From contig JACMLT010000283.1 in assembly GCA_014379455.1 (NCBI GenBank), forward strand, positions 1 to 44,159: a stretch of 44,159 bases of DNA, read 5' to 3'. The notes under the pieces are model-generated. The model did not search any database, was not told the DNA's origin, and saw nothing but the letters and a program-made list of their open reading frames with translations. This stretch comes from Nitrospiraceae bacterium (GTDB lineage: Bacteria > Nitrospirota > Nitrospiria > Nitrospirales > Nitrospiraceae). The position numbers and the translations under genes were made by a program. How positions within the stretch are numbered: position 1 is the first letter of the stretch; every line of letters starts with the position of its first letter. Below are positions 1 to 44,159 of the stretch, one piece after another.

Positions 1-289
1 AACTCGTTATCATGTTTCAATTGTAGCGTGTGGCGCATCACCATTCAACTGATTCGCTCGATAAAAAGTTGGACATTCTGAGTTTCAGCGGTGCCTGCTC
101 AATGTCTCGGCAGTGATACGACTACACGGTAGATACGGCTGACTCTGTGTGGAGGAGCGGTAGGCGAGGAAGAAATTTCAGAAGGATTCTAGCTGGCAAA
201 GTCCGAAAGAGCCGTTCCGGGAGGCGTTGGAGCGGAAGGGTATGCCAGCCCACCTCCGAGAGTCTTAGCTTCGTTCAACCTCAACCTGC

Positions 290-1393
290 CTACTCGGCTG
301 GTTCTGTGCCCCCCGCCCAAAGCTTCACCGTCCGATCCCACGAGGCGCTGGCGAGTTTCATTCCATCCGGTGACAGGGTCACGCTGCGAACGGCTGCGGT
401 GTGGGCTTTGATTGTTCTGAAGCAACGGCCGTTCGATAGGTCCCAAAATTTGATCGTGGCGTCGTCGCCGGCGCTGATGAGTACCTTGCTATCCGCTGTG
501 ACGGCGAGGGCACGTACCCAGCCGCTATGGCCCTTCAGTGTTCGTTGTTCCGCCATGTGGGGCATGTCGAACAGTTTGATCGTCTCGTCACGGCTTCCGG
601 TGATGAGCAGTTTTGCATCGGGAGTAAAGGCCATCGCGCCGATCCAATAGCTCATCGGCTTTTGAAATCCACCATCGTCTTCAACGAAGTATCCACGTGT
701 TTCGCTGGTGTCTTCCTCGGTCTCCTTCCAGTGGCCGTTGTGCAGGATTTTTTCCTCGCCACTGGGTAAGACTTCCCACAGTTTGATCTTACCGATATCC
801 ATTCCACTGGCAAGGTGGGTCCCATCCGGCGAAAAGGCGACGCAGACAGACCAGTTATGGTCATACTGGTCTTTGCCGAGGAGGGTCATGAGCTCGGTGC
901 CGGTGGTGACTTCCCAAATCTTGATGTCTTTATTGTGGCTGCCGCGCGCCAGCATAAGGCCGTCGGGTGAGAGCGAGAGGCTCACGACATTGTGGTCATA
1001 GCGTGTGAAGAGCAGTTTCTTCGATTCGCCGGTGGTTGGGTTCCACAGGCGGATGGTCCGGTCCTCGCTGGCAGTGGCCAGCGTCTGGCCGTCTGGCGTG
1101 AAGACGACGGATCGGATGTCCGCCGTATGTCCCCTCAGTGAGCGTAAGAGGCGTCCGGTTTCAATATCCCACAGGCGAACAAGTCGGTCGGCTCCTCCAC
1201 TCGCGAGGGTCAATCCGTCCGGTGCGAAGGCCACCGACCACACTCCATGTGAATGGCCTCGAAACGTAGTCAACTCCCGTGCTCCTGTCTTCCAATATTC
1301 AAGAGAGTCGATCGGCGTGGCGCCGCTTCCCAATGCGGTTGGCGTAAGCGGTGAGAGTGTGGGGTCAAGTTGGGAAGTTGTCTGATCGGCCAT
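290..1393 (-). CDS. WD40-repeat seven-bladed beta-propeller protein
   Basis: The 367-residue product contains seven WD40 units, each with a GH- or H-rich turn and an LWD/LWN/IWE/LFD/FWD-type ending, from about residue 45 to the C-terminus. Seven units is the normal count for one closed propeller. The last repeat ends LWAGG five residues before the stop. Such propellers act as protein-interaction scaffolds; no catalytic domain is attached and no partner can be named. No signal peptide is seen, so it is probably cytoplasmic. I chose the ATG at 1393 because a TAAGG sits 6 nt upstream; an in-frame extension to 1582 adds a low-complexity, Arg-rich segment without a better ribosome site. It is divergent from the HExxH protein across a 164-bp gap. 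The long frames opposite it are shadows. Confidence 0.88.
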   Translation of the reverse strand: MADQTTSQLDPTLSPLTPTALGSGATPIDSLEYWKTGARELTTFRGHSHGVWSVAFAPDGLTLASGGADRLVRLWDIETGRLLRSLRGHTADIRSVVFTPDGQTLATASEDRTIRLWNPTTGESKKLLFTRYDHNVVSLSLSPDGLMLARGSHNKDIKIWEVTTGTELMTLLGKDQYDHNWSVCVAFSPDGTHLASGMDIGKIKLWEVLPSGEEKILHNGHWKETEEDTSETRGYFVEDDGGFQKPMSYWIGAMAFTPDAKLLITGSRDETIKLFDMPHMAEQRTLKGHSGWVRALAVTADSKVLISAGDDATIKFWDLSNGRCFRTIKAHTAAVRSVTLSPDGMKLASASWDRTVKLWAGGTEPAE

Positions 1394-1446
1394 GGACATC
1401 CTTACAGCTAGAACTAAGGTGGAGCGGCGTACGGCGACCGGTTTGA

Positions 1447-1476
1447 TTGCAAACCGTCGATTCGCGCCAGTATAAT
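1447..1476 (+). promoter_or_regulatory. Candidate sigma-70 promoter for the HExxH gene
   Basis: TTGCAA (1447-1452), an 18-nt spacer and a perfect TATAAT (1471-1476) lie 82 nt upstream of the ATG at 1558, in the gap between two divergent genes. Judged by eye only. Confidence 0.45.
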
Positions 1477-1557
1477 TCGTGTGAGCGTACAGAGATCGTA
1501 AGAGAAGCTTTGTCGGCAAGTCAAGCAGACACCTAGCGCGCCTCCCAAAGGACAGGT

Positions 1558-2556
1558 ATGGAACTTCGTTTTCAGCCCGCATTGCTGCAAGAGGTCATCG
1601 ACTCGTTCGTCGAAAAGACGGAACGGGAAGGCGACCCGACCTATTATAAAGAGTTTCACGAACTGGCCGATCCAATCTATGAAAAGTTTACGCTTGACGA
1701 TCGAGAGAGCGAGTTCAAGAAGCTCTACCAGTATATGTTTGGGACCTGGGGGTTTTCCGATATCATCCGCGATGCGTTCAATGAATATCCGTTGCTGAAA
1801 GAACGAGTTGGAATCGTGCTGGTCAAGGGAGTGCTGAAGGAAGATCAGGAAGGCGTCGATATTCTCAGGAAGTGGGGATCCGTCGAACATGAACTGGCCC
1901 GAGAGTTCGAAGAAAAAGGGTTGAGAGGTGTCGGGATCAAGCTTATTCCACGTCGATTCTACGATCCTGCGCTCACGCGTTATTGCCGCCATGAATTGTT
2001 GCATATTTCTGACATGCTGGATCCGGTGTTTGGGTACGACCCTGATACCAAAGTCGGGCAAAATCCAGGCGAGGAAACCCTCATTCTCCAACGGTATCGA
2101 GTGTTGTGGAGTCTCACTGTGGACAGCCGGCTAACGGTAGCCGGCAAAGAGCCGATGCTGAGGAAAGAAGACCGGTTCAAAGAGTTTCGCTCCTGGTACC
2201 GCAAAATTCCCGCGCCACAATTGAAATCGGTGTTTGAGGGGTTGTGGCAGACGAGTTTCTTTACCCACTCGGAACTGATCGAGATGGCGTCGGATACCTT
2301 ACGCGTCATGGACCGGGCGGTGGATGTCGAGGGAGGCGAGGTTCCAGAAACAGAAAATAAAGTGATGTTGATGCCGGGATTTCCCTGCCCGCTGTGCCGG
2401 TTTCCGACCTATTCGTGGGTCGAGGATATGGGCAACAAGCTCGAGTCCTATGTGCTCGATTTCATCCGCGAGAATCACCCTGGCTGGGACATCGAGTTCG
2501 GGGCCTGTGATCGTTGTGTCGAGGTCTACAAGCTGCGTGCCGACGGTGTCATGTAA
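1558..2556 (+). CDS. Conserved hypothetical with HExxH and two CxxC motifs
   Basis: I do not recognise a named family for this 332-residue protein. It carries HELLH at residues 145-149, the HExxH form of zinc metallopeptidases, within a segment predicted helical. Two CxxC pairs near the C-terminus (C277/C280 and C317/C320) could bind a metal such as zinc. No signal peptide or membrane segment is seen, so it should be cytoplasmic. It is followed 13 nt later by the Tat polyferredoxin and then by the TorD-like chaperone, so it may serve in assembly of an exported redox enzyme; that role is inference from position only. HExxH alone does not prove peptidase activity, and no third zinc ligand could be assigned. 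The start has a plausible AGGACAGG just upstream. Confidence 0.8.
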   Translation: MELRFQPALLQEVIDSFVEKTEREGDPTYYKEFHELADPIYEKFTLDDRESEFKKLYQYMFGTWGFSDIIRDAFNEYPLLKERVGIVLVKGVLKEDQEGVDILRKWGSVEHELAREFEEKGLRGVGIKLIPRRFYDPALTRYCRHELLHISDMLDPVFGYDPDTKVGQNPGEETLILQRYRVLWSLTVDSRLTVAGKEPMLRKEDRFKEFRSWYRKIPAPQLKSVFEGLWQTSFFTHSELIEMASDTLRVMDRAVDVEGGEVPETENKVMLMPGFPCPLCRFPTYSWVEDMGNKLESYVLDFIRENHPGWDIEFGACDRCVEVYKLRADGVM

Positions 2557-2569
2557 CGGGGACATCATT

Positions 2570-3172
2570 GTGGCCACCGATTCGACCTATGGGCGTCGCG
2601 ACTTTCTCAAAGACTCTGTGGTTTCCGTTGCCAAAGCGGCACAAGAGTTTTCCAAACACCAGCATGCTGCGCCGGAACAACCGGCTCCACTCCCGGTGCG
2701 AATCGATTGGCTGCGCCCTCCCGGCGCGGCTGACGAGGCGTTATTTTTAGAGCGATGCACTCAATGCGGTGATTGTGCCAAGGTCTGTCCATACGGGTCG
2801 ATTTCGTTCCATCCGCAGAACGGGACCCCCGTAATTTTTGCCGATCAGATGCCGTGCTATCTCTGTGGGGACGTGCCCTGTATTACGGTCTGTGCGACTG
2901 AAGCGTTGCTCCCTGTCGAAGGACGCGAGCAGATACGAATGGGGCTCGCAGTGGTGTCGCACCGTGTCTGCACGGCAGGGCAGGGGTGCCATGCCTGCGC
3001 ATCAAAATGTCCCACGGATGCCTTATCGATGGACTTCGATCAACAACGGCTTGTGGTGACGGCTGAGCGGTGCGTCGGATGCGGATTGTGTGAGCAGGTA
3101 TGCCTGACCGTGAACGATCGCGTGGCCATTCGGGTCACACCGGTGAGATTGTTGGTGTCGTCGCGCTCATGA
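2570..3172 (+). CDS. Tat-exported polyferredoxin (four 4Fe-4S motifs, NapG/MauM-like)
   Basis: This protein of about 200 residues has four cysteine clusters: C63-C66-C69-C73, C96-C99-C104-C108, C134-C140-C143-C147 and C168-C171-C174-C178. The second and third have the irregular spacing seen in NapG/MauM-type ferredoxins. Residues 9-14 read RRDFLK, a twin-arginine motif, but the hydrophobic stretch after it is weak (SVVSVAKAA). The start is the GTG at 2570, 13 nt after the upstream stop and preceded by ACGGGGA; a longer frame from 2450 would overlap the preceding gene by over 100 nt. The likely role is electron transfer at the periplasmic face, next to the chaperone and NxrC-like genes. The precise partner is unknown. 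Confidence 0.85.
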   Translation: MATDSTYGRRDFLKDSVVSVAKAAQEFSKHQHAAPEQPAPLPVRIDWLRPPGAADEALFLERCTQCGDCAKVCPYGSISFHPQNGTPVIFADQMPCYLCGDVPCITVCATEALLPVEGREQIRMGLAVVSHRVCTAGQGCHACASKCPTDALSMDFDQQRLVVTAERCVGCGLCEQVCLTVNDRVAIRVTPVRLLVSSRS

Positions 3173-3292
3173 TCTACAAGGCAGGTCTGAATGCAAGAGG
3201 AGAAATTTTAGAGAAGTGGCACGGTTCACGAAAGGAAATATTTTTAAAAATCGTGAACTTGGGTTATCTCTTTGCCAATGGGAAGATCGTGC

Positions 3293-3321
3293 TTGACAAC
3301 CCTTGAGCCGATACCTACCAT
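3293..3321 (+). promoter_or_regulatory. Candidate sigma-70 promoter for the TorD-like gene
   Basis: A perfect TTGACA (3293-3298), a 17-nt spacer and TACCAT (3316-3321) lie in the 231-bp gap before the chaperone gene, predicting a leader of about 75 nt. The gap contains no convincing gene. Confidence 0.55.
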
Positions 3322-3403
3322 ACGGGAGTTTCATGCCAAAGATTTGACCTCGCATGCTCAGAAAATCTTATGGGCCTGAGTGTAAGTCAAGGAATCGATT
3401 CGC

Positions 3404-4375
3404 ATGACCAGTAAACAGCCAGTGCAAACAAATTCTCAGGCCGTGGCCGGGGTCATACCGGCGTCGCCGGCCATTAAAGATTCACCCGCAGTCGAACGCG
3501 CCCTCAACCGCAGTAAGCTCTATCTCCTTGTGTCGTGGAGCCAGCTGTATCCGGAGGACGAAGAGTTCCTCGATTATGTGCAATGCGGAGAGTTTGTCGA
3601 GGATGGGCGAGCCGCGCTCGATACCTTAGATACGACACTCGACGGCATCGGCGGCGAGCGGGCCAAGCTCAAGCTGGTGTTGCTGCGTAAACAGTTCGAT
3701 CAGATTGAGAAAGTGGTCACATCGGAATGTGTCAACTGGCAACTGAGCGATCTGCAAGCCGAGCATCGCCGAGTGTTCAGTAACGTGATCACCCTCGACT
3801 GCCCTCCCTACGAAACGCTCTTCGGAAACGACCACGTGTTTGCACAATCGCAAGTCATGGGCGATATCGCCGGATTCTATCGTGCATTCGGGGTGGAATT
3901 ATCTAAAGACATCCATGAACGGCTGGACCATTTGAGCGTCGAATTCGAGTTCATGCATTTTCTGGCCTACAAGGAATCCTATTCCCGTTGCCACGATGGA
4001 GCGGATAAGACGCAGATTGTCCTAGACGCGCAGAAAAAATTTGTCAAGAATCATATCGGCCGATGGGTTCCGCTGTTTTGTCGGATGTTGGTCAAGAAAG
4101 CTGGGTCAGGGTTTTACAAACACGTGGCGGACTTGATGGCGGAATGGATGGATTTTGAAGTGGCGTTCCTCGGCGTCGTGCCTCAGCCCTACTCAGAGAC
4201 CGATTATCGTCCGGCTACGTTCAATTCTCCGGAAGGCCAGACCTATGAGTGTGGCGCGCAGGATCAGGGGAACGAGTTGAGTCTGTTGCTGAATGAAGTT
4301 GGAGCAGAGTCGTTCTTGGACAAGAAGGATCAAGGCAAAGACAAAGAGGGGGAGGGGCCAGCCGGTACAGCCTAA
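3404..4375 (+). CDS. TorD/NarJ/DmsD-family molybdoenzyme chaperone (candidate NXR chaperone)
   Basis: The 323-residue product shows TorD-family signatures: CPPYET at 133-138, then QVMGDIAGFYRAFG (150-163), then DHLSVEFEFMHFLAYKE (175-191), all in the predicted helical core. TorD-like proteins bind the apo form and Tat signal of molybdopterin oxidoreductases, holding export until the cofactor is inserted. It is longer than E. coli TorD (about 200 residues) because of a poorly conserved N-terminal extension of about 30 residues and a Lys/Glu-rich tail of about 25. The NxrC-like subunit gene lies 272 nt downstream, so NXR is the likely client. NxrA itself is not in the window, so the client is inferred. 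Confidence 0.88.
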   Translation: MTSKQPVQTNSQAVAGVIPASPAIKDSPAVERALNRSKLYLLVSWSQLYPEDEEFLDYVQCGEFVEDGRAALDTLDTTLDGIGGERAKLKLVLLRKQFDQIEKVVTSECVNWQLSDLQAEHRRVFSNVITLDCPPYETLFGNDHVFAQSQVMGDIAGFYRAFGVELSKDIHERLDHLSVEFEFMHFLAYKESYSRCHDGADKTQIVLDAQKKFVKNHIGRWVPLFCRMLVKKAGSGFYKHVADLMAEWMDFEVAFLGVVPQPYSETDYRPATFNSPEGQTYECGAQDQGNELSLLLNEVGAESFLDKKDQGKDKEGEGPAGTA

Positions 4376-4470
4376 TCCCCGTGTCTGTTCAATCGACCCT
4401 CGTAGTGTGTTATATGATGACGATTTTTGGGCCGCCGCTCTTTATTTTTCATTAAGAGGAGGCGTATTCT

Positions 4471-4596
4471 ATGAAAACAGAAGAGAAGCCGAAGCCAAAC
4501 ACACAGAGCAACCGTTTAAGGATTGGTCTTTTGGTTGTGTCCGTGATCATGGGTGTACTGTTAGCCATTGTCTCCATCATGACTAATCCTCATTGA
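4471..4596 (+). CDS. 41-residue single-span membrane peptide upstream of NxrC-like gene
   Basis: An ATG at 4471 with a strong AGAGGAGG ribosome site opens a 41-codon frame. The first 17 residues are Lys/Glu-rich and polar (start MKTEEKPKPN). They are followed by one hydrophobic helix of about 20 residues (IGLLVVSVIM and on) and a short tail ending NPH. The predicted topology is a single membrane span. It lies between the TorD-like chaperone and the NxrC-like gene. Its ribosome-site region closely resembles that of the next gene: both read GAGAGGAGG or AAGAGGAGG, then TATTCTATG or TATCCTATG. That similarity supports real translation and shared control. I cannot assign a function; a small assembly or anchoring subunit is a guess. 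Confidence 0.6.
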   Translation: MKTEEKPKPNTQSNRLRIGLLVVSVIMGVLLAIVSIMTNPH

Positions 4597-4647
4597 TCGT
4601 CGGCCTGACATTGAGTGTTCTTTTTTAATTGAGAGGAGGGGTATCCT

Positions 4648-5598
4648 ATGAGTGTAGTGCAGACACACAGTAAGCGTGTGGTGCTCGGCATTCTTCTCTC
4701 TGCGTTGATCGTGGGCGTAATGCTGACGATCGGGCAGGTTCCGTTGGCTGTCAGCCAGCCGGTGACCATTCCGGCGAAGATGGTCAAGGGTGCGATCCCG
4801 ATGGATGGCGCCAACCCGGTATGGGAGGGCGTGCCCGGGGTGATCGTACCACTGAGCGGTCAGCTGATCACCACGCCGATGCACCCGAATATTTCGGTGA
4901 AGTCGGTGTTCGTGAAAGCCATGACGAACGGTAAAGAGATGGGTCTTCGTATCGAATGGCAGGATCAGACCAAGAACGATACAACCATCGGTCCCCAGGA
5001 TTTCCGGGATCAGGCGGCGGTCATGTTCCCGGTCAACACGGCTGGCGCGCCACCCTTCCAGTGCATGGGTCAGTCAGGCGGCACGACCAACATCTGGCGG
5101 TGGAACGCCGAGTGGCAGAAAGATATCGGCAAAGATAGCGCAGGTATCTGGGACGTCGACGACCAATACCCAGGAATTTTCTGGGACTATTATTTCGAAG
5201 AGCCGGCGGGCGGCGTGACCTATCCGGACCGGATCGGCCGAAGCCTCGGGCCCTTCAATCCTGGTATCTGGTCTGGCAACATCATGTCCGATCCGACGTT
5301 GCGTGTGAGTTCAGTTGAGGATCTGAACGCCAATGGTTTCAGTACGCTCACGACGCAAGCCCATCAGGATGTCATTGGAAACGGTGTGTGGGAGCCCTCT
5401 GGTGCGGTCAAGGGCGGTGGATATTCCGGTCCAACCTGGCGCGTGGTAGTGAAGCGCACCTTGGAGACCGGCGATGCCAACGATACCCAATTCAAGGCGG
5501 GAATGTCTGTACCCATCGCTTTTGCGGTGTGGGACGGGAACAACATCGAACGGAATGGTATGAAGGCGCTCTCCACCTGGTTTACTCTGAAGCTGTAG
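4648..5598 (+). CDS. NxrC-like gamma subunit, ethylbenzene dehydrogenase-type heme-binding protein (long form)
   Basis: The 316-residue product has an N-terminal hydrophobic export signal (about residues 10-36). The body matches the heme-b-binding gamma subunit of type II DMSO reductase-family enzymes (EbdC, ClrC, NxrC). Two hallmark regions are visible. PPFQCMGQ holds Met140, and FAVWDGNNIERNGMKALSTW (292-311) holds Lys306; Met and Lys are the axial heme ligands known from ethylbenzene dehydrogenase. In NXR this subunit would pass electrons from the Fe-S subunit to a cytochrome c. Compared with the paralogue at 13670 it has an extra segment of about 40 residues between 165 and 215, rich in Trp, Tyr and Pro. 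It is followed by a strong terminator and preceded by the 41-residue peptide and the chaperone. Naming it the true NxrC needs comparison with a characterised strain. Confidence 0.85.
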   Translation: MSVVQTHSKRVVLGILLSALIVGVMLTIGQVPLAVSQPVTIPAKMVKGAIPMDGANPVWEGVPGVIVPLSGQLITTPMHPNISVKSVFVKAMTNGKEMGLRIEWQDQTKNDTTIGPQDFRDQAAVMFPVNTAGAPPFQCMGQSGGTTNIWRWNAEWQKDIGKDSAGIWDVDDQYPGIFWDYYFEEPAGGVTYPDRIGRSLGPFNPGIWSGNIMSDPTLRVSSVEDLNANGFSTLTTQAHQDVIGNGVWEPSGAVKGGGYSGPTWRVVVKRTLETGDANDTQFKAGMSVPIAFAVWDGNNIERNGMKALSTWFTLKL

Positions 5599-5654
5599 CA
5601 ATGAAGTTGGTCGTGAGAGGCTGACGTCCTCTAGAGTTCAGAGCGATACACAGC

Positions 5655-5698
5655 GAAAGCCCCAGCCCGGCGTCAAGCCGGGCTGGGGCTTCGTGTTT
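5655..5698 (+). terminator. Intrinsic terminator after the NxrC-like gene
   Basis: A near-perfect GC-rich stem (AAGCCCCAGCCCGGC pairing with GCCGGGCTGGGGCTT, loop GTCAA) starts 59 nt after the stop at 5598. It is followed by a T-rich but not pure run (CGTGTTTGT). The stem is very stable; termination is probable. Confidence 0.75.
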
Positions 5699-5756
5699 GT
5701 GCTCCCAGCACGTGGAGTGTTGGCCCTCAACCACAGATCAGTATAAGGAGATCGTC

Positions 5757-6065
5757 ATGTACGAGATGAAGAATCTTTGCAAGCTAAAGGACTTATAGGC
5801 TCATGCTCCCGAGACGATGAAAGCCTTTGTCGCATTCGACAAGGCTGCGCTCGCAGCGGGTGCGATTCCGGTCGAATACAAGGAGTTGATGGCCATTGCG
5901 GTCGTGCTGACAACTCAGTGCCCGTACTGTATTGAGATTCACTCGGACAAGGCGCGAGGGATGGGCGCTTCGGATCAGGAAATTTCCGAAGTCGTGATGA
6001 TCGCTGCGGCGTTACGCGCGGGTGCGGCAATTACCCACGGTACACACACCATTAAGGGAGCCTGA
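5757..6065 (+). pseudogene. AhpD-like carboxymuconolactone decarboxylase, interrupted by TAG
   Basis: A frame starting at ATG 5757, with an ideal AAGGAG six bases upstream, is broken by TAG at 5796-5798 after 13 codons and continues in frame to 6065. The translated parts join naturally: MYEMKNLCKLKDL, stop, then AHAPETMKAFVAFDKAAL. They match the usual N-terminus of small AhpD/CMD-family proteins of about 100 residues. The CPYC of the family (CxxC with a His five residues after the second Cys) is intact, as is the rest of the domain. Translation could restart at ATG 5817, losing the first helix, but that ATG has no good ribosome site. Family members are thiol-dependent peroxidases or decarboxylases. 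A true nonsense mutation, recent decay or a sequencing error are all possible. Confidence 0.75.
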
Positions 6066-6178
6066 AAGGCATTCTCGACTGCACAGGATACCGCGAGTGA
6101 ATGAGCTCGAACCACGACAGTATTGCCCACTCGATGAAGAGGCTTTTGAGTTCTGCTCTCTTTTGTAAGGATACCGCT

Positions 6179-7029
6179 ATGAAACGCTTATTTTTCTCGG
6201 GGTTGATCTCTTGTGCTCTCGTCGTTCTTCTTGCCTCTGTGGCGCATTCGGACCGGACCTGGTATCTCACGTGTATGGGCTCGAACAACGTCATCATGGG
6301 AGATGCGAGGAGTGACACACCCCTCAAGGCGATTGCCGCTCCTCTTCCCGGTGACCCATTCATCAGTCATCCGCATGGCATAGCCATCCATAATGGGATT
6401 AACTGCATTCTGATCACATGTACCGTGATGCCTGGAGATATATCCCAAGCGGGGGAGACGATCACGGTTCTTGAAGCCAACACCGGCAAGGTGCTCTCCA
6501 CACACAAGGTGTCGTTGAAAGCCTCACCCTCCAAGGCTGCCCCGGTCGAAGTGATGTTCTCCCCCAATACGAACCCACCCATTGCGCATATCACAAACAT
6601 GTTAGAGGGAACCGTATGGATGGCTTCATGGAATCCGAACAAAGGGCTTTAGCTTTGAGCAGGTCGATGACGTTGGTCCACGTGAACAGGGGGGTGCTTC
6701 TGGAGATGTTGTATATCCGCAAGGGTGATCGGCTGTACGTCACGACCGCCAAGCCCGGGTATGTCAACATCTACGACAATACAGATCCACGGCATCCGCA
6801 GTTTCTCAAGGCCATCCCGACAGCCGCAGGCGCGCATCACATGGCGCTGTCCTCTGATGAAGGCTACCTCTTCGTTCAGAATAGTTTCCTGAATCTTAAA
6901 GGAATGAGTGCTGGATCGATTACGGTCATTGATCTAGTGAAGGGAGAAGTGGCCGGGGCTGTCGATACACTGAAGAATCAGGGGTTTAATCCTAACTGCA
7001 TCGTTCTTTTACCAAGCGATCAAAAATGA
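6179..7029 (+). pseudogene. Exported YncE-like beta-propeller protein, broken by two frameshifts
   Basis: The frame opens at ATG 6179 behind AAGGA with a clear signal peptide (MKRLFFSG, a hydrophobic core, then VAHS). It runs to a stop at 6652. The reading then continues in the next frame from about 6645 (FSFEQVDDVGPREQGG), and shifts again at a run of six G near 6690-6695 into VLLEMLYIRKGDRLYVTTA, ending at 7029. Each shift equals one extra base. Joined, the product is about 280 residues with propeller-type strands such as YVTTAKPGYVNIYDN and GSITVIDLVKGEVAGA. YncE-like proteins are periplasmic propellers of mostly unknown function. The G-run makes one shift a possible sequencing error; two shifts next to another broken gene favour decay. 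No gene is seen from 7030 to 7285. Confidence 0.72.
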
Positions 7030-7285
7030 ACCCGCGCATCCCTGAACATCAAAACGGGTAATGGTGTCAGTGTGGGTTCAAGGCTCTCGTGCAATACCAG
7101 TATCTGAAAACTCTAGGAACGAGGGGGTTACACTGGAGTGCGAAGAATTGAGTCGCAGATTGGCGGCTGGGCATAGCCTTCGGGTGACGCTGAGGTGGCG
7201 CAGCGGCTGTTGTGCGCAAGCGTCATTCGCGGCAATCACTGGTGAGGCACGCAGAGCCGACGCGATTTGGATTGGCGCGCCTGAA

Positions 7286-7765
7286 CTATTTTTGCTCGCG
7301 GAGTCCCTGCATCACCTTCTTCTCAATGTCGGCACGGTGAGCGAAGGTTTCGATCGGTGTTACCTGCCACTTCATCACGCTCGAGGCGGGAAGCGCGCCA
7401 ATGAGCGCAGTCACTTCATCTTTCGACTTGGCTTCAATCACGAAAGCTCCGGTAAGGGTGCCGGCGGCGATGCCTCCAGCACGGACCCTGTCGTCTTTTC
7501 CCAGACTCTCGAGGGATGGGATGACAAGTTTGTCGAGTTGCTCAATTGTCTGTTCGCGGCTCGTTGGAGCTCCGGCTTGAGCCGCCTCGAACTCGACTAG
7601 ATAGAGCATGCCCATGGCCGTCGCGTTGCGCTCAGCATCCCGCCGCACAACGTCCCGTCGCGCACCGCCTTCGCCAAATGCCGATAGAAGAGGCAATGCG
7701 ACGGCTACGACTGTAACCAGAACCCCTGTCAGCACGACGGTCTTTGATTTTCCGAGCAGTGTCAT
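7286..7765 (-). CDS. Exported YCII/muconolactone isomerase-like small domain protein
   Basis: The 159-residue product begins with a hydrophobic export or anchor segment (about residues 7-30, ending near SAFGEG). A stretch of about 90 residues follows (from MLYLVEFEAA to about KWQVTPIETFAHR) with the pattern of a ferredoxin-like alpha/beta domain of the YCII or muconolactone isomerase type. No catalytic residues can be confirmed. The ATG at 7765 is preferred because AAAGGAG lies 8 nt upstream; the ATG at 7771 would be only 2 nt from it. It is on the opposite strand to its neighbours, with no clear operon partner. The function is unknown, and the family assignment rests on pattern only. Confidence 0.7.
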   Translation of the reverse strand: MTLLGKSKTVVLTGVLVTVVAVALPLLSAFGEGGARRDVVRRDAERNATAMGMLYLVEFEAAQAGAPTSREQTIEQLDKLVIPSLESLGKDDRVRAGGIAAGTLTGAFVIEAKSKDEVTALIGALPASSVMKWQVTPIETFAHRADIEKKVMQGLREQK

Positions 7766-7897
7766 GGGCATCGCTCCTTTCACAACGTGGCAGCATATCT
7801 AATTATTACGCGAGATGCCACGGTATGTATATGGAAGTTCAATCGAAAAGACAAGATGGGGCAGGCGGGAGGTGGAGGAAGTGAGCGTCTCCGAGGG

Positions 7898-7927
7898 TTG
7901 CATTTGGCCGAGACCGGAGTGTATAAA
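7898..7927 (+). promoter_or_regulatory. Candidate promoter for the radical SAM gene
   Basis: TTGCAT (7898-7903), an 18-nt spacer and TATAAA (7922-7927) lie about 60 nt upstream of the ATG at 7987, within an AT-rich stretch. Judged by eye. Confidence 0.4.
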
Positions 7928-7986
7928 ATTAGTTGGAATTTATTGAGAATTCATCTTATTTTCTCCCCAGTTGGTGATGGATCAGC

Positions 7987-9771
7987 ATGAAGGTTTCACT
8001 GCTCTTTCCTCCAACGTGGCATCCATCGCAGCCGTATCTGAGCCTCCCTTCATTAACGGGGTTTTTGGCTCAGGGCGGTGTCACCAACGTATCCCAGCGT
8101 GACCTTGGAATCGAACTCTTAGACAAGGTGGTGACCCATTCCTATGGGGTTGCGCTCTATCAGGAGTTAATCGATAAACAGCGGATGCTTGAGCAGGAAC
8201 GGACCGGAGATACCGGGCCGGGAAGTGCCGAGCATTTGGCGAGAGTGGTGGAGTCGCTGGACCGCTTTCCGTATCTCATCGATCGGATTGAGCCGGCCAA
8301 GGAAACCCTTCGCGGGGAAGGCTTCTATGATCTCGAATCCTATAAGGAAAGTCTGTTTCTCATTGACAAATGGCTGGAGGTGCTCTCCACGCTCTATTTC
8401 CCCACCCGACTGACGGTCGTCGACAATCAGTTCGGCAGCTGTTCCATCTATTCATCCAAAGATCTGATGAAGATCATCAGGGATGAGGCCCAGAACCCCT
8501 ATATTCGGCTCTTTCGGGAGCAGTTCGTGCAGTCTATTGTCGGCGACCAGCCGGACTTGATCGGCGTGTCGATTACGGCGACATCGCAGATTATCCCCGG
8601 CCTGACACTCTGTCGTTTGCTCAAGGAAGCTGCTCCCAACATCCATCTCACCATCGGCGGCAGTATCTTCACCAGATTGGTCGATAACGTGCGTCGCTGT
8701 CCGAGTCTCTTCGATCTGACCGACGATATCATCGTGTTCGAGGGCGAGACTGCGTTGCTTGAACTCGTTCATCAATTGGACGGAAAAAAAGATTTCAGCA
8801 AAGTTCCGAATCTGATCTATCGCCAGAACGGAAAGATTACGATTAACCAGCCGTTTTACTCTGAAAACATCAATCAGCTGCCGGCCCCCAACTACGACGG
8901 GTTCCCGCTCGGACTGTATTTGTCGCCGGAGCCTGTTTTGCCCGTGCAGTTTTCGCGAGGCTGCTACTACAAGGACTGTGCGTTCTGCGCCCTCACGCTG
9001 GATCACCAGAACTTCAGGCAGAAAGATCCGGGACGGACCGTTGAGGAGCTGGAATGGCTCAAGCAGCGGTACGGAGCCCAGCGGTTCTTCTTTACCGACG
9101 AGTGTGTGGCGCTCTCACCGGCGAAACGGTTGTGCCAACAGATCATCGACAAGAAGCTGGATATCAAATGGACCTGTGAGATGCGGTTCGAAAAGCATTT
9201 GACCCGTGAACTGCTGACGTCGATGCGGGAGGCCGGGTGTCTGAAGATCGTGTTCGGATTGGAGTCCTTCAATCAGCGCGTCATGGACTTCATGAAGAAA
9301 GGGATCAAGCAGGAATGGGTGCGCCGTATTGCCGACGATTGTATCGACCTGGGGATCGCGTTGCATTGCTACATCATTGTGGGATTCCCGACCGAGAAGG
9401 AAGAAGAAGCCAGAGAGACGATGAATTTTATCGTGGAGAACGAGCGTCTACACGGATTGTACGGGTTTTCTTGTCAGCCATGCCTCTTCGATTTGGAAAA
9501 AGAAGCGCCGATCATGAGCGACCCCGGCAGCTATGGCATCAGGCGGATCATGCGCCCGTCGGCAGAGGACTTGAGCCTGGGTTTCTTTTATGAAGTGTCG
9601 GAAGGCATGACGCCGGACGAAGCGGAGCGTCTGTATCAGCATGTCTACGAAAAGGTCAGCGAGGTCGTGTGCGAGTTGCCGTTCAACTACTCGATGGCCG
9701 ATGGATTGTTGTATATCGCACGGGCCAAGGCCCAAGAAGTGCGCGAGCCGCAGCCGGCAGGATCGTCATGA
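7987..9771 (+). CDS. B12-binding-domain radical SAM protein
   Basis: This 594-residue protein has a cobalamin-binding-like region in the first half (DLIGVSITATSQIIPGL at about 190-205, then LTIGGSIFTR at 221-230). The radical SAM core follows, with RGCYYKDCAFC giving Cys326, Cys331 and Cys334. That spacing is CX4CX2C, seen in several B12-dependent radical SAM families in place of CX3CX2C. Later core motifs include FTDECVA and KIVFGLESFNQRVMDFM. No DxHxxG base-off cobalamin motif is visible. Such enzymes perform radical methylations or rearrangements; the substrate cannot be told. It stands alone, with its own upstream AT-rich region. Being in a candidate NXR accessory region suggests, but does not show, a role in cofactor or pigment modification. 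Confidence 0.86.
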   Translation: MKVSLLFPPTWHPSQPYLSLPSLTGFLAQGGVTNVSQRDLGIELLDKVVTHSYGVALYQELIDKQRMLEQERTGDTGPGSAEHLARVVESLDRFPYLIDRIEPAKETLRGEGFYDLESYKESLFLIDKWLEVLSTLYFPTRLTVVDNQFGSCSIYSSKDLMKIIRDEAQNPYIRLFREQFVQSIVGDQPDLIGVSITATSQIIPGLTLCRLLKEAAPNIHLTIGGSIFTRLVDNVRRCPSLFDLTDDIIVFEGETALLELVHQLDGKKDFSKVPNLIYRQNGKITINQPFYSENINQLPAPNYDGFPLGLYLSPEPVLPVQFSRGCYYKDCAFCALTLDHQNFRQKDPGRTVEELEWLKQRYGAQRFFFTDECVALSPAKRLCQQIIDKKLDIKWTCEMRFEKHLTRELLTSMREAGCLKIVFGLESFNQRVMDFMKKGIKQEWVRRIADDCIDLGIALHCYIIVGFPTEKEEEARETMNFIVENERLHGLYGFSCQPCLFDLEKEAPIMSDPGSYGIRRIMRPSAEDLSLGFFYEVSEGMTPDEAERLYQHVYEKVSEVVCELPFNYSMADGLLYIARAKAQEVREPQPAGSS

Positions 9772-9844
9772 GTGGCCCCCTCACGACATTCATCCTGTCT
9801 CTTTCCGGTCGGTATAATTTACGCGCGCTTCAAAGGTGTACGAC

Positions 9845-10966
9845 GTGACTACCACGAATCCCACCATCGAACGGATTACGGGGAAGCTCAGCGATCAATC
9901 TTTGCTGTTTCGATACACAATCAAGCTTGTCCTCATCGTCTCCTTCTCGGAATTGATTCTGTATCGGCTTGTGTCGCGGTTGGGGATGCATCTCAGCAAG
10001 CTGGCCCAGGAGCATGAATGGATTATCCCAACCTTCACGGCGCTGACGCAGATTGGGCAGTGGCTGCTCAATGTCGTGGCGATTCTGCTGTTTCTTGCTC
10101 TGAGTGTGGCGGCCGTCAATCGCGTGGCCCGTCGAGGGTTTACAGGATCGAATCGGATCGTGATCCCCTGTGTCGCGCTCCTCTTGCTCCTTACCGTGGG
10201 ATTTTTGTTAGTTCCTCCCGCCTTCTTGGGGTCGGCTATTTATAACATCGTGGCGCTGGTCGCGTTGATCTGTCTGATGGTGGAGTACCTCTCCACCCAT
10301 ACCGAATGGTCGCATCGCGCTATGGGGATTACCTATCTTCTCGGGGTCGGGGGCTGGTTGTATTATCAGATCGTGTCCACCATCTATAGTTTTATCGGAA
10401 CCGTTGCGGCTCCGCCCCTGGTGTACGAGGCGCATCGTGGGGGGGAGGGGCTCTTGGTCTTGTCCAGTATCCTGGTGATGTGGGCCTATGGGCAGGGCGT
10501 CTCGTTTCGGACGCGCAATCAACGGCAACGCCGCCGTGCCATCTGGTTTTGGGCGACGTCCATATCCGTGTTTACGGTGATGTTGTTCTTAGACTATCTG
10601 CTCCATCGGTATGATGCCGGGATGGCCAGTAGCATTCGTAAGGCGGCGGACGGCATTGGGTGGATTTTTCAGTTCGGCATGGGTTACACGTTTTTTCTCC
10701 CGTTTGCGTTCTATCTGACAGGCCTGTTGTGCTGGTCGTACACGGTTATTAAATTACTCAATATGGGGCGTCTGGCAGGGTATGGTCTTGGATTGATGTT
10801 TATTGCAGGATATGCACTCCTGTATTCCAATCTAACGCTCATGGTGGTGCTCGGCGCAATGCTCTTAAGCATGGACCGGCAGCGGCGCGATGCCACGGAA
10901 TCGGCGCCGGCAACGAACGCCCCCATGGTCAGTAGACCGGATTCTTTGGCGGGCGGACATATTTAA
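9845..10966 (+). CDS. Polytopic membrane protein of unknown function
   Basis: The 373-residue product has about ten hydrophobic segments, at roughly residues 20-45, 68-92, 100-122, 125-145, 153-180, 198-215, 233-252, 272-300 and 310-340 (the last probably two). The tail of about 35 residues is polar. I see no motif that identifies a transporter or enzyme. The GTG at 9845 is chosen because AAAGG lies 8 nt upstream; a GTG at 9836 overlaps that site. A perfect TATAAT at 9813-9818, with only a weak -35 match before it, may drive it separately from the radical SAM gene, which ends 73 nt upstream. Confidence 0.75.
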   Translation: MTTTNPTIERITGKLSDQSLLFRYTIKLVLIVSFSELILYRLVSRLGMHLSKLAQEHEWIIPTFTALTQIGQWLLNVVAILLFLALSVAAVNRVARRGFTGSNRIVIPCVALLLLLTVGFLLVPPAFLGSAIYNIVALVALICLMVEYLSTHTEWSHRAMGITYLLGVGGWLYYQIVSTIYSFIGTVAAPPLVYEAHRGGEGLLVLSSILVMWAYGQGVSFRTRNQRQRRRAIWFWATSISVFTVMLFLDYLLHRYDAGMASSIRKAADGIGWIFQFGMGYTFFLPFAFYLTGLLCWSYTVIKLLNMGRLAGYGLGLMFIAGYALLYSNLTLMVVLGAMLLSMDRQRRDATESAPATNAPMVSRPDSLAGGHI

Positions 10967-11177
10967 CAAGAAGCGTGAATGGTACAAGGTGAAATGTGCA
11001 AGGCAGGATTGCCGAGGGTGTGTCCTCCGAAGCCGTTCATGGATCACTGGAGAACCATTTTGATCATTCTGAAGTTCGGTTGACATCGGCACCGATTTGG
11101 AAGATTCACATGGTGTCGGGTGTACAAGTTGAGTTTTTCCGTGGCTTGCGAACAGACTTTTTACTACAGGGAATCGT

Positions 11178-11987
11178 ATGAACGAACCAACCGCTGCTGT
11201 TCCTGAACAAAGCCAGACCATCATCGATCCCGGCGATCAGCCGCTGAGCCCCGACGAGGAAATCACCGAGATCGAAAAACTCTTGGCGGTTGAGCCAGAC
11301 GATTTCCAGGCCCGCTGCCGATTGGGCGAGCTGTATTTCAGCAAAGGCCGGATGGATGACGCGCTCGTCGAGGTCAAGAAGTCGATCGAAATGGCGGAAG
11401 GGCTCCGCGCAGAGATGAATCGGTCGCTTGCGATGTACTATTCGAATTTGGGCACGATCTACGCCACGAAAGCCATGACGGATGAAGCGGAAACCGAATT
11501 CAAGCATGCGCTCGACGTCTTTCCCCATGATGTCCTGGCGCTCTTCAACCTTGGGCGGGTCTATGCCGACAAGAAGAAATTCATGGAGGCCAAGGGGTAT
11601 TACGAGCGCCTTGTGGAAATTACGCCGGACGACCCTATGGCTTGGTACAATCTCGCGGGGGTCTATGTCGAACTCGATAATCCTCAGGTTTCGGACTACA
11701 ATACCATCGACATGGCCATCCAGTGCTATGTCCGTACACTGGAGTTGGACCCGAAGCATTTGGAAGGCAGTTTCAAGCTGATGGAGTTGGCGTTGAATCA
11801 CAAGAAAACGGATCTCGCGATCAAGGTCATGGAAGAAGCTGTCGAGCAAAATCCCGAAGAACCACTGGCCTACTACAACTTGATCAGCGTCTACGACAAG
11901 GCGAAAATGTTCGAACAGGCTGAGCAGGCACGGAAGCGATTGAAGGAACGATTTTCCAAACGGGCCAAAGAGAGCAACGCATCCTGA
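11178..11987 (+). CDS. Tetratricopeptide-repeat protein
   Basis: The 269-residue product consists almost wholly of TPR-type helical pairs from about residue 45. Examples are [34 protein letters not shown] and [20 protein letters not shown]. There are about six units with typical W/Y, G, Y, A and P positions. The N-terminus is acidic and Pro-rich without a signal peptide, so it is cytoplasmic. TPR arrays bind other proteins. It begins a tight run with tatA (28 nt downstream) and the NHL protein, so a scaffold role in assembly or export of the neighbouring redox proteins is possible but inferred. The 211 bp before it hold no clear gene. Confidence 0.85.
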
Positions 11988-12015
11988 TTGCCTCATTTAT
12001 AAGGAGGAATACACC

Positions 12016-12297
12016 ATGTTTGGGAGTCTTGGCTTTACAGAGTTGATCTTGATCCTTTTCATCGTATTGGTCATCTTCGGTGCGGGAAAATTGCCGCAGT
12101 TGGGAGAGGGGATCGGTAAGGCGATCAAGGGCTTCAAGAAGTCCGTGCATGAGGCGGACGCGATTGAAGCCGAAGCCCAAGCGGCCCAGCAGAACATGGC
12201 CGCCGCTCCGCAGCAAGCGGTTCCCGAACCCATGCAGCAAGCACCGGCTTCCGTGGAGCAGTCGGCCGCGCCGGTCCATTCAGCGTCACGCGGCTAA
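12016..12297 (+). CDS. tatA: Twin-arginine translocase subunit TatA
   Basis: The 93-residue product has the TatA/E architecture. A short N-terminus leads into one membrane span (residues about 5-21), then the [10 protein letters not shown] hinge (21-30), an amphipathic helix ([13 protein letters not shown]) and a Gln/Pro/Ala-rich tail. TatA oligomers form the pathway that carries folded, cofactor-loaded proteins across the inner membrane. Its placement among a Tat-signal ferredoxin, a TorD-like chaperone and NxrC-like subunits suits export of a molybdoenzyme complex. A strong AAGGAGGA site precedes it. TatC is not in the window. The FGAGK hinge favours TatA over TatB. Confidence 0.93.
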
Positions 12298-12321
12298 TCG
12301 CCGGGATAGGGTTACAGGTAT

Positions 12322-13575
12322 ATGGAAACCGAGCTTCAGCTTGCGGTCGGCTATATCGAAACCTTCGCAGGCAACGGGAAAGCCAGGAGCACTGGCGATG
12401 GAAAACGGGCGGTCAAGTCAGGAATTCCACTGCCCCATCACGCGGCGCTCGACAAGGACGAAGCGTGGTTCTACTTTGCCGAGTCCGGGTCCGATCGTAT
12501 CCGACGGGTCAATCTCCGGGAAGGCCTACTCCATAACTTTGCCGGCATCGGTGAAACATGCTACAGCGGCGACGAAGGCCTGTGTGGAGAGGCCGGGCTC
12601 TATTTGCCGCTCGACGTCGCGTTCGATTCCCACAACGACCTCTACATCTGCGATTCCGGCAGTAACCGCATCAGAAAAATAGACCATGAGACTGGCATCA
12701 TCACGACGATCATCGGGACCGGACAACATGGGTTCAATGGAGATGGCCCGGCCCTTGAGACCAATCTCACCTGGCCTGCCGCGATCGCGTTCGATCCCAA
12801 CGACGTGATGTACATCGCCGATACCCAAGCACATCGAATCCGTCGCTACGATCCACTGACAGGCATGGTCACGACTGTCGCCGGGACTTGGACGGCAGAG
12901 GACGAGGCTCGTGAGCAACCGCTCGTGGCGCGGAATCTGGTGGTGCTCTCCGGCGATGCCATCGGCATCGATTTCAGCGATGATCACGGCTGGCTCATGC
13001 CGGTCTGTTCGGATGGACTGGACATGTCCATGTATCTCGATGATGGAAAGCCTGCACTCGAAGCCCGACTGTATGATGCCGTCGGGCTTACGGTGAATGG
13101 GAAAGGCGATATTATTTTCGTCGATAAGGGCAGCAACCGTGTCCGCAGCATCGATCATCGCAGTGGTATCATCTCGACAGTAGCCGGGGTGTGCCGGTAC
13201 GGCTACGATGGTGACGACAAGCTAGCAGTCAGAGCGATGCTTCATGCGCCGGAAGCTGTGGTGGCTGATCAGCAGGACAATCTCTACATCTCCGACACGA
13301 TGAATCATCGCGTACGTAAGGTCGAGGTTGCCACCGGCCTGATCACGACGGTGGCAGGCAACGGAGACAGTGGGTACGAAGATAAGAATATGGGTGGGTG
13401 CGGCGCCGCACGCTTCGTCGCGAAAGAGTCGGCAGGGACAGTGAAACATGGAGACGGACTTCTCGGGATCGAGGCCGTCGTCAATTCTCCGGTTGGACTC
13501 TCACTGGACTCCCAGGGGTATCTCTACATCTGCGAGCGGGGCGAAAACAAAATTCGCCGCGTGAAACTCTGGTAG
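12322..13575 (+). CDS. NHL-repeat beta-propeller protein
   Basis: The 417-residue product repeats the NHL pattern: a phrase like LPLDVAFDSHNDLYICDSGS followed by NRIRKID and ITTIIGTG. At least five copies are seen, for example near residues 97-135, 150-190, 255-290, 310-350 and 385-417. Each repeat forms a propeller blade. NHL propellers bind proteins or ligands; some are lyases, but nothing here shows catalysis. No signal peptide is present, so export through the adjacent TatA is not indicated unless it travels with a partner. It is 24 nt downstream of tatA and in the same run, so it is probably co-transcribed. Confidence 0.85.
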   Translation: METELQLAVGYIETFAGNGKARSTGDGKRAVKSGIPLPHHAALDKDEAWFYFAESGSDRIRRVNLREGLLHNFAGIGETCYSGDEGLCGEAGLYLPLDVAFDSHNDLYICDSGSNRIRKIDHETGIITTIIGTGQHGFNGDGPALETNLTWPAAIAFDPNDVMYIADTQAHRIRRYDPLTGMVTTVAGTWTAEDEAREQPLVARNLVVLSGDAIGIDFSDDHGWLMPVCSDGLDMSMYLDDGKPALEARLYDAVGLTVNGKGDIIFVDKGSNRVRSIDHRSGIISTVAGVCRYGYDGDDKLAVRAMLHAPEAVVADQQDNLYISDTMNHRVRKVEVATGLITTVAGNGDSGYEDKNMGGCGAARFVAKESAGTVKHGDGLLGIEAVVNSPVGLSLDSQGYLYICERGENKIRRVKLW

Positions 13576-13624
13576 CGATTCGCTTGCCGTCGGATTGAGC
13601 CGCTCGGGCGGTGTGAGTGTCTGC

Positions 13625-13640
13625 GCCCATCGCGATGGGC
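13625..13640. promoter_or_regulatory. Perfect 16-bp palindrome upstream of the second NxrC-like gene
   Basis: GCCCATCGCGATGGGC is a perfect inverted repeat centred 38 nt before the GTG start at 13670. It could be an operator or a small hairpin in the leader. No second copy was noticed in the window. Confidence 0.35.
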
Positions 13641-13669
13641 TCGCGCCGATCACCTGAGGGCGTTGCATA

Positions 13670-14497
13670 GTGCGTACGACGACAAAGATATCTTCCCGCC
13701 CAGTCCTGCTCCTGCTCTTCTTCATTCTGGTGATAGCCGGGGTCTTAGTCGGCGTCGGTGTACCCCTTGTGAGTTCCGAGGGGATGATTATTCGTGTGCG
13801 CCTCGTCGAGGGGGATCTGCCGGCTGAGCCGGATGATGTGGCTTGGGCCAAGGTCTCGCCGATGACGCTTCCATTGAGCGGTCAGGTGATTACCAGACCT
13901 GTCTGGCCGGAGCCGAGCGCGCGCGCCTTGACGGTGCGGTCGCTTCACAACGGGACTGAGATCGCGTTTTTGCTTGAATGGCAGGACAACACCAAGAATG
14001 ACCGTCTGACGCCGGGAACTTTTCGTGATGGCGTAGCGATCGGACTGCCGCTCGGCGATGCCCCTTCGTTCTTCTGCATGGGTCAACTCGATCACTACAT
14101 TAATATCTGGCATTGGAAGGCCGATTGGCAGAGCGATATCGACCGCCGGGCCGCGAAGGCCTCCGAGAAGGCTCGCGACGGTGTGCGGACGTTCGAAGTC
14201 ATTCCACGACGAGTCTCGTCTGTCGAGGATCTCATCGGCGGGGGATTTAGTACCCTGACGACCAAAGAGAAGCAGGGCCGAGTTCAGGGGAAGGCTGTAT
14301 GGAAAGATGGAGTGTGGCATGTTGTCATGCGCAGGCCCTTGGTGAGTGAAGAGCAGGAGAACGAAGCCAAGCTGATCCCAGGTCGGGTACAAACTGTGTC
14401 GTTTGCTGTCTGGAACGGTGAGAATAAAGAACGAAATGGGCAGAAATCTGTCGCGCCCTGGTTTCAGCTGGTTATCGACCCCTTTTCGAAACTCTAA
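13670..14497 (+). CDS. NxrC-like gamma subunit paralogue (short form)
   Basis: The 275-residue product is a paralogue of the NxrC-like protein at 4648. Shared landmarks are LPLSGQ(V/L)IT, LEWQDNTKND against IEWQDQTKND, APSFFCMGQ (Met137) and SFAVWNGENKERNGQKSVAPW (Lys259 within it). It keeps both heme-ligand candidates but lacks the extra segment of about 40 residues. The N-terminus is an export signal or anchor (LLLLFFILVIAGVLVGVG). The start is GTG with GAGGG about 10 nt upstream. Its stop is followed directly by an intergenic repeat, then a PDZ protein and two pentaheme cytochromes. Together these suggest an electron-output module, perhaps pairing this gamma subunit with c-type cytochromes. 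Confidence 0.83.
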   Translation: MRTTTKISSRPVLLLLFFILVIAGVLVGVGVPLVSSEGMIIRVRLVEGDLPAEPDDVAWAKVSPMTLPLSGQVITRPVWPEPSARALTVRSLHNGTEIAFLLEWQDNTKNDRLTPGTFRDGVAIGLPLGDAPSFFCMGQLDHYINIWHWKADWQSDIDRRAAKASEKARDGVRTFEVIPRRVSSVEDLIGGGFSTLTTKEKQGRVQGKAVWKDGVWHVVMRRPLVSEEQENEAKLIPGRVQTVSFAVWNGENKERNGQKSVAPWFQLVIDPFSKL

Positions 14498-14666
14498 GCA
14501 GGATGCTGAAAAAGGAGGCGGGGTAGCTGGGACGATCCCCGTGCTCGCGCAACGCGCGGCTTAAGAAAGCCCTCGTTGGACGCGCGTGATTGGGATTATC
14601 CCAGCCATCTCTTATAACGTGGTGGCTTGCTGCGGCCTTGCTGGGAGAGCTTTTTGAGCATCTTGC
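14498..14666 (+). repeat. Stop-codon-linked palindromic repeat, copy 1 (long class)
   Basis: It begins GCAGGATGCTGAAAAAG directly after the TAA of the NxrC-like paralogue and ends CTTTTTGAGCATCTTGC; the ends are imperfect inverted repeats. It contains the family block CTGCGGCCTTGCTGG near the right end, but its middle differs from the shorter copies. It extends almost to the start of the PDZ gene. Confidence 0.75.
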
Positions 14667-14695
14667 GGGAGATTTCCCCTAGAGAGGCACGGACG

Positions 14696-15181
14696 TTGGA
14701 AGATGCTCGAATCGTTTCCGTCAGTGCGCATATAAAGGCCCTTTGGAGTCGAAGGGCCTTTTTCTTGTGTGCCTGTCTCTGTTTGGGAACACCGTGCGGG
14801 TTTGATCTGGCGCCGGTGAATGCGGCGGATCAGGAGCCGATGACCGCGGAGGAAGCCGAACGATTGGGAGAAGAATTCGGTGTGATGGTCGGAGATGTGG
14901 ACGAAGACATCAGAAAAGAATTGAAGCTCGAACGAGCGCAGGGCGTCGCGGTGTTCGAAGTGATTGGGAGCTCGCGTGCAGACTATGCCGGCATCAAGGT
15001 CCGATCCGTCATCAAGGAAATCGACAAGGCCGAGATCAGAAATCTGATCGACTTTGGGAGAGCCATTAAGCGAGGGATGAAAGAATGTAACTTCACCGTC
15101 GGCACCTATGAGTCGGCTGATCCAGGCGATCCGGTCGGGTGGGGAGTCAATTTTCATTTCGTCGGATGTAAACGGGACTGA
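14696..15181 (+). CDS. Exported PDZ-domain protein
   Basis: The predicted product of 161 residues has a likely export signal (ALWSRRAFFLCACLCLG, cleavage near VNAA). An acidic linker follows, then a PDZ-like domain from about residue 75: GVAVFEVIGSSRADYAGIKV, then SVIKEIDKAEIRNLIDFGRA. PDZ domains bind peptide ends or regulate partners; no protease domain is attached. The start is uncertain: no ATG is available, and I take the TTG at 14696 because AGAGG lies 9 nt upstream and it keeps the Arg-rich n-region. A terminator-like hairpin overlaps codons just before the hydrophobic core. The next gene starts 2 nt after its stop, so it is co-transcribed with the pentaheme cytochrome. Confidence 0.7.
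   Translation: MEDARIVSVSAHIKALWSRRAFFLCACLCLGTPCGFDLAPVNAADQEPMTAEEAERLGEEFGVMVGDVDEDIRKELKLERAQGVAVFEVIGSSRADYAGIKVRSVIKEIDKAEIRNLIDFGRAIKRGMKECNFTVGTYESADPGDPVGWGVNFHFVGCKRD
14734..14766 (+). terminator. Terminator-like hairpin inside the 5' end of the PDZ gene
   Basis: A perfect 10-bp stem (AAAGGCCCTT and AAGGGCCTTT, 8-nt loop) runs into TTTTTCTT. By form it is an intrinsic terminator, but it lies within the proposed signal-peptide coding region. It may act as an attenuator, or it may mean that translation starts later, at TTG 14765. Confidence 0.5.
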
Positions 15182-15183
15182 GA

Positions 15184-16488
15184 ATGTTAGGACGCACACT
15201 GTCGGGACAACGAATGGTTGCCGGCTTCTTTGTACTCATCGTGTGTGTGACTGCCCTGTATCATGACCTCGCTAGTGCACAGAAGGCCGATGTGTCGGGG
15301 TCGGATGACTGGGTCGCGGAGATTGAAAAAATCTTCATTCGATCGGAAGACTGCAAACAATGTCACGATCGACACTATGAAGAGTGGAAAGGCGCGCGCG
15401 AACAGACGCCGGACCTCAAGACTTTTGGCCGGGTCGATGCGGCGCTGTTGCATGGGACGTCGCTGGAGTCGCCGGTCTTCCGCACGGTGTTGGGTATCTG
15501 GCTGCAGACTCATCCGACGGCGGACGAGCGCCGCCGCTGTCTCGCCTGTCATGTGCCATCGACCACGGTGTTCCCCCAACATGTCGAGAAGATTGTAGCC
15601 CAGGTGCTGTCCGGTAAACCGCAAGTCGAGGGCATCGGCTGTGCCTCCTGCCATCTGATCAAGCAGGTCGAGCAGACGCCCGACTCTCCACCCTCATTCA
15701 AGATCGAGCCGGGGAAGATGATCTATGGGCCGTATGCGAATCCAGAAGAGAACCTTGTGCATCCTACCACGCAGTCCGAGCTGTTCCGTGGCGCGAACTT
15801 CTGTGCCTCCTGTCATTTCGATAAAGTAAAGGATGTGATGCAGAAAGATCTGGCTGGTGAGATCTTACAGGGGACGATTTGCCAAGATTGCCATATGGAG
15901 CCCTCGACCGGCAGTTCCACATCGAAGCGTGGCGCCATGACTCGTGCGATTGGCCGGCACTGGTTCCGCGGGGTCGTGGTGTCCGGCACCATGCTCAAGA
16001 ATCGAAATCTACAGGCTGAATGGATGCCTCGCGTGGATCTTGAGGCCAGCAAGTCTGCTTCGGCGGTGGAGGGGACGGCATTGGTCAGGATCGGCAGTCT
16101 CCCGCACAGTTTTCCAGACGGCGATCCGGTGCTCAAGCAGTTTTCTCTGATCCTGACCGCCAAGGATGTGCAGGGTAAGGTGCTGAAGGAAGAGACCAAA
16201 CAATTTGGCTTACCCTACGACAAGATTCTCCGAGGCCCGATTCCTGATCCATTCATCAAAGGGGGCCATACACGGAAAGTCCCTTTCTCCCTTGCGATCC
16301 CGCCAGGATCGACTGCTGCATCGATTGAAGCGGTGTTGAACTATGCGTTGATTCCGATGCCCGAACCGGCGCTCAAGGAGAAGTATCTCGCCACGTTGGC
16401 GACCGACAAAGAGCGGGAGAGTGCGAAGCAGATTTTCGATGAGTATACTCAGCCACGGTTCTTGACGTACCGAGCCAAATCATTTTAA
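15184..16488 (+). CDS. Periplasmic pentaheme c-type cytochrome (C554-like layout), copy 1
   Basis: The 434-residue product has a signal peptide (hydrophobic 11-25, cleavage near ASAQ). Five CxxCH sites have their first cysteines at 57, 119, 153, 207 and 233. All hemes lie in the N-terminal 240 residues; the remaining 190 have a beta-rich, heme-free character. The first heme is followed by HYEEWKGA, a pattern shared with the two paralogues at 16644 and 36278. Multiheme cytochromes of this layout resemble the cytochrome c554 family and carry electrons in the periplasm. It is translationally close to the PDZ gene and followed by a repeat and the second copy. A role as electron acceptor for the NxrC-like subunit is plausible but unproven. 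Confidence 0.87.
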   Translation: MLGRTLSGQRMVAGFFVLIVCVTALYHDLASAQKADVSGSDDWVAEIEKIFIRSEDCKQCHDRHYEEWKGAREQTPDLKTFGRVDAALLHGTSLESPVFRTVLGIWLQTHPTADERRRCLACHVPSTTVFPQHVEKIVAQVLSGKPQVEGIGCASCHLIKQVEQTPDSPPSFKIEPGKMIYGPYANPEENLVHPTTQSELFRGANFCASCHFDKVKDVMQKDLAGEILQGTICQDCHMEPSTGSSTSKRGAMTRAIGRHWFRGVVVSGTMLKNRNLQAEWMPRVDLEASKSASAVEGTALVRIGSLPHSFPDGDPVLKQFSLILTAKDVQGKVLKEETKQFGLPYDKILRGPIPDPFIKGGHTRKVPFSLAIPPGSTAASIEAVLNYALIPMPEPALKEKYLATLATDKERESAKQIFDEYTQPRFLTYRAKSF

Positions 16489-16613
16489 CAGGATGCTGAA
16501 AAAGCCCGCCATCGGCGTTCTCGACTCATCGAAATCCTCAACGTCCCCCGAGGGTACCCCTCCGGTTTCGATTTGCCTGCGGCCTTGCGGGACAGTCTTT
16601 TTGAGCATCCTGC
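16489..16613 (+). repeat. Stop-codon-linked palindromic repeat, copy 2
   Basis: It begins CAGGATGCTGAAAAAG immediately after the TAA of the first pentaheme gene and ends CTTTTTGAGCATCCTGC. The middle shows CCTCAACGT and GAGGGTACCCCTCCGG and then CTGCGGCCTTGCGGGACAG, typical of the family. It separates the two pentaheme genes and would form a long hairpin in their shared transcript. Confidence 0.85.
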
Positions 16614-16643
16614 TCGATATTCTTGAAGCAGAAGGATGAGGTG

Positions 16644-17888
16644 ATGGTACGAGGCTCGATCGGTGTGAAGATCGGAATCGGTGCGGCGATCGTAGTGGTG
16701 GCGTTGTGTCTTGCTCCCTGGTTGGATTGCGGCGTGTTTGCGCAAGAGCCAGCGATGTCGCAGAGCACCATCGAACAGGCTTTTCCGACTTCCAGTAAGT
16801 GCAAGCGGTGTCATGAGCGTGTGTTTGAAGAGTGGGACACCTCTCCGCTCTCGCGTTCGATCCATTCCCCGGCCTTCCGTGCTTCGCTTGACGCGTTTTT
16901 GTCATCTCCGGCAGGAAACGATAAAGCCCAGTGTTTTCGCTGCCATGCACCGCACGTACGAGAATTCTCCGAACACGTCCAGCTCTTTATCAATCAATCC
17001 AAGGCTGGTGACCCGTCGCTGGATGGGGTGGCCTGCGCGCAATGCCATTTGATCAAGCAGGTTGACCGGACAAAACAACCGCCAGAGCCCAAGTACGAAC
17101 TCGAGAGCAAGACGGTCTATGGCCCCTATAAGGATGCTGTTCAGAATCGGGCGCATCAGTCGATGGAGTTGGGGTTGTTTCAAAAGTCCGATCTCTGTCT
17201 CAATTGCCATCAGTCGGTTCCCTCAGCCGCCGGCTTAGGGAAGGCCAACGACCTGCTGGGCAACTGGGATCAGAGCAAGGCGGTGAAGTCAGGCAAAGAG
17301 TGCCAGACCTGTCACATGCCGGAGCAAGTCGGCGAGTCGGCCAACGGCGAGAAGAAGCGAAGAACCGCCAACCATACCTTCCCTGGTCGTATCGGCAAGC
17401 TTCGCCAAGAGGCGGCCAAGCTGGGCGTCACAACGAAAGTCGAGGGTGAAAAAACGACGATCACCGTGAAGGTGCAGAGTCTCGTTCCACACAATCTGCC
17501 GACGACCCATCCAGCCTGGGCGACCGTGGTGTTGGATGTGGATATCAAAGGGAAGAATCTAAAGACCGTGTTTACGGACAAGCGCATCTATGGGCGAGTC
17601 TATCAGGATGCCAATGGCCAGAAGACGAGCTTCGACTTTGATGCCGTCAAAGTGATCGAGGACACGGTCTTGAAACCGGAAGAAACGCGTGTCGAGACCT
17701 TTACGTTCCCCACGCCGAAAGACACCAAGACGTTCGATGTTGAGGCGACCCTTAACTACGCACCCATCACCGGCACGGCCCCATTCCTGCTGCGTGTCGA
17801 AGCTGAATCTTCCCAAGGATCGCAAGACCCGGTCTTCCAGCCGATCGAGATCGTCAAGTACGCTGAGAATGTCGCAGTCGCCAAGTAA
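16644..17888 (+). CDS. Periplasmic pentaheme c-type cytochrome, copy 2
   Basis: The 414-residue product has a signal peptide (hydrophobic core about 8-33, ending VFAQEP) and five CxxCH sites at 53, 97, 131, 185 and 220. The layout parallels the gene before it: CKRCHERVFEEWDTS, then CAQCHLIKQV (the other copy reads CASCHLIKQV), then VYGPYKDA against IYGPYANP. The C-terminal half is heme-free. I chose ATG 16644 because AAGGATGAGG sits just upstream; an earlier in-frame start would reach into the repeat tail. The pair looks like an old tandem duplication with clear divergence. Its stop is followed by a gap of 49 bp and another repeat in opposite orientation. Confidence 0.87.
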   Translation: MVRGSIGVKIGIGAAIVVVALCLAPWLDCGVFAQEPAMSQSTIEQAFPTSSKCKRCHERVFEEWDTSPLSRSIHSPAFRASLDAFLSSPAGNDKAQCFRCHAPHVREFSEHVQLFINQSKAGDPSLDGVACAQCHLIKQVDRTKQPPEPKYELESKTVYGPYKDAVQNRAHQSMELGLFQKSDLCLNCHQSVPSAAGLGKANDLLGNWDQSKAVKSGKECQTCHMPEQVGESANGEKKRRTANHTFPGRIGKLRQEAAKLGVTTKVEGEKTTITVKVQSLVPHNLPTTHPAWATVVLDVDIKGKNLKTVFTDKRIYGRVYQDANGQKTSFDFDAVKVIEDTVLKPEETRVETFTFPTPKDTKTFDVEATLNYAPITGTAPFLLRVEAESSQGSQDPVFQPIEIVKYAENVAVAK

Positions 17889-17937
17889 CGCGGTTCGTCG
17901 CTCGCATCTCCTTGTTCCCGAGCTACACGTCACGAAA

Positions 17938-18061
17938 GGTGTTCAAAAAGCCTGTCCAGCAAGGCCGCAGCGAGTGAAGGCCCGGAGGCGTACCCTCAGG
18001 GGTACGTTGAGGACCTGAACGATGCGAGAACGACGCTGGCAGGGTTTTTCAACACCCGCTA
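17938..18061 (-). repeat. Stop-codon-linked palindromic repeat, copy 3 (minus orientation)
   Basis: Read on the minus strand it begins directly at the TAG of the 86-residue gene (TAGCGGGTGTTGAAAAACC). It continues with the family middle (TCGTTCTCGCATCGTTCAGG, CCTCAACGTACCCC, GAGGGTACGCCTC) and CTGCGGCCTTGCTGGACAGG, and ends TTTTTGAACACC. The terminal inverted repeats match each other closely. Confidence 0.85.
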
Positions 18062-18319
18062 TTCGGCGACGATGCTGGAGCCCGGGGACTTCATCTTAAA
18101 GATCTGAACGGCGTTGTACATGCCCTTGGCGGGGTGGTTGAGGATGAGGCGTGAATTGGTAATGTGGGTGTCGAGCAACTCGTATTGTCCACCGCTAAAA
18201 TAGATGTCGCAGTCATCGATCGCACAGTTTTTGTAGACGTGGTTGTCCAGCGACAGCTTCGCCTTGCTGAACTGCTGTCCCTCCACTAAAATATATTCCG
18301 GCGCCATGCCCACGGTCAT
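18059..18319 (-). CDS. Small conserved hypothetical protein
   Basis: I do not recognise this 86-residue protein. It has no signal peptide and no membrane segment. The middle alternates hydrophobic and polar positions with repeated Asp/Asn/Cys turns (VYKNCAIDDCDIYFSGGQ, then LLDTHITNSRLILNHPA), suggesting a short beta-helix or pentapeptide-like fold. A good promoter lies just upstream on the same strand. The start could be ATG 18319, GTG 18313 or ATG 18307; AGAGGAA lies at 18320-18326, too close for the first. Its TAG stop coincides with the first bases of a palindromic repeat. Confidence 0.65.
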   Translation of the reverse strand: MTVGMAPEYILVEGQQFSKAKLSLDNHVYKNCAIDDCDIYFSGGQYELLDTHITNSRLILNHPAKGMYNAVQIFKMKSPGSSIVAE

Positions 18320-18333
18320 TTCCTCTGCCGCGC

Positions 18334-18362
18334 ACTATAGCAACTCTCTTTTTGAACCGCAA
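18334..18362 (-). promoter_or_regulatory. Sigma-70 promoter for the 86-residue gene
   Basis: On the minus strand TTGCGG (18362-18357), a 17-nt spacer and TATAGT (18339-18334). A start point about 7 nt further on would fall near 18327. That leaves almost no leader before ATG 18319 and so favours a start at 18313 or 18307. Confidence 0.55.
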
Positions 18363-18492
18363 ACCAGTACCCAGGTTTTCGGAAAAACCTTCAGTTTGAT
18401 TCGATCCGGAGGGGATGATCCTCGCTATAACATGCCGAGTGTATCTGCAGATGAAGACTTCTGCGCGGGGCATCATTCTAACTGGCCGTGGG

Positions 18493-19350
18493 CTACGCCG
18501 CCATCGCTAAGGGGTATATACAGGCGAGGGCGTCCTGAAGTTGTTCTTGGGCTTCTTTGAGCAGAGTGGGGCATGCGTCTGCATTGAATCGTGTGCAGGA
18601 AAGGGCGAACGGGTCACAGGCAGGAAGCCGACCGGCCTGGGCCGGTTCTAATTCTGCATAATCGGCAAGAGCGCCAGCGAGGTGAACAATCGATGCATGG
18701 AGAGCGAATTCACTGGCTTGGTTCGGACTCAGTTGGTGTCGAATGGCCTGCTCAATCTGGCTCGGCATACCCCAGAAACGAATCAGCTCCGCGCCGACTT
18801 CGGTGAAGTCGTATCCGATGCTCGATTGTTCCACTTCGGCGAGCGGTGACCCGAGATATCCGGCTTCGACCAGGGCGGACTGTGCCCGTTGCGGAATGGT
18901 TTGATAGAGCACCAGGTGGCCGATATCCCGCAATAGGCCTTCGATAAAGAACCGCTCGCTCTCCTCGATGCCAGTGGCTTTGGCGATCTTTCCTGCCAGA
19001 ATGGCACAGCGCACGCTCTTCCGCCAGAAGGCCGGAAGGTCCATAAGGTCCACAGTCATTCCTGTGAATGTCTGTCCGATAGTGGTGGAGGCGACTAAGT
19101 CGTTGACGGGTTGCATGCCGAGTAGGGTGACGGCTCGAGCGATGTTATCGATCTGCTTAGGATATCTATAGAAAGGGCTGTTCACAATTTTCAGGAGACG
19201 CGCGGAGATGGCCGGATCAAATTTTAGAGCATTGGCCAGATCGTCCATGGTCGATTCTGGATTGTCGACGACGTCGCGAACGCGGAGGTAGATTTCTGGG
19301 AGGGTGAAAAGGTTTGAGCAAGACTGGACGAGCTCATGCGCCGAGGCCAT
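18493..19350 (-). CDS. HDOD-domain signalling protein
   Basis: The 285-residue product fits the HDOD domain across most of its length. LPEIYLRVRDVVDNPESTMD is followed by FDPAISARLLKIVNSPFY (about 44-61), AVTLLGMQPVNDLV (73-86) and the HD-like stretch FIEGLLRDIGHLVLYQ. The canonical metal-binding HD doublet is not obvious (RDIGH), as usual for HDOD proteins, which are non-catalytic regulators rather than HD-GYP phosphodiesterases. No output domain is attached. ATG 19350 follows AAGGAG by 9 nt; a GTG at 19353 is equally possible. The gene is divergent from the pyrophosphatase. Confidence 0.88.
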   Translation of the reverse strand: MASAHELVQSCSNLFTLPEIYLRVRDVVDNPESTMDDLANALKFDPAISARLLKIVNSPFYRYPKQIDNIARAVTLLGMQPVNDLVASTTIGQTFTGMTVDLMDLPAFWRKSVRCAILAGKIAKATGIEESERFFIEGLLRDIGHLVLYQTIPQRAQSALVEAGYLGSPLAEVEQSSIGYDFTEVGAELIRFWGMPSQIEQAIRHQLSPNQASEFALHASIVHLAGALADYAELEPAQAGRLPACDPFALSCTRFNADACPTLLKEAQEQLQDALACIYPLAMAA

Positions 19351-19563
19351 CACCGTGCACTCCTTAATACTACGTGGCTACACCTGGTTGAAGAGGCGTT
19401 CGACTATCGTTATCGGTTATGGCTCAGCTGAACTAAAGGGGCGGTGTGAGGGTTATTCGGAGATCTACTACCGGCCCGACTGAGTCCGCCGAACGTGACC
19501 CTTCTCAGGGCGCATGTTCCTGGAGCGAAGAACCAATATAGGTTTCCCCTGTCCTTTTTCATC

Positions 19564-19592
19564 TTGATCCCTTCCTCTCACCCGTATAGAAT
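19564..19592 (+). promoter_or_regulatory. Candidate promoter for the H+-pyrophosphatase gene
   Basis: TTGATC (19564-19569), a 17-nt spacer and TAGAAT (19587-19592) lie in the 380-bp gap between the divergent HDOD and pyrophosphatase genes, giving a leader of about 130 nt. I see no gene or recognisable riboswitch in the rest of the gap. Confidence 0.4.
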
Positions 19593-19730
19593 GGCTCAAC
19601 TTTTCGGGCAGTTAGCCTCGGCTGGATCTGCACCACCCTGCGGTTTCCCCCCCCCACGTACTTTTGATGGGTTGAAGCCATAAGGAGCCGTGTGACATAA
19701 GAGCCCCTCACCTATTAAGAGGAGTGACCT

Positions 19731-21782
19731 GTGAGCGACTCAGTCATCATTACGTTTGCGTTGATAGCGGCGGTGACCGGCATTGTCTACGGCCTGTATC
19801 TGGCCATGTGGGTATTCAAGCTTGATGCTGGTAACCAGAAAATGCAGGATATTGCAAAGGCCATTCAGGAAGGCGCGAGCGCCTATCTGAACCGCCAATA
19901 TAGGACCGTCGCTGTCGTTGCCGCTGTGTTATTCGCCTTATTGTGGGGGGCAGGGGCGTTCTCCGATAAATTTGGCTTGCTGACCGCAGTAGGATTCTTG
20001 ATCGGTGCCGGCGCGTCGTCACTGGCCGGATATGTGGGCATGGTGATCGCAGTCCGGGCGAACGTGCGGACGGCCCAAGCTGCGCATAAGGGAATGAATG
20101 CGGCGCTGACCGTGGCATTCCGTGGTGGCGCGGTGACGGGACTCTTGTTGATCGGCTTGGGCTTGTTGGCCATTACCCTCTTCTACTCGTTGGCCGCACA
20201 GTTCGCAGGGCAGGAGAAGGCGATTCATGCATTGTTGAGTCTCGGGTTTGGGGGGAGCTTGATTTCGGTATTTGCCCGTGTGGGCGGCGGGATCTATACC
20301 AAAGCGGCGGACGTCGGCGCCGACCTCGTCGGGAAAGTCGAAGCGGGGATTCCGGAAGACGACCCTCGCAATCCGGCCGTCATTGCAGACAACGTGGGCG
20401 ACAATGTCGGCGACTGTGCCGGTATGGCCGCGGACCTTTTCGAGACCTACGCGGTGACGACGGTGGCGGCGATGGTCTTGGCTTTCACGCTGTTTAAGGG
20501 AGTCAGCGCCCCGATTCTATTCCCTCTCGCCCTCGGGGGTGTCACAATCTTTGCAACGATCATCGGCATTTTCTTTGTGAAGGTAAGCCAGGGCGGCGAG
20601 ATTATGACGGCGCTCTACAAGGGCTTGTTTGTGGCGGGCGGCATTGCAGCGATTGCCTTCTATCCCGTGACCTCTTCGATTATGGATGGTGTGGGTGGCG
20701 TGAGTGGGTTGAGTTATTACCTCGCGGCGTTGATTGGCTTAGCCGTGACCCACGCCCTCGTCTTTATCACCGATTACTACACTTCCAAGAGCTATACGCC
20801 GGTGAAGGCTATTGCCAAGGCTAGTGAAACGGGCCATGCGACCAACATCATCGCTGGGTTGGCAGTTGGGATGGAGTCAACAGCCTGGCCGGTGGTGGTG
20901 ATCGGGGCAGCGATACTTGGGAGCTATTGGATCTGCGGCGGTGCGGCATCGGGCGGCTTATACGGCGTGGCCGTGGCGGCGGTGTCGATGTTATCGATGG
21001 CTGGTATCGTGGTGGCGATCGATGCGTTCGGCCCGATCACAGACAACGCAGGCGGTATTGCGGAGATGGCTCACCTCGGCAAAGAGGTGCGGGACATCAC
21101 TGACCCGTTGGATGCGGTCGGTAACACCACAAAAGCGGTCACCAAGGGCTATGCAATCGGATCAGCGGCTCTTGCGGCGGTGGTGCTCTTTGCCGAATAT
21201 GCGCGTGAGGTGGCAAAAGGGAGCGGCGCGAGCACGTTTGACCTCTCCAATCCTTCTGTTCTAGTCGGGCTCTTCTTGGGTGGGATGTTGCCATTTATTT
21301 TCGGAGCTCTCTGTATGAAAGCGGTGGGAGAGGCAGCCGGTCTTGTAGTGGAAGAGGTGCGTAGGCAGTTCCGGACGATCAAGGGGATCATGGAGGGGAC
21401 CGGCAAGCCGGAATATGGGACTTGTGTGGATATTGTGACGCAGGCAGCAATCAAGAAGATGATGGTTCCGGGACTGATTCCAGTCATCTCTCCGATTGTG
21501 GTCGGTGTGATTTTGGGACCACAGGCTTTGGGCGGCATGCTCGTTGGCAGCATCGTCACTGGTCTGTTCGTTGCGATCTCGATGACAAGTGGCGGCGGCG
21601 CCTGGGACAACGCCAAGAAGTATATCGAAGAGCAGGGCAAGAAGGGGACGGACACGCATAAGGCGGCAGTCACCGGCGACACCGTCGGCGATCCCTATAA
21701 GGATACGGCTGGTCCGGCGATCAATCCGATGATCAAGGTCATCAACATTGTGGCGCTCTTAATCGTCTCACTGATTGTGTGA
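19731..21782 (+). CDS. hppA: Membrane-bound proton-pumping pyrophosphatase, K+-independent type
   Basis: The 683-residue polytopic protein carries the H+-PPase signatures. [20 protein letters not shown] is followed by a second motif [16 protein letters not shown], later DNAGGIAEM, and the C-terminal [19 protein letters not shown]. It hydrolyses pyrophosphate and pumps protons across the inner membrane, or runs in reverse. The position that separates the classes reads [10 protein letters not shown], with Lys468 and Thr471; the K+-dependent form has Ala at the first. So it should be K+-independent and proton-specific (family knowledge). The start is GTG behind AAGAGGAG. Pyrophosphate recycling would save energy for an organism living on a low-yield donor such as nitrite. 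Confidence 0.96.
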
Positions 21783-21799
21783 TAACTGAGACTGTGAAG

Positions 21800-21838
21800 C
21801 GATTGACTCATTGAATTAATGATCCAATGAGTCAATCG
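21800..21838 (+). terminator. Inverted repeat after hppA
   Basis: A perfect 14-bp stem (CGATTGACTCATTG with CAATGAGTCAATCG, 11-nt loop) starts 17 nt after the hppA stop. It lacks a T-run on the plus strand, so it may be a weak terminator or a 3'-end stabiliser. Confidence 0.5.
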
Positions 21839-21971
21839 TCGAGAGCCGAACAACGCTTCGCGGTTTCTGCCTCGGCTTGACGGCTGAAAGAACCGTGGAG
21901 TAAGGTGGTCGTAAGGGATCATGCTGGTGGCTGATCCACGAGGGTTTCCCAGAATCACGGGAGGTGCTCGG

Positions 21972-22169
21972 ATGGAGAAACAAGAGCGCAAGCAAGAGCC
22001 CAGGCGAGAGCCGCAGGGGAAGGACGACGTCAAGGCCAATCCGAAAGTCATCGAGGCCGGCAAGAAGATGAAAGAAGACATCGATAAGCTGGTCGATGAA
22101 ATCGACGACGTACTCGAAAAGAACGCAGAAGAATTCGTCAAGAACTACGTGCAAAAAGGGGGGGAGTAG
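21972..22169 (+). CDS. pup: Prokaryotic ubiquitin-like protein Pup
   Basis: The 65-residue product is charged and probably disordered at first. Its C-terminal half is the Pup signature: DKLVDEIDDVLEKNAEEFVK followed by NYVQKGGE. Pup is joined through its C-terminal residue to target lysines by PafA, and the helix is read by the Mpa/ARC ATPase of the proteasome. Ending in GGE instead of GGQ, it needs no deamidation by Dop. The ATG at 21972 has GGGAGG 8 nt upstream. No pafA, dop, prcA, prcB or mpa is beside it; the neighbours are hppA and recJ. UBact, the other Nitrospirota modifier, ends differently and lacks this helix, so Pup is the better name. Confidence 0.92.
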   Translation: MEKQERKQEPRREPQGKDDVKANPKVIEAGKKMKEDIDKLVDEIDDVLEKNAEEFVKNYVQKGGE

Positions 22170-22278
22170 CCCCAGTATTCGGGTGGAACTCCTCCTTTCT
22201 TTTCTCTCCTCCTCATCACATTTAAGTATTCAGGGTCTAACCTCCATTCGTTGCCAGTGCAGATCGACGTTATCCGGT

Positions 22279-22307
22279 TTGACAACGTGGGGCTAAAAGG
22301 CTATTAT
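22279..22307 (+). promoter_or_regulatory. Strong sigma-70 promoter for recJ
   Basis: A perfect TTGACA (22279-22284), a 17-nt spacer and TATTAT (22302-22307) lie 60 nt before the recJ ATG. This separates recJ-rel transcription from pup. Confidence 0.7.
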
Positions 22308-22366
22308 CCCTTTAATTCTCAGATAGTTAGCTTCTCTCTAGACTCGGAATCATTCAAGGGGCCCTC

Positions 22367-24064
22367 ATGAAGTCCAAGCTCTGGGTCTTCCGTGATATTA
22401 ATCTGTCTCAGCGGGCTTCGTTAGCCCAGGCCCTTTTGATTTCTCCTGCCACCGCCTCGTTGTTCCTGGCTCGTGGCGTGACCACGCCGGATGAAGCGAC
22501 GACATGGATATCGTTGCAGGCGCCCCATGATCCGTTTTTGATCCCCGACATGGGGCAGGCGGTCGAACGGTTGCATCGCGCCGTGAAGACTCAGGAGCCG
22601 ATCTGTTTTTATGGCGACTACGATGTCGATGGGATTACAGCGACCAGTGTCTACCTGTCGTTCTTTGGCGGGCTGGGCGCCAAGGTGCGCGCCTATGTTC
22701 CGCATCGTCTCCGCGAGGGCTATGGACTCAACCTTGGTGCCGTCGAGCGCTTGCATGGCGAAGGCATCTCGCTGTTGGTGACGTCCGATTGTGGTACGAC
22801 TTCGCATAAAGAAATCGCATTGGCGGCCCGGCTCGGCATGGATGTGGTGGTGACAGACCATCATCAGACAGACGAGGAGATGCCGCCGGCTGTGGCGGTG
22901 CTCAACCCCCATCGAGCCGGTGCGCTCTATCCCTTTCGCGGTCTCTGTTCCGCGGCGCTGGCCTATAAGGTGGCGCAGGCTTACCAGTTACGCTATGGGG
23001 TCGCCGGGGTGCCGTTGGAGTCGTTGCTCGACCTCGTGGCGTTGGCGACGGTTGCCGACGTCGTCCCATTACATGATGAGAATCGAAACTTTGTACGCGA
23101 AGGGCTGGTCCAGTTGTCGCGTGGCGCGCGCTGCGGCATTCGGGCATTAAAGCAGGTGGCGGGGGTGACGCGGGATTGCACGGCGGAAACGATCGCCTTC
23201 AAGCTGGCGCCACGCATCAATGCCGCAGGGCGATTGGATGATGCCATGTTGGGTGTGCGGTTGTTGACGACCGACAACCCGTCCGAGGCGCAGCAGTTGG
23301 CAGACCGGCTTGAGCAACTGAATCGTGAACGGCAGCGCATCGAAGTGGATATCATGGCGGAGGCGCTGGCCTTGTTGAAGGATCAAGAATTGTCACCCGC
23401 ACTCGTACTGGCCTCTCGGCACTGGCATCTTGGGGTTGTCGGTATTGTCGCGGCGCGTTTGGTCGATCGGTTTCAGCGCCCGGCGATTGTCATGGCCATC
23501 AATGAGCAGGGCATTGCCAAAGGTTCAGCACGGACGACCGGCGGGTTCGACCTCTATGAAGGATTGTCTTCTTGTCGGGAAATCCTGGAGGCCTTCGGCG
23601 GACATCCCAGTGCCGCAGGTGTGACGATTCGGGAGTCTCGGATCGACGAGTTTCGTGCCAGATTCTCCGATGTGGTGGCTGGGTGGACCCACGGCGGCGC
23701 CAAGGTTCCGACGTTGAACGTCGATGCCGAGGTGCGTTTGGATGAAGTGAATCTGCAGCTGATCCAGGAAATCTGCTCGCTGCATCCGTTCGGCGCGGGC
23801 AATCCAGAGCCCACGTTTGCGGTGACTCGTCTCGAAGTCATGGATTCACGCATCGTCGGTGAGAAACATCTGAAAATGACCGTGCGGCAAGGGGCATCGC
23901 TGCCGTTCGATAGTATCGGATTCGGCATGAAGTCGCTGCTGGATTATGGTATTCCATCCCGCGCTCCAGTCGATCTGGCCTTCACGCCAGAACTGAATCA
24001 CTGGAACGGCCGTGACCGGATTCAGCTCCGCATTCGCGATGTTCGACCGAGTGTGATTGAGTGA
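22367..24064 (+). CDS. recJ: Single-stranded-DNA-specific exonuclease RecJ
   Basis: The 565-residue product has the RecJ DHH layout. GDYDVDG (Asp84, Asp86, Asp88) is followed by TSDCGTTS (Asp141) and VTDHHQ (Asp164, His165, His166). The DHHA1 region contains GGHPSAAGVTI, and a C-terminal OB-like domain follows. RecJ degrades single-stranded DNA 5' to 3' in recombination, mismatch and base excision repair, using Mn2+ or Mg2+. Length and motif order are normal. It has its own promoter, and its stop lies 7 nt before the (p)ppGpp enzyme, so the two are probably co-transcribed, a common pairing in bacteria. Confidence 0.95.
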   Translation: MKSKLWVFRDINLSQRASLAQALLISPATASLFLARGVTTPDEATTWISLQAPHDPFLIPDMGQAVERLHRAVKTQEPICFYGDYDVDGITATSVYLSFFGGLGAKVRAYVPHRLREGYGLNLGAVERLHGEGISLLVTSDCGTTSHKEIALAARLGMDVVVTDHHQTDEEMPPAVAVLNPHRAGALYPFRGLCSAALAYKVAQAYQLRYGVAGVPLESLLDLVALATVADVVPLHDENRNFVREGLVQLSRGARCGIRALKQVAGVTRDCTAETIAFKLAPRINAAGRLDDAMLGVRLLTTDNPSEAQQLADRLEQLNRERQRIEVDIMAEALALLKDQELSPALVLASRHWHLGVVGIVAARLVDRFQRPAIVMAINEQGIAKGSARTTGGFDLYEGLSSCREILEAFGGHPSAAGVTIRESRIDEFRARFSDVVAGWTHGGAKVPTLNVDAEVRLDEVNLQLIQEICSLHPFGAGNPEPTFAVTRLEVMDSRIVGEKHLKMTVRQGASLPFDSIGFGMKSLLDYGIPSRAPVDLAFTPELNHWNGRDRIQLRIRDVRPSVIE

Positions 24065-24071
24065 GTGAACC

Positions 24072-26252
24072 ATGGTGTACCAAACCGTCACAGATCTCGA
24101 CCAGCTGCTGGATCGGATCAGAAGCTATTCTGCTGATGCCGACCTCGGCCTCGTTCGCAAGGCCTTCGAGTTTTCCGCAAAAGCGCACGAAGGGCAGCTT
24201 CGTCGGTCCGGAGAACCCTACCTTCAACACCCCATCGCCGTCGCCGGGGTCCTGACCTCACTCAAAACAGACATCACCGCCATCGTCGCAGCACTGCTGC
24301 ACGATACTCTAGAAGATACCGTCGCGACGCCTGACGAACTCGAAAAGGAGTTCGGGAAGGACGTGGTGCATCTGGTTGACGGGGTGACCAAGATCGGCAA
24401 GATCACGTTTCGGAGCTATGAAGAAAAGCAGGCGGAGAATTTCCGCAAGATGGTGCTCTCGATGGCGGACGACATCCGGGTCGTCCTCATCAAACTCGCC
24501 GATCGGCTGCACAACATGCGCACCTTGGAACATCTCAGTGCGGCCAAGCGACAGGAGATCGCCCAGGAGACGCTGGAGATCTATGCGCCGTTGGCGAATC
24601 GCCTTGGGATCGGGTGGATTAAGAACGAGCTGGAGGACCTGTGTCTCAAGCACCTCAAACCGGAGGTCTACGAGATGTTGCGGGTCCGCGTGGCGAAACG
24701 GGACGAGGATCGTCAGCAGTACATCGATGAAGTCCGCCATCTCGTGCAGAAGGCGATGCAAGAGAACGGATTGGTTGGACAAGTCTATGGCCGCCCCAAA
24801 CATCTCTACGGAATTTACCAAAAGATGAATAAGCAGTCGATTACGTTCGAAGAGGTCTACGACCTGACTGCGCTGCGGGTCGTGACTGATACCAAGATGA
24901 ATTGTTACGCCGTGCTCGGGGTGATTCACTCAGCCTGGCGGCCCGTGCCTGGGCGCTTCAAGGACTACATCGCGATTCCAAAGTCCAATCTCTATCAGTC
25001 TCTGCATACGACGGTGGTTGGCCCGAAGGGGGAGCATGTTGAGTTCCAGATCCGCACGGAGGACATGCATCGCCTCGCCGAGCACGGTATCGCCGCGCAC
25101 TGGAAATATAAAGAACAAGGACAGGTGGCAGATCGTGACAGCAAGGCCTTCGGCTGGCTCCACCAGTTCGTCGAATGGCATGAAGATATGACGGATAACC
25201 GGCAGTTTATGGACTCGGTGAAGCTCGATCTCTTCCACGATGTGGTCTATGTATTTACGCCCAAAGGGATTGTGAAAGAGTTGCCGAAAGGATCGACACC
25301 TGTCGATTTTGCATTCGCGATTCATACCGAGGTCGGGGACCATTGTGTCGGAGCCAAAGTGGACGGGAAGATCGTGCCGCTTAAGCATCAATTGGCCAGC
25401 GGAGATACGGTCGAAATTCTGATCTCGCCCACGCAAACGCCGCATAAGGATTGGTTGAAGTTTGTCCACACCTCGCGCGCGAAGACCAAGATCAAGCATT
25501 GGATCAAGCTTGAAGAACAGAAACGAAGTATCGAGATCGGCCGTCGTTTGCTGGAGTCGGAGTTTCGCCGTCAGGGGATGGCGCCGGCCCGGATGTTCAA
25601 ATCGGCGGAGCTCTTGGAAGCCGCTCGTCAGTCGGGATTCGATAGCACTGAGGAATTGACCGCAGCCGTGGGCTTTGGCCGTGTGGCGACGTCACAAGTC
25701 ATCGGCAAACTGACAGCCCCGTCCTCCGGGATGCAGGCGCGGGCTCTGGAACATCCCGCCCCGCGTAAAGCGATAGGTGGGAAGAGCGACGGCACCGGCG
25801 CACAGGTCAAAGGGTCTCGTGATTTGCTGATGCAGCTGTCGCGCTGCTGCCATCCCGTGCCCGGTGACCGGATCCTCGGGTATATTACTCGTGGCCGCGG
25901 GCTGACGATCCATGCCGTCGATTGCCCGAATCTTGCGGCACTAGACTATGATAAGGAGCGGCTGGTGGAAGTGGAGTGGGACGTTGCCACACCTAGCACG
26001 CACGCGGTTAAGATATCTATTATTGCCGTCGATAAGACCGGGGTATTAGCGAATGTGTCCTCCGCGATCGCAGAATGCCATGCCAACATCAGCCGTGCGG
26101 AGATCACGACTCGGGAAGATCAGAAAGCCGTGCTGGATTTTGTCGTGGAAGTGTCGGACACCCACCACCTCGAGCAGGTGCTCAAAGCTATTGAGCGCGT
26201 GGATGGAGTGATTACGGCCCGGCGCATGCGGGCCTGGCAGGAACGGTCGTAG
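24072..26252 (+). CDS. rel: Bifunctional (p)ppGpp synthetase/hydrolase Rel (RelA/SpoT)
   Basis: The 726-residue product has the full long-RSH domain order. The HD hydrolase domain (His53, HDTLEDT at 77-83) is intact. The synthetase domain has EVYDLTALRVVTD and GRFKDYIAIPKSNLYQSLHT. The TGS domain (VYVFTPKGIVKELPKGSTP onward) is followed by a helical and zinc-finger-like region with RCCHPVPGD and a C-terminal ACT domain (about 650-720). Both catalytic halves keep their key residues, so it should make and degrade the stringent-response alarmone. It follows recJ by 7 nt. Its TAG stop overlaps the first base of a palindromic repeat. Confidence 0.95.
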   Translation: MVYQTVTDLDQLLDRIRSYSADADLGLVRKAFEFSAKAHEGQLRRSGEPYLQHPIAVAGVLTSLKTDITAIVAALLHDTLEDTVATPDELEKEFGKDVVHLVDGVTKIGKITFRSYEEKQAENFRKMVLSMADDIRVVLIKLADRLHNMRTLEHLSAAKRQEIAQETLEIYAPLANRLGIGWIKNELEDLCLKHLKPEVYEMLRVRVAKRDEDRQQYIDEVRHLVQKAMQENGLVGQVYGRPKHLYGIYQKMNKQSITFEEVYDLTALRVVTDTKMNCYAVLGVIHSAWRPVPGRFKDYIAIPKSNLYQSLHTTVVGPKGEHVEFQIRTEDMHRLAEHGIAAHWKYKEQGQVADRDSKAFGWLHQFVEWHEDMTDNRQFMDSVKLDLFHDVVYVFTPKGIVKELPKGSTPVDFAFAIHTEVGDHCVGAKVDGKIVPLKHQLASGDTVEILISPTQTPHKDWLKFVHTSRAKTKIKHWIKLEEQKRSIEIGRRLLESEFRRQGMAPARMFKSAELLEAARQSGFDSTEELTAAVGFGRVATSQVIGKLTAPSSGMQARALEHPAPRKAIGGKSDGTGAQVKGSRDLLMQLSRCCHPVPGDRILGYITRGRGLTIHAVDCPNLAALDYDKERLVEVEWDVATPSTHAVKISIIAVDKTGVLANVSSAIAECHANISRAEITTREDQKAVLDFVVEVSDTHHLEQVLKAIERVDGVITARRMRAWQERS

Positions 26253-26420
26253 CAGGATGCTGAAAAAGCTCGTCAGCTTCGTTCTCGCTCGAAAGCATCC
26301 TCAACGTGGCTCATTTGGGAAACGAGCTGTCTGGCAACTCGGGATGGCCATGTAAGAAAAGCTCTGCATCGGGTACTTTCGTCGGCTGCGGCCTTACCGG
26401 ACAAATTTTTCGAGCACCTG
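26252..26420 (+). repeat. Stop-codon-linked palindromic repeat, copy 4 (long class)
   Basis: GCAGGATGCTGAAAAAGC starts at the last base of the rel TAG. The left half continues CTTCGTTCTCGCTCG and CCTCAACGTGG; the right half has GGCTGCGGCCTTACCGGAC and ends TTTTTCGAGCACCTG. It is 169 bp, like copy 1, with an internal stretch absent from the shorter copies. Confidence 0.75.
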
Positions 26421-26447
26421 TCAAGCCATCAATTCTCGGCCATGCCA

Positions 26448-26915
26448 CTAAGGGGCTTTGAACTGAAGTTTTGATCCCTGCTGCAACTTGAACGTCTCAG
26501 CTCGGCCGGCTGCGAGCTCCAAAACGTAGAGCGCATTTTCGTTGGGCCGATATTGTGGACAGCTGTCGTCTGTTCTCGTGCAGGTCGGGACACGCTGTTC
26601 CATATGGACGACCTGCTTTTTCTCGTTGATCCAGATGAGATCGAGGGAGATCTTTGTATTCTTCATCCAGAACCCCCAGGCCTGCGCCTGCGGGAATGTA
26701 AAGAGCATGCCACGGTCGTCGGCTAAATGCTCACGATGCATCAATCCTTCCGCGCGTTTTTGGGGCGTGTCGGCCAGCTCTACCTGAATGGTGGTTCCCC
26801 CAGGGAGGGTAATCGGGATCAGGCCCGGCATGGGTGGGTCCGTCCCTGCTTGGGTACGACAGGGAAAGGAGAGGAGTAGGAAGAAAAAAAGCGCAAGTAG
26901 TCGGTACTGTTGCAC
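26448..26915 (-). CDS. Exported DUF192 family protein
   Basis: The 155-residue product has a signal peptide (LLALFFFLLLSFPC, cleavage near TQA). A DUF192 domain follows: VELADTPQKRAEGLMHREHL, RGMLFTFP, FWMKNTKISLDLIWIN and VLELAAG. These are the conserved elements of this small beta-rich family. The biochemical role is unknown; many members are periplasmic or lipoproteins. It converges on rel and is divergent from the zinc-ribbon gene. Confidence 0.88.
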   Translation of the reverse strand: MQQYRLLALFFFLLLSFPCRTQAGTDPPMPGLIPITLPGGTTIQVELADTPQKRAEGLMHREHLADDRGMLFTFPQAQAWGFWMKNTKISLDLIWINEKKQVVHMEQRVPTCTRTDDSCPQYRPNENALYVLELAAGRAETFKLQQGSKLQFKAP

Positions 26916-27059
26916 GGCGGTATCCTATCGGCCAGCCGGGCACGAGTCAAGCTGAGGTTGTGTGTGGCAATATAGAGTCGATGGTGATCAGCCGATCACG
27001 CCTTGCAATCGCGCGGTCGCCTATGCCATCCTCAATTGGTAAAAGCAAGGGGTGAGTGT

Positions 27060-27245
27060 ATGAAAGAGACCAGAAAAGTGCATTATGTAAAAGGTGTATT
27101 TGTGTGTCCGAAATGTCGGCAGTCGTACGTGCAAGAAAAGTGGATTGAAGAATGGCGGGTTCGCTGTCACAAGTGTGACTATCGTGGAACGTTGACGGAA
27201 GTTTCCGTTGAAGAACGGATGGAAGAAGAAATTGTCCGTCGTTGA
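27060..27245 (+). CDS. Small zinc-ribbon protein
   Basis: The 61-residue product carries two CxxC pairs (CPKC at 16-19 and CHKC at 36-39) spaced as a zinc ribbon, followed by an acidic helix. The ATG at 27060 follows AAGGGGTGAG. Such ribbons bind nucleic acid or protein; no specific role can be assigned. It sits 44 nt before the exported flavodoxin. Confidence 0.75.
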   Translation: MKETRKVHYVKGVFVCPKCRQSYVQEKWIEEWRVRCHKCDYRGTLTEVSVEERMEEEIVRR

Positions 27246-27288
27246 AACGCGGCAATTCTTCGCGCCGACTCCCTCTCTCTAGGAATCG

Positions 27289-27927
27289 ATGTTTTTCCCT
27301 TTCCCCATCTCTCTTTTGCGACACCGCCTCAGTGGCCCCCTCGTTCTGAGTGCTCTTCTTGTAGTGCTGGGCACCGGCTCCGGTGAGGCGTTTGCCGAAG
27401 AGCCGGCTTCACTGGTGAAGGTGCTCGTGACCTACCATTCGCTTTCCGGCAATACGGAACGCATGGCCGAAGCAGTCGTCGATGGGGTGAAGAGCGTGTC
27501 CGGCACCGAGGCGATCTTAAAACGAGTCGGCAAGGTGACCGCAGAGGATTTGTTCTCCGCTGACGCAGTCGTGGTCGGCTCGCCGGTGTATTGGTCGAAC
27601 ATGTCTGGTGAGGTGAAAACCTTCTTCGACAACTGGCAGTTTAAATTCGGTGTGTTCCCAGAATTTAAGATGAAGAACAAGATCGGTGCAGCTTTCGCCG
27701 TGGGCGGTCAAGTGTCGAGCGGGAAGGAAGTGACGATGTTGACGATCCTTGCCGCGATGTTGGGGAATCAGATGATCGTCGTCAGTGGGGGCGGGGCCTT
27801 CGGCGCATCTGCCACCACAGAAGGCGACAGCCCCGGCATCGACAACCAGGAGTTGGCCGACGCCAAGGAGTTAGGCCGACGTGTAGCCGAGATCGCAGCG
27901 AGATTCAAGGCCAGTTCTGCCAAGTAG
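27289..27927 (+). CDS. Flavodoxin/WrbA-like protein with an export signal
   Basis: The 212-residue product is a flavodoxin-fold protein. VLVTYHSLSGNTERMAEAV at about 45-63 is the FMN phosphate loop. GSPVYWSNMSGEVKTFFD then follows, and GGGAFGAS near 165 lies in the WrbA-type flavin-binding region. What is odd is an N-terminal extension of about 37 residues with a typical signal peptide (LSGPLVLSALLVVLGTG, cleavage near AFAEEP), since flavodoxins are normally cytoplasmic. The ATG at 27289 has AGGAA upstream, and no internal start has a ribosome site. A periplasmic quinone reductase or flavin carrier is possible; FMN would have to be inserted outside, or the protein exported folded (no twin arginine is seen). 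Confidence 0.82.
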   Translation: MFFPFPISLLRHRLSGPLVLSALLVVLGTGSGEAFAEEPASLVKVLVTYHSLSGNTERMAEAVVDGVKSVSGTEAILKRVGKVTAEDLFSADAVVVGSPVYWSNMSGEVKTFFDNWQFKFGVFPEFKMKNKIGAAFAVGGQVSSGKEVTMLTILAAMLGNQMIVVSGGGAFGASATTEGDSPGIDNQELADAKELGRRVAEIAARFKASSAK

Positions 27928-28068
27928 TATCTTCTGTTTGGTCTCCACGACGTATTTCGAGCGGCGAGCCGCCGGTTCGCGTAATGGGACCGACACAGGT
28001 ACCGATCGAGTATTCATCTGTTACCGTACCTTGCTGCCGTTCCTCTCTCCCGCTTATAGTGAAGCACT

Positions 28069-31000
28069 ATGCGAAAGAAGACCTCATCCCGTCGCGGGCA
28101 GAGGATTGTCGTTCCACGCCCTGCCCCCGAATCATTCGCACTCATCGCCGCGTTTCGCGCCATATCGGCTAACGCTGTTTATACGATGGCCCCGAAGGCA
28201 TCCGTCGTCCGGGGGTACGACTATTACCAAGAGCAGCGGCTTCAGCATTATGCCTGGAACCATGACCGCACAACGCTGACGGCGGAGGTACAAGGGAGCA
28301 GGCTCTACGAGGTCGTTTTTTCCATCGACGAGGGATTCCTCGCGGCCTCTTGCGATTGCCCGGCCTGGGATCCAGGCGGGCTGTGCAAACATGTGCTGTG
28401 CGTCTATTTCACGACCAAGCATCTACTCTCACCGGAGCTGTTTAGATTGCCTGGCGGGCAAGAAGTCGAGCTGCCTGGGCTTCGAGCCGAGTTGCTCGGC
28501 AGCATCCAGGAAGCAGCCAGGGCGCCAGGACCGTTTTCTGCCGGAGTGGCCGGTAAAGGAGTGGCTCGCAAGGGACCGGCCTATGAGATCGTTATCGATG
28601 CCCATCACCTGCATCCGCAGCTCCTGATCCATAGGAATGGTGTGCCGCTGTCAGGAGGTTGGGGCGCCGCGATTCCACCTGAACTGGTTTCTCTCCTTAA
28701 TGTGTCCTGGTTTATGCCCGGGTTCGGGGAAGACCCCTTGCTCCACTATCTCAGGGTTTACGACAGGCCCTACCCGATTGTGCTGGTATCTGGCCACGAA
28801 TCGACCCCGCTTCACTGGAACCAATCGGTCAAGTGCCGGAGTAAGACGGAGATTGACCTTGTCGGCGGCCAGGTCAGGGTACGCGCGGTCTGCCTCGCTG
28901 ACGAGGTACCGCTCGAACGGATCGCGCGCTTCAGGACGTTTGTGGTCGATCTGAGCGGCAGGCGATTGCTCTATCTGAAGGACGAACAGGGGTGGGCGTT
29001 GTTCCGTTCTTTGCTGCAACGCTTTAAGGGTGGCGATCCGTTCTTCGATCCCTATGACGATTTCGGCGAAGGATTCCGCGCGGTGCCGTTACCGGGCGAG
29101 TCCGGGTATGGGCGGTGGCAAGGCGCCAACCAGGATATGGAGTTTACGATCTCGCTGGACGAGTTTCAGTCCGCGCAAATCGAGGTGCGTCAAATGCAGG
29201 CCAACCGGATTGTGCGAGATCTTCTGCTGAAGGTAGAGGGCCAGGAAGTTTCGGTGCAACGCCCCGCGCCGCCTTCGGTGGGTGATGGACTTTCATATTC
29301 CCTGATCCTGAAGCCTCCATCCGGCGCGGAAGACCCTCTGTCTGCTTCATGGACGTTGCAGGCACAATGTCGCCGTGGTGATGTCCGGTTTGCTCCGAGT
29401 GTCTCTACCTTTGGATTTTTCTCGGCGTTGGAGCAAGGGCGTGCCTTTTCTGGTGCGCTGCGCACGCACAAACGAAAGGCCATACTCTACGACGCGTTTT
29501 TTAGACTTCTTTCTGTGCGCGAGGCCAAGGAGCGAGACCAACGCATCAAAATGGTTCTCAGTCTGGAGGAGTGGCCACGCGCCGTCAACGACGAGGCCAC
29601 GCAGTGGCTCAAGCAGCACCTGTTGGGCTATGCCCGGACAGATGTGCGACTACAGACACACGCCGGGCGATGGGAGCTGCAGTCGGTGGACAAGGCTCGT
29701 GAGGTGTGGCTGTACAGGATTCCCTTCGACGTATTCGGCCAGGAAATCTTTCGCGGCATGCGGCGCTGCGACGAGATGATGATCGACGCGCCGCGGTTGT
29801 TCCAAGGATTGCCGGCTCTCTTGGACAGGCTCACGTCCGCCGGGATTGCATTGCTCTACGAGGGCAAGCCCGTCAAGCCTTCTCGATGGGATTGTTCAGC
29901 CCATGTGGAGCGTGTCGAGCCGGAAGGGGCCGGGATCGACTGGTTTGAAATCCGTCCGGAGATCCGGTGCGACGGCGTGGCGCTGGACGAAGCGGAGTGG
30001 CGGGCCGCCCTTCAGCAGGGAGGGCTGATCGACGCCAACGGCGGGTTGCGGGTGTTGGATCGCCAGACCCTGGAACGGCTGCGCGCGATCCTTGCCCTGA
30101 CCGGCGAGGCGCAGGCGGATCGGGGTGTCACGAAGATCGTGCGTGTGCCGCGCATGCAGATCCTCGACTGGCTGGCATTGCGCGAGCAGGGCATTGCGGT
30201 CTCGTTGCCTGCTGAAGACGAGGCCGTGCTCGCGCGTCTCCTGGGATTCACGCGGATTGCTGCACGGTCTCTGCCGAAGAATGTGCAGGCCACGCTTCGT
30301 CCCTATCAGCGGGACGGGTATGCCTGGCTTGCGTTTCTCTACGAGCATCGTTTCGGCGGCTGTTTAGCGGACGACATGGGATTGGGTAAGACCCTCCAGG
30401 CTATTTGTCTGTTGGCCGCTATTCAGGACGGGCGCCTCGAGACGGCGGCGGGTGTGAAGGGTCCGCATCTGGTCGTCGTGCCGACGAGTCTCCTCTTCAA
30501 CTGGGAGCAGGAGCTTGCGCGCTTTGCGCCAGGCTTGAAGGTCCATGTCTATAGCGGCAGCGAGCGGACGTTCGATGCCAAGGATGGCGAGGTCGTCATC
30601 ACGACGTATGGTCTGGTTCGCCGGGACATCGAACGATTGGAACGCCTGGCGTTCCATGTCATTGTGTTCGACGAGGCGCAGGCGGTGAAGAACATTCAAG
30701 CCGACACGACGGGCGCCGCCCGCCGTCTCACCGGACGGTTTAAACTCTCGCTGACCGGCACCCCGCTCGAAAACCATCTTGGCGAGTATTTTTCCGTGAT
30801 CGATCTCTGTATGCCGGGACTGCTCGGCGAGTACGATCGGTTCAAGGCCGGTCTCAAACGTGTCCAGGGCGCCGTGCTGGAGCGGCTGCTTCGCCGGACC
30901 AGGCCCTTCATCTTACGGCGGACCAAGGCAGAGGTCCTCCAAGACTTGCCGCCGAAGATCGAGAGCGAGGTGTTCCTCGACTTAACCGATCGGCAAAAGG

Positions 31001-31692
31001 CGCTGTATCAGCAGACGGTCGCTCAGGTTCGCACCACGATTGACGAGGCCTACCGCACCAAGACCTCGGGTCAGGCGCAGTTCATCGCGCTGACGGCGAT
31101 CCTCAAGCTCCGGCAGGTCTGTCTATCGCCTCGCCTCCTGACGAACCGTGCCGACGAGCCCTCGCCAAAAATCAGTTTCCTGATGGAGCGGCTGCAGGTC
31201 TTGCTGGACGAGGGGCATAGCGCTCTGGTGTTTTCCCAGTTCACCAGCTTTCTCGATCTTGTGGAGGAAGCCTGTGTCCGGCATGCGCTGCCGTATCACC
31301 GGCTGGATGGCTCCACGGTGGCGACCACGCGCAAAACCAGAGTGGCGGCGTTTCAGAGCGGCGAACAGCCGAGCGTGTTTCTCTTAAGTCTCAAAGCGGG
31401 GGGGCAGGGGCTCAATCTCACCAAAGCGAGCTATGTCTTTCATCTGGACCCCTGGTGGAATCCGGCGGTGGAAAACCAGGCGTCGGATCGCGCGCACCGC
31501 ATCGGGCAACAACGGACTGTCTCGATCGTGCGGATTCTCATGCGCCATAGCATTGAGGAAAAGATGATGGCACTCAAGCTACGGAAACTCGATCTGTATG
31601 ATGCGGTGATGCGTGGGGTAGTGCGCGGCTCCGGGCAAGGGGTGCTGACCAAATCCGATTTCGAGTTTCTGCTCTCTCCGAGCGCACGGTGA
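28069..31692 (+). CDS. SNF2-family helicase with SWIM zinc finger
   Basis: The 1207-residue product begins with a SWIM zinc finger (Cys95, Cys97, Cys106, His108 in CDCPAWDPGGLCKHV). A long middle region of unknown fold follows, then a C-terminal SNF2 ATPase. The Walker A motif DDMGLGKT lies at about 768-775 and the Walker B motif is DEAQ near 868 in place of DEAH. The helicase C domain has VFSQFTSFLDL, SLKAGGQGLNLT and DRAHRIGQQR. Bacterial SWIM-SNF2 proteins resemble RapA/HepA-like remodellers and translocate on double-stranded DNA; their targets are mostly unknown. Length is normal for this architecture. It seems to be transcribed alone. Confidence 0.93.
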   Translation: MRKKTSSRRGQRIVVPRPAPESFALIAAFRAISANAVYTMAPKASVVRGYDYYQEQRLQHYAWNHDRTTLTAEVQGSRLYEVVFSIDEGFLAASCDCPAWDPGGLCKHVLCVYFTTKHLLSPELFRLPGGQEVELPGLRAELLGSIQEAARAPGPFSAGVAGKGVARKGPAYEIVIDAHHLHPQLLIHRNGVPLSGGWGAAIPPELVSLLNVSWFMPGFGEDPLLHYLRVYDRPYPIVLVSGHESTPLHWNQSVKCRSKTEIDLVGGQVRVRAVCLADEVPLERIARFRTFVVDLSGRRLLYLKDEQGWALFRSLLQRFKGGDPFFDPYDDFGEGFRAVPLPGESGYGRWQGANQDMEFTISLDEFQSAQIEVRQMQANRIVRDLLLKVEGQEVSVQRPAPPSVGDGLSYSLILKPPSGAEDPLSASWTLQAQCRRGDVRFAPSVSTFGFFSALEQGRAFSGALRTHKRKAILYDAFFRLLSVREAKERDQRIKMVLSLEEWPRAVNDEATQWLKQHLLGYARTDVRLQTHAGRWELQSVDKAREVWLYRIPFDVFGQEIFRGMRRCDEMMIDAPRLFQGLPALLDRLTSAGIALLYEGKPVKPSRWDCSAHVERVEPEGAGIDWFEIRPEIRCDGVALDEAEWRAALQQGGLIDANGGLRVLDRQTLERLRAILALTGEAQADRGVTKIVRVPRMQILDWLALREQGIAVSLPAEDEAVLARLLGFTRIAARSLPKNVQATLRPYQRDGYAWLAFLYEHRFGGCLADDMGLGKTLQAICLLAAIQDGRLETAAGVKGPHLVVVPTSLLFNWEQELARFAPGLKVHVYSGSERTFDAKDGEVVITTYGLVRRDIERLERLAFHVIVFDEAQAVKNIQADTTGAARRLTGRFKLSLTGTPLENHLGEYFSVIDLCMPGLLGEYDRFKAGLKRVQGAVLERLLRRTRPFILRRTKAEVLQDLPPKIESEVFLDLTDRQKALYQQTVAQVRTTIDEAYRTKTSGQAQFIALTAILKLRQVCLSPRLLTNRADEPSPKISFLMERLQVLLDEGHSALVFSQFTSFLDLVEEACVRHALPYHRLDGSTVATTRKTRVAAFQSGEQPSVFLLSLKAGGQGLNLTKASYVFHLDPWWNPAVENQASDRAHRIGQQRTVSIVRILMRHSIEEKMMALKLRKLDLYDAVMRGVVRGSGQGVLTKSDFEFLLSPSAR

Positions 31693-31878
31693 GGATGTGT
31701 CCGTCGAGTGAATAAGGGATCGTGACACATTGTTCCGTTCTAACGGGATGCCAGAAAGGTAAGACTCCTAATCTCGCGATACCCTGTGTAGAGACGAGAT
31801 TGTCGTCGTCGATGGCGAGTGGATCTGTGCCGCGGTAGTCTTGTGGGGGTCGGGTAGGGGAGAAGGCCTTAGTCCGGA

Positions 31879-32085
31879 CTATCTCCGTAGGCTGTTGAGG
31901 GAAGGCGCTTGCTGCGCACTCGTCGCGATCTTTACAAACTCATGGATATCCTTTGAACAGCGACCGCAGCACCCCGCGTCTTTCAATCCAAACTTCGTTT
32001 TGAGTTGGCAGGGCATCACGAGACCTGCTCGTCCAGCCTCACGGACATCCGAATCAGTAATTCCCTTGCAGAGGCAGCGGTACAT
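31879..32085 (-). CDS. bfd: Bacterioferritin-associated ferredoxin-like protein
   Basis: The 68-residue product has the BFD [2Fe-2S] pattern. CLC near the N-terminus (residues 4-6) and CCGRC about 32 residues later provide the CxC and CxxC ligands. Bfd reduces and mobilises iron from bacterioferritin. The ATG at 32085 has AAGGAG 8 nt upstream. A Fur-type palindrome overlaps the promoter upstream, as expected for an iron-starvation gene. No bacterioferritin gene is nearby. The C-terminal tail is slightly longer than in E. coli Bfd. Confidence 0.88.
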   Translation of the reverse strand: MYRCLCKGITDSDVREAGRAGLVMPCQLKTKFGLKDAGCCGRCSKDIHEFVKIATSAQQAPSLNSLRR

Positions 32086-32137
32086 GGGTTGTACTCCTTT
32101 TTCGTCGAGCAGGGTTCTCGAGCGCAGACGACGATTA

Positions 32138-32152
32138 TGATAACTGTTATCA
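32138..32152 (-). promoter_or_regulatory. Fur-box-like 7-1-7 palindrome in the bfd promoter
   Basis: TGATAACTGTTATCA is a perfect 7-1-7 inverted repeat, 12 of 14 arm bases matching the Fur consensus TGATAATnATTATCA. On the minus strand it lies between TTATCT and CATAAT (17-nt spacer), so a bound repressor would block the promoter. It is 53 nt upstream of the bfd ATG. Confidence 0.7.
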
Positions 32153-32171
32153 ATTAAGATAATAATACGCC

Positions 32172-32203
32172 CCGCCGCTCCCTCTGTCAAGAGAGGGGCG
32201 GCG
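32172..32203 (-). terminator. GC-rich hairpin downstream of pepF
   Basis: CGCCGCTCCCTCT pairs with AGAGAGGGGCGGCG (4-nt loop, one bulge). It lies 57 nt after the pepF stop and before the bfd promoter on the minus strand. No clear T-run follows, so it is a probable but not ideal terminator. Confidence 0.45.
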
Positions 32204-32259
32204 TGTGCAGGGTGTGGTGCGGGAGAGTGAAATGACTAAGATGCTCAAAAAAAGAGAGT

Positions 32260-34083
32260 TTAGAGCGTGTGTTCTAGCTGATCGACCATCTCGCGGATCG
32301 TATCGAACCCCGATTGCCAAAAATCTTCAGACGCCATATCGACGCCGACTTTAGCGAGAATCGTCTGCGGCGCCTCCGACCCGCCTGCACTCAGCAAATC
32401 CAGATATTTAGGCACGAACGAGGCTCCTTCCTTTTGATACATCTGGTAGAGGGCAAGAACCAATAAATTCCCGAAGCTATAGGCATAGCAATAGAAGGGG
32501 CTGGCAAAAATGTGGGGAATGGTCAGCCATTCCCATTGAAACTCTTCCGGGACCTTGATGCCCTTTCCAAACTGCTGCCGTACCTCTGCCAGATAGGTCT
32601 TGGCCAGATCCTTTACGGTCGCGCCTTGGGCAATCATCTCATGGGCCTGATTCTCAAATTGGACGAAATAGGCTTGCCGGAGAACCGTGGCGTAAATGTC
32701 GTCCAGTTGGTTGAGCAGAAGTCCCTGCCGTACCTTCTTATCCCGTTCTTGGTTCATGAGGGCGTCGGACAGGATACGTTCCCCGAACACCGACGCCGTT
32801 TCCGCCAGTGGGAGGGTGGAGTGAAAGGTAAACATGGAGTGTTTTTCCGCCAACATCCCATGGACGGCATGGCCGAGCTCATGGGCCATGGTCGCAATAT
32901 CGCGTGCCTCGCCGGTGAAGTTCAGCAGCACATAAGGAGCCATGTTTGGGACGACGCTATAGCAATATGCTCCCCCAATTTTTCCTGGTCGCGCTCGTGC
33001 ATCGATATGGCGTTCATGCACCACGCGTTCCGCCAAATCTGCTAATTGCGGAGAGAATCCCCGATAGGCCTCTAGCACCATTCGGACGGCATCCTGATAG
33101 CGATAGGATTTCTGTGCCGTCCGATGAGGCGCATAGATGTGATAGCGGCTCATCGGCTTGATCTTGCAGAGACGAGCTTTGATGCGGAAGTAATCTTGAA
33201 AGATGTTCGCGTTCTTCTGACAGACCTTCAGGAGCGATGTCACGGCTGCATCGGGAATATCGTTTCCGAGGTTGCGTGTGGCAATTGGGGAAGCGAATCG
33301 ACGCAGTTGAAGATTCTCCGCCTTCCAGTCGTTCACCAAGGTTTTATATATTTCGCCAAGCAGATCGTGTTGATCGGCGTAGACGCGATACAGTTCTCGA
33401 TAGGCGGCCTCACGTAGCCGTCCTTGTGCATGGCGGAGATAGGACGTCAGTTCCTCGCGCGTCATCGTCTTTCGTTTGCCGTTGATGGTGAGCGTGAACG
33501 TGAAGGCGTTCGTCACGATGTCGTATAGCGAATGGACTGCGCTACGACCCGTGATGTTCTTAATGTTGACGATCTTCTCTTCCGGTTCAGACAGTGTGTG
33601 AGGTTGAAAACGGCGGATGGTTTCGAGGTGATACCGGAGTGTGCCTGTTCCGGTCATGAGTCGGCGCGCATTGTCTTCATCGACGCTTTGCCACCAGAGA
33701 TCGAAAAACACCAACCGGTTCTGAAGCGCTGTGAGCCGCTCCTCAACCTTGGTTTTAAACGAACGGGTGGCCAAGTCTTTCGTGTTTTCGGAGAACCAGA
33801 GGTAGGCATAGGCGCCAATTTTGGAGGATGTAGCCGTAATGTTTTCGCTCAGAGTCAGTAGCAGGTGGAAGATGGATATTTCCATAGTCGGACTCAGTTG
33901 GGCGCGTGCAGATTCAAATTGCGCCACCTTGGATTCGATCTCTCCCAACAGGATCTCAAACCGCTTGACCGGCTGATCCGCTAAATGTGAGAGGTCCCAG
34001 CGCTCGGAATAGGTGTGGCTTTGCCGTTTTGGGGAAGAGGGTTTTCGCGAGGTCGGAGTGTTCCGGATGATCTTCACAGGCAT
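32260..34083 (-). CDS. pepF: M3-family oligoendopeptidase F
   Basis: The 607-residue product carries the gluzincin motif HELGH (401-405), followed by AVHGMLAEKHS, and the M3-family context FQDYFRIKARLCKIKPMSRY and YCYSVVPNMAPYVLLNF. M3 oligoendopeptidases cut short peptides in the cytoplasm, recycling signal peptides and protein fragments. The length is the family norm. The Arg/Lys/Pro-rich first 25 residues precede the usual start (YSERWDLSHL). ATG 34083 has AAGGAG 9 nt upstream. It is divergent from the small acidic protein. Confidence 0.93.
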   Translation of the reverse strand: MPVKIIRNTPTSRKPSSPKRQSHTYSERWDLSHLADQPVKRFEILLGEIESKVAQFESARAQLSPTMEISIFHLLLTLSENITATSSKIGAYAYLWFSENTKDLATRSFKTKVEERLTALQNRLVFFDLWWQSVDEDNARRLMTGTGTLRYHLETIRRFQPHTLSEPEEKIVNIKNITGRSAVHSLYDIVTNAFTFTLTINGKRKTMTREELTSYLRHAQGRLREAAYRELYRVYADQHDLLGEIYKTLVNDWKAENLQLRRFASPIATRNLGNDIPDAAVTSLLKVCQKNANIFQDYFRIKARLCKIKPMSRYHIYAPHRTAQKSYRYQDAVRMVLEAYRGFSPQLADLAERVVHERHIDARARPGKIGGAYCYSVVPNMAPYVLLNFTGEARDIATMAHELGHAVHGMLAEKHSMFTFHSTLPLAETASVFGERILSDALMNQERDKKVRQGLLLNQLDDIYATVLRQAYFVQFENQAHEMIAQGATVKDLAKTYLAEVRQQFGKGIKVPEEFQWEWLTIPHIFASPFYCYAYSFGNLLVLALYQMYQKEGASFVPKYLDLLSAGGSEAPQTILAKVGVDMASEDFWQSGFDTIREMVDQLEHTL

Positions 34084-34255
34084 CGTTCACTTCTCCTTCG
34101 TCTCATCTGCATACATCATGTTGGGCTTATCCGGCCACGATCATACCATTCCCGATGACGAGGCCGTAGAGTTTTTCACGTGTCTAAGGACAGAGAGAAT
34201 CTTCCATCTGCAGCGACATTCTGGGTATGATGCATCAAAAGTGGTAGGAGATTTC

Positions 34256-34594
34256 ATGACTGATCAAGAACTGAACCGAGCCATTCAATATGTCACAGCC
34301 AGCACCTCGTATGGGCGTGACACGGTGGCCGAGATCCTTAAGACGGGACTAGGTGAAATGACTGCCCTGGCCATGCAGTCGTCGGAGCGGTTCGAACGGG
34401 ATGTGCTGTTGGAATATGTGTGCCAATGGACCATCAAACGCACGGGCCAAACGGAACCATTGGTCAGGGAGATTCTCGGCTGCGCGAGCCGCTGGCTCGA
34501 TGAAGTGTACGAGGAGATCTCCAAACACCAGCCGGAAGTCCTCGGCCTTTCATCCGATGATGACGACGATGACAAAGGAGCGGAATCGGTATAG
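34256..34594 (+). CDS. Small conserved hypothetical with acidic tail
   Basis: I do not recognise this 112-residue protein. It is predicted mostly helical and ends with a run of six Asp and GAESV. There is no signal peptide. The ATG at 34256 follows TAGGAG by 5 nt; an earlier in-frame start at 34013 would overlap the pepF start region and is unlikely. Its TAG stop is followed directly by a repeat-like sequence. Confidence 0.72.
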   Translation: MTDQELNRAIQYVTASTSYGRDTVAEILKTGLGEMTALAMQSSERFERDVLLEYVCQWTIKRTGQTEPLVREILGCASRWLDEVYEEISKHQPEVLGLSSDDDDDDKGAESV

Positions 34595-34714
34595 CACTGT
34601 GCTGAAAAAGTCTCCCAGCAGGGGGCAGCGTGAGTTTCCTGTATTCGAGCAACAGTGCGACTCAGGAGAACGTGGAAGGATTGGCCAGGGGACTTTCTTA
34701 TTCGCAGAATGTGC
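34594..34714 (+). repeat. Degenerate copy of the stop-codon-linked repeat (copy 5)
   Basis: GCACTGTGCTGAAAAAGTC starts at the last base of the upstream TAG and resembles the family left end. A poorly matching right end (GACTTTCTTATTCGCAG, then AATGTGC) closes it. The family middle is not recognisable, so this is an eroded or chimeric copy. Confidence 0.4.
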
Positions 34715-34798
34715 AACCTGAAACTATCAGGAACCAAAATCGTAGAAGCCGGATTGCGAAGACGCTATCCGAGTCTGTCGGGTAACAACGTTGCCGAG

Positions 34799-35113
34799 CT
34801 AGCCCAAGTTTCCTCTTAGCATCTCCAAACTCTTCGTTACCATCATATCGCCGTTTGTTGTGGAGATGTCGATGCCGGTAGTGCAGAGGGTTCGGCATTC
34901 GTCGATTCGACCCAGCTTCTCTAGTGATTGGGCCAGAGCATAATACGCGGCTGAATAGGTGGGTTTCACGATCACGCATTGTTGAAGCGCCTTGGCCGCT
35001 TCTTCGAAGTTCGCATCTTCCATGTAGGCCTTTCCGAGGCCAAACCAGGCCACCTCATCGTTCGGGTCAATTGCCAACACTTTTTTGAGCGGTTCAATGC
35101 GGCGATTTGCCAT
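34799..35113 (-). CDS. Small TPR protein
   Basis: The 104-residue product holds about two and a half TPR units: NDEVAWFGLGKAYMEDANFE, TYSAAYYALAQSLEKLGRID and a flanking capping helix. It is cytoplasmic, without a signal. GGAGGG stands 5 nt before its ATG. The partner is unknown. It is divergent from the deacetylase operon, with a palindromic repeat between them. Confidence 0.82.
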   Translation of the reverse strand: MANRRIEPLKKVLAIDPNDEVAWFGLGKAYMEDANFEEAAKALQQCVIVKPTYSAAYYALAQSLEKLGRIDECRTLCTTGIDISTTNGDMMVTKSLEMLRGNLG

Positions 35114-35190
35114 GTATCCCTCCAGATATGAGTGACGATAGCAGTGGCGAGCGCTCGTTGTCTATGCGCTTTCCTGCATGCTACGATTCA

Positions 35191-35313
35191 GCAGGACGCT
35201 GAAAAAGTCTGTCAGCTTTGTTCTTGCGTCGCTCAACGCCTCAACGTACTAGAAGTACGCCTCGGCATCTCGCTCGCTTCGGCCTCGCTGGGCAGCCATT
35301 TTGAGCGTCTTGC
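35191..35313 (+). repeat. Palindromic repeat, copy 6 (not at a stop codon)
   Basis: It begins GCAGGACGCTGAAAAAGTC and ends CATTTTGAGCGTCTTGC, and its middle reads CCTCAACGTACTAGAAGTAC followed by GCCTCGG. It lies between a minus-strand TPR gene and the deacetylase gene, 24 nt before the latter's ATG. It is the one copy not preceded by a recognisable co-oriented stop codon. Confidence 0.85.
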
Positions 35314-35336
35314 GGGGCAAGTAATCTGGAGCATTT

Positions 35337-36281
35337 ATGGGTAAGACAGGTCTCGTGTACCATCCGGCCTACCTCGACCATGACATGGGGGCTGGGCACC
35401 CTGAGTCGTCTCATCGGTTGCGTGCCATCATGCAGCAGTTGGCACAGAGCGGTACGGCGGCTCGGCTGACTCAGATTCAACCGCGAGAGGCGGAAGATGA
35501 ATGGATTACGCAGATCCATACAGCCTCATATCTTGCGATGCTGAAGAGTCATGCACCGACGAATGGGCGAGTCTCGCTCGACCCTGATACCTCCATGTCT
35601 CCCGGCTCATTGACCGCCGCCTATCTGGCAGCCGGCGGGGCGTTGGCCGCTGTCGATGTGATTATGAGCCGGCAAGTAGACCATGTCTTCTGTGCCGTCA
35701 GGCCACCGGGGCACCATGCCGAAGCAGGGCGTTCGATGGGCTTCTGTCTCTTCAATAATGTGGCGATTGCTGCGCGCTATGTGCAGAAGAAGTATGGCTT
35801 CACGCGCGTCTTGATTGTCGATTGGGACGTGCATCATGGAAACGGCACGCAGCATAGCTTCGAGACTGATCCATCGGTGTTGTTCTTCAGTACGCACCAG
35901 TATCCACATTATCCTGGCACGGGCGGTGTGACGGAACGAGGCAAAGGAGCAGGGGAGGGTTTCACGATCAATGTGCCGATGGAAGCGGGTGAGGGTGATG
36001 AGGAGTATCGCGCCGTCTTTCTGAAATCGTTAGTGCCGGCAGCCGATGCGTTCAAACCGGAATTTGTCATCGTCTCCGCCGGATTCGATGCGCACAAAGA
36101 CGATCCGCTTGCGAGCATGGGGTTGACGGAAGAGGGCTACGCGGATCTCACGGGCATCGTGGCCGGTATCGCCAAACGCCATGCCGGTGGACGCATGCTC
36201 TCATCGCTCGAAGGTGGATATCACCTGACGGCCTTGGCCGCCTCGGTCGATCGCCACATCCAGGCACTCTTGGCCGCATGA
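35337..36281 (+). CDS. Histone deacetylase-family protein
   Basis: The 314-residue product has the arginase/deacetylase fold motifs. RPPGHHAEA holds the His126-His127 pair, DWDVHHGNGT holds zinc ligands Asp164 and His166, and AGFDAHKDDP holds Asp251. Family members remove acetyl or acyl groups from lysines or polyamines (HdaH, AcuC). A specific substrate is not evident. Length is normal. The gene overlaps the pentaheme cytochrome gene by four bases (ATGA), which indicates translational coupling. Confidence 0.93.
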   Translation: MGKTGLVYHPAYLDHDMGAGHPESSHRLRAIMQQLAQSGTAARLTQIQPREAEDEWITQIHTASYLAMLKSHAPTNGRVSLDPDTSMSPGSLTAAYLAAGGALAAVDVIMSRQVDHVFCAVRPPGHHAEAGRSMGFCLFNNVAIAARYVQKKYGFTRVLIVDWDVHHGNGTQHSFETDPSVLFFSTHQYPHYPGTGGVTERGKGAGEGFTINVPMEAGEGDEEYRAVFLKSLVPAADAFKPEFVIVSAGFDAHKDDPLASMGLTEEGYADLTGIVAGIAKRHAGGRMLSSLEGGYHLTALAASVDRHIQALLAA

Positions 36282-37570
36282 AGACGTCTATCAAAGTTCT
36301 GCTCGGTTGTGCCCTGATCGGTGTGTTTGTGTATGTGTATTACACGGAGATCAAACCAGTCGTGATTTTCGGGTTGCGGTCTGATTATGCCCATGCGATT
36401 CCATATCAAAAAATTCCTGAGGGTCTGACGAGTCTGAAGGCTGAATCCTGTGGAGAATGCCATCGCGAGATCTACGACGAATGGAAAACGAGTATCCACG
36501 CCCATGCCTATGAAGATCCGTTCTTCCAGGCCTATTGGAAAAAGGACAAGAATGTGTGGGTGTGCTTGAACTGTCACACCCCGCTGGAAAACCAGCAGCC
36601 GACTTTGATCAAAGAGATTCCGCGAGGGCGTGTGGAAAAGGCGGTACAAGAGCCCAATCCGCAGTACGATCCCGAGTATCAGAAGGAATCGGTGACCTGT
36701 GCGGTCTGTCATGTGCGGGACGGAGTCATCTATGGGCCGTTTGACGATTCGGCTGCGCCGCACCCAACCAAGTTCGACCCGAATTTCAGGACAGCGCAGG
36801 TCTGTTATCGTTGTCACAATGTCGTGTCCGGACCGGCCCAATTTTATAACGTGGGCCCTTGCGGGACGTATGCAGAATACGAAGGCAAGTTCTTCATGCA
36901 GGAGCGGGGCTTTATTTGCCAGAGCTGCCACATGCCGGAAGTCGATCGGCCTGTTGCAACCAATAGTCCAATCCGCCGTGGGCGCAAGCATCTCTGGCGC
37001 GGTGGGCACGACCCCGATATGGTAAAGCGGGCAGTGGGAATACAAGTGAAGGCCGACAACACGTCGCCCAAGCCCGGAGATCGAGTTGAGTTTACACTGA
37101 CGTTGATCAATGCAGGAGCCGGCCATAAGATTCCGACGGGCGATCCCGATCGATACTTCACGGTGGAGTTTTCCGTCGAAGATCAGCAGGGGCGGGTGCT
37201 CGATCAGCATACATCGACGATGGGCCGCTGGATCATGTGGCAGCCGGCCATCGTCGAATTGTATGATAACCGCTTATTGCCCCTGGCCAGCCGGGAGTAT
37301 CAGTTTGCGTACCAACTTCCGGCCAAGGCGGAAGGCTTGAAAGTGAAGACTCGCGTGCAGTACCACATCCTGACCGATAAACAACATGACATGCTGCAGA
37401 CGAAATACGGGCTGACGGGAAACGACCCCTATCAATTCGTCGTGTACGAGCGGGAGTTTCCGTTGTCCGGTGCGCTGGCCGCGGTATTGGAGCAGGGCAA
37501 TCAGCTCTCAGCGGTCGCCCGTCAGCAAGACGGAGGAAGCTGTAAAGCTGAGCTCAAGGCCGAAGGCTAA
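36278..37570 (+). CDS. Pentaheme c-type cytochrome, copy 3 (membrane-anchored)
   Basis: The 430-residue product has an N-terminal hydrophobic segment (about 7-22) without a clear cleavage site, so it may stay membrane-anchored. Five CxxCH sites start at 58, 96, 141, 176 and 214. After the first, CHREIYDEWKTS matches the EEW or DEW pattern of the two paralogues near 15-18 kb. The last heme motif CQSCHMPEV matches CQDCHMEP and CQTCHMPE. A heme-free beta-rich C-terminal half follows. It overlaps the deacetylase stop by four bases and precedes the rhodanese by 23 nt. The link with a deacetylase is unusual; function is presumably periplasmic electron transfer. Confidence 0.86.
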   Translation: MKTSIKVLLGCALIGVFVYVYYTEIKPVVIFGLRSDYAHAIPYQKIPEGLTSLKAESCGECHREIYDEWKTSIHAHAYEDPFFQAYWKKDKNVWVCLNCHTPLENQQPTLIKEIPRGRVEKAVQEPNPQYDPEYQKESVTCAVCHVRDGVIYGPFDDSAAPHPTKFDPNFRTAQVCYRCHNVVSGPAQFYNVGPCGTYAEYEGKFFMQERGFICQSCHMPEVDRPVATNSPIRRGRKHLWRGGHDPDMVKRAVGIQVKADNTSPKPGDRVEFTLTLINAGAGHKIPTGDPDRYFTVEFSVEDQQGRVLDQHTSTMGRWIMWQPAIVELYDNRLLPLASREYQFAYQLPAKAEGLKVKTRVQYHILTDKQHDMLQTKYGLTGNDPYQFVVYEREFPLSGALAAVLEQGNQLSAVARQQDGGSCKAELKAEG

Positions 37571-37593
37571 AGGTTCATGAAAAAGGGAACGAC

Positions 37594-38472
37594 ATGACAC
37601 ACGCATTGCTGATCGATACCGACACGCTCCAGAAAAACCTGGGGCAGACAGGACTGGTCATTCTCGATGTCCGTGGGCGAGCAGCCTACGAGTTCGGTGG
37701 CCATATTCCAGGTGCAGTGCATTCGACGTGGCATGAATACAGCGACCCTCATGCTGTGCCGAAGGGATTGCTCGATCCCGATCGCGGACGCATGGAACAC
37801 AAGATCCGCGCCTTGGGCATCAGCCAGGACAGCGATGTGATCATCTATTCCAATCCGTTCGACAATTGGGGAGACGAAGGCCGCATGTTCTGGATGTTGG
37901 AATATCTTGGACACACACGTCTGCGTATTCTCGACGGCGGCTGGGTCAAGTGGGTGCAGGAAAAACGCCCGTTCGAACATGGGTGCGTGACGCCTAAGCC
38001 CGGGGCCTTCACCGTCAAGCCGGTAACGGCTGTGATCGCCGGCAAAGACGAACTGAAGCACCTTGTGAAGCAGCCGCATCCCGGTACCGCGATCGTCGAT
38101 GCGCGCAGCCTCGAAGAGTATCTTGGGAAAGAGGTATCGGGGATTCCGCGACCCGGCCACATTCCCTCTGCCATTCATGTGGCGTGGACGGGATTTCTTC
38201 AAGCCAACGCCACAGTAAAAGATCTCCAGACGATCGCCGAGAGTCTCGCTGAGAAAGGTCTTACACAGGATCAAGAGGTCATCTGTTATTGCACAGGCGG
38301 CGTCCGTTCGTCCTGGCTGTATTTTATTCTCAAGCTCGCCGGGTATCGGAAGGTCCGCAACTACCCTGGGTCCTGGTGGGAGTGGAGCCGGGATTTCGCC
38401 TGTCCGGTGGAAAAAGATGCCAAGGGATTGCAGCATATCTTGAACGTCGATCCCCAAGTGAGACCTTCTTGA
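37594..38472 (+). CDS. Two-domain thiosulfate sulfurtransferase (rhodanese)
   Basis: The 292-residue product contains two rhodanese domains. The N-terminal one (LVILDVRGRAAYEFGGHIPG) lacks an obvious active cysteine. The C-terminal one (AIVDARSLEEYLGKEV) has the catalytic loop CTGGVRS with Cys233. Such enzymes move a sulfane sulfur from thiosulfate or persulfide to a thiol or cyanide. There is no signal peptide. It is third in the run with deacetylase and cytochrome. Its stop codon overlaps the -35 box of the next promoter. Confidence 0.9.
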   Translation: MTHALLIDTDTLQKNLGQTGLVILDVRGRAAYEFGGHIPGAVHSTWHEYSDPHAVPKGLLDPDRGRMEHKIRALGISQDSDVIIYSNPFDNWGDEGRMFWMLEYLGHTRLRILDGGWVKWVQEKRPFEHGCVTPKPGAFTVKPVTAVIAGKDELKHLVKQPHPGTAIVDARSLEEYLGKEVSGIPRPGHIPSAIHVAWTGFLQANATVKDLQTIAESLAEKGLTQDQEVICYCTGGVRSSWLYFILKLAGYRKVRNYPGSWWEWSRDFACPVEKDAKGLQHILNVDPQVRPS

Positions 38473-38497
38473 CAGCGAAAAAACGGCTGTGTAAGGT
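38469..38497 (+). promoter_or_regulatory. Candidate promoter for the SmbP-like gene
   Basis: A perfect TTGACA (38469-38474) spanning the rhodanese stop, a 17-nt spacer and TAAGGT (38492-38497), about 70 nt before the next ATG. Confidence 0.5.
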
Positions 38498-38567
38498 GAT
38501 AGTCAGTCGAGAATGTTGTAGATGCCGCTTACTCGTCGAGTGAATCTTAACCACTGAGGAGGAATCC

Positions 38568-38915
38568 ATGAAAATGAGAATTCATCGTGGAGCATTGGCC
38601 GTGGCGGCGGTTGCCGCGCTCGTCGGTTTCCCGCTGTTCAGCGGGCTCGCTCTCGCTGCCGACAAGCATGTAGGTGAAGCCTTGGCACATGCCAAAGAAG
38701 CTGTGGCACATGGTAAACAGGGTCATGCCGATGCTTTGGTGCAGCATGCTGAAGAAGGGCTGAAGCATGCCATGGCTGGTGATATGAAGAATCCGCATTT
38801 GGCTGAAGGTATTACGCATCTCAAGGAAGCCGTGGCCCATGGCAAGGCTGGTCACGCTGATGTCGGCACACAGCATGCCGAAGGCGCAGTTACGCATTTG
38901 TCAGAAGTGAAGTAA
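38568..38915 (+). CDS. SmbP-like histidine-rich small metal-binding protein
   Basis: The 115-residue product has a signal peptide (cleavage near ALAADK). The mature part of about 85 residues has 12 His, most spaced seven residues apart (34, 41, 48; 60, 67; 77, 84, 91; 103, 110) in amphipathic helix repeats. HAKEAVAHGKQGHAD near 41 recurs as HLKEAVAHGKAGHAD near 84, an internal duplication. This matches SmbP of Nitrosomonas europaea, a periplasmic four-helix protein that binds copper and other metals. GAGGAGG precedes the ATG. It is flanked by its own promoter and terminator, so it is a monocistronic unit. Confidence 0.85.
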   Translation: MKMRIHRGALAVAAVAALVGFPLFSGLALAADKHVGEALAHAKEAVAHGKQGHADALVQHAEEGLKHAMAGDMKNPHLAEGITHLKEAVAHGKAGHADVGTQHAEGAVTHLSEVK

Positions 38916-38941
38916 GCTATTCAGGTAGAGACTTTTCTTGG

Positions 38942-38971
38942 ACGGGCAGGGGCGACCCTGCCCGTTTTATT
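38942..38971 (+). terminator. Intrinsic terminator after the SmbP-like gene
   Basis: A perfect 10-bp stem ACGGGCAGGG/CCCTGCCCGT with a GCGA tetraloop runs directly into TTTTATT, 26 nt after the stop. It is a textbook form. Confidence 0.85.
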
Positions 38972-38988
38972 CTGGGGACTTGACGATC

Positions 38989-39777
38989 ATGCGGGTCGGG
39001 TTTTTTCAGTTTGCTCCACTCTTCGGTGAAGTGTCGCACAATCTCGACAAAATCGTGGACACACTCGACCAGACTGATGCCGATCTGATCGTCTTGCCGG
39101 AATTATGCGCGTCCGGTTATCAATTCGTGTCGCAGCAAGAAGTGATGACGCTGTCGGAGTCGGTGCCAAATGGGCCGACCACACAACGGCTAATCGAGCT
39201 TGCGAAGCGGCGCCGGATGACGATTGTCGCCGGCCTTCCGGAGCGTGCTGGGGCTGCCTGCTATAACTCCGCTGTAGTCGTTGGCCCGTCGGGGTTTATC
39301 GGGTGCTACCGCAAGACCCATCTATTTTTCGAAGAAACGCTGTTCTTTACGCCCGGCGACACAGGATTTCAGGTCTGGGATATCGGGCCGGCCAAGATCG
39401 GCGTCATGATCTGTTTCGATTGGTATTTTCCAGAGGCGGCTCGTACGTTGGCGCTGAAGGGAGCAGAGATTATTTGCCATCCCTCTAACCTCATCTTGCC
39501 CAATTGTCCGGACTCGATGCCGGTTCGGTGCTTGGAGAATCGAGTGTTTGCGATTACGTGTAACCGAACCGGAAGCGAAGGGCGGGGCGGCAAGGATCAG
39601 CTGACGTTTATCGGGAACAGCGAAGTCGTCGCTCCCAAGGGGGCGATTCTACATCGCGCGCCGAGGGACCAGGAGGAACTCTATCTCGTCGAGATCGACC
39701 CTGCCGACGCGCGGAACAAAGCCCTCACGCGCTACAACGATTTGCTCCGCGATCGACGCGAATCTCTCTATCGATAG
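38989..39777 (+). CDS. Nitrilase-family carbon-nitrogen hydrolase
   Basis: The 262-residue product keeps the catalytic triad of the family: Glu38 (VLPELCASGY), Lys109 (YRKTHLF) and Cys142 (VMICFDWYFPE). Substrates vary from omega-amides to N-carbamoyl amines and cannot be told here. The ATG at 38989 has only a weak GGGGA upstream, but an in-frame start at 38938 would fall in the terminator of the previous gene. Its TAG stop overlaps a palindromic repeat. Confidence 0.88.
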   Translation: MRVGFFQFAPLFGEVSHNLDKIVDTLDQTDADLIVLPELCASGYQFVSQQEVMTLSESVPNGPTTQRLIELAKRRRMTIVAGLPERAGAACYNSAVVVGPSGFIGCYRKTHLFFEETLFFTPGDTGFQVWDIGPAKIGVMICFDWYFPEAARTLALKGAEIICHPSNLILPNCPDSMPVRCLENRVFAITCNRTGSEGRGGKDQLTFIGNSEVVAPKGAILHRAPRDQEELYLVEIDPADARNKALTRYNDLLRDRRESLYR

Positions 39778-39902
39778 CAAGATGCTGAAACACGCCGCCA
39801 GCATCGTTCTCGCATCGTTCAGACCCTCAACGTACCCCAGAGGGCACGCCTCGGATCTTCACTCGCTGCGGCCTTGCTGAACGGCCTGTTTGAGCATCCT
39901 GC
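39777..39902 (+). repeat. Stop-codon-linked palindromic repeat, copy 7
   Basis: GCAAGATGCTGAAACACGC starts at the last base of the nitrilase TAG. The copy carries the full family middle (ATCGTTCTCGCATCGTTCAG, CCTCAACGTACCCC, GAGGGCACGCCTCGG, TCGCTGCGGCCTTGCTGAA) and ends GTTTGAGCATCCTGC. Confidence 0.85.
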
Positions 39903-39973
39903 TTGGCCCGTCTGCAAGGTGTGGTTCTTCGAACCGCTTGCACGCCACCGACTCAAGCGGTAGGATTAACATT

Positions 39974-40534
39974 ATGAAAGCTCCACTCGGGAAAGGCATC
40001 TTCCTCATCGCCGCGCCGTCCTTGCGCGATCCAAATTTTCGGCAGACTGTCGTGTTGCTCTGCGAGCACGGGGCCGACGGCGCGCTGGGTGTCGTCGTCA
40101 ATCGCCCGACGGCGATGTCGGTCTCGGAGGCCTTACCGCAAGTCTCGATTCTCGAGGGTCAACGGCACCTCCTTTTCTCCGGAGGGCCGGTGCAAACGAA
40201 CCAAGTCATGATGTTGTATCGCTTGGATCAATTGCCTGAGAATTCCCACCATGTATTCGATGGGATCTGTCTCGGCGGGGACACAGAGCTCGTCGATCGT
40301 ATTTTGACCGCCAGTGAGGGGCGAGAGGCGTTTCGCGCCTACATCGGATATTCCGGATGGGGTCCAGGACAACTGGAGTCTGAAATGCAGACCGGATCGT
40401 GGTTTACCATACCTGCAGATCCCAGCGCGGTGTTCGACAAGGATCCCACACGTATCTGGCCGGACATCGTGAGCGCCCTAGGCGACGACTATCGCCATTA
40501 CGCGGACATGCCCTTCGACCCCTCCTTAAATTAG
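39974..40534 (+). CDS. AlgH/YqgE family protein
   Basis: The 186-residue product has the YqgE pattern: FLIAAPSLRDPNFRQTVVLL, GALGVVVNRPT, FSGGPVQTNQVM and IGYSGWGPGQLESEM. The family is widespread; its molecular role is poorly known, though AlgH affects regulation in Pseudomonas. The ATG at 39974 has TAGGAT 7 nt upstream, and the longer frame reaching into the repeat is unlikely. Length is the family norm. Confidence 0.92.
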   Translation: MKAPLGKGIFLIAAPSLRDPNFRQTVVLLCEHGADGALGVVVNRPTAMSVSEALPQVSILEGQRHLLFSGGPVQTNQVMMLYRLDQLPENSHHVFDGICLGGDTELVDRILTASEGREAFRAYIGYSGWGPGQLESEMQTGSWFTIPADPSAVFDKDPTRIWPDIVSALGDDYRHYADMPFDPSLN

Positions 40535-40630
40535 TCTCGCGTCTCTTCCTCGCCCCATTCCATTGCAGCCGTCTCGTGTGGGTGATACCCTCCCTATTCT
40601 TGCGGTTCGGTTTTCCGGAGTCGAGCGAAG

Positions 40631-41857
40631 ATGATCAGACAGATTGGCTGTTGGATTGGCTTGGCCCTCCTTGTCGGCGCCTGTTCCGGATGCGGCGTGC
40701 TGTACACGGTGATGAAGTCGGAATCCAAGTTGGACCGGCTGGCCGTGCCGATGACGAAGGCCGAGGTCATCGCCCAGGTTGGACGTCCGGATCGTGTGTT
40801 GCGTGACGATGGTCAGATGCTGGTCTGGGAATATTCCCTTACCGCTCGCAAGCAGTGGCTCTATGAATTAGCCCTCTGTCCACTTTCCATGTGGGTCGGC
40901 GGTTGTCTGTTCTATCCCTTCACCAACATTGTGGCTGACCATCAGCGCGAATATCCGCATCACATTGTGCTGGTGAACGAAGAACTCTGTGCCTGGGGGA
41001 CACCCGCTGCTATTCTTCAGCGCCGCCGTGCCTGTGCCTCGTCCGGTACTGCCGGCTTAGGGGTCGGCGGGATGCGTGGACGTCCTGAGCCGGTCGTGAC
41101 CGGTCTCGGCCCGATTAATCGAGAAACGATAGATCGCTATCGAACGATGGCCGTGATGGCGTTTGAGGATGCGCCCGGTGCAGAGGAATCGGGCTCGCGT
41201 GTGGCCGGAATGGTAACGACATTGCTCTTGGATTTGGACATCAATATGGTCGAGCGAACCGAACTCGACGAAGTGTTCAAGGAGCAGGTCATCCAACTCA
41301 AGCATGCCGACGATGCTGAGGTGTTGAACGTCGGAAAACTCGTCGGTGCGCAGGCCATCGTGGTGGGCGAAGTGCAGCAATGGGGGCGACTCGATGGAGA
41401 GCAGAACAGCCGCGTGTCGCTGGGCTTTCGAATCATCGATGTCGAGAGCGGTGTGGTGTTATTCAATGGGGAGGGATACGGTTCTGACACCACGGCTGAT
41501 GATCCTGAGAGCCTGGCCCGCGCCATTGTACACCGCATTCTCGCTCGGTTCGGATCGCAAACCGGGTTGCTTGGGTCCGGACGGGTCGGTATCAATTGGG
41601 ACTTACAAGAATCAACGGGGACACGATACTACCTCGTGCGGGAAATTCGAAGCGGCCTGCCGGCAGAGAAAGCGGGTCTTAAGGTAGGCGATAGAGTGGT
41701 TGCCTGTAACGGCGCGGTCTTGTCTGGCGTATCTTCAGAACGGGAAGCGAAACGACTCTGTCAGGTTGAGGCAGGGCAACTATTGCGGTTGGATGTGTGG
41801 CGAGCCGGACATCCAATTGAGATAGCGCTGACGGCTGAAAAGCGACCGGGGCTATAG
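40631..41857 (+). CDS. Lipoprotein combining BamE-like, CsgG-like and PDZ regions
   Basis: The 408-residue product starts with a lipoprotein signal (lipobox LVGAC, Cys18). Region one (about 40-70) resembles the SmpA/BamE start (MTKAEVIAQVGRPDRVL). Region two (about 150-300) is CsgG-like: MAVMAFED, VTTLLLDLDINMVERTELDE, LVGAQAIVVGEV and IIDVESGVVL. Region three (about 318-405) is a PDZ domain (YLVREIRSGLPAEKAGLKVG). The mature protein should sit on a membrane facing the periplasm. The combination suggests an outer-membrane assembly or secretion accessory, but I know of no characterised homologue with all three parts. Confidence 0.82.
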   Translation: MIRQIGCWIGLALLVGACSGCGVLYTVMKSESKLDRLAVPMTKAEVIAQVGRPDRVLRDDGQMLVWEYSLTARKQWLYELALCPLSMWVGGCLFYPFTNIVADHQREYPHHIVLVNEELCAWGTPAAILQRRRACASSGTAGLGVGGMRGRPEPVVTGLGPINRETIDRYRTMAVMAFEDAPGAEESGSRVAGMVTTLLLDLDINMVERTELDEVFKEQVIQLKHADDAEVLNVGKLVGAQAIVVGEVQQWGRLDGEQNSRVSLGFRIIDVESGVVLFNGEGYGSDTTADDPESLARAIVHRILARFGSQTGLLGSGRVGINWDLQESTGTRYYLVREIRSGLPAEKAGLKVGDRVVACNGAVLSGVSSEREAKRLCQVEAGQLLRLDVWRAGHPIEIALTAEKRPGL

Positions 41858-41879
41858 GCCCGATGTGCATCTGCTCATG

Positions 41880-42122
41880 AGCCAACAAGGGGGCGAGGAA
41901 TCTTCCTGTATAAGAAGCTGCTACCTTCGCCACCTGCTCCAATCGTCCTTCTGCCACGATGTGTCCGCCGGCCTCGCCGCCTTCCAGCTCTAGGTCGGTA
42001 ATCCAATCTGCCGATTTGATCACGTCAAGATTATGCGCCGCCACCATGGTATTGCTGCTGTTCACTAGCTTCTGCAATATCGCCAGGAGCTTCTTGATGT
42101 TTTCGACATGCAGCCCTGTGGT
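41880..42122 (-). pseudogene. uvrA: uvrA 3'-end remnant, copy A
   Basis: On the minus strand the sequence reads TTGLHVENIKKLLAILQ, then VNSSNTMVAAHNLDVIKSAD, then [20 protein letters not shown] and SYTGRFLAPLL. This is the C-terminal end of UvrA from the TTGLH signature onward. The upstream part of the gene is missing and is replaced by the toxin gene ending at 42164. No start codon belongs to it. Over the roughly 75 bp compared by eye with copy C at the window edge, most bases match. Confidence 0.85.
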
Positions 42123-42163
42123 CTGGTTTGTGGTCAGACTGGCCCAAAGCCGAAGCCCTTCGT

Positions 42164-42538
42164 TTATTCCTCGTGCCAGAATCGTTTGAGGTCGAATGAC
42201 AATTGCCGATGATGCTTCACGGCGAGGAAGATCACTTGGCGCTGGTGGACCAGGTAGAGCACAAGATAGTCGTCCATGACGAATTCGCGCAGATCGTCTC
42301 CTTTATTGAGAAACTTGCGCAGATCTTTGGTTCGCGCATTCGCTTTGGTAGATTGTACTGCGTGGGTTAAGAACGCTCGATCGGATTGCGGGAACCGGCA
42401 AAGCGTGGGAATGACGTCGTCGAAGAGGCGGTCAAGGAACCGATGAAATGCCATCTGGCTGTGTGGGGCGACGAACTCTTCAATGGCCGTGAGATTGGCT
42501 GAGAAGTTTTCAGTGAATCGCGGTCGCTTACCTGCCAT
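42164..42538 (-). CDS. RelE/ParE-family toxin
   Basis: The 124-residue product ends with the RelE/ParE-type core: LREFVMDDYLVLYLVHQRQV, then IFLAVKHHRQLSFDL. Such toxins cut mRNA at the ribosome or poison gyrase; the subtype cannot be told from motifs alone. Its ATG overlaps the end of the upstream antitoxin gene by 11 bases, typical of toxin-antitoxin operons. The stop at 42164 lies about 40 bp from a uvrA remnant. No frameshift is visible, so it may be active. Confidence 0.8.
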   Translation of the reverse strand: MAGKRPRFTENFSANLTAIEEFVAPHSQMAFHRFLDRLFDDVIPTLCRFPQSDRAFLTHAVQSTKANARTKDLRKFLNKGDDLREFVMDDYLVLYLVHQRQVIFLAVKHHRQLSFDLKRFWHEE

Positions 42539-42809
42539 GACGCGATTTGAGTTGGGCGAGGCTGAGTGTCTTGCCTGCCTTGACGTCGGCGAGGCCCTTG
42601 ATCGCTTCTTCCAATAATCCGAGATGGATGTGCTCTCGTTCCAATCGATGGTAATAATCCAAGCGGTCCGCGTCGATAAGCGCCGCGCAACTGCTTCCGT
42701 TCTTGGTAATGAGTTTTTCGCTTCCCTTGGTCCGCACTTCGTCGCACAGTTCGGTGAGCTTCGCGCGCGCTTGGCTCAGCGAGATGATGTCTTTGGATGT
42801 AATGCTCAT
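42528..42809 (-). CDS. Phd/YefM-family antitoxin
   Basis: The 93-residue product starts ITSKDIISLSQARAKLTELC and continues LITKNGSSCAALIDADRLD, the Phd/YefM N-terminal DNA-binding domain. A helical C-terminal toxin-binding tail follows. It should neutralise the overlapping RelE/ParE toxin and repress the operon. GAGGAG precedes the ATG. A promoter and an inverted repeat lie just upstream. Confidence 0.85.
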   Translation of the reverse strand: MSITSKDIISLSQARAKLTELCDEVRTKGSEKLITKNGSSCAALIDADRLDYYHRLEREHIHLGLLEEAIKGLADVKAGKTLSLAQLKSRHGR

Positions 42810-42833
42810 CGGTTTCTCCTCGTGAGATTCATT

Positions 42834-42867
42834 TGTGCACTCTAAATAGTGTACAGAATTATGTCAA
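42834..42867 (-). promoter_or_regulatory. Promoter and operator of the Phd/RelE-type module
   Basis: On the minus strand TTGACA (42867-42862), a 17-nt spacer and TAGAGT (42844-42839). An inverted repeat TGTGCAC-N8-GTGTACA (42834-42855) overlaps the -10 box and is a good operator candidate for antitoxin autoregulation. Confidence 0.6.
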
Positions 42868-43091
42868 GTCACTGCCTGCAAGTGGTGGTAGATCGAGGAG
42901 GGCGATCAGGGCGTGCCTGTTGATTGCGGGAATGTTCGAATCATTGCGTCGGGTACTATATGCCATGCACCGTAGCGTTTGGTGTCACCATACGCAACGC
43001 CCGTCACGATTAGATATGCAATGTGTGGATGGTGTGAGGCGCGTTAAGACAGGGGTGGGCAGCTTGGCTCCGATCTTGACGATGGAGCGAA

Positions 43092-43300
43092 GATGTGCGA
43101 GAGAAATCGTCCCGTGTGAGAAGCCGCCACCTTCGCCACCTATTCCAGTCGGTCTTCTGCCATAATCTGCGCGCCCTCTGAAGCGCACAGGCATCCGGAA
43201 CGAAATACGCATCACGGACTAGAAGCGATGAAGTGTTGTCGCGCCGGCAATCCGTTGGGCGATTAGTAGCTCGCATTCACGAGCTTGTGCAGGATGGGAT
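43092..43300 (-). pseudogene. uvrA: uvrA 3'-end remnant, copy B
   Basis: The minus strand reads ILHKLVNAS, then a scrambled stretch with stops, then AQIMAEDRLE, a [17 protein letters not shown]. These parallel ILQKLVNSS and HIVAEGRLEQVAKVAASYTG of copy A. It is more decayed than copy A, but its end (GAGAGAAATCGTCCCGT, plus strand) matches copy C. It begins about 4 bp after the stop of the broken PIN toxin. From 42868 to 43091 I see nothing but the module's upstream region. Confidence 0.7.
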
Positions 43301-43303
43301 CAA

Positions 43304-43723
43304 TTAGGGGGCGGCGACTTTGAGGCCCGGCATTTTGGTGGCAATACGCCGAAATTCCAGCAGATTGCTGGTCACAATTGTGGCGCCGATTTCTCGTGCC
43401 GTGAGGGCAATGAGCATGTCGTTCATGAGCCCAGGCGGTCGGTCAATCCAGAGGCGTTTCCATACATGGTTCGAAAGAGCCGTCCGGCATGGTCGAGGAT
43501 TGTCGGCGTCAGGCCGAGGACGCGTCCGGATTGGAATGCCTGGTGGAGTTGGTCTACGGCCTTCTTACGCTTAGGAGTATCTGCGCCAAGCTGAAGTTCG
43601 AGTAGTGCCACGGCAGAGATGAATCGAACGACGGGTCCATGTCCACCTAAGACCCCTTCGGCATGCATCCCATGCGCGGAGAAAATCGATCAGGACGTTG
43701 GTGTCGAGCAGAACCTTTCCTAC
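43304..43723 (-). pseudogene. PIN-domain (VapC-like) toxin, frameshifted
   Basis: Three frames joined give a PIN protein of about 135 residues. The first, VLLDTNVLIDFLRA, contains the PIN Asp. The second starts near MHAEGVLGGHGPVVRFISAV and continues LLELQLGADTPKRKKAVDQL. The third is MNDMLIALTAREIGATIVTS then NLLEFRRI, with the distal acidic residues. Shifts lie near 43680 and 43430, and no proper start codon follows the antitoxin stop (GTTCTG stands where a start would be). PIN toxins are RNases; this one should be inactive unless the shifts are sequencing errors. Confidence 0.75.
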
Positions 43724-43927
43724 TTATCGGTAAGGCCATGGCCGCTCGTCACCTTTCAAGACCCCCTGTAATGGACGTAAAGCCTTGCTGAGCCGCTGTT
43801 CTTCGACGAGAAGCGACAGCGCCTTGTCGATTGCTTCCTGTTCAGAGACGACTCCAAAGTATCGCTTCGCCGCATTGATTTTCCGCTGGTCCAGCACGAG
43901 ATGTTTGTGTTTGAGTGTTGCGCCCAT
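43724..43927 (-). CDS. Antitoxin of the PIN module (VapB-like)
   Basis: The 67-residue product resembles VapB-type antitoxins that open with a short ribbon-helix-helix-like segment (LVLDQRKINAAKRYFGV, SEQEAIDKALSLLVEEQ). A toxin-contact tail follows. ATG 43927 has TGGAGG close upstream. A perfect 23-bp palindrome precedes it. It remains open although its toxin is broken, as expected when an antitoxin outlives its toxin. Confidence 0.72.
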   Translation of the reverse strand: MGATLKHKHLVLDQRKINAAKRYFGVVSEQEAIDKALSLLVEEQRLSKALRPLQGVLKGDERPWPYR

Positions 43928-43937
43928 GGTGCCTCCA

Positions 43938-43960
43938 TCATGTACATGCCATGTACATGA
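43938..43960. promoter_or_regulatory. 23-bp palindromic operator of the PIN module
   Basis: TCATGTACATG-C-CATGTACATGA is a perfect inverted repeat ending 10 nt before the antitoxin ATG, built from two CATGTACATG units. It is a strong candidate for antitoxin binding. Confidence 0.7.
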
Positions 43961-44016
43961 AAATAAGCTATTACAGCCGGCAACGGCAAGATCTTGAGCC
44001 TCTCGCATGAATGCTA

Positions 44017-44159
44017 CTACGCTTGTTCCGATATGACCTTCGAGAGAAATCGTCCCGTATGAGATCCTGCCACCTTTGCCACCTGCTCTGGTCGTCCTTC
44101 TGCCACAATGTGTCCGCCGGCCTCGCAGCCTTCCGGGCCTAGGTCGATGATCCAATCTG
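44017..44159 (-). CDS. uvrA: UvrA C-terminus, partial (copy C, runs off the window)
   Basis: The minus strand reads, from the window edge, [20 protein letters not shown], then [20 protein letters not shown] and VISEQA before a TAG at 44019-44017. This is the end of UvrA, the ATPase and damage-recognition subunit of nucleotide excision repair. The frame is open to the edge, so this is probably the end of the functional gene; the remainder lies outside. The usual GG before AGG is GC here. Confidence 0.85.

Follow-up and report, generated by a model that had tools for sequence, protein, structure and literature searches.

Organization of the nxrC_2 locus

The analysed window, a 44,159-nt stretch of DNA from a Nitrospiraceae bacterium, carries a short open reading frame directly ahead of an nxrC gene (Table 1). 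The frame ends in a TGA stop at 4594-4596, and its translation is MKTEEKPKPNTQSNRLRIGLLVVSVIMGVLLAIVSIMTNPH. Its Shine-Dalgarno sequence, AGGAGG, occupies 4457-4462 and is separated by 8 nt from the ATG at 4471, and nxrC has the same AGGAGG at the same 8-nt distance from its own ATG. Thus, the two observations of the preliminary description, a 41-codon frame with a strong ribosome site before an NxrC-like gene and two leaders nearly alike in sequence and spacing, were confirmed. The likeness of the leaders fades in some lineages. At locus L039 (genome G149), the peptide has a decayed ribosome site (GGAAGAAAG) and a GTG start codon; the GAGGAGG of nxrC is kept in all 16 loci that carry the peptide (hereafter carriers). 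Given the leader decay in G149, the output of peptide relative to NxrC may differ between lineages.

Table 1. Features of the locus (positions in the window)
Feature	Positions	Strand	Remarks
TorD/NarJ-like chaperone gene (DMSO reductase type II chaperone)	3404..4375	+	Pfam PF02613, E 1.3e-20
95-nt spacer with leader 1	4376..4470	+	Corresponds to the original gap between TorD and nxrC, which spans 87-98 nt in congeneric non-carriers
41-codon candidate microprotein gene	4471..4596	+	Basic N-terminus, one predicted transmembrane helix, 5-residue tail
Out-of-frame remnant, further copy of nxrC signal-sequence code (TTGATCGTCGGCCTGACATTGA)	4593..4614	+	Overlaps the peptide stop; decayed in the window
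51-nt spacer with leader 2 (of nxrC)	4597..4647	+	Shine-Dalgarno AGGAGG at 4634-4639
nxrC_2 orthologue, EB_dh-type heme b gamma subunit	4648..5598	+	PF09459, 6.1e-28
Predicted signal sequence of nxrC, codons 1-36	4648-4755	+	Signal sequence by prediction; source of the duplication
Terminator-like hairpin after nxrC	5657..5691	+	15 pairs, 12 of them G-C; pattern match only; probable end of the transcript

The chaperone gene upstream, whose product also matched NCBIfam TIGR03482 (5.1e-22, under the curated cut-off), is syntenic in carriers and non-carriers and served as our synteny anchor. The product of the downstream gene matched PDB 7b04_C, Nitrite oxidoreductase subunit C (4.2e-34). Its Nitrospira moscoviensis orthologue, located in NZ_CP011801.1, has a computed mass of 34.2 kDa, which is the mass listed for nxrC_2, NITMOv2_3624, a gene among the most transcribed of that species (PMC6606698). 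A TorD gene and NxrC are also found together in the conserved NITMOv2_3614-3631 cluster (PMC12342949). Judged by its EB_dh gamma-subunit domain and by these comparisons, the downstream gene is the orthologue of the highly transcribed N. moscoviensis nxrC_2. It is strongly constrained, with an omega of 0.037 and best matches that are 83-100% identical across genera. The first 36 codons, encoding the signal sequence, have an omega of 0.165, and this constraint hints that the NxrC signal helix may have a role beyond export.

A carboxymuconolactone-decarboxylase-like gene (5758-6065; PF02627 on 5817-6062) follows nxrC in the window. Its reading frame is interrupted by an in-frame TAG after 13 codons (MYEMKNLCKLKDL*AHAPETMKAF), which may be a nonsense mutation, or translation may start again at ATG 5817. 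At the 29 other loci with downstream sequence, a simple motif search of the 700 bases 3' of nxrC did not turn up this gene.

The frame is restricted to one group of Nitrospira

We read 140 nxrC loci of the family, 29 of them from the genus of the window and 107 readable ones from other genera. In the genus, 16 loci carry the peptide and 12 do not, and one (G142) was unreadable, its spacer consisting of Ns. The TorD-to-nxrC gap measured 246-279 bp in the carriers compared to 87-98 bp in the 12 non-carriers. In the 107 loci of other genera the gap was 56-119 bp, which leaves no room for a second leader and a peptide. A search with the peptide gave convincing syntenic copies in the window's genus only. 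The spacer from TorD to the peptide was 92-97 nt in 14 carriers and 65 nt in the other two.

Carriers include CG24A, CG24C, CG24E, RSF3, RSF6, RSF48 and Rifle clade B; non-carriers include RSF8, Baikal-G1 and REEB81, as well as N. moscoviensis and N. defluvii, which have nitrite oxidoreductase (NXR) and lack the peptide. CG24_A and CG24_E have been described as comammox clade B (PMC6365651). Among these genomes, which are mostly metagenome assemblies, amoA was detected in 12 of the 16 carriers and amoB in one more (G145), as expected for comammox clade B, and amoA was detected in none of the 12 non-carriers of the genus. The peptide marks a Nitrospira branch that includes clade B complete ammonia oxidisers. 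A simple equation of carrier with comammox is inexact: G137 and G155, a pair apart from the other 14 carriers, have the peptide and neither amoA nor amoB, and the window's genome shows neither gene. For that genome (G000), which gave no match to amoA (PF02461) or amoB (PF04744), an assembly gap may be the cause, given its 384 contigs, or else gene loss; its nearest relatives, G141 and G136, have amoA.

The frame is under purifying selection

Frames of this size are common, 172 frames of at least 30 codons overlapping the first 14 kb of the window. One reading is thus that the frame is no gene, its hydrophobic codons and its ribosome site both being accidental. This reading has a negligible probability, refuted as it is by synteny, by selection and by the shared descent with nxrC described below. 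At the syntenic position, the frame is open in all 16 genomes, with no internal stop and no frameshift, and length changes within it are multiples of three. Under a codon model on the TorD-nxrC tree, omega was 0.34 compared to 1 (LRT 54.4, p 1.6e-13). The helix and tail (LRT 42.7) contributed most, and the N-terminal part (12.3, p 5e-4) contributed too. Pooling five independent sister pairs, we found changes at 35 of 141 synonymous and 21 of 453 nonsynonymous sites, a ratio of 0.16. Gly19, Gly28 and Val29 of the peptide are invariant among the carriers.

Conservation at syntenic loci and synonymous-site bias had been proposed as checks in the preliminary description, and the outcome was survival of the frame in a single clade of 16 genomes under purifying selection. 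The selection could partly reflect the mere need for a hydrophobic helix, though the N-terminal part, too, has an omega under 1. A conserved, open, syntenic frame under amino-acid selection is what a small protein-coding gene would leave, and we regard the product as very probably a translated, selected microprotein.

The frame could instead be evolutionary debris, a neutral duplication whose frame was kept by chance or as something harmless. Its restriction to one lineage, the weak site and GTG start in G149 and an N-terminal length that varies between carriers would all suit such a remnant. However, an omega of this size, a sister-pair ratio of this size, and 16 genomes without a stop or frameshift at a synonymous divergence of ~0.2-1.2 between most pairs compared are hard to reconcile with neutrality. 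The debris reading is disfavoured by the selection tests, and we consider it very unlikely.

Leader and peptide derive from the 5' end of nxrC

At locus L045, the peptide coding sequence (CDS) aligned with nxrC over 74 nt, ungapped and in frame from ATG to ATG, with a local score of 76; among 300 dinucleotide shuffles, the highest score was 33. The peptide-nxrC score exceeded every shuffle in 14 of the 16 carriers. The window and its neighbour G141 stand at the diverged end of the clade, and their scores were reached by 2 and 3 of the 300 shuffles, respectively; the window's own score is 32, its traces having decayed, and the proof comes from its relatives. In L045 and L051, the DNA before the peptide corresponds to the ancestral 95-nt spacer with its leader. 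After the peptide stop comes out-of-frame nxrC signal code, identical to nxrC over all 21 bases in L051 and over 20 of them in L045 (the counterpart of the remnant in Table 1), followed by leader 2 and nxrC. With leader and codon DNA homologous to nxrC beyond chance and the ancestral spacer kept upstream, the leader and peptide almost certainly arose when part of nxrC, its 5' end with leader and signal sequence, was duplicated in tandem. The two leaders are therefore alike by descent and not by coincidence, a cause that the preliminary description had not recognised.

When the 3' end of the peptide CDS was taken with the spacer, it aligned a second time to nxrC, at codons ~13-27. This points to a second, short duplication, translated in a different frame, as the source of the helix end and the stop codon. 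We put this step forward conditionally because the similarity of the CDS tail by itself to nxrC exceeded chance only slightly (p from under 0.001 to 0.5).

We searched 236 whole genomes of the order, in six frames, with a profile built from the 16 peptides. It recovered the 16 peptides at E 4e-15 or better, and the next matches were essentially only nxrC residues ~4-28, in carriers and non-carriers alike. Beyond this signal sequence, the search found no second peptide copy elsewhere in the genomes.

In a concatenated TorD-nxrC tree, the 16 carriers fell on one side of a branch (support 78/89), requiring one change, and 80% of bootstrap trees gave one change, a level that is moderate and not decisive for a single origin. 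The poorly resolved nxrC-only tree needed three changes when G142, which could not be read, was scored as lacking the peptide. Several independent origins, as that tree would imply, were set aside because the addition of TorD gave one clade. On these trees, the duplication probably occurred once, in the ancestor of one Nitrospira clade. The literature that we searched held no precedent for signal-peptide-derived small proteins, which is not proof of absence.

The product is predicted to be a single membrane helix

Across the carriers the peptide is 35-44 residues long. All 16 peptides have one 19-residue stretch with a mean hydropathy of 2.4-3.0, an N-terminal flank with a net charge of +2 to +6 and a C-terminal tail of 3-6 residues. 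AlphaFold2 placed a helix over residues 10-38 (mean pLDDT 81). The predictions thus agree on one hydrophobic helix of ~19-25 residues with a positive inner flank. By the positive-inside rule, the positive flank of a membrane helix faces the cytoplasm, and the peptide is accordingly predicted to be a single helix with its N-terminus inside. The PLAVS region near the predicted cleavage point of NxrC is missing from the peptide, and the copy should therefore stay in the membrane. No meaningful match was found among solved structures, and small families of Pfam and NCBIfam gave noise matches only.

The parentage of the peptide raises the question of whether it affects NxrC export, as a signal-sequence paralogue competing or assisting at the Sec translocon or signal peptidase. 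This reading fits the homology to the NxrC signal sequence and the loss of the cleavage region, and Gly19, Gly28 and Val29 match the invariant Gly14, Gly23 and Val24 of the parent. However, the shared residues may be mere inheritance, and other Nitrospira export NxrC without the peptide. We know of no comparable system in which a signal-sequence paralogue acts on its parent's export, and we consider an export effect unlikely.

A second alternative is a cis-acting leader peptide, whose translation or stalling would tune nxrC expression, for example by sensing export, as the leader peptides SecM and MifM do. The peptide lies directly before nxrC, probably on the same mRNA, its product would use the same export route, and its stop stands at an almost constant distance from the nxrC start, 49-52 nt in all 16 carriers. 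A leader peptide could also be selected for its amino acids. However, arrest motifs sit at the C-terminus, which is among the least conserved parts of the peptide (NPH, SPH, SPG, GKN); the helix is what is conserved, and we found no strongly conserved C-terminal arrest motif. Nor was a paired RNA structure evident, with a folding z of -0.15 on the window strand, a weak consensus fold (covariation term +0.19) and no Rfam match. An RNA element or attenuator was rejected on the same grounds. Coupling is not needed, because nxrC keeps its own strong ribosome site in 16 of 16 carriers. The variable C-terminus and the lack of RNA structure make a regulatory leader peptide less likely, and we give it only a small chance.

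Comparison with known small membrane proteins and a possible role

We compared the peptide with small membrane proteins of other respiratory systems. TorE/NapE belong to the TMAO and periplasmic nitrate reductase systems, where they reinforce the membrane anchoring of their partner; like the peptide, they are single-helix proteins encoded with periplasmic enzymes of the DMSO-reductase superfamily, and only part of the species holding the enzyme have them (PMC6134056). TorE differs in its length (56 aa), in its NapC-type multiheme cytochrome partner and in its origin, and none of the 16 peptides gave a TorE/NapE Pfam match at E up to 1. The CydX/CcoM-type subunits of terminal oxidases are likewise accessory single helices of about 37 residues that annotation often misses (PMC4325964, PMC10433244). 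They are oxidase subunits, whereas the peptide gene adjoins nxrC, not an oxidase gene, and no sequence match to CydX/YbgT was found among the 16 peptides in Pfam. NXR-T of Kuenenia, an unexpected extra component of an NXR assembly, offers a precedent only, being the tubule-forming subunit of a soluble assembly (PMC8387239). The parent of the peptide, the NxrC_2 signal sequence, shares with it the leader, the basic N-terminus and the G..GV helix, with homology at the DNA level, while the peptide lacks the PLAVS region and the mature heme-b domain and has an unrelated tail.

We favour the following course. The ribosome-binding leader and the first ~26 codons of nxrC_2, its signal sequence, were almost certainly copied in tandem, so that the copy came to lie ahead of nxrC and behind the spacer already present upstream. 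Another short duplication, internal to the copy and read out of frame, would have supplied the second half of the helix and the stop, leaving a copy with neither the signal-peptidase region nor mature NxrC. The homology of the duplicated parts is established by alignment, and we infer the order of the steps. The result would be a stand-alone membrane protein, probably co-transcribed with nxrC, made from the nxrC mRNA and inserted by the Sec route that NxrC uses. It would remain in the cytoplasmic membrane and act there as a helper, its helix stabilising or anchoring some part of the NXR or electron-transfer system. Co-transcription, membrane insertion and a role near NXR are what we infer. Taken as a whole, this composite explanation seems to us reasonably likely, if far from assured.

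The preliminary description raised the possibility of a small subunit not yet counted, or of an assembly factor. That the frame encodes a real small membrane protein is supported by its persistence in 16 genomes under purifying selection. As a general NXR subunit the peptide should be present wherever this NXR type occurs, and it is absent from 12 genomes of the genus and 107 loci of other genera. Judged by this distribution, it cannot be a general NXR subunit, because most NXR-bearing Nitrospira lack it. The most likely role, by analogy, is that of a TorE/CydX-like accessory membrane microprotein of NXR or of the respiratory system, an assignment that we make tentatively and that could well be wrong. 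In the predicted topology, no more than 3-6 residues would extend into the periplasm, the compartment in which NxrC works; with almost nothing on that side, the peptide could hold soluble NxrC only inside the membrane or by an indirect route.

More specifically, and quite improbably in our estimation, the duplicated signal helix might work in trans in clade B comammox Nitrospira, tying the otherwise soluble periplasmic NXR to the membrane as an anchor or docking helix specific to that lineage. Its pairing partner would be a paralogous helix, either an NxrC signal sequence that escapes cleavage or a partner in the membrane, with contact through the G..GV residues that the two share.

Small accessory proteins of a single helix are a known kind, yet how they arose rarely is. 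Here, the steps can be read from the DNA, as a tandem duplication of leader and signal, loss of the cleavage region through a probable out-of-frame second duplication, and purifying selection. The main gamma subunit of Nitrospira NXR looks soluble, and the peptide is also a concrete candidate for explaining how this enzyme is connected to the membrane. If the anchor reading is true, a secretion signal would have become, through partial duplication, a subunit of the complex to which its parent belongs.
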